Assembly (NCBI RefSeq): GCF_000993825.1
Contig: NZ_CP011114.1
Coordinates: forward strand, 2,852,001-2,916,000
Direction of reading: 5' to 3'
DNA length: 64,000 bases
Source of the DNA: Paenibacillus durus ATCC 35681
GTDB taxonomy: Bacteria > Bacillota > Bacilli > Paenibacillales > Paenibacillaceae
This document shows positions 1-64,000 of this stretch, in pieces. The notes under the pieces were generated by a model, which did not search any database, was not told where the DNA came from, and was given only the letters and a program-made list of their open reading frames with translations. Every line of letters starts with the position of its first letter. The first letter of the stretch is position 1. The position numbers and the translations under genes were made by a program.

Positions 1-926
1 GCCTCCGCCGCCGCTGCGGTCCACGCCTCGCGGACCCGCAGCACCTGGGCGACGCCGCGCCGCGTCGCCCCCGGGAACGTCCATGCCCGCATCAAGCCGT
101 CGGCCATATCGGCCGTCACCCCCAGGGCATGGAGCAGTAGCGCCCACCGCAGGCGGGCGCTCTCCAGTTCCCCGATGCCGGTAAGACCTGCGGCCGCGGC
201 CGCCAGGTCTTCTCCGGTCCAGGGGAACGGGGCCTTGCCGCGCGCGAGCAGCCCGCTGCGCGCCAGCATCGCAAGGCCCGTCAGGGGCCGGGGGCCTTCC
301 ACGATGCGCGTCAGCTCCGCATAGACGCGCTCCACGGCGATATGCGCCAGGCCGTCCCGGCGGCGCAGCAAGCCGCGCCACGTGTTCTTCGCGATGCGAA
401 AGGCCAGAGTGGACGCGAAGCGCACGCAGCGGAGCATGCGAAGCGCGTCCTCGTCAAAGCGGTCCTCCGCCTTGCCGACGCAGCGGATCAGCTGGCGGCG
501 CAGGTCCTCCGCACCGCCGAACGGATCGATCAATCTTCCGTCAAGACCAAGACAGATCGCATTGATCGTAAAGTCCCGGCGGCGAAGATCCTCCTTGACA
601 TCCATGACAAAAGTAACCGTCTCCGGCCGCCGGTGATCAGCATAGCCGCTCTCGGTCCGGTAGGTTGTCACTTCAAACGGGAAATCGTCCTCCAGCACCG
701 TAACCGTTCCATGCTGCAAGCCTGTAGGCACGCATCTTGGAAAGAGCGACATGACACTCTCTGGCCTCGCGGAGGTGGTGATATCCATATCGTGAACGGG
801 CCGTCCGAGCAGCTCGTCCCGAATACAGCCGCCTACCCAATAGGCTTCATGCCCGGCATCGTTCAGACGAATAATGATTCGTCCGGCGGCTTCGGCCATC
901 ACGGGATCGGCCATTTTCCAATTCAT
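1..926 (-). CDS. cca: CCA tRNA nucleotidyltransferase, 3' end outside window
   Basis: Adds or repairs the 3' CCA of tRNAs in the cytoplasm. The visible 308 residues are the N-terminal part of a class II enzyme: the nucleotide-binding Gly-Gly at residues 32-33, Arg36-Asp37, the metal-binding Asp46-x-Asp48 and, near residue 117, the RRDFTINA motif. The frame stays open to the window edge, so the C-terminus is missing. The start at 926 has a GGAG about 10 nt upstream and follows the bshA stop by 18 nt; an in-frame ATG at 914 is a weaker alternative. It is the last visible gene of the dapB-mgsA-bshB1-bshA-cca operon, an order known from Bacillus. Confidence 0.93.
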   Translation of the reverse strand, partial: MNWKMADPVMAEAAGRIIIRLNDAGHEAYWVGGCIRDELLGRPVHDMDITTSARPESVMSLFPRCVPTGLQHGTVTVLEDDFPFEVTTYRTESGYADHRRPETVTFVMDVKEDLRRRDFTINAICLGLDGRLIDPFGGAEDLRRQLIRCVGKAEDRFDEDALRMLRCVRFASTLAFRIAKNTWRGLLRRRDGLAHIAVERVYAELTRIVEGPRPLTGLAMLARSGLLARGKAPFPWTGEDLAAAAAGLTGIGELESARLRWALLLHALGVTADMADGLMRAWTFPGATRRGVAQVLRVREAWTAAAAE

Positions 927-944
927 AATGACTCGGCTCCATTC

Positions 945-2096
945 TTATCGGACCGCGTTCGTAACCTTGCGGTCCAGCACGCGGTAATAGATACTTTCGT
1001 ATTGATCGGTAATGGCATCCTTACAGAAATCCTCTCTTGCACGCCCCAGGCAGGCCTTGCGGAACCTGCGCGCAAGTTCCTCGTCCGTCAATAGCTGGAC
1101 AGCGTATTCCGCCATGGCTGCCGTATCGCCGATCGGGGCCAGAAATCCGGTCTCGCCATGCAGCACCAGTTCGGGTATTCCCCCCGCCTGCGAGCCGATC
1201 GTCGGCACGCCGCAGGCCATCGCTTCCAGGGCTACAAGCCCGAAGCTCTCTTTCTCCGAAGGAAGCAGCAGCACATCCGCAAGCGAAATCACCTGGGCGA
1301 TTTCATCCTGCTTGCCGAGAAACCGCACCTTGTCCTCTATACCCATTTCAGCGACCTTGGCTTGGATCTTTGGAAGCTCCGGCCCCTCTCCGACAAGCAG
1401 AAGACGGGCAGGAATTTCCTTGGCGACTCTATCAAAAATATCCACCACATCCCCAACTCGCTTGACCGGCCTGAAATTGGAAATATGCATTAAAATTTTT
1501 TCATTTGGAGACGCATAATCTCCTCTCAGGTCGGAAACGTCTCTCGGGTAATAGACCCGCATGTCCACAAAATTGTAGGTCAGATCGATCTCGTTCGTAA
1601 TATCAAGCGCTCGGCGAGTCTCATTGATAAGGTCCTGGGACACCGCCGTTACCGCGTCGCTTTCATTGATGCCAAGCCGGATTAGATCCTTCAGCGATTC
1701 GTCCTGGCCCAGCACCGTTATATCCGTCCCGTGAAGCGTCGTTACCACTTTGACCTGCCCGCCCACCATTTGCTTGGCCAAAAAGGCGCAGACGGCATGC
1801 GGAACCGCATAATGGACATGAAGCAGATCCAGCTTCTGCATCTTGGCTACCTGGGCCATTTTTGTCGCCAGGGCCAGATCATAGGGCGGATACCGGAACA
1901 CGTAGTAGTCGTTAACTTCGACCTCGTGATAGAATATATTTTTCTGAAACGTCCCCAGACGGAACGGAATGCTGTGAGTAATAAAATGAACCTCATGGCC
2001 CTTTTCAGCCAGCAGCTTCCCAAGTTCCGTGGCTACCACACCGGAACCGCCGAGAGACGGATAACAGGTAATGCCTATTTTCAACAACCGGTCCAT
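945..2096 (-). CDS. bshA: N-acetyl-alpha-D-glucosaminyl L-malate synthase
   Basis: First step of bacillithiol synthesis: transfers GlcNAc from UDP-GlcNAc to L-malate. The 383-aa protein is a GT4-family glycosyltransferase. Its N-terminal glycine-rich loop (YPSLGGSGVVATELG) and the C-terminal E-x7-E motif in SEKESFGLVALEAM are both present, and the length matches known BshA. I chose the ATG at 2096 because AAAGGAG lies 8 nt upstream and the protein then starts as BshA proteins do; the frame is open further upstream, but that extension shows no homology. bshB1, the second-step enzyme, lies directly upstream, which supports the assignment. Confidence 0.95.
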   Translation of the reverse strand: MDRLLKIGITCYPSLGGSGVVATELGKLLAEKGHEVHFITHSIPFRLGTFQKNIFYHEVEVNDYYVFRYPPYDLALATKMAQVAKMQKLDLLHVHYAVPHAVCAFLAKQMVGGQVKVVTTLHGTDITVLGQDESLKDLIRLGINESDAVTAVSQDLINETRRALDITNEIDLTYNFVDMRVYYPRDVSDLRGDYASPNEKILMHISNFRPVKRVGDVVDIFDRVAKEIPARLLLVGEGPELPKIQAKVAEMGIEDKVRFLGKQDEIAQVISLADVLLLPSEKESFGLVALEAMACGVPTIGSQAGGIPELVLHGETGFLAPIGDTAAMAEYAVQLLTDEELARRFRKACLGRAREDFCKDAITDQYESIYYRVLDRKVTNAVR

Positions 2097-2172
2097 ACGT
2101 CCGTCTCCTTTATTTATTTGCTGAATGATGCGCGCGCATCCGCTTGTAGCGGACGCCCGCAACAATTCCTTC

Positions 2173-2868
2173 TTATCCCTTGAACAAATCAATGGCATAC
2201 GGAACTTTCGAAGCAAAGCCCTCGGCATAAGCAAATCCCCTGCGCTGCCCGACCAGCATATCTCTGGAACGGACCCGCTCGATATAGCCGTCATTCAGCG
2301 GTGTCGTTACAATATCTTCGCCCGGCATCTTCTGAAATTGGGAAATATAGCAGGACAAGGCGGATTCCTTAACTCCGTAATGATCCGTCACGTCAATAAC
2401 AAGATCTGTACGCCCCAAATCGTTGATGAAGTAAAAATAAAGCTGCGGCGCCTTCACCGCCGGAAGCGACGGCATATACCGGCGAAGCTTTGCATTAAAA
2501 ACCGCCTCCTCCACGAGCCTGCTACAGGCTACATGGTCGGGATGGCGGTCTTCCCAGTAGGGAGCGAACACGATATCCGGCGAGCAGCGGCGAATCTCCG
2601 CCGTTACCGCCGCAATTTGATCCTCCGTCAATCGCAGTCCCCGGTCGGGCAGCCCCAAATTGGAGCGCGCCGAAGCGCCGAGCACGCCTGCGGCCCGGGC
2701 GGCTTCCTGTTTGCGGCTCTCCGCCGTGCCGTTGGAGGACATTTCCGCTGCAGTTAGATCGCAGAGCCCCACCTTGAGACCGGCTGCCGTATGCTTGGCA
2801 ATCGTTCCGGCCATGCCGATCTCCGCATCGTCGGCATGGGCTCCAAATATAAGAATATCGAGCTTCAT
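2173..2868 (-). CDS. bshB1: Bacillithiol biosynthesis deacetylase BshB1
   Basis: Removes the acetyl group from GlcNAc-malate to give GlcN-malate, the second step of bacillithiol synthesis. The 231-aa protein belongs to the zinc-dependent LmbE/PIG-L family. The N-terminal [10 protein letters not shown] (residues 9-18) supplies His11 and Asp14 as zinc ligands, and the HPDH motif near residue 110 supplies the rest of the site. The start ATG overlaps the mgsA stop (ATGA), indicating translational coupling. bshC, the third-step gene, is not in this window. Confidence 0.95.
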
Positions 2869-3284
2869 TCTTCAATACCCGGCTTGTACTTCTGCACCAG
2901 GTCCCGCCAGGCGAAATCGCCGTGATTAATCGCCTTGACCAAAATTTCCGCAGTCGCGATATTAGTCGCCACCGGAATTCCGTATACGTCACATAACCGC
3001 AGCAGAGCCGATATATCCGGTTCATGCGGCTGCGCCATCAGCGGATCGCGCAGAAAAATAATCAGATCGAGCTCGTCCTGCGCCACAAGAGCGCCAATCT
3101 GCTGGTCGCCCCCGAGAGGCCCCGACATGAAGCGGTGAATGTTTAAGCTTGTTGCTTCCATAATGCGCAGACCGGTCGTACCGGTCGAGTACATTTCATG
3201 CCCCTCAAACACATGCTCATAAGCGGTTACAAAATTAACCATTTCATCTTTCTTGCGGTCATGCGCAATAAATGCAATCTTCAT
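2865..3284 (-). CDS. mgsA: Methylglyoxal synthase
   Basis: Converts dihydroxyacetone phosphate to methylglyoxal and phosphate, a bypass of lower glycolysis. The 139-aa protein has the full family length. It contains the phosphate-binding STGTTG, the [10 protein letters not shown] loop and the FLRDPL segment that includes the catalytic aspartate region. It lies 15 nt after dapB and overlaps bshB1 by 4 nt. Bacillithiol helps detoxify methylglyoxal, so placing mgsA with bshB1 and bshA makes functional sense. Confidence 0.96.
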
Positions 3285-3299
3285 CGGTTTCTCCCCCGT

Positions 3300-4103
3300 T
3301 TATTCGATAAAGTGATCAAACCCGTATATCATTCCGGTATATCCCATGACTTTTTGGATCCCCAGCTTAACTCCAGGCATGTACCCCGAACGCTCATAGG
3401 AATCGTGGCGGATCTTCAGCGTCTGTCCGAAGCTGCCGAAGACAACCTCCTGCTGCGCAAATACACCCGGGAGCCGCACGCTGTGAATCCGAAACCCGTT
3501 ATAGTAGCCGCCACGAGCGCCTTCGATCGTTTCCTCCTCCTGCGGATTGCCCTGACGCAGCTCTTCGCGCGCCTCGGCAATCAGCTCAGCCGTCTTGATG
3601 GCTGTGCCAGAGGGCGCATCCAGCTTCTGGTCTCCATGATACTCAATAATCTCAAGATTGGGAAAGTATTTTGCCGCCTGCGCCGCAAACTTCATCATCA
3701 GGATCGCTCCAATCGAAAAATTCGGGGCGATCAATCCGCCTATTCCCTGTTCCCGGCACTGCTTGTCCAATTCTTCAATCTGCTCCGGGGTAAAGCCGGT
3801 CGTGCCGATAACCGGCCTTACACCATACTTGATGGCCGCAGCCGTATTGGAATAAGCGGACTGCGGAATCGTGAAATCGACCAGCACATCCGCGCCGCCG
3901 GCAGACAGCGCGGCTTCAAGATCTGTTGTTACCGTCACTCCCGCTTCCGGAAGGCCCACCAACAGGCCTGCATCAATATCATGCAGCGAATGGTCCACTG
4001 CGGCGGCAAGCGTCAGCTCTTCATCCTGCAGAACCAGCTTAACGACTTCCCGGCCCATCCGGCCGCCGGCTCCTGAAACTACGACTCTGATTTTATTTTT
4101 CAT
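3300..4103 (-). CDS. dapB: 4-hydroxy-tetrahydrodipicolinate reductase
   Basis: NAD(P)H-dependent reductase of the lysine/diaminopimelate pathway. Its intermediates also feed cell-wall meso-DAP and, in sporulation, dipicolinate. The 267-aa product equals the usual length. It has an N-terminal GAGGRMG Rossmann motif (residues 11-17) and the catalytic KLDAPSGTA segment. I chose the ATG at 4103, which has a G-rich run upstream, rather than the ATG at 4127, which adds eight unconserved residues and has no ribosome site. The gene begins the mgsA-bsh-cca series and follows the TPR gene by 35 nt. Confidence 0.95.
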   Translation of the reverse strand: MKNKIRVVVSGAGGRMGREVVKLVLQDEELTLAAAVDHSLHDIDAGLLVGLPEAGVTVTTDLEAALSAGGADVLVDFTIPQSAYSNTAAAIKYGVRPVIGTTGFTPEQIEELDKQCREQGIGGLIAPNFSIGAILMMKFAAQAAKYFPNLEIIEYHGDQKLDAPSGTAIKTAELIAEAREELRQGNPQEEETIEGARGGYYNGFRIHSVRLPGVFAQQEVVFGSFGQTLKIRHDSYERSGYMPGVKLGIQKVMGYTGMIYGFDHFIE

Positions 4104-4138
4104 ATTAGATATGGCCCCCGCTTTCATTCATCTGATGA

Positions 4139-4660
4139 TTACTGCACGTACTTCTGCAGTGATTTCTGCAAGTCTTTCATTAATTCCTTCAAGCCTTCAT
4201 CGTCCGGATGCAGCATAATGACTTCTTTCATGGCCGCAATCGCCGCCAAAGGATCATTCACCCGGCTGTAAGCAATGGCCAGCCATACATAAGCATCCCC
4301 GTAAAGCGGGTCAAGCTTCACAGCCTCCTTCAGCAAGGTGATCGGCCGGTAGGGATTGCTCCTGTGGCCGATTGCCTCCTCCAAGAGCCGTTTGGCTTCC
4401 TGCACATGCAGCATGGCTTGCAGGTGCTGCAAATGCAGACGGTAATCCGGCTTCGCGCCGTCAAGCTTCACCGCGGCTCTGGCATGTTCGGCCGCCTTTT
4501 CCAGCTTCCCGCTGCGTGCGTAAGTGATTGAGCAGCGATACCGGACCTCCGGATCGTTCGGATCGGCCGCAATCGCGGCTTCGAAGCATACGATCGCCTC
4601 CTCAAAATCGCTTCGCAGAATACAGCGGTACGCCTCTTTGACATAATCGCCGGGATTCAT
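4139..4660 (-). CDS. Tetratricopeptide repeat protein
   Basis: A soluble 173-aa protein made of TPR helical hairpins. One repeat lies near residues 18-50 (FEEAIVCFEAAIAADPNDPE), another at about 50-84, and one near the C-terminus (YGDAYVWLAIAYSRVNDPLAAI). TPR units bind proteins; the partner cannot be told from sequence. No signal peptide or membrane segment is seen. The ATG at 4660 follows a GGGGGGTGG stretch. It sits between the MazG-like gene and dapB, probably in one transcription unit. Confidence 0.8.
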   Translation of the reverse strand: MNPGDYVKEAYRCILRSDFEEAIVCFEAAIAADPNDPEVRYRCSITYARSGKLEKAAEHARAAVKLDGAKPDYRLHLQHLQAMLHVQEAKRLLEEAIGHRSNPYRPITLLKEAVKLDPLYGDAYVWLAIAYSRVNDPLAAIAAMKEVIMLHPDDEGLKELMKDLQKSLQKYVQ

Positions 4661-4703
4661 GCCTACCACCCCCCGTCATATGCTTCATCATATGCGTATG
4701 GGC

Positions 4704-5033
4704 CTAATCGGTGTTTTTTTTCGTCCAGCGGTCCGCGTCCCGGGTATTAAATTTATGCATGACTTTGTTCATGGCTTCCGTTAAATCGATGCCAAGGGAA
4801 TTGGCAAAGCAAACGGTGATAAACAGAATATCACCCAGTTCCAGTTCGATGGAATTTTCCGGCTCGTCCGCCTTTTTCGGCTTCTCCCCGAAGGAATGAT
4901 TGACTTCCCGCGCCAGCTCTCCCACTTCCTCGGACATGCGCGCAAGCATAGAGAGCGGACTGAAATAACCCTCTTTGAACTGCCCGATATATGCGTCCAC
5001 TTCCCGCTGTATTTCGGCGAGACTTTTCTCCAT
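4704..5033 (-). CDS. ypjD: MazG-like nucleotide pyrophosphohydrolase
   Basis: A 109-aa protein of the all-alpha NTP pyrophosphohydrolase fold, which hydrolyses nucleoside triphosphates to monophosphate and pyrophosphate. The metal-binding residues are visible as the EEVGELAREV helix followed by ELGDILF, the E-x2-E...E-x2-D pattern. Length and position next to dapB match B. subtilis ypjD. AAAGGAG lies upstream of the start. The substrate is unknown. It is the first gene of the minus-strand run that includes dapB. Confidence 0.88.
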   Translation of the reverse strand: MEKSLAEIQREVDAYIGQFKEGYFSPLSMLARMSEEVGELAREVNHSFGEKPKKADEPENSIELELGDILFITVCFANSLGIDLTEAMNKVMHKFNTRDADRWTKKNTD

Positions 5034-5086
5034 TTCCTGAAGGCGCTCCTTTCGATCTGCCGCATATTGCCTTTTCGTTTGCCCCT

Positions 5087-5115
5087 ATGTTATCGTAAAG
5101 ACGTTTTGAAGACAA
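5087..5115 (-). promoter_or_regulatory. Possible sigma-A promoter for ypjD-dapB operon
   Basis: TTGTCT and TAACAT separated by 17 nt, reading toward ypjD 54 nt away. Each hexamer matches the consensus at four positions, so it is a modest candidate. Confidence 0.4.
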
Positions 5116-5207
5116 ATCTTTTTTGATGATCTCACACTCTGATAATAGGTATACTTTCCCGCAAAGGAAGAAAAACTGCCGTAATAAACGGCATTACGGA
5201 GGAATCC

Positions 5208-6077
5208 ATGAACACTTTGAAACTGACTTCAATCATCAAGACGGTGGCTCCGATCATGCTGGGAACCGCCGTTTACGCCTTCGGACTGCTTTATTTCATT
5301 ATTCCCAATCATCTTATGGAAGGAGGAGTCACCGGGATTACCATTTTGCTGAATTACGGCTTCGATATTCCGGTGTTCCTTACGACCCTGCTGCTTAACC
5401 TTCCGCTGTTTCTCCTCGGCTGGAAAGAACTTGGCGCAAAGCAAATCGCCTACACCGGCGTCGGCATCGGCTCGCTGTCCTTCTTTCTGTGGCTCTTTGA
5501 GCGGATGATTGCGCTTGGATGGTTCGATCCCTTTCAGACAGAGCATGACTTTATTCTGGCCTCTCTATACGCGGGAGTAACCCTTGGACTTGGACTTGGA
5601 ATCGTCTTCCGTTTCGGCGGTACGACCGGCGGCGTTGACATTGTGGCCCGCATATGCGGCCGCCGTTTCGGCTGGAGCATGGGACAGGTCATACTGGTCA
5701 CTGATGTTGTTATAATCGGATTATCCCTTATTTACATCCCGAGAGAGAAAATTTTGTACACGCTGGTCGCTGTATTTATCGCTTCCCGCGTAATCGATTT
5801 TATCCAGGAAGGCGCGTACGCCGCCAAAGCCTTTACGATTATTAGCGACTTCGGACAGGAAATCGCTGACCTGATTACGAATGAAATGGATCGGGGCGTT
5901 ACCCTCATTCCTTCAATCGGCGCTTATTCCAAGCAGGCGAAGCATATGGTATATTGCATTGTTTCCCGCCAGGAAATCCGGCAATTAAGCCGGCTGGTCA
6001 AGTCCGTCGATCCGCGGGCATTTGTCATTATAAGCGATGTTCACGACGTTCAGGGAGAGGGCTTCCGGGAGATCTGA
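5208..6077 (+). CDS. ypjC: YitT family membrane protein
   Basis: A 289-aa protein with five or six hydrophobic helices in the first about 200 residues (YitT/DUF161 domain), followed by a soluble C-terminal DUF2179 domain at about 205-285. The family is widespread in Firmicutes; its transport or signalling role is not established. ACGGAGG lies 6 nt before the ATG. It is divergent from ypjD and converges on ypjB, which matches the B. subtilis ypjA-ypjB-ypjC-ypjD neighbourhood except for orientation. Confidence 0.88.
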   Translation: MNTLKLTSIIKTVAPIMLGTAVYAFGLLYFIIPNHLMEGGVTGITILLNYGFDIPVFLTTLLLNLPLFLLGWKELGAKQIAYTGVGIGSLSFFLWLFERMIALGWFDPFQTEHDFILASLYAGVTLGLGLGIVFRFGGTTGGVDIVARICGRRFGWSMGQVILVTDVVIIGLSLIYIPREKILYTLVAVFIASRVIDFIQEGAYAAKAFTIISDFGQEIADLITNEMDRGVTLIPSIGAYSKQAKHMVYCIVSRQEIRQLSRLVKSVDPRAFVIISDVHDVQGEGFREI

Positions 6078-6110
6078 ACCATGCAGCGGCATCCGTTATA
6101 ACAAGCGCAA

Positions 6111-6139
6111 AGAGCGGCCAAATGGCCGCTCTTATATAT
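6111..6139. terminator. Hairpin terminator between ypjC and ypjB
   Basis: Perfect 9-bp stem AGAGCGGCC/GGCCGCTCT with a 4-nt loop, followed by an AT-rich tail. It lies between converging genes, so it may act for both. Confidence 0.6.
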
Positions 6140-6164
6140 TATGCATTCTTTTAGAAATCCATTT

Positions 6165-7055
6165 TCAGAACAGCTGCCACCGGCTCTTCTCGCCTCTATA
6201 TTTCCTATAGGCGGTATAGAAAAGCGCAGCCAGGATAAATCCGGCACCGAGCCATCCTGCCAAGCCGTATTCCCGGGGAGCAAGCGGAAGAGACAGCGCC
6301 GGTTCATCCTTTTCCTTGCCAAACATGACTCTGGCGGCCTCCCTGCCGTGAGAGACGGCATTCATGAGCTCTTCCCGTTCAGGCGGACGGCTCCCTGACA
6401 CAAGCCCGGCGGCATAGGACAGCCATGCGTCGAACCGGTTCACTTCTTCCGGTTTGCGGGCGATAATGACAGCCGGGCGGATCGTATCATAACGCTCCTG
6501 AATACGGGCAACCGCCGTTCTCCAGCCTGTCATATCACTCTTCGCCGCGCTTTGTTCCATATCGTTCAGATCCTCGCGGATCAGCTTGTAATATTGAAGC
6601 CACATCGGCTGACGGGGATGAGCCAAACTGTTGGCGGCAAGACGGAGCCTAGCGGCGGACGCCTCCCAACGCTCCTGCTGCATGCTTACTTCCGCCACGA
6701 CGGCTTTCATATCAATAATCGCCCCCGAGAGCGCATTGACTCCTTCCACGGATGTAAGCCCATCGAAAGAAGACTGCACGAACAATCTGGAAATCGCATC
6801 CATCGTTACCCTGGCCTTATTGATGTTCCCTTCCGTGACGAAACCGTACAGCGTCTCCGCCTGCTGCTCCAGCTTTAGAGCGTTCGCTTCGGCGGTAACC
6901 GGCGGCTGCGCCCTCTCCGCCGGCGATTGAGCCCGGCTTGAATCCGCCTGACCGATAGCGAACCCGCTGTAACCCGACACGCTTGACGTATCCCATCCAG
7001 CCGTGCAGACCAATGCGACCAGCGTTATGATTATCCAATTCCTCCCGCGCAGCAT
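6165..7055 (-). CDS. ypjB: Sporulation protein YpjB
   Basis: A 296-aa protein with an N-terminal hydrophobic signal or anchor (residues 7-24), a mostly helical extracytoplasmic region and a C-terminal membrane helix (about 264-284, GLAGWLGAGFILAALFYTAY). This topology and its place next to ypjA match the Bacillus sporulation protein YpjB, whose biochemical role is unknown. A GGAGGGAGGG ribosome site precedes the ATG. The last residues (YRKYRGEKSRWQLF) are basic, as expected for a cytoplasmic tail. Confidence 0.82.
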   Translation of the reverse strand: MLRGRNWIIITLVALVCTAGWDTSSVSGYSGFAIGQADSSRAQSPAERAQPPVTAEANALKLEQQAETLYGFVTEGNINKARVTMDAISRLFVQSSFDGLTSVEGVNALSGAIIDMKAVVAEVSMQQERWEASAARLRLAANSLAHPRQPMWLQYYKLIREDLNDMEQSAAKSDMTGWRTAVARIQERYDTIRPAVIIARKPEEVNRFDAWLSYAAGLVSGSRPPEREELMNAVSHGREAARVMFGKEKDEPALSLPLAPREYGLAGWLGAGFILAALFYTAYRKYRGEKSRWQLF

Positions 7056-7110
7056 GGGACATCCCTCCCTCCTGCCTTATGTGTATGGCTTAGGGACAAG
7101 GATTAGAACA

Positions 7111-7755
7111 TCATAACCTCTTTATTGAGGCACGTCTTGGGTATACCCCCTTTGACGCTAGCCAAGCGGCCGCGGTGCTGACGAGGGTCAGCAGAAAGGT
7201 AAAGGTCCCGACCTGCGGAACATCATCCGTAAGGGCGCTGGGAAGCCAAGGATAAACGCCGTAGGAATAATCGACCGTATCGTTAAGAAGAGTCCACAGC
7301 AAAGCCAGCGGAATCATCTTCCGGCAAATAAAAAACCGGGCATACAGCAGCGCCTCCACAGCCATTCCTGTGTGCGAAATCATCAGCATCCAATCCTGCC
7401 AAACGACCGGTCCTCCCTGATAGCCTCCCGCCGCAATTATGGATACCGCCCATATGCCGTACTTAACGGAAGTTACAACTGCGAGCGCCTCGATCAAGGC
7501 TCTGAGCGTAATTCCTGCCGCCGTCTTCGGCGGATAGAGCAGCAAAATAAGCGCCAGCGTGAAGAACAAGCTTGCCGTAGGGCTGTCAGGCACAAAAGGC
7601 AAAAGCCAGCTTGGGTAATGGGCGGCCGTATAGGCCAATTGATTGCCGTACCATATGTATCCGTAAATCGTTCCCGGGATATTGACGGCCAGCAGCAGCC
7701 AGATGATAGCCCGGTGCTTTAGCAATTTGTCCAGCTTCATTCCAACAATCGACAC
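7111..7755 (-). CDS. ypjA: DUF1405 membrane protein
   Basis: A 214-aa integral membrane protein with about six hydrophobic helices. It is the positional and family counterpart of B. subtilis ypjA (DUF1405), function unknown. I chose the GTG at 7755 because GGGGGAG stands 7 nt upstream; the next in-frame ATG at 7740 lacks a ribosome site. It probably forms a unit with ypjB, 55 nt downstream. Confidence 0.8.
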   Translation of the reverse strand: MSIVGMKLDKLLKHRAIIWLLLAVNIPGTIYGYIWYGNQLAYTAAHYPSWLLPFVPDSPTASLFFTLALILLLYPPKTAAGITLRALIEALAVVTSVKYGIWAVSIIAAGGYQGGPVVWQDWMLMISHTGMAVEALLYARFFICRKMIPLALLWTLLNDTVDYSYGVYPWLPSALTDDVPQVGTFTFLLTLVSTAAAWLASKGVYPRRASIKRL

Positions 7756-7778
7756 GTTAGGTCTCCCCCAAAGCATAC

Positions 7779-7809
7779 AAAAACCTGACCGCAGCTATTC
7801 GATCAGGTT
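7779..7809 (-). terminator. Terminator after qcrC
   Basis: AACCTGA/TCAGGTT stem with a 14-nt loop followed by five T on the minus strand, 20 nt after the qcrC stop. The loop is long, so efficiency is uncertain. Confidence 0.5.
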
Positions 7810-7828
7810 ATGCGATAATACCTTTATT

Positions 7829-8704
7829 CTACTGTCCGGATTTTTGTTTCGCAAGCCACTCCGCCAAATGGTTGATATCCTGATCGGTTAACCCTGCGTT
7901 AATAGCTGTATCATACATGGGCGGCATCTTATTATTGGAACCTTCTTTAATAATGGTCAGTATCGCTTCCTTATCAAGAGTATCGCCGACACCGCGAAGA
8001 GACGGTCCGGCCCCGCCCTTCAAATCAGCAGCGTGGCAGGCTACACATCCGGCCTTCTGAAAGGCTGCCATAGCCGGATCATTTTTGTCTACGATGGCAA
8101 TTTCTTTTGCCTGCGTAACGCTGCCTGTCGGAAGCCCCTTTGCCCGGTTCTCGGCCGCTTTTTCCTCACGCTGCACATCTTCAGGTACCTGCCCGGTAGC
8201 CGCCATTTCACGCTTATGCTCCGTCCAGGCGGTGTTCGTCAGGTAGAAAATCGCCGCAAGCGACAGAAACATCAGCGAGGAAGCGATCGGTCTGCGATAG
8301 AATCTGCGTTCTCTGCCTGTATCCAAAAAAGGAGCCAGCAGCAGGGAACCGAAAGCCACGCCCGTTACCCCAAGCGTCCCGAGTACGATATAGTCTCCGG
8401 AAGCATACGGAAGCTTCAGATATTGGTACAAGAACAGGAAGTACCAGTCGGGAACCGGGATGACCGTCGCGGCGGCGTTGGCGGGAAAGCCAAGCGGCGC
8501 AGGCTCCGAGATCGTCAGCACCAGAATGCCTACGAGCACCACGACGCCGACCATCCATTCCTTGAGGAGGAAGTTCGGGATGAACGCCTCCGATTTCCCA
8601 GGATAGGCCGTGTAGTCGGTTGGAGGGATAAAACCGTCTCCCCGCCTGACGCGCGAATCGCCGACATAGACTATTTTTTCCTTGGAGTTGTCTTCATGAG
8701 CCAC
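7829..8704 (-). CDS. qcrC: Menaquinol:cytochrome c reductase, cytochrome b/c subunit
   Basis: Subunit of the bc complex that passes electrons from menaquinol to cytochrome c at the cytoplasmic membrane. The 291-aa protein fuses a subunit-IV-like part with three membrane helices (about 49-160, containing the quinol-site PDWYFLF) to a C-terminal class I cytochrome c domain. The haem-binding CVACH is at residues 220-224 and the axial-ligand methionine is in MPPMY near 260. This fusion is typical of Bacillus-type QcrC. It lies 32 nt after qcrB and ends the operon. Confidence 0.96.
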   Translation of the reverse strand: MAHEDNSKEKIVYVGDSRVRRGDGFIPPTDYTAYPGKSEAFIPNFLLKEWMVGVVVLVGILVLTISEPAPLGFPANAAATVIPVPDWYFLFLYQYLKLPYASGDYIVLGTLGVTGVAFGSLLLAPFLDTGRERRFYRRPIASSLMFLSLAAIFYLTNTAWTEHKREMAATGQVPEDVQREEKAAENRAKGLPTGSVTQAKEIAIVDKNDPAMAAFQKAGCVACHAADLKGGAGPSLRGVGDTLDKEAILTIIKEGSNNKMPPMYDTAINAGLTDQDINHLAEWLAKQKSGQ

Positions 8705-8736
8705 CTAAATGCCCTCCTCTCTTCGGATGCTGCCCT

Positions 8737-9408
8737 TTACAGCGGGCCGGAAATGCCTTGTCTGCGAATCATGATGAAGTGTCCAACGAGCAGTATAAGC
8801 AGCAGCGCCGGGAGGAAGAATACATGGAGAGCGAAGAATCTCGTCAGCGTCTCCGCGCCGACAATGTCGCCGCCCTGCATCAGTTCCTTGAGAACCGGAC
8901 CCAATACGGGCGTGGAATTGGCGATCTCCAGCGTGACTTTTGTGGCGAAGTAGGCCTTGTTATCCCAGGGCAGCAAGTATCCGGTAAGCCCTAGACCCAG
9001 CATCACGAAAAAAATAAGCATCCCGACCACCCAGTTCATCTCGCGCGGCGCCTTGTACGAACCGGTGAAAAATACCCGCATCGTATGCAGGAACATCATG
9101 ACAATAACAAGGCTGGCCCCCCAATGGTGCATACCGCGGACAATTTGCCCGAAAGCGACTTTGGTCTGCAAGTATTCGACGCTGGCGTATGCGTTGATAA
9201 TGTCGGGAACGTAGTACATCGTCAGGAACATGCCGGACAGAATTTGAATCACGGTTATGAAAAAGGTCAATCCGCCAAAGCAGTACACGAATGCGGAAAA
9301 ATGATGCGCGGGGTTTACATGCTCAGGAACCTCGTGATCGGCCACATCTCTCCAAATCGGCGTAATATCCAGACGTTCATCAATCCAGTTGTAGATATTT
9401 TTAAACAT
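8737..9408 (-). CDS. qcrB: Menaquinol:cytochrome c reductase, cytochrome b subunit
   Basis: A four-helix cytochrome b of the b6 type, 223 aa. Haem-ligand histidines lie in MHHWGASLVIVMMFLHTMR and in FALHVFF. Cys43 (in FVYCFGG) is conserved; in B. subtilis QcrB and in cytochrome b6 the equivalent cysteine binds the extra haem covalently. It is 6 nt after qcrA and 32 nt before qcrC, in one operon. Confidence 0.97.
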   Translation of the reverse strand: MFKNIYNWIDERLDITPIWRDVADHEVPEHVNPAHHFSAFVYCFGGLTFFITVIQILSGMFLTMYYVPDIINAYASVEYLQTKVAFGQIVRGMHHWGASLVIVMMFLHTMRVFFTGSYKAPREMNWVVGMLIFFVMLGLGLTGYLLPWDNKAYFATKVTLEIANSTPVLGPVLKELMQGGDIVGAETLTRFFALHVFFLPALLLILLVGHFIMIRRQGISGPL

Positions 9409-9414
9409 CGGCGG

Positions 9415-9966
9415 TTACACCTCCTTGGCGGCCTCGGTATTCGGTACGATATCGCCGAGGTATACCCAGCCATTTTCGATTTTCGTCTTGTACTGATCGA
9501 GCGGCTTCGGCGCAACGGCTAAATTCTTGCCCGCTTTGGTATAACGCGCGCCGTGGCAGGGACAGTGAAATTCATCTGGGGTAGCCTTGTTGTTATTCCA
9601 TCCGACCGTACAGCCCAGATGCTTGCAGATCGGTGAAAGCGCATAAATTTCTCCCTGTTCGTTTTTGCGGATCCATGCGGTCAGCGTCGCTGTGCTGGCG
9701 TACCATCCGTCCTGCTGCTTCAGCTCAAACGTGAATTCCTGGGGCTGATCCGTTATTTTGGATTCTTCCGCCACCTTGATGAAATCTCCCGCGCCTTTCT
9801 TATGTAGTATCGGGTCGACGGCGAAACGGATCATGGGAAGAAGTGCGCCCGCTCCCATAAAAGCAGTGGCTCCTCCGAGCGTATAGGTCAGAAATTGTCT
9901 GCGGGACATCTCTTTACGGCTGGACGGTTTCAAGGCCGGTTTTTCCTGCTCGTTATGGCTGCTCAT
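9415..9966 (-). CDS. qcrA: Menaquinol:cytochrome c reductase, Rieske iron-sulfur subunit
   Basis: Rieske protein of the bc complex, 183 aa. A twin-arginine SRRQFL motif at residues 21-26 precedes a hydrophobic anchor (about 27-50), consistent with Tat export. The 2Fe-2S ligands are in CKHLGC (114-119) and CPCHGA (135-140). I chose the ATG at 9966 because an AGGGGGT ribosome site lies upstream and the Tat motif then has a normal N-terminal position; upstream residues in this frame show no homology. First gene of qcrABC. Confidence 0.96.
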   Translation of the reverse strand: MSSHNEQEKPALKPSSRKEMSRRQFLTYTLGGATAFMGAGALLPMIRFAVDPILHKKGAGDFIKVAEESKITDQPQEFTFELKQQDGWYASTATLTAWIRKNEQGEIYALSPICKHLGCTVGWNNNKATPDEFHCPCHGARYTKAGKNLAVAPKPLDQYKTKIENGWVYLGDIVPNTEAAKEV

Positions 9967-10063
9967 GTTTGCGTTTACCCCCTGTGTCGGATTTGGGAAA
10001 GCGCTGGAGGAAGCAATCAAGCGTTTACAATGACTTATATCACATTTATATCCATTCAGCTTA

Positions 10064-10092
10064 ATCATAGCTTAGCATCCAAAACCCGTCAA
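10064..10092 (-). promoter_or_regulatory. Sigma-A promoter of qcrABC
   Basis: TTGACG and TATGAT with exactly 17 nt between, about 100 nt before the qcrA start. The leader downstream contains two partial matches to catabolite-response (cre) boxes near 10016-10030 and 9990-10005. These are weak, and CcpA control is only a suggestion. Confidence 0.65.
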
Positions 10093-10123
10093 TGGATCTA
10101 ACTTCATAATAAATTGTCCATTT

Positions 10124-10564
10124 TCAGTCACATTTTGAGTTCATATCTTTTTGCCACATTCGCTGTATTTCTTGCGTTGCAAGCCCGATCCCCCTAACCC
10201 CATTATCGTCGAAAAACCCTTTGATAGCAATGGGTAAATCGCTTTCATAAACATCTTGAGCAATCAGCGTTCCCCCGGCATCCAGCACTATGGCATATCT
10301 GAAATTACTGGACTTGACATTATGACATATTTCATTTATTAATTGCTCTTTGTTATCAATATCGTACTGCACCGCCGGGTATACTACGATCCGTCCCCTG
10401 AACGGACGCTCAATCCTATCGATATAATCGCGCAGCTTCTCCAATCTCTCTACCGTCTGGGGCGGCGATTCCTGTCCTGTCAATCCTGTGAACGGAATGA
10501 GACAAGTATCATAATAATGGCCATTCTCTTCCCAACTGACGCTGTTGAAATCGCTGAATTTCAT
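10124..10564 (-). CDS. ypiF: DUF2487 family protein
   Basis: A 146-aa soluble protein of the DUF2487 family, of unknown function, found next to qcrA in Bacillales as ypiF. AAGGGGAG precedes the ATG at 10564. No catalytic motif is evident. The conserved location beside the bc complex genes is its main clue. An intrinsic terminator lies directly upstream, so it needs its own promoter or read-through. Confidence 0.8.
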   Translation of the reverse strand: MKFSDFNSVSWEENGHYYDTCLIPFTGLTGQESPPQTVERLEKLRDYIDRIERPFRGRIVVYPAVQYDIDNKEQLINEICHNVKSSNFRYAIVLDAGGTLIAQDVYESDLPIAIKGFFDDNGVRGIGLATQEIQRMWQKDMNSKCD

Positions 10565-10611
10565 GCCAGCTCCCCTTCTTTCGGATAATCTGAAAGCGAG
10601 AATCTTTTCAT

Positions 10612-10636
10612 AAAAAAAGATGCGCCGCCGGGCGCA
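10612..10636 (-). terminator. Terminator after the IDEAL-domain gene
   Basis: TGCGCC/GGCGCA stem with a 4-nt loop followed by seven T on the minus strand, directly before the ypiF ribosome site. Confidence 0.75.
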
Positions 10637-10642
10637 CCTCAT

Positions 10643-10822
10643 TTATGCTAAACTTTTCAGTTCGTCTGTAAGGTTTCGGAATGCTTCTTCGTCGCCGATT
10701 GCCAGCGCCGTGTCAATCTCACGGTACAAGATGTCGCACCGGCGCTTGCGGAGCGCTTCGTCCCACACCATTTCTGCCGCGAGCCCTAACATCACCTCAT
10801 AGGTTGACTTCATTTTGTCCAT
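10643..10822 (-). CDS. IDEAL-domain small protein (YpiB C-terminal-like)
   Basis: A 59-aa protein. Its C-terminal half carries the IDEAL-domain pattern, in REIDTALAIGDEEAFRNLTDEL. In B. subtilis this domain forms the end of the about 180-aa YpiB, also encoded beside ypiF; here the large N-terminal domain is absent. The ribosome site GGAGGT is well placed before the ATG at 10822, so this is a real short gene rather than a 3' fragment. It lies 19 nt after the gamma-carbonic-anhydrase remnant. Function unknown; IDEAL domains mediate protein contacts. Confidence 0.75.
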   Translation of the reverse strand: MDKMKSTYEVMLGLAAEMVWDEALRKRRCDILYREIDTALAIGDEEAFRNLTDELKSLA

Positions 10823-10841
10823 TCGAATACACCTCCGCTGT

Positions 10842-11132
10842 TTATGCTAATCCGTATTCTTTCCCTTTCTCCACATAACTGGCAGACATTCGCGCCATCC
10901 GGAGCAGATCCTGGTCCGTCAATTCCCGTACTACCTTGGCCGGAGATCCCAGGGAAAGGGTGTAAGGGGGAATTTTAATGTTTTCGGTTTCAATAGAACC
11001 GGCTCCTACTAAAGCATATTCACCAATCTCTGCTCCGTTCAATACAATGGCGCCCATTCCTATTAATGTTCCCTTGCCTATCCTGCAGCCTAAAGGAGAA
11101 GGTGCTGCGATTGACTTCTTTCCATACCCCAT
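10842..11132 (-). pseudogene. Gamma-carbonic-anhydrase family remnant, 5' part missing
   Basis: The last about 80 residues match the C-terminal left-handed beta-helix and tail of gamma-class carbonic anhydrase-like hexapeptide proteins (GCRIGKGTLIGMGAIVLNG ... IPPYTLSLGSPAKVVRELT). A full protein is about 170 aa. Here homology begins abruptly at GCRIG, after 14 unrelated residues. The zinc-ligand histidines, which lie upstream of this point, are all lost, and a TGA blocks the frame just upstream. The 5' end overlaps the C-terminal codons of the next gene in another frame. A deletion that fused two genes explains this best; expression as a short peptide cannot be excluded. Confidence 0.8.
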
Positions 11133-12178
11133 GTGGTCATTTTGATTACCGGGCCTTCAGCAGCTTCTCCCGCTCTCAGCATTCCCAGATGCAGCATCAT
11201 ACGCAAAATGCGTTTTTCCAAAATCGAATCGGCATCGTCGTAATAAAACGGCTTAATGAGCCAGCCCAGCGCACCCTTTAAAGATTCTACTGTCACCCAG
11301 TCGTAAGCGCTGACACTGATCCAATGTACGAGTGATGGAAGATTTGGAATTGCACCTTTATAAAGTCTTAACCAAAAGGAGAAAATCTGCAACAGGGATT
11401 CGTATTTTGCTTCCTCCAAAACCGCCGCGCCCATGCTCGTCAGCTTAAGCCTCTGCCCTTCTTCCGCAATCCATCGCCGGTAGCGCGCATAATCGTACAG
11501 GAGAGCCAGCCTTGGCGGGTAATGCTCGCAGGCTCTGCCGTAGCCGAACCTCCAGCCCCCTTTGGTCAGCAGCGGTTCGGAAATATGCAGGCTGTTCATC
11601 AGCTGCTGCTGGCATCTTCTGTACATAGCGCCTTCCAGATTCAATTCCGGCTCGTTCTCCAAGACAAAACGCAGAAGGGTCAGCAAATCGGCAGCGGCTA
11701 GCTCACCTTCCTCCCTGTATACACCCGGTTCCCCGCTTATTTCCAGCCCTTCCTTAATCCTTACCGCCATCCGGTCACGGAAGCGTTCCTTAAGATCTTT
11801 GGGAACTTGAAACAAGTATTTGGTGTGCTGAGATGCACCGTTAAAGAGCCACCCCCCGTTTTTGAACCGGGTTACCATCTCACGAAAGCCTCCGTTAGTT
11901 CCAGGCTGGGTCTCGAATGACGACGCTCTCGCTGCGGCAAGCAAATCCTCAAGTGTAAGATAGCTTCTTTCATCAAACAGCAGGGTATTCAGAAACCGCA
12001 AATCGTCTTGTGTGCATTCCCTCACTTGCGCTTCCATAAAGTCTTTGCTTCCAAGCGTTATGAGCAGGGTCTGAATAAGGTCATGCTTGGAATTTTGCTT
12101 ACATTCGCACCGGTAACGGCCTGCTATGGCCGTCAACTGACTCATGTCCGCAAAGCTGAGCATATCCGCCAGATTCAT
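11090..12178 (-). CDS. Conserved protein of unknown function
   Basis: A 362-aa soluble protein that I do not recognise. The N-terminal about 45 residues (ADMSQLTAIAGRYRCECKQ, then SKHDLIQTLL) resemble a SAP/LEM-like or winged-helix start. The rest is helical, with many Trp, Leu and Arg residues and no catalytic motif. The C-terminal about 10 residues run into the gamma-carbonic-anhydrase remnant in a different frame, so the native C-terminus may have been replaced. I chose the ATG at 12178 because GAGG lies 8 nt upstream; the ATG at 12184 is only 2 nt from it. Confidence 0.65.
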   Translation of the reverse strand: MNLADMLSFADMSQLTAIAGRYRCECKQNSKHDLIQTLLITLGSKDFMEAQVRECTQDDLRFLNTLLFDERSYLTLEDLLAAARASSFETQPGTNGGFREMVTRFKNGGWLFNGASQHTKYLFQVPKDLKERFRDRMAVRIKEGLEISGEPGVYREEGELAAADLLTLLRFVLENEPELNLEGAMYRRCQQQLMNSLHISEPLLTKGGWRFGYGRACEHYPPRLALLYDYARYRRWIAEEGQRLKLTSMGAAVLEEAKYESLLQIFSFWLRLYKGAIPNLPSLVHWISVSAYDWVTVESLKGALGWLIKPFYYDDADSILEKRILRMMLHLGMLRAGEAAEGPVIKMTTWGMERSQSQHLLL

Positions 12179-12242
12179 CTTCATCGCCTCGCCGTTTTAA
12201 TACCATTATGGGATGAATGGCTTTTTTTATTCCATTTTTCGT

Positions 12243-12271
12243 AAAAAAAATAACCCGAAGGCTATCGGGTT
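12243..12271 (-). terminator. Terminator of the histidine phosphatase gene
   Basis: AACCCGA/TCGGGTT stem with a 6-nt loop followed by eight T on the minus strand. It overlaps the last codon and stop of the gene. Confidence 0.8.
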
Positions 12272-12857
12272 AACGCTGGTTTTGCAGGATATGCCGGCTA
12301 CAGTTATACAGGAGCGGGTTCCATTCCTTGTCTTTCTTCTCCAGAATCGTAAGGGAAAGATTGCCGATCCGCTGGGTGTATTTGTCCTTATAAAGCGCGA
12401 TATAGAGTTGGGCGAGAAATCCTCCATGCGACACAACGAGCACATTCCGGTCCGAATGCTTCGCCGATAAGTCCTCCATAAAAGCAAGCCCCCGCGCCTG
12501 AAGCTGTTCATCCTTCTCTTGGCCGAATTCCTGCTGGTTCCAGTTCTTTCCCCATCTTGCTTCACGCTCAGCGGCTGTAAGCCCCTCTACCTGTCCGTAT
12601 GCGCGTTCTCTGATACGCTCGTCTGCCTCAAGGAGCGGAAGTCCGAGTCTTCCGGCAATAATTCTCCCCGTTTCTTCCGCACGGGAAAGGTTGCTAGTAA
12701 TGCAGTAATCCCAGCGGTATGGCTCGCGCAGAAGCCGCTCCGCGAGCAGCTCCGCCTGTCTGCGGCCCTCGCCGTTAAGCGGGATATCGCTTTGCCCTTG
12801 AATCCTGCCAACAGCGTTCCAATCCGTCTGGCCATGGCGTATCAAGCCCATCAACAT
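12270..12857 (-). CDS. Histidine phosphatase family protein
   Basis: A 195-aa phosphoglycerate-mutase-like phosphatase. The catalytic RHG is at residues 7-9 (nucleophile His8), with downstream Arg in SNLSRAEET, acid-residue region ERAYGQVEG and the second histidine in VVSHGG. This family dephosphorylates small metabolites (for example phosphoglycerate or alpha-ribazole phosphate); the substrate is not evident. GGGAG precedes the start by 7 nt. It appears monocistronic, with its own terminator. Confidence 0.88.
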   Translation of the reverse strand: MLMGLIRHGQTDWNAVGRIQGQSDIPLNGEGRRQAELLAERLLREPYRWDYCITSNLSRAEETGRIIAGRLGLPLLEADERIRERAYGQVEGLTAAEREARWGKNWNQQEFGQEKDEQLQARGLAFMEDLSAKHSDRNVLVVSHGGFLAQLYIALYKDKYTQRIGNLSLTILEKKDKEWNPLLYNCSRHILQNQR

Positions 12858-12945
12858 AAGTAAACTCCCATCCTTTTCCGTATATTTTTTCTTACTGTAA
12901 CATGGATGAGCTTAAATGTCTCCAAGTTTGGGCGTATTAATGCAG

Positions 12946-12981
12946 CAAAAGAGCCCTCTTGACTGTCTAAGAGAGCTCTTT
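12946..12981 (-). terminator. Terminator of the sigma/anti-sigma operon
   Basis: Thirteen-bp arms with one mismatch (AAAGAGC-x-CTCTT) around an 8-nt loop, ending in a T run on the minus strand at the anti-sigma stop codon. Confidence 0.7.
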
Positions 12982-13574
12982 CAATGCCTGCGGTACCGGT
13001 TCAGCCGGGTAAGCGAAAAGATGGACAAGCCTACTCCCAGCATCGACAGCATCATCCAGTATTCCGGATGGGTTGGCCCCATGGTGACGACAAGAGGCTC
13101 GATAATCTGGCTGCCGCTGGAAGCGACCGGATAAACGGATTGCCAATCATTGGACGAACCGGCAATCCCGGTTGGCATAATGCCGCTCTGCGCCATGGTG
13201 GTGTTACCCGGCGTCTGCACCATTGTATAGTAGATGAAGCTGCACAGAAACACCGCCAGAAAACAGGCGATCCACAGGCTGATCCGCCGCCGGAAGATAC
13301 CGGTTTTGCCAGCCGACTTGCCGTCCCCCGGCATCAGCCAGGGGCTTTCCAAATAAATCCGTTCCATCACCCGGGCGTTAATGGCCTCGGCGCGTTCCTC
13401 GCTCACCTCAGACTTCATGTCTTTGATCAGCCAGCGGCTTTCTTCCCACATCTCCCATTCGGCTGCGCAGTAGGAACAGCCGGAGATGTGCTGCATTAGA
13501 CTTATTCGCTCCGGTTTATCGGGAGGAGCATCCCAAAGAAGCGGAATCAGATTCTGCGCTTCTCTGCAGTTCAT
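12981..13574 (-). CDS. Zinc-binding anti-sigma factor, membrane-anchored
   Basis: A 197-aa partner of the ECF sigma factor just upstream, with a 4-nt overlap (ATGA). The N-terminal anti-sigma domain has Cys3 and the H-x3-C-x2-C zinc motif at His29, Cys33 and Cys36. A first membrane helix spans about residues 96-116, an extracytoplasmic stretch of about 50 residues rich in Ser, Gly and Pro follows, and a second helix spans about 170-189. By family, it holds the sigma factor inactive until a surface signal arrives. The signal is not evident. Confidence 0.87.
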   Translation of the reverse strand: MNCREAQNLIPLLWDAPPDKPERISLMQHISGCSYCAAEWEMWEESRWLIKDMKSEVSEERAEAINARVMERIYLESPWLMPGDGKSAGKTGIFRRRISLWIACFLAVFLCSFIYYTMVQTPGNTTMAQSGIMPTGIAGSSNDWQSVYPVASSGSQIIEPLVVTMGPTHPEYWMMLSMLGVGLSIFSLTRLNRYRRH

Positions 13575-14167
13575 TGGCTTTTCATCCTCTCAAGCTGTTG
13601 TTCATAAGCGGGTTCGTAAAAATAGGATTCAAGCTGAAGCTTAACGCTGCTTCTCGCACGGAACAGCAGCGATTTGACCGAGCTGACGCTCTGATCAAGA
13701 ATATTTGCGATTTCCTGGTAGTCCATTTGGTCGTACTCCCGCAGAATCAGCGCGGACCGCTGTTTTTCCGGGAGATTGTTGATGGCTTTACGCACAAGGT
13801 TCATTCGTTCATTGCGCAGCACGGCCTGCTCTGGAGCCACTTCCAGCGGTGCGACCGGCGTATAGCCGCTTTCTTCAAGCGATACATTCCCCCCGCGGTT
13901 CTTGCGAAGCTCGCTAAGCACGGTATTGCGCGCGATGGTGTACAGCCATGTGGAAAAGGACGCGTCTACCTCACGAAAGGAATGAAGGCTGCGGAAGGCC
14001 TTGTAGAACGTTTCCGAACAGAGATCTTCGGCGATAAGCTCCATTTGGGAATTTTTCAACATATGATAGACAAATGCCAGTATTTTGCGTTGATAGCGTC
14101 GCATGAGTTCTGAATAAAGTTCTGTATTTCCTTGCTTGATTTGTTGGATTAACTGGGAATCCGTCAT
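13571..14167 (-). CDS. ECF-type RNA polymerase sigma factor
   Basis: A 198-aa group 4 sigma factor. Region 2 is at about 22-90 (the core-binding LYSELMRRYQRKILAFVYH and the DLCSETFYKAF segments). Region 4 with its helix-turn-helix is at about 130-180 (LPEKQRSALILREYDQMDYQEIA). I chose the ATG at 14167 because AGGAGG lies upstream; the ATG at 14221 has no ribosome site. Cotranscribed with the anti-sigma gene. I could not confirm an autoregulatory ECF promoter upstream. Closest in style to the SigX/SigW class; the regulon is unknown. Confidence 0.9.
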   Translation of the reverse strand: MTDSQLIQQIKQGNTELYSELMRRYQRKILAFVYHMLKNSQMELIAEDLCSETFYKAFRSLHSFREVDASFSTWLYTIARNTVLSELRKNRGGNVSLEESGYTPVAPLEVAPEQAVLRNERMNLVRKAINNLPEKQRSALILREYDQMDYQEIANILDQSVSSVKSLLFRARSSVKLQLESYFYEPAYEQQLERMKSQ

Positions 14168-14555
14168 GGTGGGCGTTTCCTCCTCGCCATAGCGCGTTAT
14201 ATCCCGTTCGTATGTACCCATTATTACCGAACAGGACCCAAAAAGTTGCGGTCATTTCTGAAAAAAATCTGATTTTCATACAGTTTCTATGTATATTCAT
14301 TAAGACCAACGATAAGCTGCGGAATTTCGGACATTTTGGTTACAGCTGGCAACTCTATAAAAATACTTTTCCTATTGTACCACAATTCGGTTTCCAATGA
14401 CATTAATAGACTTATGACTCTAGTCCTGATTTACCTCACGAGCTTCCTCTTCGACAAGAGGCGAATCATCGGTTATTCTGCTCCCTAGATTTATCGGCTG
14501 TATCCAGACAGAAGTGAAGCATTGCGAATATCGAACAAAAACTTTTTTGAAAGCG
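14168..14555. other. Intergenic region without a supported gene
   Basis: About 390 nt between the sigma-factor start and the sRNA promoter. It is AT-richer than its surroundings and must carry the sigma-operon promoter. GGAAAC and TGTAAC words resembling ECF -35 elements occur near 14390 and 14341, but no matching -10 at a fitting distance was found. Confidence 0.5.
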
Positions 14556-14584
14556 TTGACAAAATGAAAACGGATACATATAAT
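14556..14584 (+). promoter_or_regulatory. Consensus sigma-A promoter of a candidate sRNA
   Basis: TTGACA and TATAAT, both perfect, with exactly 17 nt between. It is the only full-consensus promoter I found in the window. It reads into a region without a plausible gene and is followed 87 nt later by an intrinsic terminator. Confidence 0.85.
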
Positions 14585-14590
14585 AAAAGT

Positions 14591-14679
14591 ACAGTATGGT
14601 TTCTCTCCACTCCTATCCAAAACTGTACAGTTCCAATATAGTGAACTGTGGCCGCTTATTTAATAAGCGGTCTTTTTTT
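14591..14679 (+). ncRNA. Candidate small RNA, about 90 nt
   Basis: Predicted transcript from about 7 nt after the perfect -10 to the end of a terminator (CCGCTTA/TAAGCGG stem, loop TTTAA, then TC and seven T). The 5' part has a pyrimidine-rich run (TCTCTCCACTCC) flanked by ACAGT and ACTGT, which can pair and present it in a loop. A second hairpin, ACAGTTC/GAACTGT, uses overlapping bases. No ORF has a ribosome site. The C-rich loop could pair with GGAG-type ribosome sites, as some Bacillus regulatory RNAs do; this is inference. I do not recognise a known RNA family. Confidence 0.65.
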
Positions 14680-14789
14680 GCCCTATTTTATAGAGCGCTG
14701 GCTTAACAGCTGAGCTTTGCATGAATCTGCGGCATCGGTTCACGCTAGCCGTGGCCAGCAGGGCGACATCTTTTTCAGGCTGATTTAGA

Positions 14790-14888
14790 CAAGAAGAAAC
14801 GGCTGAGCCGTCCTTTTAGGGACGGTACCGTTTCTCGTAGAAATATAAGACAAATGGATAAACGCTCAGCTTATAAATTCTTATATTT
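14790..14888 (+). repeat. Two-hairpin interspersed repeat, copy A
   Basis: A 99-nt element found three times in the window. Hairpin 1 has an outer stem AGAAACGG/CCGTTTCT and an inner stem CCGTCC/GGACGG. Hairpin 2 has AAATATAAGA/TCTTATATTT enclosing a CGCTCAGCTTATAAA segment. Copy A lies directly beside the T-tract of the tyrA terminator. No coding potential. Confidence 0.85.
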
Positions 14889-14913
14889 CAAAAAAGCCGG
14901 GCGCTTGCCCGGC
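14889..14913 (-). terminator. Terminator of the trp-hisC-tyrA operon
   Basis: GCCGGGC/GCCCGGC stem with a 4-nt loop and six T on the minus strand, 14 nt after the tyrA stop. It ends the operon here; the aroA-type gene that follows tyrA in B. subtilis is absent. Confidence 0.85.
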
Positions 14914-14926
14914 CTTGCTTTAAGCG

Positions 14927-16021
14927 TTATACGTATACTGTGTAATCATGCCGCTGCAGCAGCACTTTGGCGCGTTCCATATCGCTCTCCTGGCGGAAAG
15001 ACAGGCGCATAATGCCCGGAACGTCCTCCCGGCTCTCAATAATCTGCACATTGCTCAGGTTGATGCCCTGATCACCCAGCTCCGTTGCGATTCGTCCGAT
15101 AATGCCGGGATGATCGGGAACGTCGATATGCAGATCGAACAGCGGGGTAATCATGCCCTTGCGCCGGTCAGGGAGCTTGCTGCGGAATCCGCCCGCTTCC
15201 TGGAACGCTTGCTCGATCCCTGCTCCGTCTTCGTTCTCCAGCAACTCCACAAAAGCGGAAATCTCTTCGTTCCAGTCCTTCAGCAGCTCCAGCATAACCG
15301 AGCGGTTATTCAGCAAAATATCCCGCCAAATAACGGGTTCGCTCGACGCAATCCGCGTAATATCACGGAATCCTCCCGCAGCCAGCGTGCTGTACAGTGA
15401 ATCGGAAGAGTCGTACCCGTGAACCTGATTCACGAGCGCTACGGCGATAATATGAGGCAAATGGCTGATCGCTCCGACAATCTCATCATGCCGCTGGGGC
15501 TCCAGCCGAACAATCTGCGCTCTCGTATGTACCAGCAGCGTCTTAAGGGCCTCGTACGCCTCTTCCGGGATATCCGGGGGCGGAGTAAGCACATAATAGG
15601 CATTCTCGAAGAGCAGCGATGAGGCTGCCTCCACACCGGAGCGCTCCGAGCCAGCCATCGGATGACCGCCGATAAAATAGACGTCAGGCAGGTCAATCGA
15701 AGCCGCGCAGGCGGCAATGCTCGCTTTGGTGCTGCCCACATCCGTAATAATGCAGCCCTTCTTAAGCGGCAATTTGCTCAGCCTGAGCAGATAATCTTCC
15801 AGCATCCCAACCGGGACGCACAAAAATATAAAATCCGCGTCCAGCGCCGCCACTTCAAATGACAGCGTCGCGCTGTCGACAACGCCTCTGCTTACATATT
15901 TGGCAGCCGACTCCGGGCGATGGGCGTGCCCCACCACGTGCAGCCCTTCTCTGCCCTTAAAGCACAGAGCCAGGGAACCGCCGATCAGCCCGACGCCGAA
16001 TATTGCAATCTTAGTCGTCAT
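14927..16021 (-). CDS. tyrA: Prephenate dehydrogenase
   Basis: Converts prephenate to 4-hydroxyphenylpyruvate for tyrosine synthesis with NAD. The 364-aa protein has an N-terminal GVGLIGGS Rossmann motif (residues 9-16), the helical dimer domain with the active-site GGHPMAGSERSG and HLPH segments, and a C-terminal ACT domain (about 290-364) for likely tyrosine feedback. I chose the ATG at 16021; a TTG four codons upstream is closer to the AAGG but less like homologues. It follows hisC by about 45 nt and ends the operon. Confidence 0.95.
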   Translation of the reverse strand: MTTKIAIFGVGLIGGSLALCFKGREGLHVVGHAHRPESAAKYVSRGVVDSATLSFEVAALDADFIFLCVPVGMLEDYLLRLSKLPLKKGCIITDVGSTKASIAACAASIDLPDVYFIGGHPMAGSERSGVEAASSLLFENAYYVLTPPPDIPEEAYEALKTLLVHTRAQIVRLEPQRHDEIVGAISHLPHIIAVALVNQVHGYDSSDSLYSTLAAGGFRDITRIASSEPVIWRDILLNNRSVMLELLKDWNEEISAFVELLENEDGAGIEQAFQEAGGFRSKLPDRRKGMITPLFDLHIDVPDHPGIIGRIATELGDQGINLSNVQIIESREDVPGIMRLSFRQESDMERAKVLLQRHDYTVYV

Positions 16022-16066
16022 GTCTTTAAACAACTCGCCTTCTGTAAATTCCTTATGCAGTCCGTG

Positions 16067-17164
16067 CTATACCAGAACTCCCTGCTCTTTAAGCGCGGCT
16101 TCCAATACCTCGATAAAGACCTGGTTCTGCTCCTGCGAGCCGATGGTAGCCCGGATGTAGGTAGGATAAAGGCGGTGTCCGGCTCTCACGATAACGCCTT
16201 TGCGGAGCAGCAGCTCGAAAATGTCAAACGCAGACACACGGACATCAACCATAATGAAGTTCCCGTGCGCCGGGAAGTATTCCAGCCCAAGACGCCCAAA
16301 TTCACCCTCAAGCTGAACCCGTCCGGCGCTGTTTAAGCGGCGGCATTCATCCACATAATCCTGGTCTCCCAGAGCGGCAATCGCGGCAGCCTGCGCAAGA
16401 CGGGAAGTGTTGAAAGGTTCGCGCACCTGATTAATGAGCGTAATAATTTCGGGTCTGGCAACCCCGTATCCGATCCGCAGCGCCGCTAGCCCGTATATCT
16501 TGGAGAAGGTGCGCAGCACGACAAGGTTGGGATAGCGGTCCAGCAGCTTGATACCGTCGGAGTAGGACGGGTCGGTCACATACTCAAAATAGGCTTCGTC
16601 GAGCACAACCATTACATGGTCCGGGACCGCATCCAGGAAGGCCGTCAGCGCCGATCCGGATACGATCGTACCCGTTGGATTATTCGGGTTGCAGACCCAG
16701 ATCACTTTGGTCTTGCCCGTAATTCGGGCGAGCATTCCATCCAAATCGTGAGTGCCTTGAACCAGCGGCACTTCGATGCTCACCGCGCCTTCGATATCCG
16801 CGTTGCTCTTATAGACGGAGAAGGTCTGGTCGGCCATAATCGTCTCGTCGCCAGGCAGGAAGAAGGCGCGGGCGATAAGCGCAATAATCTCGTCCGAGCC
16901 GCAGCCGAAAATGATATTGTCGCTGCTTACCCCCAAATGAGCGGCGAGGGAGGCGGTTAATTCGGCGGCGGAGCCGTCGGGATACAGGCTGAGATTGTCC
17001 AGTTCCGCCTGAATGGCGGCTTTTGTGCTTGGTGAAGAGCCATACGGATTCTCATTGGAGGCCAGCTTAATAACCTCATCAAGACCGTACTCCTTCTTCA
17101 CTTCTTCTATAGGCTTGCCGGGCTTGTAGACCGGAAGGCCAACGATATGGGGTTTCGGCTTCAT
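16067..17164 (-). CDS. hisC: Histidinol-phosphate aminotransferase
   Basis: PLP-dependent aminotransferase, 365 aa, class I/II fold. It acts in histidine synthesis and, in Bacillus, also in aromatic amino acid transamination, which explains its place between trpA and tyrA. Motifs: ASNENPYGSSP near the N-terminus, NPNNPTG, DEAYFEY, and the PLP-lysine motif FSKIYGLAALRIGYG. The ATG at 17164 has AGAGG 7 nt upstream. Repeat copy B lies between it and trpA. Confidence 0.95.
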   Translation of the reverse strand: MKPKPHIVGLPVYKPGKPIEEVKKEYGLDEVIKLASNENPYGSSPSTKAAIQAELDNLSLYPDGSAAELTASLAAHLGVSSDNIIFGCGSDEIIALIARAFFLPGDETIMADQTFSVYKSNADIEGAVSIEVPLVQGTHDLDGMLARITGKTKVIWVCNPNNPTGTIVSGSALTAFLDAVPDHVMVVLDEAYFEYVTDPSYSDGIKLLDRYPNLVVLRTFSKIYGLAALRIGYGVARPEIITLINQVREPFNTSRLAQAAAIAALGDQDYVDECRRLNSAGRVQLEGEFGRLGLEYFPAHGNFIMVDVRVSAFDIFELLLRKGVIVRAGHRLYPTYIRATIGSQEQNQVFIEVLEAALKEQGVLV

Positions 17165-17199
17165 GAACGATCCTCTCTCTCGGTAATAATCTGTCGGTG

Positions 17200-17302
17200 C
17201 AAGAAGAAACGGCTTCACCGTCCTCGCAGGAGGAGGGCATCCGTTTCTCGTAGAAATATAAGACCAAACGATAGGCGCGAAGCTTATAAAGTCTTATATT
17301 TT
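17200..17302 (+). repeat. Two-hairpin interspersed repeat, copy B
   Basis: A 103-nt copy inside the trp operon, between the trpA stop (8 nt away) and hisC. The outer stem GAAACGG/CCGTTTC is conserved. The inner stem differs from the other copies (TCCTC/GAGGA in place of CCGTCC/GGACGG) but still pairs. Hairpin 2 is a perfect 11-bp AAATATAAGAC/GTCTTATATTT. It abuts a T6A6 run. Confidence 0.85.
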
Positions 17303-17310
17303 TTAAAAAA

Positions 17311-18132
17311 CTATGGTCTTAATTGTGCCACAAAATCACGGATTTGCAACAGGCCATCAGCGCGCTTCGCCGGATCTTCGAGAAGAATAATCACTTCCTC
17401 AATCTTGCGTACGATCGCGCTCCCGACCACTACGCCGTCGCAGATTTTGGCGAATCTGGCAACCTGCTCGGGAGTCGAGATGCCGAATCCGACGGCTACC
17501 GGAAGATCGGTCGCCTGACGGACGGATTCAATGAACCGGTCCACGTCTTCATGGAAAGATGAACGTTCCCCTGTCACTCCAAGCGAGGATACGCAGTATA
17601 CGAATCCGCTCGCGCCGGAAACGATCTTCGCGATGCGCTCGCTGGAGGTCGGCGCGACAAGAGGAACCAGGTTAATGCCCGCATCACGGCTGCGGGAGCG
17701 CATTTCCTCCCCCTCCTCGACCGGCAAATCCGGAATGATCAACCCGCTGATCTCATGCCGGTTCAATTCAGCAAAAAACGTATCAAGTCCCATTTGTAGC
17801 ACGGGATTATAGTAAGTAAAGAGAATAAACGGCAGCTTGCTTCCGGCTTCACGCGCCTTGAGCGCCGCTTCCATGCAGGTCCGCAGGTGTATATTCCCTC
17901 GCAGCGCCCGCGATGATGCGCGCTGGATCACCGGGCCGTCCGCCAAAGGATCGGAGTAAGGAACGCCAAGCTCAACAATGTCCGCTCCGGCCGCTTCCAG
18001 TTCGGCAATAATGGCCAGGCTCGTCTCCAGATCGGGATCGCCTATGGTCAGAAACGGAATCAGCGCTGCCCGTCCCTGCTCCTTTAGCCGCCGGAAAGTT
18101 ACATCCATGCGGTTCGTCGTTTCGGTCGTCAT
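17311..18132 (-). CDS. trpA: Tryptophan synthase alpha chain
   Basis: Cleaves indole-3-glycerol phosphate to indole and glyceraldehyde 3-phosphate; indole is channelled to TrpB. The 273-aa TIM-barrel protein has the catalytic Glu in [14 protein letters not shown] and the phosphate-binding GFGIS and VVGSAIV loops. The start ATG overlaps the trpB stop (ATGA). Confidence 0.97.
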
Positions 18133-19328
18133 TTCAGCCCTTCTCCTTCCGTATAAGCCATAATCGATTCCACATCTTTGTCGCCCCGGCCTGATAGACA
18201 GATGACAATGATATCGTCCTTGGAGAGAGTTGGCGCAATCTTCGCAACCTGTGCCACGGCATGAGCCGATTCCAGGGCGGGAATAATGCCTTCGGTCACG
18301 CACAGCAGCTTAAGAGCATCGAGCGCTTCCTGATCCGTAATGGGGACATATTTAACGCGCTCGATATCTTTCAGATAGGAATGCTCCGGTCCGACTCCGG
18401 GATAATCGAGCCCTGCCGAGATGGAATGGGCCTCAATAACCTGGCCGTATTGATCCTGAAGCAGATAGCTCATCGAGCCCTGGAACACGCCGTGGCTTCC
18501 TTTGCTCATCGTTGCCGCATGATAAGGCGTGTCGACCCCTTTGCCTGCGGCTTCAACGCCGACCATATCCACGGTCTCGTCTTCAAGGAAAGGATAGAAC
18601 ATGCCGATGGCATTGCTGCCGCCGCCGACTGCGGCCACCAGCAGATCCGGTAGTCTTCCTTCGGCCTCCAGTATTTGCCGCCGCGTCTCGTCTCCGATCA
18701 CCCGCTGGAAATTGCGGACCATCATCGGGTACGGATGCGGACCGACCGCAGAGCCGAGAACGTAGAAAGTATCGTTTACGTTGCTGACCCAGTAGCGCAG
18801 CGCCTCGTTGCCGGCGTCCTTAAGCGTCCGTGATCCGGATGTAACGGGAATAACCTCGGCGCCCAACAGCTTCATCCGAAATACGTTAAGCTGCTGGCGG
18901 CGGGTATCCTCCTCGCCCATGAATACCTTGCATTCCATCCCCAGCAGCGCGGCGACCGTTGCGGTTGCGACGCCGTGCTGGCCTGCCCCCGTCTCGGCAA
19001 TGACCTTCTTCTTGCCCATCATTTTCGCGAGAATGGCCTGGCCGATCGCGTTATTGATCTTATGGGCTCCGGTATGGTTCAGGTCCTCGCGCTTCAGATA
19101 TATTTTCGCCCCGCCCAGCTGCGCGCTGAGCCGTTCGGCGTAGTACAGCGGTGTCTCGCGTCCGGAATACTGCTTAAGCAAATAATCGACCTGCTCCTGA
19201 AACTTCGGATCGGCCGAGAACTTATTATAAGCCTCCTCCAGCTCGATCAATGCATTCATTAAGGTTTCGGGTACGAAGCGTCCCCCGAAAGCTCCGAAAC
19301 GTCCATGCCGGTCCGGCACCTGTATCAT
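18129..19328 (-). CDS. trpB: Tryptophan synthase beta chain
   Basis: PLP-dependent condensation of indole with serine to give tryptophan. The 399-aa protein has the PLP-lysine in [13 protein letters not shown] and the phosphate-binding GGGSNAIG loop, and matches the family length. Its start overlaps the trpF stop and its stop overlaps trpA, indicating coupled translation. Confidence 0.98.
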
Positions 19329-19999
19329 GATTGCTTCACCCTTTCCACAAAAGCTGTGATTTTGGCTATATCTTTCACTCCGTCACTTTCCACGCCGCTT
19401 GATACGTCGACCCCATCCGACTCGTAAGCCGTCAGCAGCTCGCCGACATTGTCCGGTGTAAGTCCCCCTGCCACATACAGCGATACACCAATCGCTCTCG
19501 CCCGCTCGCGGTAATCCGGGATTTGTTCCCAGGCGAAGGTCCGTCCTGATCCGCCGCGCTGCGCGGGGTCATACGTATCGAGCAGAACCGCGTCAATCGT
19601 TCCGGCGTAGCTTTCAAGCGCAAGTTCATCGTCCACCTCGCTGCCTTGAGCCCCCACAGATAGAGCCTTCCATACCTGAACGCCCGGAAAGGCTTCTTTG
19701 ACCTCCCGGCAAAATGCCGGACTTTCGGTTCCGTGAAGTTGGATAACGCCGAGCGGCGCGGCGGAAAGAATTTTATATAATTCATCCATACCCGGGTCGA
19801 CAAAAACCCCGGCGGCAATAGGAGCTTGGCCCGTTCTCCAATCAGCCAGAACGGATATCAGACGCGAAGCCTGCTCCGGCGGCACCTTCCTGCGGCTCGG
19901 AGCAAAGACAAGGCCGATATAATCAACCGGCAAGTGTACCATAGATTTTAGCACTTCAACGTCCTGAAGTCCACAGATTTTTACTTTTGCCTCAGCCAT
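19325..19999 (-). CDS. trpF: Phosphoribosylanthranilate isomerase
   Basis: Amadori rearrangement of N-(5-phosphoribosyl)anthranilate to CdRP. The 224-aa TIM barrel shows the catalytic Cys in KICGLQ at the N-terminus, the aspartate in LLDTYD and the phosphate-binding AGGLTPDNV. The ATG at 19999 is spaced 10 nt from AAGGA; the ATG at 20008 would be only 2 nt away. It overlaps the trpC end by 8 nt. Confidence 0.95.
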
Positions 20000-20822
20000 T
20001 GCGCACATGATCCTTGCCCCGCAGAACAGGGCCGAGCAGCTTGCCGACGGCCTTCTCCACATCCTGCTGTCTCATAAAATATTCTCCAACCAGCACTCCT
20101 TCAGCCCCGGTCGTCTGCAGGTAAGCGATATCCTCCGGCCCTGCGATTCCGCTCTCGCTGATCAGGGGAACCCCTTTCGGAGCGAGCGCCGCAAGCTCGG
20201 CTGTCGTAGCCAGCGCGGTCTCGAATGTGCGCAGGTTGCGGTTATTGATGCCAAGCAGCACATGGGGAAGCTCAGCTCTGCCCGTATCCAGCACGGCCTC
20301 CAATTCGCCGCGGTCATGGACCTCAATCAGTACGTCAAGTCCGAGTCCGGCTGCCGTGTCCGAGAGAGAGGAAAGCGCCGCCGGCGTCAGAATGGCCGCG
20401 ATCAGCAGCACAGCGTCTGCGCCTAGCAGCCGCGCTTCATAGATTTGCTTCTCGTCGATGATAAAGTCCTTGCGCAGGAGCGGCAGAGCCACCGCTTCAC
20501 GGACTTGCCGCAAATATTCGCCGCTGCCCTGAAAATACTGGCTGTCGGTCAGAACGGAGAGGCAGTCCGCTCCGCCAGCCTCATAAGCCTTGGCAATCTG
20601 CACCGGATCGAAATCCGCGCGGATCAGCCCCTTGGAGGGGGATGCCTTCTTCACCTCGGCGATCAGCCCCATATCACGCTTCCGCCCGAGTGTAAGCGCC
20701 TTGCGGAAACCGCGCGTCTCCGGCAGGCTTGAGATTTGCGCTTCCGCTTCAGAGAGGGAAAAGGACCTAGCGAGCAGTTCAACCTCTTTTATCTTCGTGG
20801 CTACGATTTTATCTAGATACAT
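19992..20822 (-). CDS. trpC: Indole-3-glycerol phosphate synthase
   Basis: Ring closure of CdRP to indole-3-glycerol phosphate. The 276-aa TIM barrel has the substrate-binding EVKKASPSKG and the LLRKDFIID motif with the catalytic lysine, plus GINNRNL and SESGI. It starts 14 nt inside the end of trpD and overlaps trpF. Confidence 0.97.
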   Translation of the reverse strand: MYLDKIVATKIKEVELLARSFSLSEAEAQISSLPETRGFRKALTLGRKRDMGLIAEVKKASPSKGLIRADFDPVQIAKAYEAGGADCLSVLTDSQYFQGSGEYLRQVREAVALPLLRKDFIIDEKQIYEARLLGADAVLLIAAILTPAALSSLSDTAAGLGLDVLIEVHDRGELEAVLDTGRAELPHVLLGINNRNLRTFETALATTAELAALAPKGVPLISESGIAGPEDIAYLQTTGAEGVLVGEYFMRQQDVEKAVGKLLGPVLRGKDHVRNG

Positions 20823-21858
20823 GTTTTAGCTCCTCCGTTATGGCGATAAGCTGCTCCAGCTTGCGGGCCGCTGCGCCCGAATCAATCGTTTCCGCCGCCT
20901 TCCGTACACCTTCGGCAAGCGTATCGGCGAGACCGGCGACATAGATGCAGGCTCCCGAATTGGCAAGCACGATATCCCGGTACGCCGTCTTCGCGCCGTC
21001 CAGCACCTCGTGGATAATGGCCGCATTCTCTGCGGGGCCACCGCCTAGAATGGCTTCTAGTGGGTGGCGGGAAAGCCCCAGCTCTTCCGGGGTAATGTCA
21101 TAGGTCGTAACCTCGCCATCCCGCAGCTCCGCAACGGCGGTCGGTCCCGAAATACTGATCTCGTCAAGACCTTCGTAACTGCTGACCACAAGTGCGCGCT
21201 TCAGACCCAGCTCCTTCAGGACCGTAGCGAGCGTCTCCGTCTTCTCCTTGTCGTATACCCCTAGAAGCTGCCGGTCCGCTCTGGCCGGGTTCGTCAGCGG
21301 GCCAAGCACGTTGAACACCGTCCGCACGCCCAGTTCCTTGCGAGGACCTGCCGCATGCTTCATGGACGGATGGTAGAGCTGCGCGAAGAGGAAGCAGATG
21401 CCGAGTTCGTCCAGACAACGCTTGGCCTGCTCCGCATCCAGATGAATGTTAACGCCGAGAGCTTCCAGTACATCGGCGCTGCCCGTTCTGCCGGAAGCGG
21501 AGCGATTGCCGTGTTTGGCGACGCGCACCGAAGCGGCGGCGGCAATAATGGCGGAAGTGGTGGAGATATTGGTCTTGTGGATACCCGATCCGCCCGTTCC
21601 GCAGGTGTCCAACAGCCGCGAGTTTTCCGTCGCAACCGTGGTGCCGTAGCCCTTCATCGCTTCCGCGAAGCCGGTTATTTCCTCCACCGTTTCCCCCTTT
21701 ATCCGCAGAGCGGTAAGCAGGGAGCCGATTTGGGCTTGCGTTGCCGCTCCTTCCATAATCGCGCCCATGATATCCCGCGCTTGCTCCCGGGTTAAATTGT
21801 TGCCTTCGATCAATCCGGCGATTCCGGACTGAATCAAAAGATTGGCATTGCTGTTCAT
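20809..21858 (-). CDS. trpD: Anthranilate phosphoribosyltransferase
   Basis: Transfers phosphoribose from PRPP to anthranilate. The 349-aa protein has the PRPP-binding DTCGTGGSGIHKTN and KHGNRSASGRTGSADVLEALG motifs of the family. It lies 65 nt after trpE, with GGAGG upstream of the ATG. TrpG, the glutamine amidotransferase partner of TrpE, is not encoded in this operon; as in Bacillus, it may be a shared PabA elsewhere. Confidence 0.97.
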   Translation of the reverse strand: MNSNANLLIQSGIAGLIEGNNLTREQARDIMGAIMEGAATQAQIGSLLTALRIKGETVEEITGFAEAMKGYGTTVATENSRLLDTCGTGGSGIHKTNISTTSAIIAAAASVRVAKHGNRSASGRTGSADVLEALGVNIHLDAEQAKRCLDELGICFLFAQLYHPSMKHAAGPRKELGVRTVFNVLGPLTNPARADRQLLGVYDKEKTETLATVLKELGLKRALVVSSYEGLDEISISGPTAVAELRDGEVTTYDITPEELGLSRHPLEAILGGGPAENAAIIHEVLDGAKTAYRDIVLANSGACIYVAGLADTLAEGVRKAAETIDSGAAARKLEQLIAITEELKHVSR

Positions 21859-21923
21859 CCTTTTTTCTCCTCCCGCTTATATTGGATTATTGCCCGCTCC
21901 AAGCGCTTCCCTCGCTCTTTGCG

Positions 21924-23477
21924 TCAAGGAGTGTACTCATACATATAATCCTGATTGATGCTGCCGCCGGTTGTCGCTTTTGCCGGGAACATCGCCTCTG
22001 CCATCCGAATCGCTTTCAGCATGCCCTTCGCCTTGTTTACGGTCTCCTCATATTCCTTCTCCGGCACCGAATCCCATACAATACCCGCCCCTGCCTGGAC
22101 ATAAGCCCGGCCTTTGCGGAAAATAATCGTCCGAATCGTAATGCAGGAATCCATATTTCCGGAGAAGCCAAGATAACCGATTGCTCCCGCATACGCTCCC
22201 CTTGCCTCACGCTCAAGCTCGGCGATAATCTCCATCGCCCGCAGCTTCGGCGCTCCGGATACAGTACCCGCCGGCAGGCAGGAGAGGAATGCGTCGAAAA
22301 AGTCTTTATCCTCGCGAAGCGAGCCCGATACATTCGACACCATATGCATAACATGGGAGTATTTCTCGATTTCCATGAAAGAATCGCATTTGACGGTTCC
22401 GAACCTCGACACCCGGCCAAGATCGTTGCGGCCAAGATCGACGAGCATCAGGTGCTCGGCTCTCTCTTTTTCATCCTCCAGCAGTTCTGCCGCCAGCGCG
22501 CGGTCCCGCGCCTCGTTCTCGCCTCTGGGTCTTGTTCCGGCAATCGGGCGGGTCTCCACATGATCACCGTCCACCTTCACCAGCGCCTCCGGCGATGTTC
22601 CGACGATGATCTCCTCATCCATTTTGAGATAATACATGTACGGGGACGGGTTCAATGTGCGCAGCAGCCGGTACACATGGAGCGGAGACACCTCGGTATT
22701 GATATGAAACCGCTGGGACAGCACCACCTGAAAAATATCGCCTGCCCGAATGTACTCCTTGGCCTGCTCCACATTATCGATAAACTGTTCCTTCGTCAGG
22801 TTGGAGTGAATGTCTCCAAGCTCGATATCCTGCGGGATGCTCCGACGGTTCATGTTTTCCTTCGGGGATTCTTTGTACAGCTCCTCCGCCATTTCTTCCA
22901 GCTTGCTGTTCAGCTTCTCGTAGTTCGCCCGGATATCGGAATCCGTATCGCCGTCCTTGACATGCAGGTTGCCGACCAGCAGAATCTGCTGTTTGACATG
23001 GTCGAACACGATAATCCGGTCGCAGAACATGAAGCGGATATCATCCATATTCAAATCGTCGTTGGCATGAGCCGGCAGCTTCTCGTAATACTGAAGCAGA
23101 TCATACCCGAAGAATCCGATCGCCCCGCCGGTAAACGGCGGCATTTCCGCAAGCTTAGGGCTGCGGTACGAACGCAGAAGGGCCTTCAGCTCTTCGATCG
23201 GCTTGCCTTTCAGTTGTCTGTTCTCGCCGCCGATTTCCACGTTGATCGCGCCCTTTTTGCCGGAGATAAGCAGAAACGGATCGCTGCCGATGAACGAATA
23301 CCGGGCCCATTGGATGCCGCCCTCCACGCTTTCCAGCAGAAAGGCATTCTTCCGTCCGGCGAACCGCTGGAATATCCGGATCGGGGTTTCCATATCGGCC
23401 AGCAGCCGCTTGACTACGGGAATCAGATTATACTGCCGCGAGAGCGACACCACTTGTTCTACATTGGGACTAGTCAT
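21924..23477 (-). CDS. trpE: Anthranilate synthase component I
   Basis: Converts chorismate to anthranilate, the committed step of tryptophan synthesis. The 517-aa protein has the LLES sequence linked to tryptophan feedback binding (about residue 40) and the catalytic C-terminal chorismate-binding domain (PIAGTRPRG, HLMLVDLGRNDLG, GAPKLRAMEI). I chose the ATG at 23477 because AAGGAGG lies 8 nt upstream. First structural gene of trpEDCFBA-hisC-tyrA, placed behind a long regulated leader. Confidence 0.97.
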   Translation of the reverse strand: MTSPNVEQVVSLSRQYNLIPVVKRLLADMETPIRIFQRFAGRKNAFLLESVEGGIQWARYSFIGSDPFLLISGKKGAINVEIGGENRQLKGKPIEELKALLRSYRSPKLAEMPPFTGGAIGFFGYDLLQYYEKLPAHANDDLNMDDIRFMFCDRIIVFDHVKQQILLVGNLHVKDGDTDSDIRANYEKLNSKLEEMAEELYKESPKENMNRRSIPQDIELGDIHSNLTKEQFIDNVEQAKEYIRAGDIFQVVLSQRFHINTEVSPLHVYRLLRTLNPSPYMYYLKMDEEIIVGTSPEALVKVDGDHVETRPIAGTRPRGENEARDRALAAELLEDEKERAEHLMLVDLGRNDLGRVSRFGTVKCDSFMEIEKYSHVMHMVSNVSGSLREDKDFFDAFLSCLPAGTVSGAPKLRAMEIIAELEREARGAYAGAIGYLGFSGNMDSCITIRTIIFRKGRAYVQAGAGIVWDSVPEKEYEETVNKAKGMLKAIRMAEAMFPAKATTGGSINQDYMYEYTP

Positions 23478-23533
23478 TTGTCGTTCCTCCTTGGACTTAG
23501 AAAGGGTTAGCACATCATACGTCACCCGGGTCT

Positions 23534-23662
23534 TTAGCTTCGAAAACAGGGCCTAAAATGCAGAAAAACCTCCACCGAAGTAGAGGTTATATTAAACAAG
23601 CGTATATAAGAGCGGGATTCCGGCTTCCAGGAAATGCAATGGCTCCACGGCGGATCATTCAT
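23534..23662 (-). CDS. trp leader upstream ORF 2 (42 aa), spans the attenuator
   Basis: A 42-codon ORF with CGGAG 8 nt before its ATG. Trp codons are at positions 6 and 12; the first lies inside a GTGGAG that duplicates the 3' arm of the attenuator hairpin. The ORF then runs through the whole terminator and stops 56 nt before trpE. A translating ribosome would therefore melt the terminator. No homology is recognised; it is probably a regulatory leader peptide if translated. Confidence 0.45.
   Translation of the reverse strand: MNDPPWSHCISWKPESRSYIRLFNITSTSVEVFLHFRPCFRS
23564..23587 (-). terminator. Attenuator terminator upstream of trpE
   Basis: ACCTCTAC/GTGGAGGT stem with the stable TTCG loop, followed by five T on the minus strand. 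It stands 87 nt before the trpE start and 335 nt after the presumed transcription start. A GTGGAG at 23643-23648 can compete for the 5' arm, giving a candidate antiterminator. Confidence 0.75.
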
Positions 23663-23679
23663 GAAGAAAACTCCGCACA

Positions 23680-23826
23680 TCAGAACAACGCAAATGCGAT
23701 TTCGGAAAAAGACGCTACCCACATATAAGGGCGATAAAGTTCGGAATATACATAAGCGGGCGACAATCCATCATCAGATATCCATGCACGTGTAAGCCTG
23801 CTAATCCGCAGTCCCTGTACCTGCAT
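23680..23826 (-). CDS. trp leader upstream ORF 1 (48 aa)
   Basis: A 48-codon ORF beginning about 30 nt after the TRAP site, with AAGG 8-10 nt before the ATG. Trp codons are at positions 15 and 36; the C-terminal third is hydrophobic. It ends 18 nt before upstream ORF 2. Its start lies inside a possible stem between GTGTAAG (the end of the TRAP site) and CTTACAC (23790-23796). No family recognised; it could be a leader peptide or chance. Confidence 0.4.
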   Translation of the reverse strand: MQVQGLRISRLTRAWISDDGLSPAYVYSELYRPYMWVASFSEIAFALF

Positions 23827-23857
23827 ATCTCGCGCCTTGTATGTACCCTAAAAATCC

Positions 23858-23912
23858 CTTACACTCTGCTCTTCTCAGCTCATCTAAACTCAGTCTTGGC
23901 TCTGCTTCACTC
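23858..23912 (-). promoter_or_regulatory. TRAP (MtrB) binding site, eleven NAG triplets
   Basis: On the transcribed minus strand, eleven triplets (seven GAG, three AAG, one UAG) begin every 5 nt, with two 6-nt steps; a CAG lies one step further upstream. Eleven (G/U)AG repeats with 2-3 nt spacers are the known target of the 11-subunit TRAP ring. The array starts about 5 nt after the predicted transcription start. The TRAP gene is encoded at 34359-34607 in the same window. Confidence 0.88.
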
Positions 23913-23922
23913 GTCTGTTTAC

Positions 23923-23952
23923 ACTATACATGATACCAACGCTTATTGACAA
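23923..23952 (-). promoter_or_regulatory. Sigma-A promoter of the trp operon
   Basis: TTGTCA and TATAGT with 18 nt between, directly before the TRAP site. The predicted start is near 23916, about 440 nt before trpE, so trp genes can be expressed independently of aroC-aroB-aroH. Confidence 0.75.
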
Positions 23953-24052
23953 CCCCTGGACAACTTTATGATGTGGGAGACTTGCATCACTGTTTAAAGC
24001 GTTCCCTTGGCAAGGACTTGGTAAACTGTCATTTACCTTCCAGATAATCGCG

Positions 24053-24424
24053 CTATTTGCTTTCGGATAAATCGGGACGAAGCTTCTGCGCCTCGTTCAG
24101 GTATACATGGCGGATTTCACGCTGACTCTTGTCCGTGTTGACCTGCACCATCAGGCGAATGCATTTCGGCAGGCTGCCCTTAACCGGAATTTCAGTCGCG
24201 CACATAAGGGGCACCAGTTCCCAGCCCTCGATTTCCCGAATAGCGCGAGCCGGAAAAGTCGCATCCAGATCGGTCGTCATCGTGATCCACACACTGCAAA
24301 TATCTTCGGCAATAATGTCATTGCGCTCAACCATTTCCCGCAGCAGCAGGACGGTTTCCCGCAGTATTTCCGCTTCGTCGTTGCGAGTGACGGTTGTCGC
24401 TCCGCGAATGCCACGGTTTACCAT
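24053..24424 (-). CDS. aroH: Chorismate mutase, AroH type
   Basis: Claisen rearrangement of chorismate to prephenate. The 123-aa protein is the monofunctional AroH fold. Arg7, Cys75, Glu78 and Arg90, the active-site residues of the B. subtilis enzyme, fall at identical positions here. It overlaps the end of aroB by 7 nt and is the last gene of the aroC-aroB-aroH unit. Confidence 0.97.
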   Translation of the reverse strand: MVNRGIRGATTVTRNDEAEILRETVLLLREMVERNDIIAEDICSVWITMTTDLDATFPARAIREIEGWELVPLMCATEIPVKGSLPKCIRLMVQVNTDKSQREIRHVYLNEAQKLRPDLSESK

Positions 24425-25521
24425 GGGCTTCCCTCCTTCTTTAGCTGCCTGATAACCTCGCGTACCGCGGACTCCTCGATACCGTCAACAATGCTGACGG
24501 CTCCAATTTCGTCGGGAACGATGAACGTTATCCGGCCTTCCTTGAATTTCTTGTCATGCATCATCGCTTCGATGATGTCTTCCTCGCCGTATTCCGCCGG
24601 CAATCTGGTCGGAAGCTCCAGGGCAGCAAGCAAGGAAACCGTCTCTTCGTAAAGAGAACGGGAACGCCCCAGCTTAGCGGCCAGAAGCGCCGAGCCCACC
24701 ATTCCGATGGAGATGGCTTCGCCGTGCAGGAAGGTTCCATAACCGCCCACCGCTTCTACGGCATGTCCAATCGTATGGCCCAGGTTCAGGATGGCACGCA
24801 GCCCATGCTCTCTTTCATCCTCACCCACGACGTCCGCCTTGATCGCGCAGCCGCGCTCCAGCGCATAGCCCAGCGCCTCCGGCTCCAGAGCGAGCAGTTC
24901 GGACGCATGGTCCCGGCACCAGTAGGCGAACTCGCGGTCCAAGATAAGACCGTGCTTGACGACTTCAGCCAGACCGGATCGCACCTGGCGCGAAGGAAGC
25001 GACGTCAGCGTATTCAGGTCGTACACGACCATTTTCGGCTGATAGAAGGCGCCGATCATATTCTTCGCCAGCGGGTGGTTCACCGCCACCTTGCCGCCGA
25101 CGCTGCTGTCATGTGCCAGTATCGTCGTCGGAATTTGCATAAAGCCGATGCCGCGCATGTAGGTCGCGGCGACAAAGCCAGCTAAATCGCCGACAACCCC
25201 GCCTCCGAGCGCCAGCACGGCGGAACTGCGGTCTAGCCCGGCAGAGATCGCCGTTGTCATCACTTCCTCGTACACAGTCAGGGACTTCGACGCTTCTCCC
25301 GACGGAATGACATGGCTGACCACTGTATAGCCCCCGGCCTTTAGCCGCGATTCTAGATCAGCCAGATATAGAGGGGCTACTGCGCTGTCGCTGACGATCA
25401 GCAGCGGGCTGCGCACCGGAAATCCGGCTTCCGCGCATAGTCCGGCAATGCCCTCCAATATTCCGCTGCCGATCACGATCGGATAGGAGCGTTGACCCAA
25501 CTCTACTTGAATCCGCCGCAT
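24418..25521 (-). CDS. aroB: 3-dehydroquinate synthase
   Basis: NAD- and metal-dependent second step of the shikimate pathway, from DAHP to 3-dehydroquinate. The 367-aa protein has the GGGVVGDLAGF nucleotide-binding loop, the PTTILAHDSSVGGKVAVN motif, and metal-binding residues in GLAEVVKHG, LNLGHTIGHAVE and LHGEAISIGM. The ATG at 25521 follows the aroC stop by one nucleotide and has GGAGAG 8 nt upstream. Confidence 0.97.
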   Translation of the reverse strand: MRRIQVELGQRSYPIVIGSGILEGIAGLCAEAGFPVRSPLLIVSDSAVAPLYLADLESRLKAGGYTVVSHVIPSGEASKSLTVYEEVMTTAISAGLDRSSAVLALGGGVVGDLAGFVAATYMRGIGFMQIPTTILAHDSSVGGKVAVNHPLAKNMIGAFYQPKMVVYDLNTLTSLPSRQVRSGLAEVVKHGLILDREFAYWCRDHASELLALEPEALGYALERGCAIKADVVGEDEREHGLRAILNLGHTIGHAVEAVGGYGTFLHGEAISIGMVGSALLAAKLGRSRSLYEETVSLLAALELPTRLPAEYGEEDIIEAMMHDKKFKEGRITFIVPDEIGAVSIVDGIEESAVREVIRQLKKEGSPW

Positions 25522-25522
25522 A

Positions 25523-26692
25523 TCAGTAGCTCTCCAATTGGGCGAGATAGTTATTATAATTGGCTCTGATTTCTTCCAAGGAATCGCCGCCGAATTTATC
25601 CAGGAATGCCTTGGCGATTTCCCAGGCAACCACATTCTCCATGACAACGCATGCCGCAGGCACCGCGCAGGCATCGGAGCGCTCCACCTGTGCGGTAAAC
25701 GGCTCCTTGGTATCGATATCCACGCTCTGCAAAGGCTTGTAAAGCGTCGGAATCGGCTTCATTACACCGCGAACCACCACTTGCATGCCGTTCGTCATTC
25801 CGCCTTCAAAGCCGCCAAGCCGGTTGCTTGCCCGGTGGTATCCTCGGGCCGGATCGTACAGAATCTCGTCATGAACCTTCGAGCCGCGCAGCTTGCCCGC
25901 TTCAAAGCCAATCCCGATCTCCACGCCTTTGAAGGCGTTGATGGACACAACCGCTCCGGCGATGGCTCCGTCCAGCTTGCGGTCGGCTTGTACATGCGTG
26001 CCAAGGCCGACCGGAAGTCCTTCAACGATACATTCCACGATTCCGCCGATGGAGTCGCCTTCTTCCTTGATCTGGTCTATGTAGGCTTCCATCTTCTTCT
26101 CGGTTTCTTTATCCACTACTCTGACCGAGGATTCTTCGGTGCGGGTAATCAGTTCGTCAATCGGCAGGTCATTAGCAGGAGCTTCGATTTCACCGATCCG
26201 GATGACCTGTCCGGCAATCTTCACTCCGAATGCTTCGAGAAGTTGACGCGCCACCGCGCCGCAGGCTACCCGCGCCGCTGTCTCCCTGGCGCTGGAGCGC
26301 TCCAGGACATTGCGCAAATCCGTCAGATTGTATTTAAGCCCCCCGTTCAGGTCCGCATGCCCCGGACGTGGACGGTTCACCCGCCGCTTATCCTCGTCTG
26401 CGCCCGGAATCGGCTCAACATTCATGATGTTCTTCCAGTGAGTCCAGTCGTTATTCTCTACAACCAGCGCAATTGGAGCTCCGGTCGTGACTCCGTGGCG
26501 CACTCCGCCGACAATCTGGGCGGTATCTTTCTCAATTTGCATGCGGCGGCCGCGGCCGTAACCTTTTTGACGTCGCTGCAGTTGAAAATTAAGCTGTTCA
26601 AAATCCAGCGTAAGATTGCTGGGCATACCCTCTATAATCGCAGTAAGCTGGGGACCGTGCGTCTCCCCGGCCGTTAAATAACGTAAACTCAT
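25523..26692 (-). CDS. aroC: Chorismate synthase
   Basis: FMN-dependent last step of the shikimate pathway, from EPSP to chorismate. The 389-aa protein begins with the family start ([12 protein letters not shown]) and contains RPGHADLNG, the [14 protein letters not shown] motif and SDACAVPAA. First gene of aroC-aroB-aroH with its own promoter. The gene is called aroF in older B. subtilis nomenclature. Confidence 0.97.
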
Positions 26693-26754
26693 GCTGCGTT
26701 CCCCCTTCGCGCTTTCAAACTGTAAACTGCTAAAATCCGTTATGACCTTTGCTC

Positions 26755-26784
26755 ATTATAGTATAGGGAAATCACTTTTGACAA
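26755..26784 (-). promoter_or_regulatory. Sigma-A promoter of aroC-aroB-aroH
   Basis: TTGTCA and a perfect TATAAT with 18 nt between, 62 nt before the aroC start. It lies downstream of repeat copy C, so the repeat is not part of the transcript from this promoter. Confidence 0.75.
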
Positions 26785-26833
26785 GAATGTTACATAAAGA
26801 CAGCAGCATAAAGTGAGGTCCTGGTTGAGCGTA

Positions 26834-26932
26834 CAAGAAGAAACGGCTACACCGTCCTGTTAGGGACGGTACCGTTTCTCGTAGAAATATAAGACAAAAT
26901 GATAAGCGCTCAGCTTATAAATCTTGTATTTT
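26834..26932 (+). repeat. Two-hairpin interspersed repeat, copy C
   Basis: A 99-nt copy nearly identical to copy A, between the terminator of the 53-aa gene and the aroC promoter. Outer and inner stems of hairpin 1 are intact. Hairpin 2 has one change (TCTTGTATTT) that would give a wobble pair in RNA. It ends at the tail of the adjoining terminator. Confidence 0.85.
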
Positions 26933-26933
26933 A

Positions 26934-26980
26934 ACAATAAAGCGCCGCCCGGGCTCCATTTTATAGGAGCGGGCGGCGCC
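26934..26980 (-). terminator. GC-rich terminator after the 53-aa gene
   Basis: Long stem of about 14 bp (GCGCCGCCCG...CGGGCGGCGC with CTCC/GGAG) and an AT-rich tail on the minus strand. The tail is not a pure T run. Confidence 0.65.
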
Positions 26981-27007
26981 TTCGTATGGCTGCACTTGAA
27001 CGGGACT

Positions 27008-27169
27008 TTAACCGCCGACGCGCCGGCTCTGCCGCAGGCAGGACGTTTTGCCCGGCTCCTGCCGAAGCAGAAGCTGAAGCTGAACATCCTCCATACCGAG
27101 AATTTGTCCGCATTCCCTTATCGTAATGAACCCCCGGCGGTATGCGTCGATTACCTTGCTTTTATCCAT
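27008..27169 (-). CDS. Small helix-turn-helix-like protein, 53 aa
   Basis: Short ORF between cheR and the aroC promoter. Residues 3-35 (KVIDAYRRGFITIRECGQIL, then GMEDVQLQLL) look like a helix-turn-helix, similar in style to sigma region 4 or small DNA-binding regulators. The C-terminal tail is basic. AAAGG lies 10 nt before the ATG and a strong terminator follows 28 nt after the stop, which support a real gene. No family name can be given; DNA binding is inference. Confidence 0.55.
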   Translation of the reverse strand: MDKSKVIDAYRRGFITIRECGQILGMEDVQLQLLLRQEPGKTSCLRQSRRVGG

Positions 27170-27269
27170 TTCTTTACGACCTTTCGCTTGGCATACTGAC
27201 TCTATTATTCAGTATCTCTGCAAGCACCCGAAAGTATACCTCGAACTGGAAGACAATGGAGAAGCGTCA

Positions 27270-28076
27270 TTATTTTTTGCGGTAAAAGAACGTTTCCGTA
27301 GATTCGAACCCGTACTTGGAAGGTGTAAAAATCTGCTCCGTGCTTCCTACGAACAAATAGCCGCCGGGGCGGAGACTGGCCGAAAACTCGCGATACAGCT
27401 TATCCTTGGCTTCCTCCGTAAAATAGATCATTACGTTCCGGCAAACGATAAGATCGAACCCGGTATCAAATTTGTCCAGCAGCAGATTCTGCTTGCGGAA
27501 GTCGATATTTTTCTTCAATTCATCGCTGACCTTGTACATTAGCCCTTCAGGCGAGAAGTACCGGTCGGCCACGTCCTTTGGCACATCTTTAAGCGAACGC
27601 TCGAGATATATTCCCTTGTTGGCCTTGGCTAATGCGCCTTCATCAATATCGGTCGCCAGAATGCTGGTCTCGCGCAGAATTTTTTTATCGGAAAGAATCA
27701 TGGCAAGTGTGTAAGGCTCTTCCCCGGTGGAACAAGCGGCGCTCCACAGCTTCAGCCCTTTGCCGCTTCCCTGGAGCTCAGGCAAAATAACATCGCGAAG
27801 CACTTCCCAGCGATTCGGATTGCGCCAAAATTCGGAAACGTTAATCGTCATCCGGTCCAGGAACTCGTAAAACAGACCCTTGTCAGCCATCATTGCCGCA
27901 AAAAAGTCAGTGAAAGTATGGTATCCGTTCTTCGTGCGGAGTGTCGTCAAACGCCGTTTCATCTGGGCTTCCTTGTACTGTGACAGATCGATGCCCGTGC
28001 TTTTGTTGACATTTTGAATAAACCCTGTGTAATCGGGATCCGCTGCCGCCGCTTCGCGTTCAGGCATCATTGTCAT
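27270..28076 (-). CDS. cheR: Chemotaxis protein methyltransferase CheR
   Basis: SAM-dependent methylation of chemoreceptor glutamates. The 268-aa protein has the N-terminal helical CheR_N domain (RRLTTLRTKNGYHTF), the SAM-binding WSAACSTGEEPYTLA and the RNVMIYF motif. It is 24 nt from ndk; the ndk-cheR-aro order is that of B. subtilis. GGGG and AAAGGA precede the ATG. Confidence 0.96.
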   Translation of the reverse strand: MTMMPEREAAAADPDYTGFIQNVNKSTGIDLSQYKEAQMKRRLTTLRTKNGYHTFTDFFAAMMADKGLFYEFLDRMTINVSEFWRNPNRWEVLRDVILPELQGSGKGLKLWSAACSTGEEPYTLAMILSDKKILRETSILATDIDEGALAKANKGIYLERSLKDVPKDVADRYFSPEGLMYKVSDELKKNIDFRKQNLLLDKFDTGFDLIVCRNVMIYFTEEAKDKLYREFSASLRPGGYLFVGSTEQIFTPSKYGFESTETFFYRKK

Positions 28077-28099
28077 CTACCCCTGTCCTTTTGCCCGGA

Positions 28100-28543
28100 T
28101 CAGATCCAGGCCGCAATATCTTTGTTATACTTGTTCAGTTCCTCGGGAGCAAAAAAGTTGGCGATTTCTCTTGCTGCGCTCTCGGGAGAGTCGGAACCGT
28201 GAATCAGATTGAGAGGGGTGTGGCTGGCGAAATCCCCGCGGATAGTTCCAGGAAGCGCTTCGCTCACCTTCGTCTTCCCGATCAGCAGTCTGGACAGAGC
28301 GATCACGTCATCGCCCTCCCAGATCATTGCAAAGACGGGACCGGAAGTGATAAACGCGATGAGCTCCGGAAAAAAATCTTTGCCCTCATGCTCCGCATAA
28401 TGACGCTTGGCCTGCTCCTCCGTTACCGTGATGAGCTTGGCGGCGACCAGCTTAAAACCTTTGTCCTCAAAACGGGCTACTATGCGGCCAATCAGACCGC
28501 GCTGCACACCGTCAGGCTTGATCATCAAATACGTTCTCTCCAT
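28100..28543 (-). CDS. ndk: Nucleoside diphosphate kinase
   Basis: Transfers the gamma-phosphate between nucleoside tri- and diphosphates through a phosphohistidine. The 147-aa protein has the catalytic His115 in NLIHGSDS and the N-terminal [15 protein letters not shown]. The ATG at 28543 is spaced 9 nt from GGAGA; a GTG three codons upstream is too close to it. Confidence 0.97.
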
Positions 28544-28589
28544 AGGGTTCACTCTCCATTCTCCCTTATAGATGATGGTCTATTAAGCT

Positions 28590-28618
28590 ATCTTACCAAA
28601 ATCGCCGCTGTCTGTTAA
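28590..28618 (-). promoter_or_regulatory. Possible sigma-A promoter for ndk-cheR
   Basis: TTAACA and TAAGAT with 17 nt between, in the gap between hepT and ndk, 47 nt before the ndk start. Confidence 0.5.
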
Positions 28619-28645
28619 TTTGTTAAATCAGACCGCACAGCATTA

Positions 28646-29614
28646 TTAGTATGCCCTGCCGGTTACAAAATAGGCAATTTCGCGCAAATTGCCTTTTGTG
28701 CGGTTGTTCGGCAGCTTATCGAGCGCGGCCAGCGCCTTGTCGATGTAACGCGTGGCCAATTCCTCCGCACGGGAGATGCCATCCCCGGATAGAATCAGAT
28801 CGATGGCGCGGCCAGCTCCCGTGCGGCCTTCGCGGATCTGCTCCAATTCATCCAGAAGGGCGCCGCGAAGCCGGTCGTCCTCCAGGGTGTAGATGACCGG
28901 CAGCGTAATATTCCCCTGCCGCATGTCGCTGCCCGGCGGTTTGCCGAGCTGCTTCTCCGTTCCGGACAGATCAAGCAGATCGTCGCGGATTTGGAAGGCC
29001 ATCCCTACATTGTAGCCATACTTGTAGAGCAGCCCGGCTTTCTCTGGCTCGGCATCGGCGGCGAGCGCCCCGAGCTGGCAGCTGATGGCAATGAGCAGCG
29101 CGGTTTTACGCCGGATGCGCCGCAAATAATGGCGCACGCTCTGTCCGCTGTTGAAGAAATCGCGGATCTGCTCCATCTCGCCAATCGTCATCTCCACCAT
29201 CGCCTTGGATAGAATCTGATGGATGCGCGGGTTCGGCAGCTCCGCCGTTATGGCCAAAGCCTTAGCATAGATAAAATCGCCCGTGTACATTGCGATTTTA
29301 TCGCCCCATTTGGCCTTGACGGTCGGCTCCCCGCGCCGCGTATCGGCATCGTCAATGACATCGTCGTGGACAAGGGAAGCGCTGTGAATCAGCTCCAGAG
29401 GAACGGCAACCCGCTTCAGCTTATCCAGATCGTATGTGCCGAATTTACCGCCCATGAGCACAAATACCGGGCGCAGCCGCTTGCCGCCGGCCTTCAGCAG
29501 ATGGAGTGACGTTTCCGTAAGCAGAGGATCATCCCCCTGGACGCTGCGGTACAGTTCCTTCTCAAGAGTATCCATATCTTTAGTTAGCAGGCCGAACATT
29601 TGCAGTCGTTTCAT
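28646..29614 (-). CDS. hepT: Heptaprenyl diphosphate synthase component II
   Basis: Catalytic subunit making the C35 side chain of menaquinone-7 from FPP and IPP. The 322-aa trans-prenyltransferase has the first aspartate-rich motif DDVIDD (residues 84-89), the GGKRLRP IPP-binding segment and the second motif RDDLLD. It works with HepS (32692-33558). It overlaps the end of mqnA by 4 nt. Confidence 0.95.
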   Translation of the reverse strand: MKRLQMFGLLTKDMDTLEKELYRSVQGDDPLLTETSLHLLKAGGKRLRPVFVLMGGKFGTYDLDKLKRVAVPLELIHSASLVHDDVIDDADTRRGEPTVKAKWGDKIAMYTGDFIYAKALAITAELPNPRIHQILSKAMVEMTIGEMEQIRDFFNSGQSVRHYLRRIRRKTALLIAISCQLGALAADAEPEKAGLLYKYGYNVGMAFQIRDDLLDLSGTEKQLGKPPGSDMRQGNITLPVIYTLEDDRLRGALLDELEQIREGRTGAGRAIDLILSGDGISRAEELATRYIDKALAALDKLPNNRTKGNLREIAYFVTGRAY

Positions 29615-30468
29615 TCTTTCACCCGTGTCAGCAGATTATCGCTCCAAAACTCCATCTTCACCTTCTGCGGCAGCAGCCCCATTTCATTGGCATAGCGGAA
29701 ATAGAGATTTAATCCTTTCTGCTGCCTTTCTCCAAAATCATAACACAAATTCTGGAAATAACCAGACCAGTATCCGGGGTCCCCGCCAATTCGATCACAG
29801 GCCTCCGAGACAATCGGCGCCAGATTCCGCAGTCCCCGCCGCTTGCTCTCGATTAAGGCTTGGCAGATCTCAGCGACAGCCTCCGGTTTATCCAGCGCCG
29901 ATTTCCGGCTTACGGCCCAGACCGCAAAGGTCATCCCAAGTCCCGTCCACCGTTTCCACATCTCGCCCAGGTCGGTAACTCTATACTTCTTATTTTGCCA
30001 CATTGCCCGGATCGCATGATCGCCAATCAGCAGACAGGCATCCGCCTGTTCCATCATCTTTTCCAGATTCGGCTCAGCGCTTATGTATTCCGGATTTCCG
30101 CCCACAGCCTTCTCCAGCAAAATTTTCAGCAGGTTCACCGACGTAGCCGACGTGTTCGTCACGGCGATCGTTCCATTCGCCGCTTCTTCCACCGTTCCCT
30201 TCGAGAACAACAGAATCGACCTCACAGGACCGTCCGAGCTGACGGAAAGCCCAGGAAGCACCAGCAGCCTGTCGCTCGCTTCGGCAAATGCAAAAGAAGA
30301 CAGCGCTCCAACATCAATATCGCCGAGGGCCATGCCGCGATTCAGTACGGAAGGCACCTCGCTAACCACCCGGGCCGGAAAAGATAGAGCAGAAGGATCA
30401 AAGTTAAAAAAAACGGGCCATGAATTGGTATAGCTGATTTTGCCGATTACGGCAGGACCGTTCTTCAT
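29611..30468 (-). CDS. mqnA: Chorismate dehydratase MqnA (futalosine pathway)
   Basis: Converts chorismate to 3-enolpyruvylbenzoate, the entry step of the futalosine route to menaquinone. The 285-aa protein has the periplasmic-binding-like fold of the MqnA/MqnD group, seen in KISYTNSWPVFF at the N-terminus, DIDVGALSSFAFA and LLIGDHAI. The ATG at 30468 lies one nucleotide after the ubiX-like stop, with GGGGGG upstream. It drains chorismate, the product of aroC in this window. Confidence 0.9.
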   Translation of the reverse strand: MKNGPAVIGKISYTNSWPVFFNFDPSALSFPARVVSEVPSVLNRGMALGDIDVGALSSFAFAEASDRLLVLPGLSVSSDGPVRSILLFSKGTVEEAANGTIAVTNTSATSVNLLKILLEKAVGGNPEYISAEPNLEKMMEQADACLLIGDHAIRAMWQNKKYRVTDLGEMWKRWTGLGMTFAVWAVSRKSALDKPEAVAEICQALIESKRRGLRNLAPIVSEACDRIGGDPGYWSGYFQNLCYDFGERQQKGLNLYFRYANEMGLLPQKVKMEFWSDNLLTRVKE

Positions 30469-30469
30469 C

Positions 30470-31072
30470 TTAATCCCCCCATCTGCGAAATAAAGCGTGA
30501 TCAATTCCGAAGCTGTCCAGCACCTTCCCGACCATAAAGTTGACCAAATCATCCAGGCTTTGCGGCCCGAAATAAAAAGCCGGCATGGCCGGAATCATTC
30601 GAACGCCGAGCCGGGACAGCTTCAGCATATTTTCCAAATGTATCGCATGCAGCGGGGTCTCCCTGGGAACGAGCACCAGCGGACGTCCCTCCTTCAGCAT
30701 CACATCTGCGGCGCGGGTCATCAGATTGTCGGAGGAGCCGTTCGCCACGGCCGACAGCGTTCCCATGGAACAGGGCATGATGATCATCCCCTCTGTCCGG
30801 AAGGAGCCGCTCGCGATGGAAGCTCCGATATCCGCGACGGGGTGATAGAGCAGAGAACCGGGACGGCCGCTGAAATGTTCATTCAGAACGCCCTCCCGGT
30901 CCGAGACGTTCCAGCCCAGCTCTTCTTTCAGAACCCGCCAGCCCGCATTGCTAATAACAAGATGTACCGCAAGTCCCAGGGACAGTAGCGTTTCCGTTAA
31001 GCGAACACCGTATATCGCGCCGCTGGCTCCCGTAATGCCGACTATAAAGCCCTTCGATCTTGAGTTACTCAT
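30470..31072 (-). CDS. UbiX-like flavin prenyltransferase
   Basis: Makes prenylated FMN, the cofactor of UbiD-type decarboxylases. The 200-aa protein has the FMN-binding GITGASGAIYG (residues 12-22), the IMPCSMGTLSAVANGSSDNLMTRAADV region and VPRETPLHAIHLENM. In the futalosine pathway a UbiD-like decarboxylase is expected as partner; none is in the window. It overlaps the mqnP-like gene by 4 nt. Confidence 0.93.
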   Translation of the reverse strand: MSNSRSKGFIVGITGASGAIYGVRLTETLLSLGLAVHLVISNAGWRVLKEELGWNVSDREGVLNEHFSGRPGSLLYHPVADIGASIASGSFRTEGMIIMPCSMGTLSAVANGSSDNLMTRAADVMLKEGRPLVLVPRETPLHAIHLENMLKLSRLGVRMIPAMPAFYFGPQSLDDLVNFMVGKVLDSFGIDHALFRRWGD

Positions 31073-31944
31073 TTGTTGGTCTGCACCACCAGGTCAATCA
31101 AGGTAAAAGAGAATACGACGATGCTGAGCACCCCGTTCATCGTGAAAAACGCCGTTTGCAGACGGCTCAGATCGTTCGGGGAAACGATATGATGCTCATA
31201 GAACAAAATAGCGTAAGCAATCAGCATGCCTGCGATGTACCACCAGCTCAGATGGGCCATGAACAGCAAGGAAATGAAGCCTATGCCGGTCAATACATGA
31301 AATACCTTGGCAATCTTAAGCGCTCCCGCAACACCAAAGCGGACCGGAATGGAGTGCAGCCCTTCCTTCTTGTCGAACTCCACATCCTGGCAGGAATAAA
31401 TAACGTCAAACCCGGCCGTCCAGAACATGATGGTAAAATAAAACACCATGGCGGTCCAGTCCACCTTGCCGGTAACCGCGACCCATCCCCCAAGCGGAGC
31501 TAGCGCGATCGTGAGGCCCAGAATCAGGTGGCAGGCCCAAGTAAAACGCTTCGTAAAGGAATAAAACACAAGCAGGAACACCGCAATCGGCAGCAGCTTC
31601 GCGGACAGCGGGTTCAGCTTGAACGCGGCCCAGAACAACAGGAAGAAGGAAAAGGCGACAAAGACAATCACTTCTCCCGCCTTCAACAATCCCGCTGGAA
31701 TCGCTCTACCTGCCGTCCGCGGATTCTTGGCGTCGCTTACGCGGTCAATTAAGCGGTTCAGTCCCATCGCGGCGCTGCGGGCGCCGAACATGGCAATAAC
31801 AATCCATCCGATATCCCGCCAGGAAGGCAGTGAACCGGACATCACCATCGAACCGAGCAAGGCGCCCATAAATGCGAACGGAAGGGCGAATAGCGTGTGT
31901 TCAAACTTAATCATTTGCATAAAAATACCAATTTTCTTAAACAT
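31069..31944 (-). CDS. mqnP: UbiA-family prenyltransferase, MqnP-like
   Basis: Integral membrane prenyltransferase, 291 aa, with about nine helices. The first aspartate motif is in GLNRLIDRVSDAKNPRT and the second in DVIYSCQDVEFDKKEG. The MqnP type attaches the polyprenyl chain to the naphthoate intermediate of the futalosine pathway. The ATG at 31944 has AAGGAG 7 nt upstream and overlaps the menG end by 8 nt. Neighbours mqnA and ubiX-like support MqnP over the MenA role. Confidence 0.87.
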   Translation of the reverse strand: MFKKIGIFMQMIKFEHTLFALPFAFMGALLGSMVMSGSLPSWRDIGWIVIAMFGARSAAMGLNRLIDRVSDAKNPRTAGRAIPAGLLKAGEVIVFVAFSFFLLFWAAFKLNPLSAKLLPIAVFLLVFYSFTKRFTWACHLILGLTIALAPLGGWVAVTGKVDWTAMVFYFTIMFWTAGFDVIYSCQDVEFDKKEGLHSIPVRFGVAGALKIAKVFHVLTGIGFISLLFMAHLSWWYIAGMLIAYAILFYEHHIVSPNDLSRLQTAFFTMNGVLSIVVFSFTLIDLVVQTNK

Positions 31945-32683
31945 CCACATTCTCCTTGAGCCCAATGTGTAATGCCGCGATGCCTCCAGTCAAGGGGAAG
32001 GATTTCACGCGTTCCAGACCGGTTTCACGGAAGATCTGCTCCAGCTGCCTTCGGTCCGGAAACATGGCAAGCGATTCGGGAAGCCATCTGTACTGCTCGT
32101 AGCTCTTCGCGAACAGCTTGCCGAGCAGCGGCAGCATCCGTGTGAGGTAGAAATAATAAATGCCTTTGAAAGGCTGGACCGTAGGTTTGGACAATTCCAG
32201 GCAGACAACCATTCCGCCGGGTTTCACCACGCGCTTCATTTCACTAAGCACTTGGATTGGATCAGGCACATTGCGCAGACCGAAGCCGATCGTAGCATAA
32301 TCGAAGGAGCAGTCGCCGAACGGAAGGTTCATCGCGTTGCCCTGTACCAGCGAGATCCGGTCGGCAAGCCCCCGCTCTTCCACCTTGCGGCGGCCGACGG
32401 CGAGCATACCCTCGCTGAAATCGAGTCCCATGACGCATCCGGTCTCGCTGCTCTCAGCCATCGCGATGCTCCAGTCGCAGGTGCCGCAGCACAGATCGAC
32501 GGCGGTATCCCCGCGGCGCATCGCCATCTTGTCCATGGCAAACCGCCTCCAGGCCTTATGACGCCGGAAGCTGAGTATATCGTTCATTGTATCGTACTTT
32601 CCGGCGATTTTCTCGAATACGGAATGGACAAACTGTTCCTTCGGCTTGATCCCGTTATCGCCGGCCGCTGTTGACTTATTCAT
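31937..32683 (-). CDS. menG: Demethylmenaquinone methyltransferase
   Basis: SAM-dependent last step of menaquinone synthesis (MenG/UbiE). The 248-aa protein has the SAM motif VDLCCGTCDWS (usual form CGTGDW or CGTADW), NAMNLPFGDCSFDYATIGFGLRN and RVVKPGGMVVCLE. It lies 8 nt after hepS and is shared by the classical and futalosine routes. Confidence 0.96.
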   Translation of the reverse strand: MNKSTAAGDNGIKPKEQFVHSVFEKIAGKYDTMNDILSFRRHKAWRRFAMDKMAMRRGDTAVDLCCGTCDWSIAMAESSETGCVMGLDFSEGMLAVGRRKVEERGLADRISLVQGNAMNLPFGDCSFDYATIGFGLRNVPDPIQVLSEMKRVVKPGGMVVCLELSKPTVQPFKGIYYFYLTRMLPLLGKLFAKSYEQYRWLPESLAMFPDRRQLEQIFRETGLERVKSFPLTGGIAALHIGLKENVDV

Positions 32684-32691
32684 GTAAGATC

Positions 32692-33558
32692 CTATGCCTC
32701 CCCCGATGCTTGTCCCGACATTTTCAACTGCAGATGGAAACGGTCAAGCGTTCCCCGCAGCTCACGGGCGAGGCTTTCGTCTCTGAGATCCTGAAAGATC
32801 TTCTGAATGGAATCCATCGCCTGATGCAGCTTGTCCGTCAGCAGGGATTCGCATTTATACTTCATTTTCAGCTTCTTCCAATCCTTAGGCCCGAGCTTCC
32901 GTTCCCGGAGTTGCCGTCTCTCTTCATCATTCGCCGACTCCAGCAGATGCCAGAAGCAGTAGCCATTCAGCGCTTCGGCAGTCGAAGCTCCCCGCTTCAA
33001 CTCCAGCGCTATCGTCTCGCAACGGCTGAATTCATACAGCAGATTTGGCCACGCCTCGGCAAGAGAACGGTCGATCAACGGGGTAAAAGACAGGAACAGC
33101 CGCATGTTCAGCTGCACTGCGGCCTGCAAGTAAGCTTCGGCCGAAAGAATCATCTCTTTCGCCTTGATATAGAGCTGCGCCTTTAGCACATTAAAATCGG
33201 CGATTGCCGCGCTTAAAGAACCGACGATCCCTATTTCCCCGCTCTTAGCCAATATATGATAAAACCAGCTGCTGAAATAATCTCCCGCCAGGACCTTCAA
33301 CTGCCGTGAACGCATAGCATCCTCCCCGGCAGGGTCTGCCGGAATATCGATCGACTCATGGGTATCCAGTCCAAGCTGCACGAGCGCAGTAACGAGCGAG
33401 CACAGCTCCGCATCGGGTCTCCTCGCGGCGCCATGATTCAAAAATGCATATAACAATGATACCCGGGCATCCGGAAATGGCGGCAGATCCGTATGCCGCT
33501 GAATCATGTCGTAATCCGTATAAGTTTTAGCCATTTGCGGTATGCGGTACGGTTTCAT
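32692..33558 (-). CDS. hepS: Heptaprenyl diphosphate synthase component I
   Basis: Non-catalytic partner of HepT. The 288-aa helical protein lacks the aspartate-rich motifs, as expected for HepS, and sits before menG as in B. subtilis. The ATG at 33558 has GGAGG 5 nt upstream; residues further upstream in this frame are not conserved. Confidence 0.85.
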   Translation of the reverse strand: MKPYRIPQMAKTYTDYDMIQRHTDLPPFPDARVSLLYAFLNHGAARRPDAELCSLVTALVQLGLDTHESIDIPADPAGEDAMRSRQLKVLAGDYFSSWFYHILAKSGEIGIVGSLSAAIADFNVLKAQLYIKAKEMILSAEAYLQAAVQLNMRLFLSFTPLIDRSLAEAWPNLLYEFSRCETIALELKRGASTAEALNGYCFWHLLESANDEERRQLRERKLGPKDWKKLKMKYKCESLLTDKLHQAMDSIQKIFQDLRDESLARELRGTLDRFHLQLKMSGQASGEA

Positions 33559-33624
33559 TTCAGCCTCCGAGCCAATAAAAATTATGACCGATCGTTTGTT
33601 CACAATCTTGTCTCAATCTTGTCT

Positions 33625-33655
33625 ATTATATCACATGTTTTTGGGTCGCGCACAA
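33625..33655 (-). promoter_or_regulatory. Extended -10 promoter of the hepS operon
   Basis: Perfect TATAAT with TG one base upstream, and TTGTGC 19 nt before it. A direct repeat GACAAGATTG occurs twice immediately downstream, at the predicted start site (33602-33623). Confidence 0.6.
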
Positions 33656-33692
33656 CCGGGCTGCCAGCTGTTCCTCGTCTTCTTAGTTAATT

Positions 33693-34247
33693 TTACCCGG
33701 ATGAGGCAGGAATGAATTGATTTTTCCAGAGGCTCGTTTCACTGATTCGAAAAGCAGCCTTAAGACGGCCAGGAAGCGGCAGATTGCCGGCCGTTTGCAG
33801 CTCCCTCAGCAGTTCGCCGGACAGCTCCTGGCGCCTGGCGTCCGCTGCCAGCAGCAGACGGGCTGTACCCAGCCATTTGTCCTCCGCAATGATTCTTAGC
33901 ATAACCTGATCGATATTTTCCGTATCCCGAAAAGCGAAGAGGAAAGCCTTGGCCATATCGGCGTATACCTCACTAGGCTGAAGCCTGCTGTCCGTAATCT
34001 TCAAATCCAGCGACAGCACTCCATCCTCTAAGCCGACGCTGCCGATGGACATGGAGAAAGGGAGGCTGCCGACCGAATCCACCAAATTGGCGTCCCCTAG
34101 AATAATTCCGTCCTTTGCTGACGAAAGGGTCTCCACCGTCCTATGTTCGCCCAGCATGGAAGAATGAAGGCTCTCCATCCTTGGAAGCAAAGCGGCGGAA
34201 ACCGCCGTAACCAGCAGCGCCGCTCCAATCCACCATGTCCGGTTCAT
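33693..34247 (-). CDS. Membrane-anchored protein of unknown function
   Basis: A 184-aa protein with an N-terminal hydrophobic helix (residues 5-22) and an extracytoplasmic domain of mixed structure (about 40-184). I do not recognise the family. It has no lipobox and no catalytic motif. It lies between mtrB and hepS, where B. subtilis has no such gene, and is probably read with hbs or mtrB or from its own promoter. Confidence 0.65.
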   Translation of the reverse strand: MNRTWWIGAALLVTAVSAALLPRMESLHSSMLGEHRTVETLSSAKDGIILGDANLVDSVGSLPFSMSIGSVGLEDGVLSLDLKITDSRLQPSEVYADMAKAFLFAFRDTENIDQVMLRIIAEDKWLGTARLLLAADARRQELSGELLRELQTAGNLPLPGRLKAAFRISETSLWKNQFIPASSG

Positions 34248-34331
34248 CGTTCATCCCCCTTTACGCCTAAGCAGCAATGTACGCGCACAGATGACCTGGA
34301 ACAAGCGTGAAACCCATACTTTTTTATATGC

Positions 34332-34355
34332 AAAAAAAAGCAGGCTATGCCTGCT
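34332..34355 (-). terminator. Terminator after mtrB
   Basis: AGCAGGC/GCCTGCT stem with a 3-nt loop and seven T on the minus strand, directly after the mtrB stop. Confidence 0.85.
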
Positions 34356-34358
34356 GCT

Positions 34359-34607
34359 TTAGATGCCGCTCTCCAATTGTCCGTGCTTGGTCATGATCTC
34401 CGCCTTGCCGCGAATTTTCATCGCCGAGGTATGATCGGTAAACTGCGCAATCAGCACCTCTCCCTTGTCGAGCTTCTCGGTATGATGAAAGCGGGTATCC
34501 AGACCTCTCGTCAGCCCGATCACCTGCACGCCGTTCTCTTTGGCCTTGACGACGATATAGTCGCTCTCCGCCGCATCCGGGGCGCCTTCGTTCTTGCTCT
34601 CGCTCAT
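34359..34607 (-). CDS. mtrB: trp RNA-binding attenuation protein TRAP
   Basis: Tryptophan-activated RNA-binding protein that forms an 11-membered ring and wraps (G/U)AG repeats. The 82-aa protein has an 8-residue longer N-terminus than B. subtilis MtrB, then aligns without gaps. Lys45, Lys64 and Arg66 match the RNA-contacting Lys37, Lys56 and Arg58. GGAGG lies 8 nt before the ATG. In B. subtilis mtrB follows mtrA (folE); here it follows hbs directly and has its own terminator. Its target is the site before trpE at 23858-23912. Confidence 0.96.
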
Positions 34608-34644
34608 CGCTAGTCCTCCCTTCGGAAATATCGCTTTGCCGCAC

Positions 34645-34676
34645 TTAAAAATAAATGCCGCCTGAAAGGGCGGCAT
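34645..34676 (-). terminator. Terminator after hbs
   Basis: ATGCCGCC/GGCGGCAT stem with a 6-nt loop, followed by TTATTTTTA on the minus strand, between hbs and mtrB. Confidence 0.75.
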
Positions 34677-34718
34677 GGTTGATGCGAATCTTAGTCATAA
34701 TCGGCTATGTAGAAATCA

Positions 34719-34991
34719 TTATTTAATTCCGTCTTTAAGCGCCTTGCCCGGTTTGAATGCCGGAACTTTGCTCGAAGGAATTTCGATTTCTTCACCGGTT
34801 TGCGGATTGCGGCCTTTGCGTGCGGAACGTTCGCGGACTTCAAAGTTTCCAAATCCGACCAGCTGCACTTTGTCACCGCCCTGCAAAGCTTCTGTAATCG
34901 CCTCGAATACAGCGTCTACTGCTTTGGTAACATCTTTCTTGGGAAGTTCGGTTGCTTCCGTCACTTGGTTGATCAAATCAGATTTATTCAT
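34719..34991 (-). CDS. hup: DNA-binding protein HU
   Basis: Histone-like nucleoid protein, 90 aa, with the full HU fold: N-terminal [10 protein letters not shown] helix, [21 protein letters not shown] beta arm and C-terminal [12 protein letters not shown]. Essential as hbs in B. subtilis. CCAGGGAGGTGAG-type ribosome site before the ATG. A weak TTTCAC-17-TATATT promoter is visible near 35050-35080. Confidence 0.98.
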
Positions 34992-35198
34992 TTCTTCTCA
35001 CCTCCCTGGCAAGTTCTCCGTTATTGTTCACTGTTTCCGTTTCAACGTAAAATATACATGATTATTTCGTAAAGTGAAACATTGCCGGCATCTTTCCCCG
35101 GATGCGCAACAAATTTATAGTAATACAGGCCATCCATAATTTCAAGGCGTTCCGAAAAAAACAAGCTGAAATGATTTCCTGCATCTCCAAAACGGCAT

Positions 35199-35229
35199 AA
35201 AAAGAGCGGAACCTTAGCGTCCCGCTCTT
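35199..35229 (-). terminator. Terminator after spoIVA
   Basis: AAGAGCGG/CCGCTCTT stem, extended by wobble pairs, with a T-rich tail on the minus strand, 34 nt after the spoIVA stop. Confidence 0.7.
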
Positions 35230-35263
35230 ATTTCTTCGCTATTTTTTTTACCTTTAGAGAGGC

Positions 35264-36742
35264 TTACAGAATAATAGCAATCAATCCGCCGGACCCTTCG
35301 TTGATAATGCGGCCCAGCGTTTCCTGCAGCTTGTAGCGGGCGTTGTCCGGCATCATGGCGATTTTGCCCTGAATGCCTTCCCGGACGATGCTGTGCAGCG
35401 ACCGGCCGAATATATCCGACTCCCAGATCTTGATCGGGTCTTTCTCAAAATCCTGCATCAGATAGCGTACAAGCTCTTCGCTCTGCTTCTCCGTACCGAT
35501 AATTGGCGAGAATTCTGATTCGACATCAACACGGATCATATGGATAGACGGAGCCGTCGCTTTCAGCCGCACCCCAAAACGAGTACCCTGGCGGATCAGC
35601 TCCGGCTCGTCGAGCGCCATTTCGGCCAGTGAAGGCGCGGCGATGCCGTAGCCTGTCGTCTTGACCATTTCGAGCGCTTCCGCGAACCGGTCGTATTCCC
35701 GCTTGGCATGGGAGAATTCCTGCATGAGCTGCAGCAGATGATCCTTGCCGCGGATTTCGACGCCGACGACTTCCATCAGCACCTGGTCGTACAGCTCTTC
35801 AGGCGCGTACAGGTCGATCTCGGCGACGCCCTGGCCCATATTCATGCCGCTAAGTCCGGCTCTGTCGATAAAGTCATACTCCGTGAACTGGGAGACCAGC
35901 CGGTCTACATCGCGCAGGCGGCGGATATCCTTAACCGTGTCGCGCACGGAATTCTCGTAATTGCTGCGCAGCCAGTGATTCTCGGGCAGCACCATCACCC
36001 AGCTCGGCAGATTGACATTCACTTCATGCACGGGGAATTCATATAATACTTCACGCAGCACGCCGGTGACGTCATCCTCGGACATCGTAGCGGCGCTAAG
36101 CGACATGACCGGAATATCGTATTTAGCGGCCAGCTCGCTGCGGAGCTGCTGGGTTTCCTCGCTTCTCGGCCGGGTGGAGTTAATGACAACTACGAACGGC
36201 TTGCCGACCTCCTTAAGTTCCGCAATAACGCGTTCTTCCGAATCTACGTACGAGCTGCGCGGAATTTCCGCTACGGTGCCGTCCGTGGTGACGACGACGC
36301 CAAGCGTCGAATGCTCTTGGATTACTTTCCGGGTGCCGATTTCCGCCGCCTCCTGAAACGGAATCGGCTCTTCGAACCAGGGTGTGGAGATCATCCGAGG
36401 GCCGTTCTCGTCCTCGTAGCCTTTGGCCCCGTCGACCGCATAGCCGACACAATCCACGAGTCTGACGTTAACCTCAAGCCCCTCGGTAACCTTGATTTGT
36501 ACCGCGTTGTTCGGAACGAACTTGGGTTCGGTCGTCATAATCGTCTTGCCTGCGGCGCTCTGCGGCAGCTCATCCACAGCACGCGCGCGGTCCGCCTCGC
36601 TCGTTATGTTAGGCAGTACGATCGTTTCCATAAAGCGCTTAATAAATGTTGACTTCCCCGTGCGGACCGCGCCGACGACTCCCAGATAGATGTCCCCGCC
36701 GGTGCGTTCGGCAATGTCCTTGAAAATATCCACTTTTTCCAA
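35264..36742 (-). CDS. spoIVA: Stage IV sporulation protein A
   Basis: ATPase that polymerises on the forespore surface as the basement layer of the spore coat. At 492 aa it equals the B. subtilis length. The Walker A motif GAVRTGKS is at residues 24-31, with Lys30 in place. I chose the TTG at 36742: GGAGGGG lies about 8 nt upstream and the protein then starts EKVDIFKDIAERTGG as in homologues. The frame is open further upstream without homology. A sigma-E-like promoter lies about 200 nt upstream. Confidence 0.95.
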   Translation of the reverse strand: MEKVDIFKDIAERTGGDIYLGVVGAVRTGKSTFIKRFMETIVLPNITSEADRARAVDELPQSAAGKTIMTTEPKFVPNNAVQIKVTEGLEVNVRLVDCVGYAVDGAKGYEDENGPRMISTPWFEEPIPFQEAAEIGTRKVIQEHSTLGVVVTTDGTVAEIPRSSYVDSEERVIAELKEVGKPFVVVINSTRPRSEETQQLRSELAAKYDIPVMSLSAATMSEDDVTGVLREVLYEFPVHEVNVNLPSWVMVLPENHWLRSNYENSVRDTVKDIRRLRDVDRLVSQFTEYDFIDRAGLSGMNMGQGVAEIDLYAPEELYDQVLMEVVGVEIRGKDHLLQLMQEFSHAKREYDRFAEALEMVKTTGYGIAAPSLAEMALDEPELIRQGTRFGVRLKATAPSIHMIRVDVESEFSPIIGTEKQSEELVRYLMQDFEKDPIKIWESDIFGRSLHSIVREGIQGKIAMMPDNARYKLQETLGRIINEGSGGLIAIIL

Positions 36743-36941
36743 AAGAGATCCCCTCCTCATATACTTCCGAAGAAAAAATGCCTGAAGAGCATCGACTTCG
36801 CGCTTGCCGCCGGTGTTCATCGCCTTCACGGCATGAACCGGACTCTGAACTCACAGCCCGGCTGAAGCTTGGTCCGTAAGATCCGTAAGCTTTGCCCCGC
36901 GGTAAACCCCGAACGCTCGGACATGCATTTGGACTAGTATC

Positions 36942-36970
36942 ATCATATGTATCCGCTGCGGATTTATGAC
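36942..36970 (-). promoter_or_regulatory. Possible sigma-E promoter of spoIVA
   Basis: GTCATAAA and CATATGAT with about 13 nt between fit the mother-cell sigma-E pattern (ATA in the -35, CATAnnnT in the -10). spoIVA is a sigma-E gene in B. subtilis. The rest of the gap at 36743-37188 shows no gene or other signal. Confidence 0.5.
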
Positions 36971-37188
36971 CTGCTTCCACGCAATTTAAAGGTTGTTTCT
37001 TAGATTTAAGAGTACGACAGGCGTTACTGCAGCCCGGAAGCTTTCTCATCATGCATATGAACATCCCGCCGGAAATAGAACACCCTTCAGAAACATAGAC
37101 CGGACAAAACTACTAATCTTTCATCGCACGCAAAAAGACAGTCATCCCACGGACAACTGCCCTTTCATAGCAGATACATGTATTTTTG

Positions 37189-37992
37189 TTACTCCGCTCC
37201 TTGCCCATTGGATGGTGTGCGGGGAACAGGCTGGCCTCCCGCCCAGTAATAGGGGAGCGATTTGACAGGGACAAACCAGGAACTTCCCAGCAGCAGCGGG
37301 CGCAGATCCTCGCCTGCGGCCGGCTGCACTCCCGTCTTGTCTATCACAGCCATAATGTCGAATGCGTAATCGGCGTATACACCACCGGACTTATCCATAA
37401 TAAAATCCATCTCCTGGCCGGAGTACACGCTTGCTAGCTTTATCCATTCCGTTCCTGCCTTCTTGCCGTCGATCTTGTACAGACCTGGATACATTTCTCC
37501 GGCGGCGGGCAGCTCTCCGTTATGGGCCGAGCGGTACAGATTCACCTTCCGCTGGACATCGTTCACTGCCTGAACCGTAACCAGATCCATCACCTTAACC
37601 GTCGGATCTCTCTCCTCATCCAGCAGCAAAAAATAGGCGCTGCCTCCCTTTTCGAAGGCCGCTGCCGGAATATCGTCCAAATAACCCTTTTTGTTCAGCT
37701 TGTCCAGATCTATCCGAAATTTCTCGAACCTTGGGGTGGCCCCGTCCGCGTTCAAGATTGGAAGCACGCCCTCCTCCTTGTAGAAATCGTCGACAGCCGA
37801 CTGAACCCGGCTCACACTTTCACGGTAGCTGACGGCGGTCTTTCCTTCCTCCCTGCCGGTATACAGGCAGCCGGACAGGAAGAGAGTAAGGACTATCGTT
37901 CCCAGCACGCCCGCAGAACGTAATGGCGGCAGAATGACTCCTCGAATGACTCCTGCCCGGCTTGACGGCCTCTCCTTCGGCATACTTACCAC
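37189..37992 (-). CDS. Lipoprotein, positional counterpart of YphF
   Basis: A 267-aa exported lipoprotein. A hydrophobic stretch (about 24-41) ends in the lipobox LSGC, with the modified Cys near residue 42. The mature domain begins with a YRESVSRVQSAVDDFYKEEGVLP segment resembling pilin-like or anti-sigma-like helices; no enzyme motif is seen. I kept the GTG at 37992, spaced 7 nt from GAGG; an ATG at 37983 is possible. It overlaps the ferredoxin gene by 7 nt. The position between spoIVA and the DUF2768 gene matches yphF. Confidence 0.75.
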   Translation of the reverse strand: MVSMPKERPSSRAGVIRGVILPPLRSAGVLGTIVLTLFLSGCLYTGREEGKTAVSYRESVSRVQSAVDDFYKEEGVLPILNADGATPRFEKFRIDLDKLNKKGYLDDIPAAAFEKGGSAYFLLLDEERDPTVKVMDLVTVQAVNDVQRKVNLYRSAHNGELPAAGEMYPGLYKIDGKKAGTEWIKLASVYSGQEMDFIMDKSGGVYADYAFDIMAVIDKTGVQPAAGEDLRPLLLGSSWFVPVKSLPYYWAGGQPVPRTPSNGQGAE

Positions 37993-38354
37993 AATTCATC
38001 CTCGCGGCCGCGCCGCGCCTCTTCCAGCCTGCGCCTCACGGCAGCTTTCAAAGGGTCTTCGGGAATGGTCACACGAATGTCTCCCTGCACAATCGCCTGA
38101 CAGGCGAGACGGACGCCATCGCTAAGCTGGCTGCCCAGTTTGCGCCGTTCGATATCTCCAGGAGGCTTAACCCCGCCCGCAGTCTCATCCTCAACCTTGA
38201 CCTTGCACATGAGGCAGCCGGCTTTCCCGTCGCAGCGGGAAGCTATTTTAACGCCCGCCTTGCGCGCTGCTGTGAGCAGCGATGCGCCCCCGGCAATTTC
38301 GGTCTGCCGCCCCTCCGGCAAGAAAACAACCTTATATCCTCTATGCGTCTTCAT
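37986..38354 (-). CDS. 2Fe-2S ferredoxin
   Basis: A 122-aa plant-type-fold ferredoxin. Cluster ligands are Cys41, Cys47, Cys50 (in RCDGKAGCLMC) and Cys85 (RLACQ), a C-x5-C-x2-C-x34-C pattern close to the adrenodoxin-like type. The basic C-terminal extension (about 100-122) is unusual. Redox partner unknown. GAGGAGG lies 12 nt before the ATG. Probably cotranscribed with the lipoprotein gene. Confidence 0.87.
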   Translation of the reverse strand: MKTHRGYKVVFLPEGRQTEIAGGASLLTAARKAGVKIASRCDGKAGCLMCKVKVEDETAGGVKPPGDIERRKLGSQLSDGVRLACQAIVQGDIRVTIPEDPLKAAVRRRLEEARRGREDELW

Positions 38355-38400
38355 CGATGTCAGTATCCTCCTCTTAGCGCTCCAAGTACGAACAGCAATA

Positions 38401-39033
38401 TTATGAACAGAGCGCGGTTACCCCCAGCAGCTCCCCAAGCAGCCCAATATGGGTAAGCTCCAGCGAATTGCGCCGGATCAGCGTTTGAACCAGCGGCAGG
38501 TGAGCAGGTAAATTTCTCCTCATGACAGAGGCGATCGCCTCATAACGGTCTCTCCGTCCGCGTAGCACATTGAATACAAATTCATGGGCCAAAGGCATAA
38601 GCCGCAGCCTTCCGATGCCGGGATAATCCTTGGCGGGCGCTCCCGCCTGCAGAAGGCAGGTCTCCACATTGTACTTCGATGGACCGCTGCATACTTTAAA
38701 CCCGCATACGAGTTCCAAATGATAATCATCCAGCCGGTAATGACCAATTAGCGAAAAGCATCCGCAGCTCGAGTCTTCGGCCGGTTTCCCGCAAGCATAT
38801 CGTCCAAGAGCGGAATGGAGCCTGTCCACAGCCTCCAGGTCCGCGTACAGATCGATATCGCGAGGAGGCGCCGCAAGCGGCACATCGTGCAGAAGCAGCC
38901 CGCAGCTTCCTCCCAGGAGACATAACGGCGGGTCTTTCTCTTCCCGAAAGCATAATGCATCAGCAACCTGTACAAGAGCCTTGCGCAGCCCCTGAGGCAT
39001 AGTATCACCGGCTAACATTCCTTCACGCCCCAT
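38401..39033 (-). CDS. Nucleotidyltransferase-fold protein
   Basis: About 210 aa. The LLGGSCGLLLHDVPL-x-APPRDIDLYAD region gives the G-G-S helix and D-x-D metal site of nucleotidyltransferase-like proteins, of the type in minimal NTases and AbiEii-like proteins. The rest is unrecognised. It contains several cysteines (CGCF, CGFKVC). The start is uncertain: none of TTG 39060, ATG 39033, ATG 39018 or ATG 39000 has an ideal ribosome site. Substrate unknown. Confidence 0.65.
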   Translation of the reverse strand: MGREGMLAGDTMPQGLRKALVQVADALCFREEKDPPLCLLGGSCGLLLHDVPLAAPPRDIDLYADLEAVDRLHSALGRYACGKPAEDSSCGCFSLIGHYRLDDYHLELVCGFKVCSGPSKYNVETCLLQAGAPAKDYPGIGRLRLMPLAHEFVFNVLRGRRDRYEAIASVMRRNLPAHLPLVQTLIRRNSLELTHIGLLGELLGVTALCS

Positions 39034-39194
39034 TCCTTCAAAAATCGTGCTACGATTCAATCAGAAATATGTTCAGTTCGACGTTGAGAGGTTACCTGTT
39101 ACTTCCAGTATGGCCTGGCAGACCAGCGCTGCAGCCTTTGTTCAATTATGCGGACCGTTCCTTCCGTCTTACCGCAGCAGTTATATGTAACGGC

Positions 39195-39374
39195 TTACAT
39201 AATTGAGGCCATGCCGCCAAGCAATCCGATTAGCATGATGACAAAAGCGATGACGGACAACACTCCGCGGAGCATGCCTTTCGTCCTGCTACGGGCAAAC
39301 GTAATCAGAAATACGGACAGACCCATTATCAAAATGGAAATCAGGGACATCCACATTTTGGTCATCGGGTCCAT
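39195..39374 (-). CDS. DUF2768 small membrane protein
   Basis: A 59-aa protein with two membrane helices (about 9-26 and 38-58). It matches the DUF2768 family, found in Bacillus as the small gene between yphF and gpsA. AAGGAGG lies 7 nt before the ATG at 39374. Function unknown. Confidence 0.75.
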   Translation of the reverse strand: MDPMTKMWMSLISILIMGLSVFLITFARSRTKGMLRGVLSVIAFVIMLIGLLGGMASIM

Positions 39375-39425
39375 TCGCAGGCCTCCTTTCAACTGGATAT
39401 TATAGGCATATTATAACACGATTAC

Positions 39426-39464
39426 AAAAAAAAGAGCATCGGAACCGCGTTGGTTCTTTTGCTC
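39426..39464 (-). terminator. Terminator after spoVIF
   Basis: GAGCA-x3-GAACC/GGTTC-x3-TGCTC interrupted stem with a 5-nt loop and eight T on the minus strand, 18 nt after the spoVIF stop. Confidence 0.8.
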
Positions 39465-39482
39465 TTTTCGGGAAGAATACTC

Positions 39483-39758
39483 CTATTTTTTTAGCATCAT
39501 TTTCATTAAGGTTTCAATGCTGCTCGGATTCGCTCCGGTCTTCTTCACAGCACTGATAATTTCCTTAATCGTAGCTTCGCTGACCGGCACATTGGCCATC
39601 GCTGATACCTGCTTGATCAATTGGCGGAGCTGGGCTTCACTTTGCAGCGTCCCCGGCTTTACCGTACCGGCCAGCCTTTTAACGGCGCCTTCCGAGATGT
39701 TTTTGCCCGCCTTTTTATTGATGGCGTTCAAGGCGTCCTTGGAAAAATTTCGGCTCAT
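39483..39758 (-). CDS. spoVIF: Stage VI sporulation protein F
   Basis: A 91-aa protein. Its C-terminal half (LRQLIKQVSAMANVPVSEAT ... SIETLMKMMLKK) matches SpoVIF, a late mother-cell factor for coat assembly under GerE control in B. subtilis. The N-terminal half is basic. A GGAGG lies before the ATG. It stands between gpsA and the DUF2768 gene, away from its B. subtilis position. Confidence 0.82.
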   Translation of the reverse strand: MSRNFSKDALNAINKKAGKNISEGAVKRLAGTVKPGTLQSEAQLRQLIKQVSAMANVPVSEATIKEIISAVKKTGANPSSIETLMKMMLKK

Positions 39759-39836
39759 TTGTCATCCCTCCTCCGTCAATCCCCGATACAGCATATGAGG
39801 AAATCCGGTAAAAGGTGAGGGCTCTCCAAGGTTACT

Positions 39837-40877
39837 TCATGTATGCCATTGCTCCCATGTTTCCTGGGAGATGGACTCGAGTTCGGCTTTCGGATCGCGT
39901 CCCATAAGCGCTTCGACCGCTTCCCGCGGACTCCGGCCAAGGAACAGCACATGATAAATCTGGTCCGTAATCGGCATTTGTACGCCCAATTTGGCGGAGA
40001 TTGCGTAGGCTGCCTGGGTTGTGCGTATGCCTTCTACCACCATGCCCATCGAACCCAGCACCTCATCCAGCGGCTTGCCCTGTCCGAGCAGCGAGCCTGC
40101 CCGCCAGTTGCGGCTGTGCTTGCTTGTCGCCGTTACGACCAGGTCGCCGATTCCGGCGAGACCGGCGAATGTCAGAGGGTTCGCCCCAAGCTCTACACCT
40201 ACGCGGGAGATTTCCGCGATGCCCCGGGTAATCAGCGCCGCCTTGGCGTTATCGCCGTAACCGAGGCCGTCGGACATTCCCGCGCCGAGTGCAATGATGT
40301 TCTTGAGCGCTCCAGCCAACTCCACGCCAAGCATATCGCGATTTGTGTATACACGGAAGTCATTGTTCATGAACAAATCCTGAGCCCGTATCGCGGCTTT
40401 CTCATCCAGCGATGCGACGACGACCGTTGTCGGACAATGGCGGACGACCTCCTCCGCATGGCTCGGGCCGGAGAGGACAACGATACGGTCTTCATTACAG
40501 CCAAGCTCCTCGGATATAACCGTGGACATCCGTTTCATGCTCTCTGTCTCAAAGCCTTTGGTCGCATGGACGCAGAGCATCTCTTCCTTCCAGTGAGTCT
40601 TCAAACTGCGGGCGACCTGACGCATGCCCGATGAAGGAGCCACGATGACGACCGCTTTGGCGTCCGTCACAGCCTCTGCCATATCGGTTGTCGCGGTAAT
40701 GTTCTCGGGAAGAACCGCTCCCGGCAAATAACGCTCGTTCGTATGCCTGGCGTTGATCTCCTCCGACTGGGATGCGTTCCGCGTCCATAGATAGACCTTT
40801 GGATGGTTCGCCGCCAGAACGCTTGCCAGCGCTGTTCCCCAACTGCCCGCGACGAGTACGGCGACTTTGTCAGACAA
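39837..40877 (-). CDS. gpsA: Glycerol-3-phosphate dehydrogenase [NAD(P)+]
   Basis: Makes sn-glycerol 3-phosphate for phospholipids. The 346-aa protein has the catalytic lysine in GALKNIIALGAGMSDGLGYG, VLSGPSHAEEV and SKHSRNWRAG. The TTG at 40877 is the start: AAAGGAGG lies 8 nt upstream and it overlaps plsY by 8 nt. The dinucleotide-binding loop reads VAGSWG rather than the usual GAGSWG, so the first glycine is Val9. plsY, the next user of its product, is directly upstream. Confidence 0.94.
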   Translation of the reverse strand: MSDKVAVLVAGSWGTALASVLAANHPKVYLWTRNASQSEEINARHTNERYLPGAVLPENITATTDMAEAVTDAKAVVIVAPSSGMRQVARSLKTHWKEEMLCVHATKGFETESMKRMSTVISEELGCNEDRIVVLSGPSHAEEVVRHCPTTVVVASLDEKAAIRAQDLFMNNDFRVYTNRDMLGVELAGALKNIIALGAGMSDGLGYGDNAKAALITRGIAEISRVGVELGANPLTFAGLAGIGDLVVTATSKHSRNWRAGSLLGQGKPLDEVLGSMGMVVEGIRTTQAAYAISAKLGVQMPITDQIYHVLFLGRSPREAVEALMGRDPKAELESISQETWEQWHT

Positions 40878-41487
40878 CGCGCTTCCCTCCTTTGGACTTG
40901 GAGCCGATTTTATTCTCGCGCCGCTGCGCAATTTTAATTATATTCGTCCGGTGCCGCCAGAATGCAAAGACAGCGATGATCAGGCTGGTCCACAGAACCG
41001 GATATGTAAACCCGGTGAACAGCAGGAACACCGGCGTCAATGCAACGAACAGAAGGGACCCGAGCGAGACGTAACGGGTGACAACGATGGACAGAATAGC
41101 GATAATTCCTGCGTAAAGCGCGGGAAAAAAGGCTACTGTCGCCATGACACCAATCGTCGTCGCGATGCCTTTCCCGCCTTTGAAATGAAAGTAAAGCGGC
41201 CAGTTGTGCCCGATAATCGCCGCAATACCGCATGCGACGGAGACCCAGCCTCCCCATCCGCCTGCCCATACCCCGAGCCAAACGGCGGCAATGCCTTTAA
41301 GCACGTCCAGAGCAAGCACCAGTATGGCAGGTCCTGTTCCAAGAACCCGCAGTGTGTTGGTTGCTCCCGCGTTACCGCTGCCGTAATGGCGGATATCAAT
41401 GCCCTTAATCAGCCTTGCCAGCAGCACGCTAAAGCTGACGGAGCCAAGCAGATAACTAACAACAATTACTACGATTTCAAACGCCAC
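40870..41487 (-). CDS. plsY: Glycerol-3-phosphate acyltransferase PlsY
   Basis: Membrane enzyme that acylates glycerol 3-phosphate with acyl-phosphate. The 205-aa protein has five or so membrane helices and the conserved cytoplasmic loops GSGNAGATNTLR, HFKGGKGIATTIG and the RHRTNI motif near the C-terminus. It overlaps gpsA, which makes its substrate, and lies 12 nt after der. Confidence 0.96.
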   Translation of the reverse strand: MAFEIVVIVVSYLLGSVSFSVLLARLIKGIDIRHYGSGNAGATNTLRVLGTGPAILVLALDVLKGIAAVWLGVWAGGWGGWVSVACGIAAIIGHNWPLYFHFKGGKGIATTIGVMATVAFFPALYAGIIAILSIVVTRYVSLGSLLFVALTPVFLLFTGFTYPVLWTSLIIAVFAFWRHRTNIIKIAQRRENKIGSKSKGGKRVV

Positions 41488-41499
41488 GCTTCTTCTCCC

Positions 41500-42822
41500 C
41501 TATTCATCGTCGGATTTGCGCCGTGTAAAGATTCGGATCGGCGTCCCCTCAAAATCAAACGCACCGCGGATTTTATTCTCCAGGTAACGTTCATAGGAGA
41601 AGTGCATCAGCGAAGGATCGTTGACGAACACCACAATCGTCGGCGGCTTCACGGCCACCTGAGTCACATAATTGATACGCAGACGGCGTCCCTTATCGGT
41701 CGGCGGCGGATTGATCGCGACGGCATCCGAGACAACATCGTTGAGAAGATGTGTCGCGATGCGCAGGGAATGCTGCTGCGCGACATGCTGCACAATAGGC
41801 AACAGCTTATGCAGGCGCTGTTTCGTCAGCGCGGACAGGAAGACAACCGGCGCATAAGTCATGAACAAGAAATGGTCGCGGATCTTGTTCTCGAATTGCT
41901 GCATCGTCTTATCGTCCTTCTCGACAACATCCCACTTATTGACCACGAACATCGATGCCTTGCCGGCGTCATGCGCGTAACCGGCGATATGCTTATCCTG
42001 ATCGATGATGCCCTCTTCACCGTTAATAACGACGAGCACGACATCCGCTCGTTCAATGGCCCGCATGGCGCGCATAACGCTGTATTTCTCCGTCGTTTCA
42101 TACACTTTGCCGCGCTTGCGCATCCCGGCGGTATCGATCAGCACATAGCGTTGTCCGTCACGTTCAAACGGCGTATCGATTGCATCGCGGGTCGTTCCCG
42201 CAACATCGCTGACAATAACGCGTTCCTCGCCGAGAATCGCATTAACCAAGGACGATTTGCCCACATTTGGGCGGCCGATCAACGCAACGCGGATCACATC
42301 CTCGTCGTATTCCTCGTCCTGCGGCTCCGGAAGCCGCTCCGTAACCTCATCCAGCAAATCGCCGATTCCCGTGCCGTGGCTGCCGGAGATGCCGATCGGA
42401 TCTCCGAAACCTAGGCTGTAGAATTCATAGATATCCTCAGCCCGCTTCATATTGTCCACTTTGTTGATTGCGAGTACGACCGGCTTGCCTGACCGGAACA
42501 GCAGCTGAGCCACTTCTTCATCCGCATTGGTCAGTCCGCTCTTCGCTTCACACATAAATACGATAAGATCCGCTTCTTCGATCGCCAGCTCCGCCTGAAT
42601 ACGGATGGATTTCAGAATCATATCCTCACCATCGATCTCGATGCCACCCGTATCAATTACGCTGAACGCCTTGCCGTTCCATTCCGATACCCCATATATC
42701 CGGTCGCGGGTGATTCCGGGTTTATCCTCTACAATAGCCAGCCGGTCACCGATTAGCCGGTTAAAAATCGTTGATTTCCCTACATTGGGCCTTCCTACGA
42801 TGGCCACAACGGGTCTTGCCAT
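41500..42822 (-). CDS. der: Ribosome biogenesis GTPase Der (EngA)
   Basis: Double GTPase needed for 50S subunit assembly, 440 aa. The two G domains each begin with GRPNVGKS (about residues 10 and 184), have DTGG/DTAG switch motifs and NKVD/NKWD specificity motifs, and are followed by the KH-like C-terminal domain. AGGAGG lies 8 nt before the ATG. It heads der-plsY-gpsA. Confidence 0.98.
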
Positions 42823-42888
42823 ATTTCATTCCTCCTGTCTGCCTTACGTTTCCCATCATAGCAAAAAAGCCTTCACTTGGCTAACGCC

Positions 42889-42933
42889 TAAAAACACAAT
42901 CGGCGAACCCTCTTATAAAAGGGTTCGCCGATT
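42889..42933 (-). terminator. Terminator after the S1-like gene
   Basis: Perfect 13-bp stem AATCGGCGAACCC/GGGTTCGCCGATT with a 10-nt loop, followed by GTGTTTTT on the minus strand. Confidence 0.8.
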
Positions 42934-42965
42934 AGTATACCCATTATGTCAGACAAAAAAAGGAA

Positions 42966-44246
42966 TTATTTCCCCTTGAATTTGTCCAGCTTGTCGCCGA
43001 AACGTTCGGCCAGCGTAAAGCTGAGTCCTTGGTTGCTAAGCGAAACATTGGGGTTGTCGAGCACTTCTTTAGGAGCACGGTCTCTGCTTCTTTCCGGCTT
43101 GGCAGCAGGCGCCGGAGCTTCTTCCGTTTCCTTAATGCTTAAGGAGACGCGCTTCTCGGACGGATTGAAATCCAGTACCTTCACTTGAACTTCCTGTCCT
43201 TCCTTAAGCACTTCATGCGGTGTGCCGATATGCTTATGGGAAATTTGCGAGATATGCACAAGACCCTCTACGCCAGGGAAGAGTTCAACGAACGCGCCGA
43301 AGTTGACAAGACGTTTTACTTCGCCGGTTACCACATCGCCGATATGGATTTTGTCGGAAGCCGTGTCCCAAGGACCAGGCGTTGCCGCTTTGATACTCAG
43401 GCTGATTTTGCCTTTTTCCGGATCGACTTTCAGCACTTTTACACGAACCTTGTCGCCTTCGGAAATCACATCGGAAGGTTTGTCGACATGGCTCCAAGCG
43501 ATTTCGGAGACGTGAACGAGTCCATCAACGCCGCCCACATCGACAAACGCGCCGAATTGAGTCAGACGCTGTACCGTACCTTCGATGATTTCGCCTTCGG
43601 TGAGCTCAGCCATAATTCTTTGCTTGTTAGCTTCGAATTCCTCTTCGAGCACTTCCTTCGCGGAGAGAATAACCTTTCCGTTCTCACGGTCAAGCTCTTT
43701 CACTTTTACGCGAAGCGTACGTCCTTTGTAATCGCTGAAATCTTCAACGAAATGACGCTCAACCATGGAAGCAGGGATAAATCCGCGGGCGCCCACGTCG
43801 GCAACCAGACCGCCTTTGACAACGTCGGCCACGGTGACTTCGAAAGACTCTTGAGAATTGTAGTATTTCTCCAGGTCGTCCCAGGATTTCTCGCTGTCCA
43901 CTGCGCGTTTGGAAAGAACAAGGCTTTCCTTGTTGTCGTTGATGCTGACAACCTTGCACTCCACTTCTTGTCCGACTTCAACAGCCGAAGCGGCATTGTC
44001 GAGTTGAACGGAAGACAATTCGCGAATCGGAATGACGCCGTCATATTTATATCCAATGCTCACATAAGCTTGGTTATCTTCGATTTTGACGATCGTTCCT
44101 TTCACGGTGTCGCCTTTTTTCAAGGAAATGATTTGCTCCAGCGCATCCTGGCTTGCGATTTCCTCTTGATTGCTAGCAGCGGAATCTACCGCCTCTACGG
44201 ATTCGTTGTTCTCCGCAGCTTCCTGATTTCTTATTTCTTCAGACAT
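42966..44246 (-). CDS. ypfD: Ribosomal protein S1-like RNA-binding protein
   Basis: A 426-aa protein with an acidic N-terminal leader (1-38), four S1 RNA-binding domains at about 43-115, 130-200, 215-290 and 302-375 (the last two are the most canonical, GAFVDVGGVDGLVHVSEI and GAFVELFPGVEGLVHISQI), and a charged Ala/Pro tail. Low-GC Gram-positives carry this shorter S1 homologue (YpfD). GAGGAGG precedes the ATG. Monocistronic, with its own terminator. Confidence 0.94.
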   Translation of the reverse strand: MSEEIRNQEAAENNESVEAVDSAASNQEEIASQDALEQIISLKKGDTVKGTIVKIEDNQAYVSIGYKYDGVIPIRELSSVQLDNAASAVEVGQEVECKVVSINDNKESLVLSKRAVDSEKSWDDLEKYYNSQESFEVTVADVVKGGLVADVGARGFIPASMVERHFVEDFSDYKGRTLRVKVKELDRENGKVILSAKEVLEEEFEANKQRIMAELTEGEIIEGTVQRLTQFGAFVDVGGVDGLVHVSEIAWSHVDKPSDVISEGDKVRVKVLKVDPEKGKISLSIKAATPGPWDTASDKIHIGDVVTGEVKRLVNFGAFVELFPGVEGLVHISQISHKHIGTPHEVLKEGQEVQVKVLDFNPSEKRVSLSIKETEEAPAPAAKPERSRDRAPKEVLDNPNVSLSNQGLSFTLAERFGDKLDKFKGK

Positions 44247-44385
44247 GTGATTACCCTCCTCGATTCAAAACCCCATTTATTTAAACCCGCACTAGAGCAG
44301 GGTTCAAAACATACATCTTTAACAAATGCCCCGCTATAGATGTTACTTATCCTATTATGTTCCAAATAATAACGGCTATGCCGCT

Positions 44386-44973
44386 TTATTTCCCGCTTGG
44401 CTTGCCGGTTTCCAGCATCTCGCGAATCCGGGCCATGATAAGATCGGTAACCGCTTCAGCCGAATCGCTGCCGCCTGCGGCATATTCGCTCAGATCAATC
44501 GGAGCGCCGTAAACGACGACCATCCGGCGAAATGGCTTGTAATGGCCGGTTATCGCCGCTGGAACAACTGCCGCGCCGCTGCGGAGGGCAAAGGTTGCCG
44601 CTCCCTTTTTGGCAATTCCAGCATCGCTGTTCCGCGTCCCTTCCGGGAAAATACCCATTACCTGACCACTGCGGAGTAAATTAAGCGCCGTTTTAATGGA
44701 TTCCTTGCTTACGCCGCCGCGTTTAACCGGAAAAGCGCCAAGCTGTCTGACCAGCCAGCCGAGAACCGGAACGTTGAACAGCTCCGCCTTGGCCATGTAG
44801 TTCACTTTGCGCTCCAGCTTAATACCCATTGTCATGGGATCAAGGTTGCTGATGTGGTTGCCGCAGAGCAGCACTCCGCCCTCTTTCGGAATATTCTCCA
44901 TTCCCACCGTCTTTAGCGGAAACAGAACGGAATAAATCAAGCGAAGCAATCCTCGGCAAATGACATAAATCAT
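44386..44973 (-). CDS. plsC: 1-acyl-sn-glycerol-3-phosphate acyltransferase
   Basis: Second acylation of phosphatidic acid synthesis at the membrane. The 195-aa protein has an N-terminal hydrophobic segment, the catalytic NHISNLD (H-x4-D) and the substrate-binding FPEGTR. Its ATG shares one nucleotide with the cmk stop (TAATG), so translation is coupled. It works after PlsY, encoded nearby. Confidence 0.95.
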   Translation of the reverse strand: MIYVICRGLLRLIYSVLFPLKTVGMENIPKEGGVLLCGNHISNLDPMTMGIKLERKVNYMAKAELFNVPVLGWLVRQLGAFPVKRGGVSKESIKTALNLLRSGQVMGIFPEGTRNSDAGIAKKGAATFALRSGAAVVPAAITGHYKPFRRMVVVYGAPIDLSEYAAGGSDSAEAVTDLIMARIREMLETGKPSGK

Positions 44974-45680
44974 TAATGATTTCTCTCCCCGCGGGCATAA
45001 GATCTGCAGTGGGACACGATTGTCTCCACAACCTGTTCGATATCCATCGACGTCGTATCGAGCAAAATGCTGTCATCCGCGCGCCGAAGCGGCGAAATTT
45101 CCCGATTCTGATCAAGAAGGTCGCGCTGCGCAATATCGTTCTCAAGCTGCTCCAGAGTCACCTGTTCCGCATCCTTCAGCTCCTTGTAGCGGCGGAGCGC
45201 CCGCTCCTCCACGCTTGCCGTCATGAAAACTTTCACTTCGGCATCCGGCAGTACGGTTGTGCCGATATCGCGGCCGTCCATTACGACCCCTTTGCCAATC
45301 GCCATCTCGCGCTGCAGCTGGCTCAGCCTTGTTCGGATGGACTCAATCTTGGCATACTGCGATACCATGCCGCTGACCTGCAGACTGCGGATATGGGGAG
45401 TCGCGTCTTCCCCGTTGATTATCACTTTCTGCACATCTTCTCCGGGTATTAATTCAATCACCATATTTCGTACTGTTTGAAGCACGTTATCATGATCATC
45501 CGGCATAATGTCTTTGCGGATCATATACCAGGTCACCGCCCGGTACATGGCTCCCGTATCGACATAAATGTAAGAAAGCTTCTGTGCTACCATTCGGGCT
45601 ACTGTACTCTTGCCCGCCCCGGCAGGTCCGTCGATAGCGACGTTAATTTTGTCAGCGATATGTGTCCCCTGCCTAACCAA
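44973..45680 (-). CDS. cmk: Cytidylate kinase
   Basis: Phosphorylates CMP and dCMP. The 235-aa P-loop kinase has GPAGAGKST near the N-terminus, DTGAMYRAVTW and the DGRDIGT motif. I chose the TTG at 45680: GGAGG stands 9 nt upstream and no in-frame ATG precedes the conserved core closely. The usual protein is about 224 aa, so about nine extra N-terminal residues are plausible. The cmk, plsC, S1-like order is known from Bacillus. Confidence 0.92.
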   Translation of the reverse strand: MVRQGTHIADKINVAIDGPAGAGKSTVARMVAQKLSYIYVDTGAMYRAVTWYMIRKDIMPDDHDNVLQTVRNMVIELIPGEDVQKVIINGEDATPHIRSLQVSGMVSQYAKIESIRTRLSQLQREMAIGKGVVMDGRDIGTTVLPDAEVKVFMTASVEERALRRYKELKDAEQVTLEQLENDIAQRDLLDQNREISPLRRADDSILLDTTSMDIEQVVETIVSHCRSYARGERNH

Positions 45681-45784
45681 AGGGGCATTCCTCCTCAGGC
45701 ATAATGCCAAGACCGCGCTTGGCGGTTGATCCACTTGACACACCGGAAAGCACGAACATAAATTCATACTTTCTGATATCTTCA

Positions 45785-45807
45785 AGAAAAAAGCAGGCAT
45801 TGCCTGC
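45785..45807 (-). terminator. Terminator after the PilZ gene
   Basis: GCAGGC/GCCTGC stem, 3-nt loop, six T on the minus strand, between the PilZ gene and cmk. Confidence 0.75.
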
Positions 45808-45955
45808 GACTTATAAAATTATACCACAGTTTGTACAGCAGTGCAAAATCGCATAGACTCAAAATACAGCGCACAAATCGGGGAATGGCAGCAAAATTCA
45901 GTGTATTTTAGAGCTCTTTGCACGAATCCCGCGTGAAACTAATGGCAGACTCGCT

Positions 45956-46624
45956 TTAACGGTTGCGGAAATCAAACTGCCGCTCGAAGCAGAAGCGGAT
46001 AATTTTCTGACGTTCGCCATCCAAGATGTTAACGAACTTGAGCATGGCCACACTCCGACCGTTATCGAGCTCTTTCATCCGCACCACCTCGGCTTCGAAG
46101 TAAGCATGTTCGTTCGATCCGTTACGGTAAGGGATAAGAAGCCAGCACTCCAGCCGATCCCCCACTTCAAGCGGAACGCTTACATCCGTCCAAAATGAAG
46201 TTCCGCCGCCGCCGATATCTTCGGTCCGAACGAGAAAGCGAATGCCCGCCGCTGTTCTGACAGCCAGCTCCAGCTCTGCGCTGACACGCAGGAAGCTTCG
46301 TCTTTGTATTTTCAGAACCTCATCCTTCGCCGGCTTGTGCACCCGCACCATTCGGATGACGTCTTCCTTGAAACCGAGCACATGCGTATAAAAATAATTC
46401 TTGATTCCGCCCTCGCTCATAAAATAAACCGACAGCTCATCCCCGATATACAGTTTCTTAAGGCGTCCGCTGCTTTCCTGCATCGGAATTTCTATCAGAA
46501 ATGCTTCATCCTCCAGTTCAGTTATTCTGGACCGGTATTCGATTTCCGATTCGAAGGCGTCGCTGGATGCTACCTGGATGAACAGTTGGTCGTTAATTTT
46601 GGGATACAAACATGTCACCGCCAT
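45956..46624 (-). CDS. PilZ-domain c-di-GMP receptor, flagellar brake type
   Basis: A 222-aa protein with an N-terminal YcgR-like domain (about 1-105) and a C-terminal PilZ domain. The c-di-GMP-binding QRRSFLR is near residue 107. The second motif reads DIGGGGTSF, near the usual D/N-x-S-x2-G. By family and by position next to cmk it corresponds to B. subtilis YpfA (DgrA), which slows motility when c-di-GMP is high. The ATG has only a weak ribosome site. Confidence 0.85.
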   Translation of the reverse strand: MAVTCLYPKINDQLFIQVASSDAFESEIEYRSRITELEDEAFLIEIPMQESSGRLKKLYIGDELSVYFMSEGGIKNYFYTHVLGFKEDVIRMVRVHKPAKDEVLKIQRRSFLRVSAELELAVRTAAGIRFLVRTEDIGGGGTSFWTDVSVPLEVGDRLECWLLIPYRNGSNEHAYFEAEVVRMKELDNGRSVAMLKFVNILDGERQKIIRFCFERQFDFRNR

Positions 46625-46651
46625 TGAAATTAGTAAGATATTCTACTGGCG

Positions 46652-46660
46652 ATTATACCA
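46652..46660 (-). promoter_or_regulatory. Extended -10 promoter of the PilZ gene
   Basis: Perfect TATAAT preceded by TG, 28 nt before the start codon. No clear -35 is seen, which an extended -10 can tolerate. The short leader explains the poor ribosome site. Confidence 0.45.
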
Positions 46661-46750
46661 TGTGATGCGGCGGCTGGGTGAGAAAATATTACGGGGACGC
46701 TTCAGTGTCAATCCATTCAGGGATACCGGGGTCCATATCCATTATCACAT

Positions 46751-46779
46751 GAAAAAGGCCATCCGCAAGCGGACAGCCT
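46751..46779 (-). terminator. Terminator after ypeB
   Basis: AGGC-x-GTCCG/CGGAT-x-GCCT stem around CTTG, followed by five T on the minus strand. Confidence 0.75.
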
Positions 46780-46813
46780 TCATTTTGCATCTAATTAAAA
46801 CTCTTCAAAGTTG

Positions 46814-48169
46814 TTATTTCTTCTGGGCGCCGGAAGGGGTCCGGATCTCTTCAACCGATTCTTCGATACCGGTGTCTGCATTCAGATATAGGCGATACTT
46901 GGAACCGTTAATCCGGCCGCCAAATTCGTAAGTGAGCACTTCCTGACCCTCGTCATTCTCAATCAAGGCGAGGCGGTTATAGGTCTCCCGGAGATCCGGG
47001 TTAAGCTTTTTCCGCACTTCGGCAAGACTCATTCGGGGCTTCGTAATTTTGCGGTTCTTCTCCTGATGCTCATTGACATAATCGCTGGACTGAAAACCGG
47101 TGGCATGGCCGTTGTCGAGTCCGACGCGCACCGTTATTTTTTCAGGATAGATCAGCACGCCGTTCTGCTTCGTCACAAAAGTGAAATTGCCCATATTTCC
47201 GTAACGGTCGGCGCTGACGGGCGTCATGTTCGAGTACCCTTTGCGTTTCAGGAATTCTCCGGCTTTCACAACGGCATCATCCATGGATACCTTCGGGGCG
47301 CCAACCTCGCGGTCATTGTGATAAGAAATCAGCAGCCCGCCTTTTTTTGTGAAATCCATGCTCACTATTTCATTTGCTCCGCTTACCGTCGCCGTATACG
47401 ATTCCCATTCCGTGCCTTTTCCGTTCTCGGTAACGTGTACTTTGGCTCCGCTGCCGAGATCCGCATACTTCAGCGCCTTGCGGCGGATATCTTCAGGGGA
47501 GACGGGAGGACCGTTCAGCTTTTTGACGGCACGTTTATTGTAAACGCTGGCCACGGATGGCCCCCAATTCAGCTCCGGATAGGCGCTCACCCTTTTATCC
47601 ACTGTTTTGAAACCGTCGATGATCGTGTTGTCCTCGGCTTTTTTCTCCGTTGCCAGCGCCGACTCAACATCCATCCACCGCAGGTGATTCGTAATGACCT
47701 TGTGTTGTACCTCCTGAAGATTCTTCGAAATTTCGCCGGAGTTTTTATACAAAGCCTTCAGATTTTTCATTTCCCCATCGGATATAGGCTTAGTTTTGTA
47801 GTCGCGCACTGCCGCCTTGTACGAGAAGTTGGAGATCTTGGAGAGGAATTCCTCCGTCTTGCTGAAAGGCAGCAGGGTCAGCGGGAGCTGGTTGATCTCG
47901 CTCTGCGCCTGGCTGGTTATCCGCCACACATTCGTTAGAGACTTGCGGTGCATTCCATCGGAGGTCGAGCTGACGGCAAGCACGTTGCCCAATTCGCCAT
48001 GCAGCCGCTCCATATGATAAGACAGATCATGGAAGGACCGCTGGTATTGATTTTCCGCTTTCAGCAAAACCGCGTTCTTCTCTTGATTCTCCTGATAGCC
48101 CCACACAAGCGCCCCGATGAGCAGAATCAAAGTTAACGGAAACAATACGGCACTCATTCTTTTGTACAT
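46814..48169 (-). CDS. ypeB: Germination protein YpeB
   Basis: Spore protein needed for stability and localisation of the cortex hydrolase SleB. The 451-aa protein has an N-terminal membrane anchor (about 8-25), a helical central region and C-terminal PepSY-type repeats (around 230-440; for example VSMDDAVVKAGEFLKRKGY). Normally sleB lies directly upstream; here the upstream neighbour is a 41-aa peptide gene, and no SleB is encoded in the window. Confidence 0.92.
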   Translation of the reverse strand: MYKRMSAVLFPLTLILLIGALVWGYQENQEKNAVLLKAENQYQRSFHDLSYHMERLHGELGNVLAVSSTSDGMHRKSLTNVWRITSQAQSEINQLPLTLLPFSKTEEFLSKISNFSYKAAVRDYKTKPISDGEMKNLKALYKNSGEISKNLQEVQHKVITNHLRWMDVESALATEKKAEDNTIIDGFKTVDKRVSAYPELNWGPSVASVYNKRAVKKLNGPPVSPEDIRRKALKYADLGSGAKVHVTENGKGTEWESYTATVSGANEIVSMDFTKKGGLLISYHNDREVGAPKVSMDDAVVKAGEFLKRKGYSNMTPVSADRYGNMGNFTFVTKQNGVLIYPEKITVRVGLDNGHATGFQSSDYVNEHQEKNRKITKPRMSLAEVRKKLNPDLRETYNRLALIENDEGQEVLTYEFGGRINGSKYRLYLNADTGIEESVEEIRTPSGAQKK

Positions 48170-48280
48170 ATGCCTTGAAGACTCCCTTCTGGTAGCTTAT
48201 TGCCGTTAGTTTGACTAAAGTAAAGAAGTCTTATGCACCAGCCGCAAAGAGAATCGGTATGGGAAGTGTACATGAGAGCA

Positions 48281-48312
48281 AAAAAGAGCAGCGCCTTATT
48301 AGACCTGCTCTT
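48281..48312 (-). terminator. Terminator after the zinc-ribbon peptide
   Basis: AAGAGCAG/CTGCTCTT stem with a 13-nt loop, followed by four further T on the minus strand. It overlaps the last codons of the peptide gene. Confidence 0.65.
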
Positions 48313-48424
48313 CAATCAGAAATCCTTCGGTGCAGTTGCATAGACATTGCTTGAAGCCCGTCTGGATAATCCCATGATATTTTATGCCGCGCAGAATATA
48401 GCTTTCCCCGCACTGCTTGCACAC
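48299..48424 (-). CDS. Small zinc-ribbon-like protein, 41 aa
   Basis: A short cysteine-rich protein. Cys pairs in CKQCGES (residues 2-5) and CLCNC (27-31) look like a zinc ribbon. I chose the GTG at 48424 because AAAGG lies 8 nt upstream; earlier in-frame starts would lie inside the prsW terminator. It stands between two terminators, so it must have its own promoter if expressed. Function unknown. Confidence 0.5.
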   Translation of the reverse strand: MCKQCGESYILRGIKYHGIIQTGFKQCLCNCTEGFLIEEQV

Positions 48425-48443
48425 GATTCGCACCTTTACACGC

Positions 48444-48507
48444 AAAAAAAGACACCTCGCTTTACAGTCTAATCTTCCCTGTGGAAGATCTGCCCGTAAC
48501 AGTGTCT
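48444..48507 (-). terminator. Branched terminator after prsW
   Basis: Outer AGACAC/GGTGTCT stem, inner ATCTTCC/GGAAGAT hairpin and seven T on the minus strand, starting 10 nt after the prsW stop. The two-level fold is larger than usual. Confidence 0.65.
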
Positions 48508-48516
48508 CCATCTGCA

Positions 48517-49212
48517 CTATAGATTAACCTCTTCCTCCCGTTTCAGCAGGCGAAAAGGCGAAAGGCTGTTGGCGCGCGCCACTTTAATCATGCCTCCATA
48601 CCATAAGAAGGCCATTAACGGCACGATATACCAAATCCAATAGTTTGCCATCGTGTTCAAAATAAAATCGTAAATTCCGTGCCAAATCCAAGGAAGAAGC
48701 AGCGATACGATAAGGATGCCGCGCCTTCTGCCCCCCTTCGAGAATTTGGCTCTGCCAAGGTGATACCCCATCACAACACCGAACATGGCATGCCCCGATA
48801 CCGGAAGAAGCGCTCGAAGAAACATGGAGCCAAGCGAAGCATGGCTGTACCAGGCGTACATCACATTCTCAATCGTCGCAAAACCAAGCGAAATCGCCAC
48901 GGCATAGAGTATGCCGTCATACGGTTCGTCGAACTCGGTATGATTGTAGATGATGTGATACATCACAAACCATTTCAAGCACTCTTCCACTCCGGCGGAG
49001 ATTAGAAATGATTCCGTGTAAGGACCCGTATCCAGCCCCAGCGTCAGTCCTCTCTGAATAATCATGACCGGAAAGACGATCAGCAGGCCCAGCAAAAAAA
49101 CTTTAAGCACCATATGGAGCGGCTCCTGGTCATACTTGTCCTTCAGGTAAAAATAAATCAGCAGAGCAAGCCCCGGTGCCACTGCCGACGAAACCACCGA
49201 TAACAAAAGCAC
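48517..49212 (-). CDS. prsW: Site-1 protease PrsW
   Basis: Membrane protease that in B. subtilis starts the degradation of the anti-sigma factor RsiW. The 231-aa protein has several membrane helices and the conserved Glu76-Glu77 (GVEECLKWF), with later histidines in PVSGHAMFG and WHGIYDF. I chose the GTG at 49212 because GGGGAGG stands 8 nt upstream and the start then matches homologues. The sigma/anti-sigma pair at 12981-14167 is one conceivable target. Confidence 0.93.
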   Translation of the reverse strand: MLLLSVVSSAVAPGLALLIYFYLKDKYDQEPLHMVLKVFLLGLLIVFPVMIIQRGLTLGLDTGPYTESFLISAGVEECLKWFVMYHIIYNHTEFDEPYDGILYAVAISLGFATIENVMYAWYSHASLGSMFLRALLPVSGHAMFGVVMGYHLGRAKFSKGGRRRGILIVSLLLPWIWHGIYDFILNTMANYWIWYIVPLMAFLWYGGMIKVARANSLSPFRLLKREEEVNL

Positions 49213-49336
49213 CGAACGTACCTCCCCGCTTGTCAAAATAAAAGAATAGCCGGCCTATCCCCTATGAAAAAGGCAGGACCAGCCGGCGTCGTCGTAACAA
49301 CAGGTAAAGGGTCTCCAAAGTTCCACCCCTTCCTTA

Positions 49337-49948
49337 TTATTCCTGGCGTTTGAAAAAGGCGCAAAGCTGCTGAACGGCGTTCTCCGCCATAACCGTCTTG
49401 CCATATTCGTTCAGTACCGCCTCGGTCACCGGAGATGAATCGCCGAATTCCGCGAGTACGGCGACAAGCGCTGACAGTGCGGGTTCCTCAAATTCTTTCG
49501 GATCGAAATAGAGGTACCATTTATCCTGATAAGAGTACAGCTTGCCTGCGGAAGTAATATTGCCGATGAGCACATGAGCCGCTTCAACCACAACTTCAAA
49601 ATCGCGGAAAGCGTAGACAATGGAGTCCGCCTGTTCAAGGGTGACTTCCATTTCGTAAATCTCATCCGGCAATTCTTCTTCACCTGACGAACCGTACTGA
49701 TGATCGTATTTGCCCCGGGTGACGATGACGACCATGCCTTGTGCAGGCAGAGCGAACACTTCCACGGCAAGAGGACCGGTTGCGTCAAATCCGAGTTCAT
49801 TATATGCCTGGTCCATCATTTCCGTAAAAAGGTCATGAACTTTGGGGACTTCCTGCCACATATCTTCCTTCTGGATTCCCCGCTCGCTCAGATCGTCAAA
49901 AGTGAGGAAAATCCGTATCTTATCTTGACTTAAACGCTCTATTCTCAT
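49337..49948 (-). CDS. mecA: Adaptor protein MecA
   Basis: Adaptor that feeds substrates to the ClpCP protease. The 203-aa protein has the N-terminal substrate-binding part (MRIERLSQDKIRIFLTFDDL) and a C-terminal ClpC-binding domain (about 110-203), separated by an acidic linker (GSSGEEELPDE). AAGGAGG lies 8 nt before the ATG. The position next to prsW and ypbD-like genes suggests the YpbH/MecB paralogue. Confidence 0.93.
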   Translation of the reverse strand: MRIERLSQDKIRIFLTFDDLSERGIQKEDMWQEVPKVHDLFTEMMDQAYNELGFDATGPLAVEVFALPAQGMVVIVTRGKYDHQYGSSGEEELPDEIYEMEVTLEQADSIVYAFRDFEVVVEAAHVLIGNITSAGKLYSYQDKWYLYFDPKEFEEPALSALVAVLAEFGDSSPVTEAVLNEYGKTVMAENAVQQLCAFFKRQE

Positions 49949-50138
49949 GACAGGATCCTCCTTTTGAAAGCTCACATTTATTATAGTGTATGATGAGTCC
50001 CGAGTAATGAGCCAAAAATGGTTATTATGGTGATTGATATGTATGTATGTTACCATTTTGGCGGGATAAATGCACGTAAATATATTATAAGCGGGAAAAG
50101 CAACATTTTCAAAAGTAGGGGAGCGCTTCTTCCTAACT

Positions 50139-50185
50139 AAAAAAGAATCATCCTGGAGAAAAGGGAGCTCCAAAATGATTCTTTT
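50139..50185 (-). terminator. Terminator after the 116-aa gene
   Basis: AAAAGAATCAT/ATGATTCTTTT outer stem and GGAG/CTCC inner stem with a T-rich tail on the minus strand. Confidence 0.75.
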
Positions 50186-50199
50186 GGCCTTTGCTGCGG

Positions 50200-50550
50200 T
50201 TACAAGCCCGGTACGGCTGTATGGGTTTCTTTGAGGATTTTTTCCACGTCGTGTTTGACATCGGGATTGCTGCGGATAAAATCCTTAAGCATGCTCAGGC
50301 TGGCTTCTTTGGAACGGATAGGCGAAGCGGTCTTATTTCCATCCGATCCGGAGCTTTCCGTTTTGGCCGGCTGCTGATTTGCGGAAGTACTCCCGAAGCC
50401 TGTTGTCGCCATGTTAATAATTTTATTTTTGGCTTTTTCGGCGGCCCCGGATTGACCGAGCATCGGCATCAACATGTTCCGGTTCTTGGACATAAGCATA
50501 CTGGCGGCGGCGCCCAGCATTACCCCGAAAAAAAATGACGAAGTCTTCAC
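50200..50550 (-). CDS. Small membrane-anchored protein, unknown
   Basis: A 116-aa protein with an N-terminal glycine/alanine-rich hydrophobic segment (TSSFFFGVMLGAAASML), then a low-complexity middle and a helical C-terminus. The layout resembles YtxH-like proteins, but the family cannot be assigned. The GTG at 50550 has AAGGAGG 8 nt upstream. Own terminator. Confidence 0.7.
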   Translation of the reverse strand: MKTSSFFFGVMLGAAASMLMSKNRNMLMPMLGQSGAAEKAKNKIINMATTGFGSTSANQQPAKTESSGSDGNKTASPIRSKEASLSMLKDFIRSNPDVKHDVEKILKETHTAVPGL

Positions 50551-50644
50551 ATTTATTACCTCCTTGTATGATAAAATCATCTCTAGTGTTCGCAGAAGAT
50601 TTCCGCCTCATACAGCTTAATCACACGAAAGCGAGTTGAAATAA

Positions 50645-51583
50645 GTGGGTAAACAGACAGCTGCGCTGCTGCTTGCCGCCTTTCTGCTGACATCGTGCAG
50701 CAGTACGGAGAACACGGCTCCGGATGGCGGAAAGACGGCTGCGCCAAGCTCAAATGCTTCATCTTCAGCGGCCCTGCCCGGAACGTCTACAGCAAGTCCC
50801 TCCATACAGCCTTCTGCTGCCGTCGGCAGTAAGGGTCCTGCTGCATCGCCGGAAGCTTCCGCCTCGCAGGCTGCCGGATCGGTTAACGGCGGCGCAAATC
50901 AGGAGGAACAGGCCGGAAGCGGAACGGAAGCTCAAGTACCGCTGCTGTACCACATGAACAAGAATTACGATATTAAGCCCAATGAAGAGAGCACGAACAA
51001 AAAGGTCGTACTGCTGACGTTCGACGACGGACCTAAGGAAGCAAAGCTGATCAATTTAATCTTCGACACGCTGGATAAACATAAAGCCAAAGCGATCTTC
51101 TTCGTCAACGGGTACCGCATCAAGGAGCACCCGGAGCTGCTGAAGCTGATTCAGGAACGCGGCGGAATCATCGGCAATCATAGCTGGGATCATATCGTTC
51201 TCAAAGATAAGCCGTACACCGCCGTCAAGAAACAAATTGAAGATGTGCAAAGAATTGTAAAGGAAGTCACTGGAGAAACGCCGGTATTCTTCCGGCCTCC
51301 CCATGGGGCGGGCGGAGATGTCGGCAGAAAGATCGCTGCGGAGAACGGAATGCTGTACATGACCTGGTCGAACGGCTCCCTTGATTGGACGATGAAGGAA
51401 AAGGACACAGGCAAGACGGAAAAGCTGATCAAGAACGTTACCGATCAGCTCCATCCCGGCAGCAATATCCTGATGCACGAACTGCCGTGGACGGCCGAGG
51501 CGCTGGATAAACTGCTGACGACGCTTACGAGCAAGGGCTACGGCTTCGCCGATCCGCGCAGTATCGAGCTGAAAATGCGGTAA
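50645..51583 (+). CDS. Polysaccharide deacetylase lipoprotein
   Basis: A 312-aa exported lipoprotein. Signal peptide with lipobox LLTSC (Cys18), a Ser/Ala/Pro/Gly-rich linker of about 80 residues that may span the wall, then a NodB/CE4 domain (about 119-300). Motifs: TFDDGP with the catalytic base and metal Asp, NHSWDH with two metal histidines, RPPHG, and LMHEL near the end. By family it deacetylates peptidoglycan or chitin-type sugars. GTG start with a weak ribosome site. Confidence 0.9.
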   Translation: MGKQTAALLLAAFLLTSCSSTENTAPDGGKTAAPSSNASSSAALPGTSTASPSIQPSAAVGSKGPAASPEASASQAAGSVNGGANQEEQAGSGTEAQVPLLYHMNKNYDIKPNEESTNKKVVLLTFDDGPKEAKLINLIFDTLDKHKAKAIFFVNGYRIKEHPELLKLIQERGGIIGNHSWDHIVLKDKPYTAVKKQIEDVQRIVKEVTGETPVFFRPPHGAGGDVGRKIAAENGMLYMTWSNGSLDWTMKEKDTGKTEKLIKNVTDQLHPGSNILMHELPWTAEALDKLLTTLTSKGYGFADPRSIELKMR

Positions 51584-51600
51584 GCCGGAATTAACGGAAT

Positions 51601-51642
51601 AAAGGCCCCGACCCATCCCGCGAGGGATGAGCGGGGCCTTTT
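51601..51642. terminator. Bidirectional terminator
   Basis: AAAGGCCCCG/CGGGGCCTTT outer stem and CCATCCC/GGGATG inner stem with T tails on both strands, between converging genes. Confidence 0.85.
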
Positions 51643-51681
51643 ACCTGATTATCGTATGCTGAAGCAGACCGGCCAAGCCCG

Positions 51682-52092
51682 CTACCACAGCGTCCTAAGC
51701 GGCGGTGCTCCCTTTATCCCCCACCAGACCAGAAAGATCAGCAGCAGCATAAACAGAACATTCAGTGAATTCACGAACAGCTTGCTGAGCCTGATCCGTT
51801 CCGAACGATAGGTCGCGGAACGGGATGGAGGGGATTGCTCCTCTTCTTCTCCTGGTTTGGGCCGATCCGCTCTTCTCCCGCCCCGTGCGGTTCCGGCCTT
51901 CTGCCTTACCGCTGGGGACTTTCCGCCCTCCGTATTGTTTTTTCGCGACCGGGACAGGGCTTGTGAGGGTGATTCTTTTTTCCTTGGAGAAGAAGCTTCC
52001 GCTTTGCGCGGCTTGCTTGTTTTGACACCGGACATGTCCCCGCGGTTTCTCTTGTTCTGGCGGGACTTCACCCGGCTGAGCTCCTCACTCAT
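51682..52092 (-). CDS. Basic membrane protein of unknown function
   Basis: A 136-aa protein: a very basic, Ser/Lys/Arg-rich, probably disordered N-terminal region (1-105) and one C-terminal membrane helix (VNSLNVLFMLLLIFLVWWG). A tail-anchored topology with the basic part in the cytoplasm is likely. Overlaps the CPBP protease gene by 4 nt; AGGAGG before the ATG. Family not recognised. Confidence 0.7.
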   Translation of the reverse strand: MSEELSRVKSRQNKRNRGDMSGVKTSKPRKAEASSPRKKESPSQALSRSRKNNTEGGKSPAVRQKAGTARGGRRADRPKPGEEEEQSPPSRSATYRSERIRLSKLFVNSLNVLFMLLLIFLVWWGIKGAPPLRTLW

Positions 52093-52682
52093 GACTCCCT
52101 CCTGTAGCGGATCACCAGTCCTGAGAACAGGTCGATGATGAAATGACATAAAATAGGCGCCCAGATCGTACCGGAATAGATGTAGATAAGCCCGAGGCCG
52201 TAACTGCTGGCAAATACCCAGCCTGTTGGAATCCAGTGCCTTAAGTAACGCACATGGATTATTGCAAACAGTATGCTTGTCCAATACGGCCCAAAAGCAA
52301 ACTGTATGGCGCCCCGGAACAGCAGCTCTTCGCAAATGGACACGATGGCGGCGATCAGCACGATATGCCAAAGCGGCCGTTTGCGGAACAACAGCTCGTT
52401 GATCCCTCCATCATTCATGGTTTGTTCAGGGACAATATAGGTTAACACAAAGTCCACGATCAGCATAATGACCGCGAGACCTAGTCCCCAGGCGGCAAAA
52501 TTGATGCTTTCGGGAAAATTTAGCACGTGAAAAGGATTTCTTTTCTGAAATAATACCCAGATCAAACCGATAATAAGAGTAAGGCCCTGTGTAACATAAA
52601 GATTAATTAAAAGCAGCCGGTCGGTTAACTGCTCCGGTGATGCTTTTTGTACTTTTATGTCGCTGAATTTAAATTTTTTCAT
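52089..52682 (-). CDS. CPBP-family intramembrane glutamic endopeptidase
   Basis: A 197-aa membrane protein with about six helices and the Rce1/CAAX-protease-like EELLFRG motif, followed by the conserved histidines in IIHVRYL and HFIIDLF. Related to B. subtilis YpbD, which also lies near prsW. Substrate unknown. It starts divergently from the 300-aa gene. Confidence 0.87.
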   Translation of the reverse strand: MKKFKFSDIKVQKASPEQLTDRLLLINLYVTQGLTLIIGLIWVLFQKRNPFHVLNFPESINFAAWGLGLAVIMLIVDFVLTYIVPEQTMNDGGINELLFRKRPLWHIVLIAAIVSICEELLFRGAIQFAFGPYWTSILFAIIHVRYLRHWIPTGWVFASSYGLGLIYIYSGTIWAPILCHFIIDLFSGLVIRYRRES

Positions 52683-52764
52683 TCATTACCTACCTGTTCT
52701 TAAAATATTTCAAATCCTAGCATTCATATCCAATTCAATCCTCATAGAAAAAGGAGCCGTTTTT

Positions 52765-53667
52765 ATGAATCACCGTTCATCCAGCAAGCCGATGCTGTAC
52801 ACCCTTGGATTCTTGTTCTGCCTGATCTCTGCCTTTGCTGTCTTTTTCACCGGAGTGAAGGTTGGCGCCGACAAGGTTGAGGCCAAATATGAGAAACTGA
52901 ACGCCGATGGACAATCCTCGGAATCCTTCGCTTATTACCGCCAAACGGATCTCGTTACGTTCTATCATAACGTATTTTCGCCATATCGGGAATTCAAGCG
53001 CAATTGGAACGAGCAGGTTGACCTTTTGGTACGCGGAAGCGGCGCTGATCGTACGGAAATACTCAAAAATCTCCGCAATTCCGCAAATAGCGCTTACTCG
53101 CAAGTGACACAGGACTCCATCTTCGACGAATCTCCGCTGCTGAAGCAGGGCCAGCTTAATATCCTGAAAAGCCTTCGTCTCTTCTCCGAAGCTGCGGGCA
53201 AGGCATCCTCGTCCTCCGGGAAAGAACAGGCGGTTAAGGCGCTGAAAAACGGGGAGTTGGCGGCTGGCGCAGTCAGATACGGACTTTTGGCCCAGAGCAA
53301 TTATTATGCCTCAATGCTTAAATGGGGTTCCCAGAAGAATTCTGCCATTCCTTCCGAGACGGGCGATCTGAAAATTATCCCGCTGGCAAAATGGAACAAA
53401 ATGCCGCTGCTGCTCAAAAATGCCGCTATCGCGGAAATCATGCGGAACCGAGGCATTTTTGAGAACTATGAACCGCAGGATGTAACGGCCAAGATCGACA
53501 ATTTGATCCGTTCCGGCAAGGCCGCATCCTTGAAACTTAAGGATATCCAAAGCATAACTTCCCTGCTTGTATCCACCGGAGCCCTTAGGGAAAATGATTT
53601 CTCCAGATGGCGCCAGCAGTATTATAGCAAGGAAACGCTGCCGCAGCTTTCTTTCTTTTACGACTGA
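52765..53667 (+). CDS. Membrane-anchored helical protein, unknown
   Basis: A 300-aa protein with one N-terminal membrane helix (about 10-33, TLGFLFCLISAFAVFFTGV) and a long extracytoplasmic, mostly helical, Ser/Lys-rich domain. No cysteine motif, lipobox or enzyme motif. AAGGAG lies 8 nt before the ATG. No homologue recognised. Confidence 0.72.
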   Translation: MNHRSSSKPMLYTLGFLFCLISAFAVFFTGVKVGADKVEAKYEKLNADGQSSESFAYYRQTDLVTFYHNVFSPYREFKRNWNEQVDLLVRGSGADRTEILKNLRNSANSAYSQVTQDSIFDESPLLKQGQLNILKSLRLFSEAAGKASSSSGKEQAVKALKNGELAAGAVRYGLLAQSNYYASMLKWGSQKNSAIPSETGDLKIIPLAKWNKMPLLLKNAAIAEIMRNRGIFENYEPQDVTAKIDNLIRSGKAASLKLKDIQSITSLLVSTGALRENDFSRWRQQYYSKETLPQLSFFYD

Positions 53668-53710
53668 TATCGGCAAATGCATCATACCACATTAATCCGG
53701 CAAAATACTA

Positions 53711-53740
53711 TTGACACATGTAGCACAGCCATGTTACATT
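53711..53740 (+). promoter_or_regulatory. Sigma-A promoter P1 of serA (T-box controlled)
   Basis: Perfect TTGACA and TACATT with 18 nt between. The predicted start near 53747 is directly before the T-box leader. Confidence 0.7.
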
Positions 53741-53746
53741 ATGAAA

Positions 53747-54018
53747 AAATTGATCAAACAAAACCGATGATGGAACAAAGTTACTGAAGGTCTTCAGAGA
53801 GCCGGCGGATGGTGCAAGCCGGTGGCGGACAGTGTACTTTAGCGCTCCTGAGATATTGTGTTGAACTAATAGTAGGCACAATCGGATCACCTCCGTTACC
53901 AGTGTTCCTGTTTTCAGGAAATGAGGCTGTGTCTGTAAAGGATGCGGTGAATTAGGGTGGTACCACGACAACTCTCGTCCCTTACTGCGGAAGCGGTATG
54001 GATTCGGGAGTTTTTTTG
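53747..54018 (+). ncRNA. T-box leader, serine-type, upstream of serA
   Basis: tRNA-sensing leader that blocks termination when tRNA-Ser is uncharged. The T-box sequence AGGGTGGTACCACG is at 53954-53967 (consensus AGGGTGGNACCGCG, one change). Stem I carries the AGAGAG motif near 53795. The specifier region reads TTTAGCGCTCCTGAG, giving an AGC (Ser) codon followed by a purine. The terminator is AACTCTCG/CGGGAGTT with seven T (53970-54018), overlapping the antiterminator. serA makes the first serine precursor, which fits. Confidence 0.88.
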
Positions 54019-54105
54019 TTGACCGCCTGCTTCTTTGTGCCCACCCGAATGAATCTCTCATTCGGTAGGCCCTGCTTTAGACCTATTCTCTGCTGCGACA
54101 CCGCG

Positions 54106-54134
54106 TTGACGCTTGCCTGAAAATGCGGTATGAT
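54106..54134 (+). promoter_or_regulatory. Second promoter P2 of serA, after the T-box
   Basis: TTGACG and TATGAT with exactly 17 nt between, downstream of the T-box terminator and about 95 nt before serA. Transcripts from here would escape T-box control. A GGAG/CTCC-type hairpin at about 54170-54192 lies in its leader. Confidence 0.6.
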
Positions 54135-54235
54135 CACCTTCTTCTGTGGAAAAGCTGTTTCAGGTAATTCGGAGAGCCTTAAAGGGCCTCCTCAAAAATA
54201 ATAATGTTCACACATTTAAGGAGGAAAAAGAAATC

Positions 54236-55828
54236 ATGTTTAAAATTTTGGTATCGGACCCGATCAGCGATCTGGGCATTCAGCAGCTGACGGAAGCAAG
54301 CGACGTAACGGTAGATAAAAAAACAGGACTCAGCGAGGATGAACTCATTGCGATTATCGGCGAATACGACGGCCTGCTCGTACGCTCCCAAACGACTGTC
54401 ACCGAGAAAATTATCGAAGCGGGGTCCAACCTGAAAGTAATCGGACGTGCTGGCGTCGGCGTTGACAATATCAATCTGGAAGCCGCCACGAAGCGCGGGG
54501 TTGTCGTGATTAACGCGCCGGACGGCAATACCATTACGACCTGTGAGCATGCCTTTGCGATGATGATGGCTCTGGCCCGCCATATTCCCCAAGCCTATGC
54601 GAAGACCATTAACGGCGTCTGGGACAAAAAATCGTTCCTCGGCGTTGAGCTCCGCGGCAAAACGCTTGGCGTTCTCGGCATGGGCCGGATCGGCAGCGAA
54701 GTAGCCAAACGCGCCAAAGCATTCGGCATGAACATCCTGGCCTTTGACCCGTTTCTAACGGCTGACCGGGCGGAGAAGCTGGAAGTTACACTGGCGTCCG
54801 TCGATGACATCGTAAAAGGCGCGGACTTCATTACGGTTCACACTCCGCTGACTCCGCAAACGCGCCATATGATTTCCCGCCCTCAGTTCGAGGTAATGAA
54901 AAAAGGTATGCGCATCGTCAACTGCGCACGCGGCGGCGTTATTGACGAAATGGCTCTGGTGGAAGCTATTGATGCAGGGATCGTGGCCGGAGCGGCTTTC
55001 GACGTATTCGAGAAAGAACCGCCGCAAGCGGATCATCCTTTCCTGTCGCATCCGAAGATTATCGTTACTCCGCACCTTGGCGCATCGACAGTGGAAGCGC
55101 AGGAGAATGTGGCGATCGACGTATCCGAGCAGGTGCTGCATATTTTGCGGAACGAGCCGTTCATCAACGCGGTTAACATTCCTCCGGTGGCTCCAAGCGT
55201 TATGAACAAGCTGCAGCCTTACTTCACTCTCGGTGAGAAGCTTGGCAGCTTCGCTTCGCAGATTACGAACGGCGCCATCAACGAAATTCATGTAGAGTTT
55301 GCCGGTGATCTCTCGGACGTCGACACCCAGCCGCTGAACCGGTACATTGTCAAAGGCGTACTGTCCCGCCACTTCGGCGGCGACGTCAACATCGTCAACT
55401 CCATGCATCTCGCCAAGACTCGTGAAGTGAATGTAGTCGTGACGAAAGCTTCGAAGACCAAAGGCTTCACCAACCTGATTACAGTGAAGATTATTGCCGA
55501 GGGAGGCGAAGAGCGCCTCGTGGCTGGTACACTTCTGCAAGGATACGGAGAGCGGATCGTACAGCTCGGTAAATTCCCGGTTGATATCGCTCCGGAAGGC
55601 AACCAAATCTTGATCTCCCATAACGATAAACCCGGCATTATCGGCAACGTGGGTACGCTGCTCGGCCAGAACGACGTCAACATCGCGTCGATGCAGGTGG
55701 GACGTACCGTTATCGGCGGTGAAGCCATCATGCTGCTGACCGTCGATAAAGAAGTTCCGGATGATGTGCTGGTGAAGCTCGCCGCCCTGGCCGAGATCAA
55801 TACAGCCAAAGAAGTCGTGCTGCAGTAA
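54236..55828 (+). CDS. serA: D-3-phosphoglycerate dehydrogenase
   Basis: First step of serine synthesis, from 3-phosphoglycerate to 3-phosphohydroxypyruvate with NAD. The 530-aa long-form enzyme has the NAD-binding GMGRIGSEVAKRAKAFG, catalytic Arg (NCARGG), Glu and His (TPHLGAST), an intervening domain (about 320-450) and a C-terminal ACT domain (about 455-530) for serine feedback. AAGGAGG precedes the ATG at 54236. Confidence 0.97.
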   Translation: MFKILVSDPISDLGIQQLTEASDVTVDKKTGLSEDELIAIIGEYDGLLVRSQTTVTEKIIEAGSNLKVIGRAGVGVDNINLEAATKRGVVVINAPDGNTITTCEHAFAMMMALARHIPQAYAKTINGVWDKKSFLGVELRGKTLGVLGMGRIGSEVAKRAKAFGMNILAFDPFLTADRAEKLEVTLASVDDIVKGADFITVHTPLTPQTRHMISRPQFEVMKKGMRIVNCARGGVIDEMALVEAIDAGIVAGAAFDVFEKEPPQADHPFLSHPKIIVTPHLGASTVEAQENVAIDVSEQVLHILRNEPFINAVNIPPVAPSVMNKLQPYFTLGEKLGSFASQITNGAINEIHVEFAGDLSDVDTQPLNRYIVKGVLSRHFGGDVNIVNSMHLAKTREVNVVVTKASKTKGFTNLITVKIIAEGGEERLVAGTLLQGYGERIVQLGKFPVDIAPEGNQILISHNDKPGIIGNVGTLLGQNDVNIASMQVGRTVIGGEAIMLLTVDKEVPDDVLVKLAALAEINTAKEVVLQ

Positions 55829-55863
55829 ACTTTAATATTCCTTAAATTGCACGGCATAAATAA

Positions 55864-55900
55864 AGCGCCGGCTGCCATTGAAATGGGCAGTCGGCGTTTT
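55864..55900. terminator. Terminator after serA
   Basis: CGCCG-x-CTGCC/GGGCAG-x-CGGCG stem with an 8-nt loop and TTTTATTT tail on the plus strand; A-rich on the other side, so it may also serve the SDR remnant. Confidence 0.8.
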
Positions 55901-55902
55901 AT

Positions 55903-56346
55903 TTATTCAGATATTAGGAATGGCGGCATTACCCGACCGTCAATATCGGTAAAACCGTATTGTTCCGCCAAGCGCCCCACCTGCTGGGGCACACCCGACC
56001 TTTCCATAATCTTCGGATCGGCGGCCAAGGCGCATACAGCCCGCCCGATATAACGTGTCGATTCGGTTGCTTTCAGTTCCTCCACTTCCTGCCAATGTGC
56101 CTCATCGGTATGAAAGGCGTCCAGAACAAGCTCTGTCCGCATCCAGCCCGGAGACAGCGGAATAACGGCGATTCCGTCAGCCGCAAGTTCCTTGGATAAT
56201 CCGCAGGCCATACGCACCAGTGCGTTCTTGGACAGGTCATAGTAGAAGTTGTTGATATGCCTATACCGGTCCCTCCCTCTAACGGACACCGGAAAGCGGA
56301 CCGCAACTTCCTTAAAGGATCGCGATCCGCCTCTTCTTGTCATCAC
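55903..56346 (-). pseudogene. Short-chain dehydrogenase remnant, N-terminus missing
   Basis: The 147 codons match only the C-terminal half of an SDR: the active-site YDLSK (Tyr-x3-Lys), ALVRMACGLSKEL, IPLSPGWMRTELVLD, and the family tail RYIGRAVCALAADP ... YGFTDIDGR. The Rossmann domain with the GxxxGxG motif and the catalytic Ser are absent, and the upstream sequence leads directly into the glpK end. A full protein would be about 280-300 aa. Most likely a decayed gene. Confidence 0.82.
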
Positions 56347-56386
56347 CCTATTCTATTTTAAGGGCCAACGGGGGCCAATGTTACTC

Positions 56387-57886
56387 TCACGGGCGCTCAT
56401 GCTTATCCCACCCCATCGTCCGTGAGACGGCATCCTGCCAAATATGGTAACGGCCCTCCCGTTCCTCCTGCGGCATGGCGGGCGTAAATGTCTTCTCCGC
56501 CTTGTTGAAATTCCGCAGCTCTTCACGGTTCCAGAAGCCCGCGATAAGACCCGCCAATAGAGCCGCACCCAGCGCCGTTGTCTCCGCGTATGTCGTACGC
56601 GTTACTTCTCTGCCCAGAATATCTGCCTGGAACTGCATCAGCAGATCATTGCGCACCGCTCCCCCGTCCACCCGCAGGTCGGAAAGCGGCATACCGGCGT
56701 CCTTCTCCATTGCCCCGATCACATCCCTTGATTGGAATGCAAGTGATTCCAGTGTGGCGCGTACGAGGTGGGCGGAGGTCGTTCCCCGCGTTAAGCCGAA
56801 TACCGCTCCACGGGCATACATATCCCAATACGGCGCGCCCAGTCCGGTAAAAGCAGGCACGACGACAACACCCCCGCTGTCTTCAACCTCCCGTGCCTTT
56901 TCCTCAGATTGCCCCGGATTTTCAATCAGGCCGAGACCTTCCTCCAGCCACTGCACCGCCGCGCCCGCGACGAATACACTGCCCTCAAGCGCATAATACA
57001 GCTCACCCTCTATTCCCCAAGCCACTGTCGTTAGGAGTCCGTGCCGCGAGGCAACCGCTTCACTGCCCGTATTCATCAGAATAAAGCAGCCGGTGCCGTA
57101 CGTATTCTTGGCGCTCCCGGCTTCCAGACAGGTATGCCCAAAGAGCGCCGCCTGCTGGTCCCCCAGCACGGAAGCAATAGGGATTTCCGCTCCGAACCAC
57201 TGCTTAAGCGCCGTTCCGAAGGACCCGCCAGACATCCGCACCTCGGGCAGCATGCTCGCCGGGATGTTCAGCTCGGCCATCAGCTTATCGTCCCAGACTC
57301 TCCGGTGCAGATCGAACAGCATCGTCCGCGACGCATTGGTGACGTCCGTGGCGTGTACAGCGCCGCCGGTGAGCTTCCAGATCAGCCAGGTGTCCACCGT
57401 CCCGGCGAGCAGTTCGCCACGCTCCGCCCTTTCCCGAGCGCCTTCCACATGATCCAGTATCCAGGCGATCTTCGTCGCCGAGAAATAGGCGTCGGCGACG
57501 AGGCCGGTCTTCTCCCCGATCTCCCGCTCCAGTCCCCTGCGCTTAAGTTCCTCGCACATCTCAGCGGTTCGCCGGTCCTGCCATACGATGGCCGGGTATA
57601 CCGGTCTGCCGGTCGCCTTCTCCCAGATCAGCGCTGTCTCACGCTGGTTCGTAATGCCGATCACGGCGATTTGCGAGGGATCGATCTCGCTCTTTACGAC
57701 AGCCTCTCTTGCCGACCTGAGCTGTATATTCCAGATCTGCTCCGGATCATGCTCTACCCAGCCTGGACGGGGGAAATACTGGGTTAGCTCATACTGAGCC
57801 TGGCTGACCATTTTGGCTTCTTCATCGAACAGAATCGCCCGCGAACTGGTCGTGCCCTGGTCCAGAGACAAAATATAGCGGCTCAT
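56387..57886 (-). CDS. glpK: Glycerol kinase
   Basis: Phosphorylates glycerol to sn-glycerol 3-phosphate. The 499-aa FGGY kinase has DQGTTSSRAILFDE at the N-terminus, GITNQRET, the ATP-binding TYGTGCFILMNTG and GLGAPYWDMYARGAVFGLTRG. GGAG lies 7 nt before the ATG, which overlaps the stop of a 29-codon upstream ORF. glpF, glpD and glpP are not adjacent, unlike in B. subtilis. Confidence 0.97.
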   Translation of the reverse strand: MSRYILSLDQGTTSSRAILFDEEAKMVSQAQYELTQYFPRPGWVEHDPEQIWNIQLRSAREAVVKSEIDPSQIAVIGITNQRETALIWEKATGRPVYPAIVWQDRRTAEMCEELKRRGLEREIGEKTGLVADAYFSATKIAWILDHVEGARERAERGELLAGTVDTWLIWKLTGGAVHATDVTNASRTMLFDLHRRVWDDKLMAELNIPASMLPEVRMSGGSFGTALKQWFGAEIPIASVLGDQQAALFGHTCLEAGSAKNTYGTGCFILMNTGSEAVASRHGLLTTVAWGIEGELYYALEGSVFVAGAAVQWLEEGLGLIENPGQSEEKAREVEDSGGVVVVPAFTGLGAPYWDMYARGAVFGLTRGTTSAHLVRATLESLAFQSRDVIGAMEKDAGMPLSDLRVDGGAVRNDLLMQFQADILGREVTRTTYAETTALGAALLAGLIAGFWNREELRNFNKAEKTFTPAMPQEEREGRYHIWQDAVSRTMGWDKHERP

Positions 57887-57972
57887 CGTGCGGCTCCGTC
57901 CAGAAGCATGTCTGGAAACAGGATAATTGCCGAAAAATCAATAAAGCGCTTAACAAATGTTATTTTTCTCAT
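57883..57972 (-). CDS. Short ORF coupled to glpK, 29 aa
   Basis: A 29-codon ORF with a perfect AGGAGG 7 nt before its ATG, ending in a TGA that overlaps the glpK ATG (ATGA). The peptide is hydrophobic and basic (KITFVKRFIDFSAIILFPDM). The strong ribosome site and exact overlap suggest translational coupling or a leader peptide. A degraded end of another gene is the alternative. Confidence 0.5.
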   Translation of the reverse strand: MRKITFVKRFIDFSAIILFPDMLLDGAAR

Positions 57973-57990
57973 TGAAAATCCTCCTGTTAG

Positions 57991-58010
57991 CTTGTTCCAC
58001 GGAGAACAAG
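57991..58010 (-). promoter_or_regulatory. Inverted repeat before the glpK leader ORF
   Basis: Perfect 7-bp arms CTTGTTC/GAACAAG with 6 nt between, ending 10 nt before the AGGAGG of the 29-codon ORF. It could be an operator or an RNA hairpin. There is no T run, so it is not a terminator. Confidence 0.45.
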
Positions 58011-58030
58011 ATTTATCGGCTCCATTCAAC

Positions 58031-58057
58031 AAAAAGCACCTCTGAGACAAGAGGTGC
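58031..58057 (-). terminator. Terminator after resE
   Basis: GCACCTC/GAGGTGC stem with an 8-nt loop and five T on the minus strand, 20 nt after the resE stop. Confidence 0.8.
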
Positions 58058-58076
58058 GATCAAAAATGTTTAAAAT

Positions 58077-59516
58077 TTATTGTTTTTCGACAGGCAGACG
58101 AAGCGTAAAGCAGGTTCCTTCGCCTAATTTGCTGGCAGCCGAGATATGTCCGCCGTGGGATTCGACGATATTCTTGACGATAGCCAGGCCGAGACCGGTT
58201 CCTCCGGATTCCCCGCGAACCCGGGCTTTATCCGCTTTGTAGAATCGTTCAAAAATAAAGGGAAGATCCTCGGATGGAATGCCCACCCCTTCATCCCGAA
58301 CCTCGACCTCGATTTCCGACCGATTCGCATAAATAATCCAGTCCGCCACGATATCGATCTTTTTCCCTGCGGGGGTATGCCGGAACGCATTATCCAGCAG
58401 ATTCGTCAGCACCTGCTCCAGCTTATCTTCGTCCGCGTCATGGAGCCATAGCTCATTGCTCTTTTTAATGCAGCGCAATTCAATGTCCCGCTCCTTCGCG
58501 CGCACGGAGAATTTGCGGTATATCCGTTCCAGCAGCTCGGTCATGTTGACCGGAGCCTTATGCAGATCAGTGTGTCCGGCATCCATCCGGGCCAAATCAA
58601 GCAGATCCTTCACCAGCCGGCCCATCCGCAGCGCCTCATCATGAATCACCTGAACAAGCTCGCTGCTCTCCTCCGGCGAAGAAGCCATGCCGTCCAGCAG
58701 CGCCTCGCTGTAGCCCTGCATCATCGACAGCGGAGTGCGGATTTCATGGGATACATTGGCTAGAAAGTCGCGGCGCATTTTCTCAAGCCGGACTTCTTCG
58801 GTCACATCCCGCAGCACGGCTACAGTGCCCTGAATTTGATTGTCCGAATAGAGCGGCGCCATATGCACCGACCATACATCCTGGCGCACATGCACATTGG
58901 AGTTGTGGTCGCCGCCATCCTGAAGCGTACGCCGAAACAGCAGGCGCAGCGGACGCGGTACACCCAGAGCCTCTCCGCTTACATACTCGAAATCGTCTTC
59001 GCCTTCCTGCTCCCATTTCAAATCATTCCAGCTTTCCAGCAGGGACTGACCGTGCGGATTGGTGAGCACGATCTTGCCTTCGTTATCAAAAGTGATCACG
59101 GGATCGCTCATGCTGCGCAGCACGCTGGACAGAAGCCCTTTTTCATGATTCAGACTTCTTATGGTACCCTCCAGTTCGGCGGCCATATGATTAAAGGATG
59201 TCGCCAGCTCGCCGATTTCATCGCTTGTGACAAGCTTTAGCCTCTTGCCGTACTCCCCCCGGCGGATTGCATCCGCCGCTGCGATAACCTGATGCATCGG
59301 TTGCGTAATCTTGGTGAACAGAAACAATGCGAAGAAGGTCGTCATGGAAAACCCGATCAAGGCCGTATACATGAATAGCCGTTTGATTGCGCCGGAATTA
59401 GCGAAGTTGCTGTCAATGTATGGCAGCAGGAACAGCCCCAGTGTCATAAGCACGACCGCAACGAGACAGATGATCGTCACCCACAGCTTGCCGACAAGGC
59501 TTCTCCAGAAGTTCAC
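58077..59516 (-). CDS. resE: Sensor histidine kinase ResE, short form
   Basis: Sensor partner of ResD for low oxygen and redox control of respiration. The 479-aa protein has two membrane helices (about 11-32 and 46-69), a HAMP domain (70-122), a PAS domain (about 130-240), HisKA with the phosphorylated His in FLANVSHEIRTPLS, and an HATPase domain (GVGIPSEDLPFIFERF, GGTGLGLAI). The loop outside the membrane is only about 15 residues, whereas B. subtilis ResE has a large extracytoplasmic domain. GTG start directly after the resD stop. Confidence 0.93.
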   Translation of the reverse strand: MNFWRSLVGKLWVTIICLVAVVLMTLGLFLLPYIDSNFANSGAIKRLFMYTALIGFSMTTFFALFLFTKITQPMHQVIAAADAIRRGEYGKRLKLVTSDEIGELATSFNHMAAELEGTIRSLNHEKGLLSSVLRSMSDPVITFDNEGKIVLTNPHGQSLLESWNDLKWEQEGEDDFEYVSGEALGVPRPLRLLFRRTLQDGGDHNSNVHVRQDVWSVHMAPLYSDNQIQGTVAVLRDVTEEVRLEKMRRDFLANVSHEIRTPLSMMQGYSEALLDGMASSPEESSELVQVIHDEALRMGRLVKDLLDLARMDAGHTDLHKAPVNMTELLERIYRKFSVRAKERDIELRCIKKSNELWLHDADEDKLEQVLTNLLDNAFRHTPAGKKIDIVADWIIYANRSEIEVEVRDEGVGIPSEDLPFIFERFYKADKARVRGESGGTGLGLAIVKNIVESHGGHISAASKLGEGTCFTLRLPVEKQ

Positions 59517-60233
59517 TTATTTCGGGACCTCAAGCTTGTAGCCTACGCCCCACACCGTCGTGATCATCGCTGCAGATTCCGGCGACACCTTATTCAGCTT
59601 CTCGCGGAGGCGCTTCACATGGGTATCCACTGTACGCAAATCGCCGAAAAACTCGTAATTCCACACATCCTTCAGCAGTTCCTCACGTGAAAACACTTTG
59701 TCCGGCGACACCGCCAAATAATGCAGCAGTTCGTACTCCTTCGGCGTCAAGCTGACCTCTTGCCCCCCGGCCGTAACGCGGTGCGCGTCATGCTCGATCA
59801 CCAGATGCGTAAATACGATATTATTGCTGGAATTCGTCTCCTTCGACAGAAAGGCGGTCGCCGAGGAACGGCGCATAATCGCCTTCACCCGGTAGATGAC
59901 CTCACGTGGGCTGAACGGTTTCACAACATAATCGTCGGCTCCCATTTCAAAGCCCTGCACACGGTTGATCTCCTCGCCCTTGGCGGTCAGCATGAGTACC
60001 GGAGTGGACTTTACGTCTCTGAGCCGGGTCAGCACCTCAATACCGTCAATCCCAGGCAGCATGACATCCAGCAGAATCAATCCGTAATCAGCGGCGGTTG
60101 CTTTGCGAAGCGCAATTTCCCCGTCCTCTGCTTCGTCGATTTCATAGCCTTCCTTCTCAAGATACATTTTCAGAAGACGGCGGATACGTTCCTCATCGTC
60201 TACCACCAAAATTCTATTCAGATGCTCTGCCAT
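59517..60233 (-). CDS. resD: Response regulator ResD
   Basis: OmpR-type regulator, 238 aa. Receiver domain with Asp56 as phosphorylation site (LLDVMLPG), Asp12-Asp13 acidic pair, and a C-terminal winged helix (about 135-235; the NYEFFGDLRTVDTHVKRLREKL recognition region). Controls cytochrome and anaerobic genes with ResE. Lies 73 nt after resC. Confidence 0.96.
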   Translation of the reverse strand: MAEHLNRILVVDDEERIRRLLKMYLEKEGYEIDEAEDGEIALRKATAADYGLILLDVMLPGIDGIEVLTRLRDVKSTPVLMLTAKGEEINRVQGFEMGADDYVVKPFSPREVIYRVKAIMRRSSATAFLSKETNSSNNIVFTHLVIEHDAHRVTAGGQEVSLTPKEYELLHYLAVSPDKVFSREELLKDVWNYEFFGDLRTVDTHVKRLREKLNKVSPESAAMITTVWGVGYKLEVPK

Positions 60234-60306
60234 TTCACAACAACCCCTTCATCGATACAGTAGAAGATACCCAGAGATTGACGCTCCCTGTATCCCGGTA
60301 GACAAC

Positions 60307-61569
60307 TTAGTCTGTTCCGGCATACGAATGGAGTCCGGCGATCACCAGATTGACGCCAACCAGAGTAAACATGACAACCAGAAAACCAAGTACGGCCAGC
60401 CATGCGGATTTGCGGCCCTGCCATCCGCGCGCCAGCCGAAGATGGAGATAGGCGCTGTAAAACAGCCAAGTCACAAGAGCCCATACTTCCTTCGGATCCC
60501 AGCCCCAAAATCTTCCCCATGCCACCTGGGCCCATATCATGGCAAAAATCAAAGCCCCCAGTGTAAAAATAGGGAAACCGATGGCGATTGCCCGGTATGT
60601 AATCTCATCGAGATCGCCCTCGTCGATTCCATCCAATACGGGTTGAAGCGCTCTGCCAAGCGGCTTGCGGACAATGAGGCGCAATGCGCCGTAAATCACG
60701 GCTCCGGTCAACAGCGACCAGATCACCGTATTGAATTTCCTTCCGGCATTGACACCCTTCATCCAGGACGGCGCTTCGGTTAGCGGTTTTTTGATGCCAA
60801 GAATCGACTGGAAGCTCTCAATTTCGCTATGGTAAGGTGCCACAATGGGCGGCATTCTATAACTGACTTTCTCTATTTTACTATCATTCTGCCCGGGATT
60901 GTCAACGGTAACGTTGCTTCTGGTAAAAACCGTCTCGTACCCTGCCGCCCGAAATCCGAATACCGATACCAGAAATCCGATAATAACGATGATGGTGAAC
61001 AGCGTAAACTCGACTCCTCGCTGCTGGCGTTTGTCGTCTTTTGACGAGCTATTAAAGTTGACCGTCCGCAGCAGATACATCAGGCCCGCAGCAAATCCCA
61101 CCGCAAAGAAGGATTCGCCAAGAGCAGCCAGCGTCACATGGATATTCAAATAGACCGATCTTAAAGACGGAATCAGCGGCTGGACTTCCTGCGGGAACAC
61201 GGCGGCATACGCCATAACGATGATAGATACCGGAACGGAGAAAAGACCGAGCAGGATTTTGCGGTAAATGGAGAAGATGACGGTAAACGCGACCATCACC
61301 ATCATGGATAAGAAGGTCATGAACTCATACATGTTGCTGACGGGAATATGCCCCCCGCCCGCCCAGCGGGTGAAGAAATACGCAAGATGGCACAAGAGCC
61401 CGAGGGATGAGGCGATAAAGGCGATTTGGCCCCAGCGCGCAGTATGCTCCTTCGGACTCCGGCCGGACCACCTGCGCCCCATGATGGCGATGGTAAACAA
61501 TATGAACGCTCCGCTGTACAGGAAAAAGGCTGCGATAAAGGCATCATTGCTGAAATCGAGCAGACTCAT
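60307..61569 (-). CDS. resC: Cytochrome c biogenesis protein ResC (CcsA/CcsB family)
   Basis: Haem-handling membrane protein of system II cytochrome c maturation, 420 aa with about eight helices. The tryptophan-rich haem-binding motif reads WGRFWGWDPKE, and conserved histidines lie in helices (HLAYFF, HVTLAALGES, HLRLARG). It overlaps resB by 4 nt. Matures cytochromes such as QcrC. Confidence 0.95.
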   Translation of the reverse strand: MSLLDFSNDAFIAAFFLYSGAFILFTIAIMGRRWSGRSPKEHTARWGQIAFIASSLGLLCHLAYFFTRWAGGGHIPVSNMYEFMTFLSMMVMVAFTVIFSIYRKILLGLFSVPVSIIVMAYAAVFPQEVQPLIPSLRSVYLNIHVTLAALGESFFAVGFAAGLMYLLRTVNFNSSSKDDKRQQRGVEFTLFTIIVIIGFLVSVFGFRAAGYETVFTRSNVTVDNPGQNDSKIEKVSYRMPPIVAPYHSEIESFQSILGIKKPLTEAPSWMKGVNAGRKFNTVIWSLLTGAVIYGALRLIVRKPLGRALQPVLDGIDEGDLDEITYRAIAIGFPIFTLGALIFAMIWAQVAWGRFWGWDPKEVWALVTWLFYSAYLHLRLARGWQGRKSAWLAVLGFLVVMFTLVGVNLVIAGLHSYAGTD

Positions 61570-63251
61570 GCTTGACCTCCCCCATTTTCCAATGATTTTT
61601 CATCCACGGAAATATTCATTTTCTCCAGGAAAGCTTTCACTTCCCGCCGAAGCCCGAACCAGTTCTTGTTCGTATGCGCCCCAAGCGTAAGTTCGCCTCC
61701 GTCCACAGTCAGCCAGATCCGTCTATGCTGCCAGTAAAAGCCAAGCACCAGGCCGAGCATGACAATTCCGGCGCCGGTCCAGACAAACGGCATCGCACGG
61801 TCCACGCGGAGGTTGAGATAACTGGTTGATTCCGAGAAATCGACGCCGCTCATATCGCCCACCTCAAGCTCCAGAAAGCGGCCCGCTCCCCCGAGCTTGT
61901 CATTAATCGCGTCCTGCTGGAATTCGGCCTTGTCATTCTGCTTCGGAAAATAGAAGTACTGCTCGCCGCCTGGCGGCAAATTCGGGCCCTTGATCAGAAA
62001 AAGAAAGGCGGGCGCATTCGGATACGGTGATTTGGAGATCGGCTGCCCTTCCTCGTTCAGTCCGAATTCCATATACTTCTCCTTCAGCTCCAGCGTGTAG
62101 GGACCGGCGGCAAAGCGGCGCTGCGAATTCTTCATCTCCAGCTTGAACGAACCGTACGATTCTCCTGTCGCAGAATTGACCAGCTTCGGCGTTACCGAAC
62201 GCAGCACAGGAGTCAGGTCGTAGTCGAACTGATACGCTTTCATTCCTTTGTAGCTCAAAGGATCGTTAACCTGGATCGCATGTAAAGCCACTTTCGTTAG
62301 CTTCGGCTCTTTGGATGGGTCGCCGCAGTCCGCCGTACATTCGTACAGCACCGCCTTCGTTTCGTACAGCTTAGGCAGCACTTTTTTGCCGCGGAATTCT
62401 TCAGGCATTTCTTCGTCCTTGTAGAACTCTACGGTGAATTTCTCATTCTCCAAATAATAGGAGGTATCCGGAATATGGATGATGTCTCCCTGCGGAAAAG
62501 CAAGATGCTGATCCATATTAAGCCCTGGCAGCCCTCTGGCCAGCACGGCAAGCAGAAAGATAATGAGGCCGATATGGATAATGTAAGGCCCCCAGCGGCT
62601 GAACCGGTGCTTTTCCGCGAGCAGTGCGCTGCCGTCCGTCATAACCCGGTAACCCTGTTTCTTCAAAGGCTGAACGGCTCCTGCAACCCAGGCATCCGAA
62701 TCCTCCGCGATCTTTCTTACCAGAACGACCTTCTGCCTTGTCAGAAACCGGCGGTGCTTGCGGATGTTTTGCCGCTTAAGGGCTTTGTACAGAGGGAGCA
62801 CACGGTCAAGGCTGCAGATGACGAGTGAGGCTCCGATCATGACCAGGAGAGTGATGAACCACCAGGATTCATACGTATGGGATAGACCGAGTCTGTAATA
62901 GATTTCGCCGGCTGTGCCGTAACGCTGCTTGTAATAGGTGGAAGGATCGATATTGAGAAAGGTGCTTTCCTGCGGAAAGATCGTTCCCAGCGTGGAGCCG
63001 AGAAGCATCAGCACGATCAGGTAGATCGCGATTTTGACCGAGGAAAAAAAGTTCCATACCCGGTCGACGACGCCCGGATTGGCCTTTTGGGAACGGCGGG
63101 CCATGCCGTCATAGCGCATTTCAAGGGGATCACCCGAGTCCGTGTTATCAAGCAGCGGCTTGCCGCATGCTTCACACAGCACCGTAGCGGCGGGATTCTG
63201 GTGTCCGCATTCGCATTTCGTATTGACGAAAAGAGGGGTGCGGCCGCTCAT
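61566..63251 (-). CDS. resB: Cytochrome c biogenesis protein ResB
   Basis: Partner of ResC in system II, 561 aa. It begins with a zinc-ribbon-like CECGHQNPAATVLCEACG, then has three membrane helices in the first third, a large extracytoplasmic domain (about 235-500) and a last helix near 505. Overlaps resA and resC by 4 nt each. Confidence 0.95.
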   Translation of the reverse strand: MSGRTPLFVNTKCECGHQNPAATVLCEACGKPLLDNTDSGDPLEMRYDGMARRSQKANPGVVDRVWNFFSSVKIAIYLIVLMLLGSTLGTIFPQESTFLNIDPSTYYKQRYGTAGEIYYRLGLSHTYESWWFITLLVMIGASLVICSLDRVLPLYKALKRQNIRKHRRFLTRQKVVLVRKIAEDSDAWVAGAVQPLKKQGYRVMTDGSALLAEKHRFSRWGPYIIHIGLIIFLLAVLARGLPGLNMDQHLAFPQGDIIHIPDTSYYLENEKFTVEFYKDEEMPEEFRGKKVLPKLYETKAVLYECTADCGDPSKEPKLTKVALHAIQVNDPLSYKGMKAYQFDYDLTPVLRSVTPKLVNSATGESYGSFKLEMKNSQRRFAAGPYTLELKEKYMEFGLNEEGQPISKSPYPNAPAFLFLIKGPNLPPGGEQYFYFPKQNDKAEFQQDAINDKLGGAGRFLELEVGDMSGVDFSESTSYLNLRVDRAMPFVWTGAGIVMLGLVLGFYWQHRRIWLTVDGGELTLGAHTNKNWFGLRREVKAFLEKMNISVDEKSLENGGGQA

Positions 63252-63772
63252 CGGTTCACCAGCTTTCCGATTTGCGCATCGAGCGTGCTCAGATCAAGCT
63301 GCCCGATATGGATTGTATCGATTTTTCCTTTGGCGTTGATAAAAAAGGTCGTCGGCAGAGGAGAGATCCCGTAGCTGCGCACCGCCTCCCTCTCCGGGTC
63401 CATCAGAATCAGGAAGTTGACGCCGGTACCGTTTACAAAATTCTGGACCGTCATTTGATCCTCGCCGACATTGATGCCGACGACAACGACTCCCTGGGCC
63501 TTCCACTTCTCCCACTGTGCCTCCAGCGCAGGCATTTCCTTCACGCATGGGGCGCACCAGGAGCCCCAGAAATTCAGGACAATCGGCTTACCTTTATATT
63601 CGTCCAGCTTATGGGTCTTGCCGTCCAGCCCAAGCAGCTCAAAGGACGGAGCACGGCTGCCCTCTTCCGGCTTGCCGTCTCCTCCAAACGCCGAGGTTCC
63701 GATCGCATACCCTCCAAGCAGAACGATCAGAACCAAAATGATGATTTGTACTGGTTTTCTCGCATTGCCCAC
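63248..63772 (-). CDS. resA: Thiol-disulfide oxidoreductase ResA
   Basis: Reduces the haem-binding cysteines of apocytochrome c outside the membrane. The 174-aa protein has an N-terminal anchor (about 8-29) and a thioredoxin fold with the active site WCAPC (Cys73, Cys76); B. subtilis ResA has CEPC, so the Glu is replaced by Ala here. The cis-Pro loop reads PLPTTF. I chose the GTG at 63772 because AAGGGGG stands 8 nt upstream; an ATG six codons earlier lacks a ribosome site. First gene of resABCDE. Confidence 0.94.
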   Translation of the reverse strand: MGNARKPVQIIILVLIVLLGGYAIGTSAFGGDGKPEEGSRAPSFELLGLDGKTHKLDEYKGKPIVLNFWGSWCAPCVKEMPALEAQWEKWKAQGVVVVGINVGEDQMTVQNFVNGTGVNFLILMDPEREAVRSYGISPLPTTFFINAKGKIDTIHIGQLDLSTLDAQIGKLVNR

Positions 63773-63818
63773 ACAGATTGCCCCCTTCAATGATACCGTT
63801 CATATCGTTAACAAGAAG

Positions 63819-63892
63819 TGTGAACATCCTATGAACATTATAACGAATACGGTTCCATTTTTCCGGAGAGTCTTGGGGGCACTTGTGAACAT
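63819..63892 (-). promoter_or_regulatory. resA promoter region with repeated ATGTTCAYA boxes
   Basis: TATAAT at 63837-63842 has no good -35. Three direct copies of ATGTTCACA or ATGTTCATA lie at 63819-63827, 63830-63838 and 63884-63892; the first two are 11 bp apart. The boxes resemble the TTGTGAA-type ResD sites known from B. subtilis. An activator-dependent, possibly autoregulated promoter is inferred. Confidence 0.5.
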
Positions 63893-64000
63893 TATGTGTC
63901 TTTGCGGGTGTTATTTCCTTTGGCCAGTCCGGCCATGGCGAGCTGCTTCAGCCCGTTGATCTCGTCCTTGGTCAGATGGCGGTACGAACCGCGCTTCAGA
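63892..64000 (-). CDS. rluB: Pseudouridine synthase RluB, C-terminal end only
   Basis: The last about 35 residues of a gene that begins beyond the window. The sequence (LKRGSYRHLTKDEINGLKQL) is the typical tail of large-subunit pseudouridine synthase B. In B. subtilis rluB (ypuL) is directly upstream of resA, which agrees. The stop codon lies within the resA promoter region. Confidence 0.75.
   Translation of the reverse strand, partial: LKRGSYRHLTKDEINGLKQLAMAGLAKGNNTRKDT

Follow-up and report, generated by a model that had tools for sequence, protein, structure and literature searches.

How could a protein bound at the very beginning of a transcript decide what happens at a terminator some 270 bases downstream? 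The question is raised by the trp leader found within the stretch of DNA analysed here (64,000 nucleotides, called the window). I propose that this leader is a TRAP attenuator with a long-range antiterminator, the classic scheme stretched over distance, and put the probability of this at roughly two in three.

The leader and its surroundings

On the minus strand, the leader separates an ORF read as aroH from trpE, in what appears to be an aro-trp cluster (names were given by eye, except for trpE). The features discussed below are the following.

34359..34676, minus strand: mtrB, encoding the TRAP protein (PF02081 match covers 34368-34568)
24424-24053, minus strand: ORF read by eye as aroH
23923..23952, minus strand: sigma-A-type promoter of the trp operon (TTGTCA 23952-23947, 18-bp spacer, TATAGT 23928-23923)
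23858..23912, minus strand: predicted TRAP site of eleven NAG triplets (7 GAG, 1 TAG, 3 AAG)
23900..23907, minus strand: antiterminator strand 1a, AAGCAGAG, triplets 2-3; predicted to pair with 23585-23578, CTCTACTT, terminator 5' arm and loop
23878..23887, minus strand: antiterminator strand 2a, TTAGATGAGC; pairs with 23601-23592, GCTTGTTTAA, in the full-leader MFE fold and the duplex prediction
23868..23873, minus strand: antiterminator strand 3a, AAGAGC; pairs with GCTCTT 23612-23607 in the MFE fold and the duplex prediction
23853..23858, minus strand: strand 4a, GGGATT, immediately after the triplets; pairs with AATCCC 23619-23614 in the fold and the duplex prediction
23791..23864, minus strand: stem of 7 pairs proposed in the initial annotation, GTGTAAG (23864-23858) with CTTACAC (from about 23797)
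23622..23852, minus strand: variable loop separating the antiterminator strands, containing uORF1 and the start of uORF2
23680..23826, minus strand: uORF1, 48 aa, unconserved and considered a chance frame
23534..23662, minus strand: uORF2, 42 aa, spanning the terminator and considered a chance frame
23592..23621, minus strand: conserved box, GGAATCCCGCTCTTATATACGCTTGTTTAA, immediately 5' of the terminator and complementary to the TRAP site
23562..23588, minus strand: intrinsic terminator (attenuator) with a 9-bp stem, a UUCG loop and a T-run
21924..23477, minus strand: trpE, start ATG at 23477

The TRAP gene itself is close at hand. It lies about 10 kb upstream of the leader on the same strand, is the single TRAP gene that a profile search finds in the genome (PF02081, E 3.4e-40), and has a product of which about 67 residues align to solved TRAPs. 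There was no match to anti-TRAP in the genome, although TRAP is present, with a model (PF15777) that also matched 4 of 14 control genomes, three of them non-Bacillus. TrpE shares 99% identity with its P. zanthoxyli counterpart and 96% with the one in P. forsythiae, and by its sequence the host genome is a Paenibacillus or close to one.

The triplets run GAG-AAG-GAG-AAG-GAG-TAG-GAG-GAG-GAG-GAG-AAG with spacers of 2,2,2,3,2,2,2,2,2,3 bases, eight of the eleven being of the (G/U)AG type, and the first begins about 10 bases past the -10 box. No strict (A/G/T)AG run with 2-3-base spacers in the 64 kb is longer; the longest others have 5 triplets on the minus strand and 4 on the plus. A run of eleven is far beyond chance inside the window. 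A search of the genome (5.58 Mb) with a strict pattern of six triplets gave one hit, at this site, but its reversed control gave two, and a match to six triplets by itself is therefore unspecific.

At the other end of the leader, about 270 bases after the last triplet and ahead of trpE, is the terminator, AACCTCTAC-TTCG-GTGGAGGTT-TTT, whose 5' arm is 23588-23580 and whose 3' arm is 23575-23567. The 3' arm (GUAGAGG in many species) repeats the motif GUAGAG of the TRAP site. The 5' arm can thus choose between two partners of like sequence, the TRAP site or the terminator's own 3' arm.

The promoter, the eleven triplets, both ORFs and the terminator all proved to be where the initial annotation had placed them; the terminator does lie inside the second ORF, and a GTGGAG at about 23650 does repeat the terminator's 3' arm. 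What that annotation did not mention is the box at 23621-23592 and its complementarity to the triplets.

Seven close relatives (L003-L009) were aligned with the window as a set of eight leaders. Both promoter hexamers are identical in all eight. Invariant columns make up 48 of 64 in the TRAP region, 34 of 48 in the box and terminator arm, and 67 of 239 between them; the middle region is the least conserved part of the leader. Taken as a whole, the leader appears to be a real, well-conserved TRAP leader with a lineage-specific layout.

Predicted pairing between the TRAP site and the terminator

Under the proposed mechanism, the TRAP site, the first part of the transcript to be made, would double as one strand of an antiterminator. 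The second strand would be the 30-base box about 240 bases later, together with the terminator's 5' arm. When tryptophan is scarce and TRAP inactive, the free triplets would pair with the box and the arm as they emerge, the terminator hairpin would be blocked, and polymerase would enter trpE. When tryptophan is plentiful, TRAP would occupy the triplets, leaving the box and the 5' arm free, and the terminator would fold and stop transcription. The region between the strands would be a spacer loop, its sequence and its short frames dispensable. I infer that TRAP binds here, that the leader switches, and that the window's own RNA behaves in the same way.

Taken alone, the window makes a poor case for this. 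Its pairing is no better than chance and weaker than that of most relatives: 32 of 100 shuffled boxes pair as well, the natural order of triplet units does no better than a scrambled one (z +1.0), and the 5' arm has no partner above 0.05 in the nascent-fold ensemble. Strand 1a is predicted to form a duplex with CTCTACTT with one internal mismatch, and the sequences are invariant in 8 of 8 close leaders; in the ensemble of the window's own leader the pairing is weak. The helix of strand 2a keeps 10 of 10 pairs in five close leaders and 8 of 10 in three, strand 3a is invariant save for one gap, and the helix of strand 4a keeps 4-6 of 6 pairs. An RNAalifold consensus of the eight leaders does pair site with box, mostly through invariant pairs, and the antiterminator helices are 95.2% paired and nearly invariant, with no two-sided change among these eight (500 of 500 shuffles as high). 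Since the window's own pairing is weak and its near relatives offer no co-variation, the claim rests on the wider family.

That family is large. The trpE gene was found in 100 of 100 genomes of the same genus and the region upstream taken from each. When these Paenibacillus leaders were compared, TRAP site and terminator proved conserved, a TRAP-like site and a terminator being located by pattern in 99 of the 100; one leader (L131) was dropped when the terminator pattern failed, an insert splitting its box. In all 99 a duplex between site and box is predicted, at -24 to -40 kcal/mol, across a loop of 120-433 nt (median 160). In the nascent RNA, folded up to the terminator's 5' arm, at least 10 pairs join site and box in 99 of 99 leaders, at least 15 in 98, and the 5' arm is engaged in 4 pairs or more in 84.

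Extra leader sequence was seen in L016, L031, L098, L131, L087, L125 and L128, with inverted repeats in some. It sits between the TRAP site and the box or 3' of the terminator, and the loop of L098 reaches 433 bases.

How much of this pairing is special? Being rich in purines, a TRAP site will pair well with whatever pyrimidine-rich stretch it meets. The nascent fold contains 31.7 pairs with real boxes, 24.7 with shuffled boxes and 12.0 when everything downstream is shuffled; because shuffled boxes still give 24.7, composition explains part of the pairing. The mean duplex z is -1.36. Then there are the two tests that keep composition intact. Exchanging boxes between species weakens the pairing, at a z of -4.27 with 24 representatives (matched by 1 of 20,000 permutations), and does so with fewer representatives (49 of 20,000 with 13, and 76 of 20,000 with 8); five very diverged representatives gave no signal (10,055 of 20,000). 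Scrambling the order of triplet units, each a triplet plus its spacer, also weakens it, with a mean z of -1.03 and t of -4.8 for 31 representatives and t of -3.6 for 14 (at least 10 triplets were detected in 82 of the 99 sites).

Individual pairs tell a similar story. Seventeen named pairs, picked by eye on the same alignment of 33 of the 99 leaders that was used for counting, are 87.6% paired, compared with 83.9% in shuffles and 40-53% when slid, and they show 13 two-sided changes against 4.1 in shuffles (0 of 500 as high). In the genus helix homologous to that of strand 2a, for example, the U-A of most species becomes C-G in the window's clade. RNAalifold gave no genus-wide consensus structure for the 33 leaders, probably owing to triplet registers that differ between clades.

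Since the named pairs were chosen on the alignment in which they were counted, the held-out test matters more. The best 80 of 365 loci comprised 39 already included and 41 new ones. At least 8 triplets were found in 34 of the 41, with loops of 124-338 bases; the 5' arm is paired in all 34 and at least 15 pairs form in 32. With fewer than 8 triplets the arm is paired in 4 of 7. Box exchange in the held-out set was matched by 72, 56 and 176 of 20,000 permutations with 11, 8 and 7 representatives, respectively. The ends of the leader are conserved and co-vary across the genus, in support of the notion that the predicted TRAP site, at the extreme 5' end, controls an attenuator far away from it.

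If the triplets govern the terminator by pairing, then blocking them should favor the hairpin, and in folds of the 99 full leaders it does: the terminator reaches at least 0.8 at equilibrium in 84 with the triplets unblocked and in 99 with them blocked. Since it forms at equilibrium in most unblocked leaders, the switch must be kinetic, dependent on the order of synthesis. Counted from the last triplet, TTNTTT, which I take to be a NusG pause signal, starts 17 times within 10 bases, 2 and 9 times in the two bins that follow, and 20 and 35 times at 30-49.

The layout extends beyond the genus. Of 299 genomes sampled from the class, 210 have TRAP. In genomes hand-picked to spread over families, 20 leaders came from outside the genus but within the order, some from the same family and some from others. 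A terminator of the CCTCT(A/G)C type lies 76-350 bases after the last detected triplet in 16 of them, and in 14 of these 16 at least 4 pairs join its 5' arm to the TRAP site. In other Bacilli the terminator is 9-50 bases past the site in 12 of 17 leaders, of which 5 of 12 show at least 4 arm pairs. These counts omit 13 loci (L155-L162, eight; L178-L182, five, 37-42% identical) and include doubtful rows: for L172, L145 and L146 the hairpin taken as the terminator is probably not the right one; few triplets were seen in L136 and L153, no terminator in L174 and L151, and no pairing in L169.

It is possible, and I offer it tentatively, that the order to which Paenibacillus belongs evolved a TRAP attenuator of its own, in which the site would serve as antiterminator strand, the terminator's 3' arm as a competing second copy of the motif, and a long, arbitrary loop (76-433 bases, inserts tolerated) as a timer for TRAP binding, replacing the pause of B. 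subtilis.

The intervening region and other explanations

The initial annotation had placed the decisive events in the middle of the leader: TRAP, bound at the 5' end, would perhaps break the GTGTAAG/CTTACAC stem around the start of the first ORF, and translation of uORF1 and uORF2 would decide whether the terminator forms. Both frames do exist, and uORF2 extends over the terminator, with Trp codons close to GTGGAG. They do not survive comparison. Among the seven close relatives uORF1 is intact in none, owing to a frameshift, a stop or the absence of the aligned ATG. The start of uORF2 is kept in three (L003, L004 and L005) and missing in L006-L009, its frame crosses the terminator in two (L004 and L005), and none has its second Trp codon. 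With the ORFs unconserved in close relatives, the translation-coupled part of the proposal has no comparative support, and attenuation coupled to the uORFs was rejected.

The stem fares better, up to a point. CTTACAC, as letters, is unique to the window among the close leaders, and the pairing largely survives in them: all 7 pairs in L004, 6 in L003, L005, L007 and L008, 5 in L006 and 4 in L009, with one U-A replaced by C-G through changes on both sides in L007 and L008. It is 83.9% paired, compared with 80.4% in shuffles (16 of 500 as high), and because the last triplet is inside it, bound TRAP would open it. Against this, two-sided changes are in no excess (the observed value is reached in 55 of 500 shuffles), and across the 99 genus leaders local stems that start where the TRAP site ends do not exceed chance in strength (mean z 0.0; 5 of 99 below -1.64), in the least conserved region at that. 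The stem may belong, at the level of the clade, to the fold of the loop itself. It is very improbable that the annotated scheme holds, even in the reduced form that retains the stem only as a part changed by TRAP. The segment 23595-23850 is single copy in the genome, and a mobile origin of the loop sequence was rejected on that ground.

Three other accounts need to be weighed against the long-range antiterminator. The GTGGAG repeat might, in the window's clade, be the antiterminator strand that holds the CTCTAC of the terminator, TRAP having an indirect effect only. All six bases are complementary in the window; of the 7 close relatives, 2 likewise form the 6 pairs and five form 4-5, but GTGGAG is exact in 1 of 7 and the terminator's 5' arm, as noted, finds no partner above 0.05 in the window's ensemble; GTGGAG as a local antiterminator was thought unlikely, and the account built on it is highly doubtful. 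A broader objection is that composition by itself yields the complementarity, since a GAG-rich site would pair with any CU-rich terminator, and that TRAP acts otherwise, for example directly on RNA polymerase. The pairing retained by shuffled boxes and the window's chance-level pairing both speak for this, as do reports from B. subtilis (PMC3913778) that TRAP can bring about termination independently of the attenuator and that regulation survives its deletion. It is too much to expect of composition, however, that pairing should weaken genus-wide when boxes are swapped or units reordered, and a direct push would be the less likely with polymerase about 270 bases past TRAP at the terminator. 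I consider the composition account unlikely. Lastly, the terminator might be constitutive, the leader setting a basal level while TRAP represses translation of trpE. That most unblocked leaders form the terminator at equilibrium fits this well enough. The ribosome site of trpE, however, shows no excess sequestration in the TRAP-free fold of 96 leaders (unpaired 0.50, versus 0.46 with shuffled upstream sequence), and the co-variation of site and box would be left unexplained; this account is scarcely credible.

A known switch in a proposed new geometry

Among RNA switches TRAP attenuation is a textbook case, and most study of it has concerned one layout. A group of bacteria that kept TRAP but parted the antiterminator strands by 100-300 bases would show how far the switch can be stretched, and its natural series of loop lengths would allow timing to be tested against pausing. 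In the long-range layout TRAP should not need to act on polymerase directly, and its binding site would be under a double constraint, from the protein and from base pairing. Searches of the openly licensed literature found no account of such a layout in Paenibacillus; older comparative work in subscription journals may mention it.

The leader also invites comparison with other kinds of attenuation. In E. coli, the trp operon is attenuated by ribosomes translating a leader peptide. Like such a leader, the one in the window has frames with Trp codons that precede and overlap the terminator; unlike it, the frames are not conserved in close relatives. Long leaders, alternative antiterminator and terminator, and a biosynthesis gene downstream are features shared with T-box leaders. 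Rfam gave no match up to E = 1 in the window's 23440-23980, RF00230 included, and a T-box or other Rfam element in the trp leader was rejected. The window's only T-box match (RF00230, 105 bits, 53758-53985, plus strand) lies about 160 bases 5' of an ORF read as serA (54146-55828).

The closest relation is to B. subtilis. According to PMC3913778, the trp leader there is 203 nt long, with a mapped 5' stem-loop and an attenuator stem at +108 to +133, and an AB antiterminator competes with the attenuator until TRAP binding prevents the antiterminator from forming; pausing buys TRAP the time to bind (PMC12288461). Measured against that account, the window has the same kind of parts: a PF02081 protein, (G/U)AG-type triplets with 2-3-base spacers, and an attenuator hairpin before trpE. 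Unlike B. subtilis, it would have no room for a 5' stem-loop, the site starting about 10 bases past the -10 box, and its attenuator is far from the TRAP site, about 270 bases in the window and 120-433 across the 99 leaders of the genus. The terminator of the window has a 5' arm that complements the triplet motif and carries a T-run, whereas the attenuator of B. subtilis is described as a weak terminator. The initial annotation had set the leader apart from the overlapping antiterminator of B. subtilis. The contrast holds for distance, the strands being far apart, but probably not for overlap: the genus data suggest that antiterminator and attenuator overlap here as they do there. On this reading the mechanism is a known one and the geometry new.
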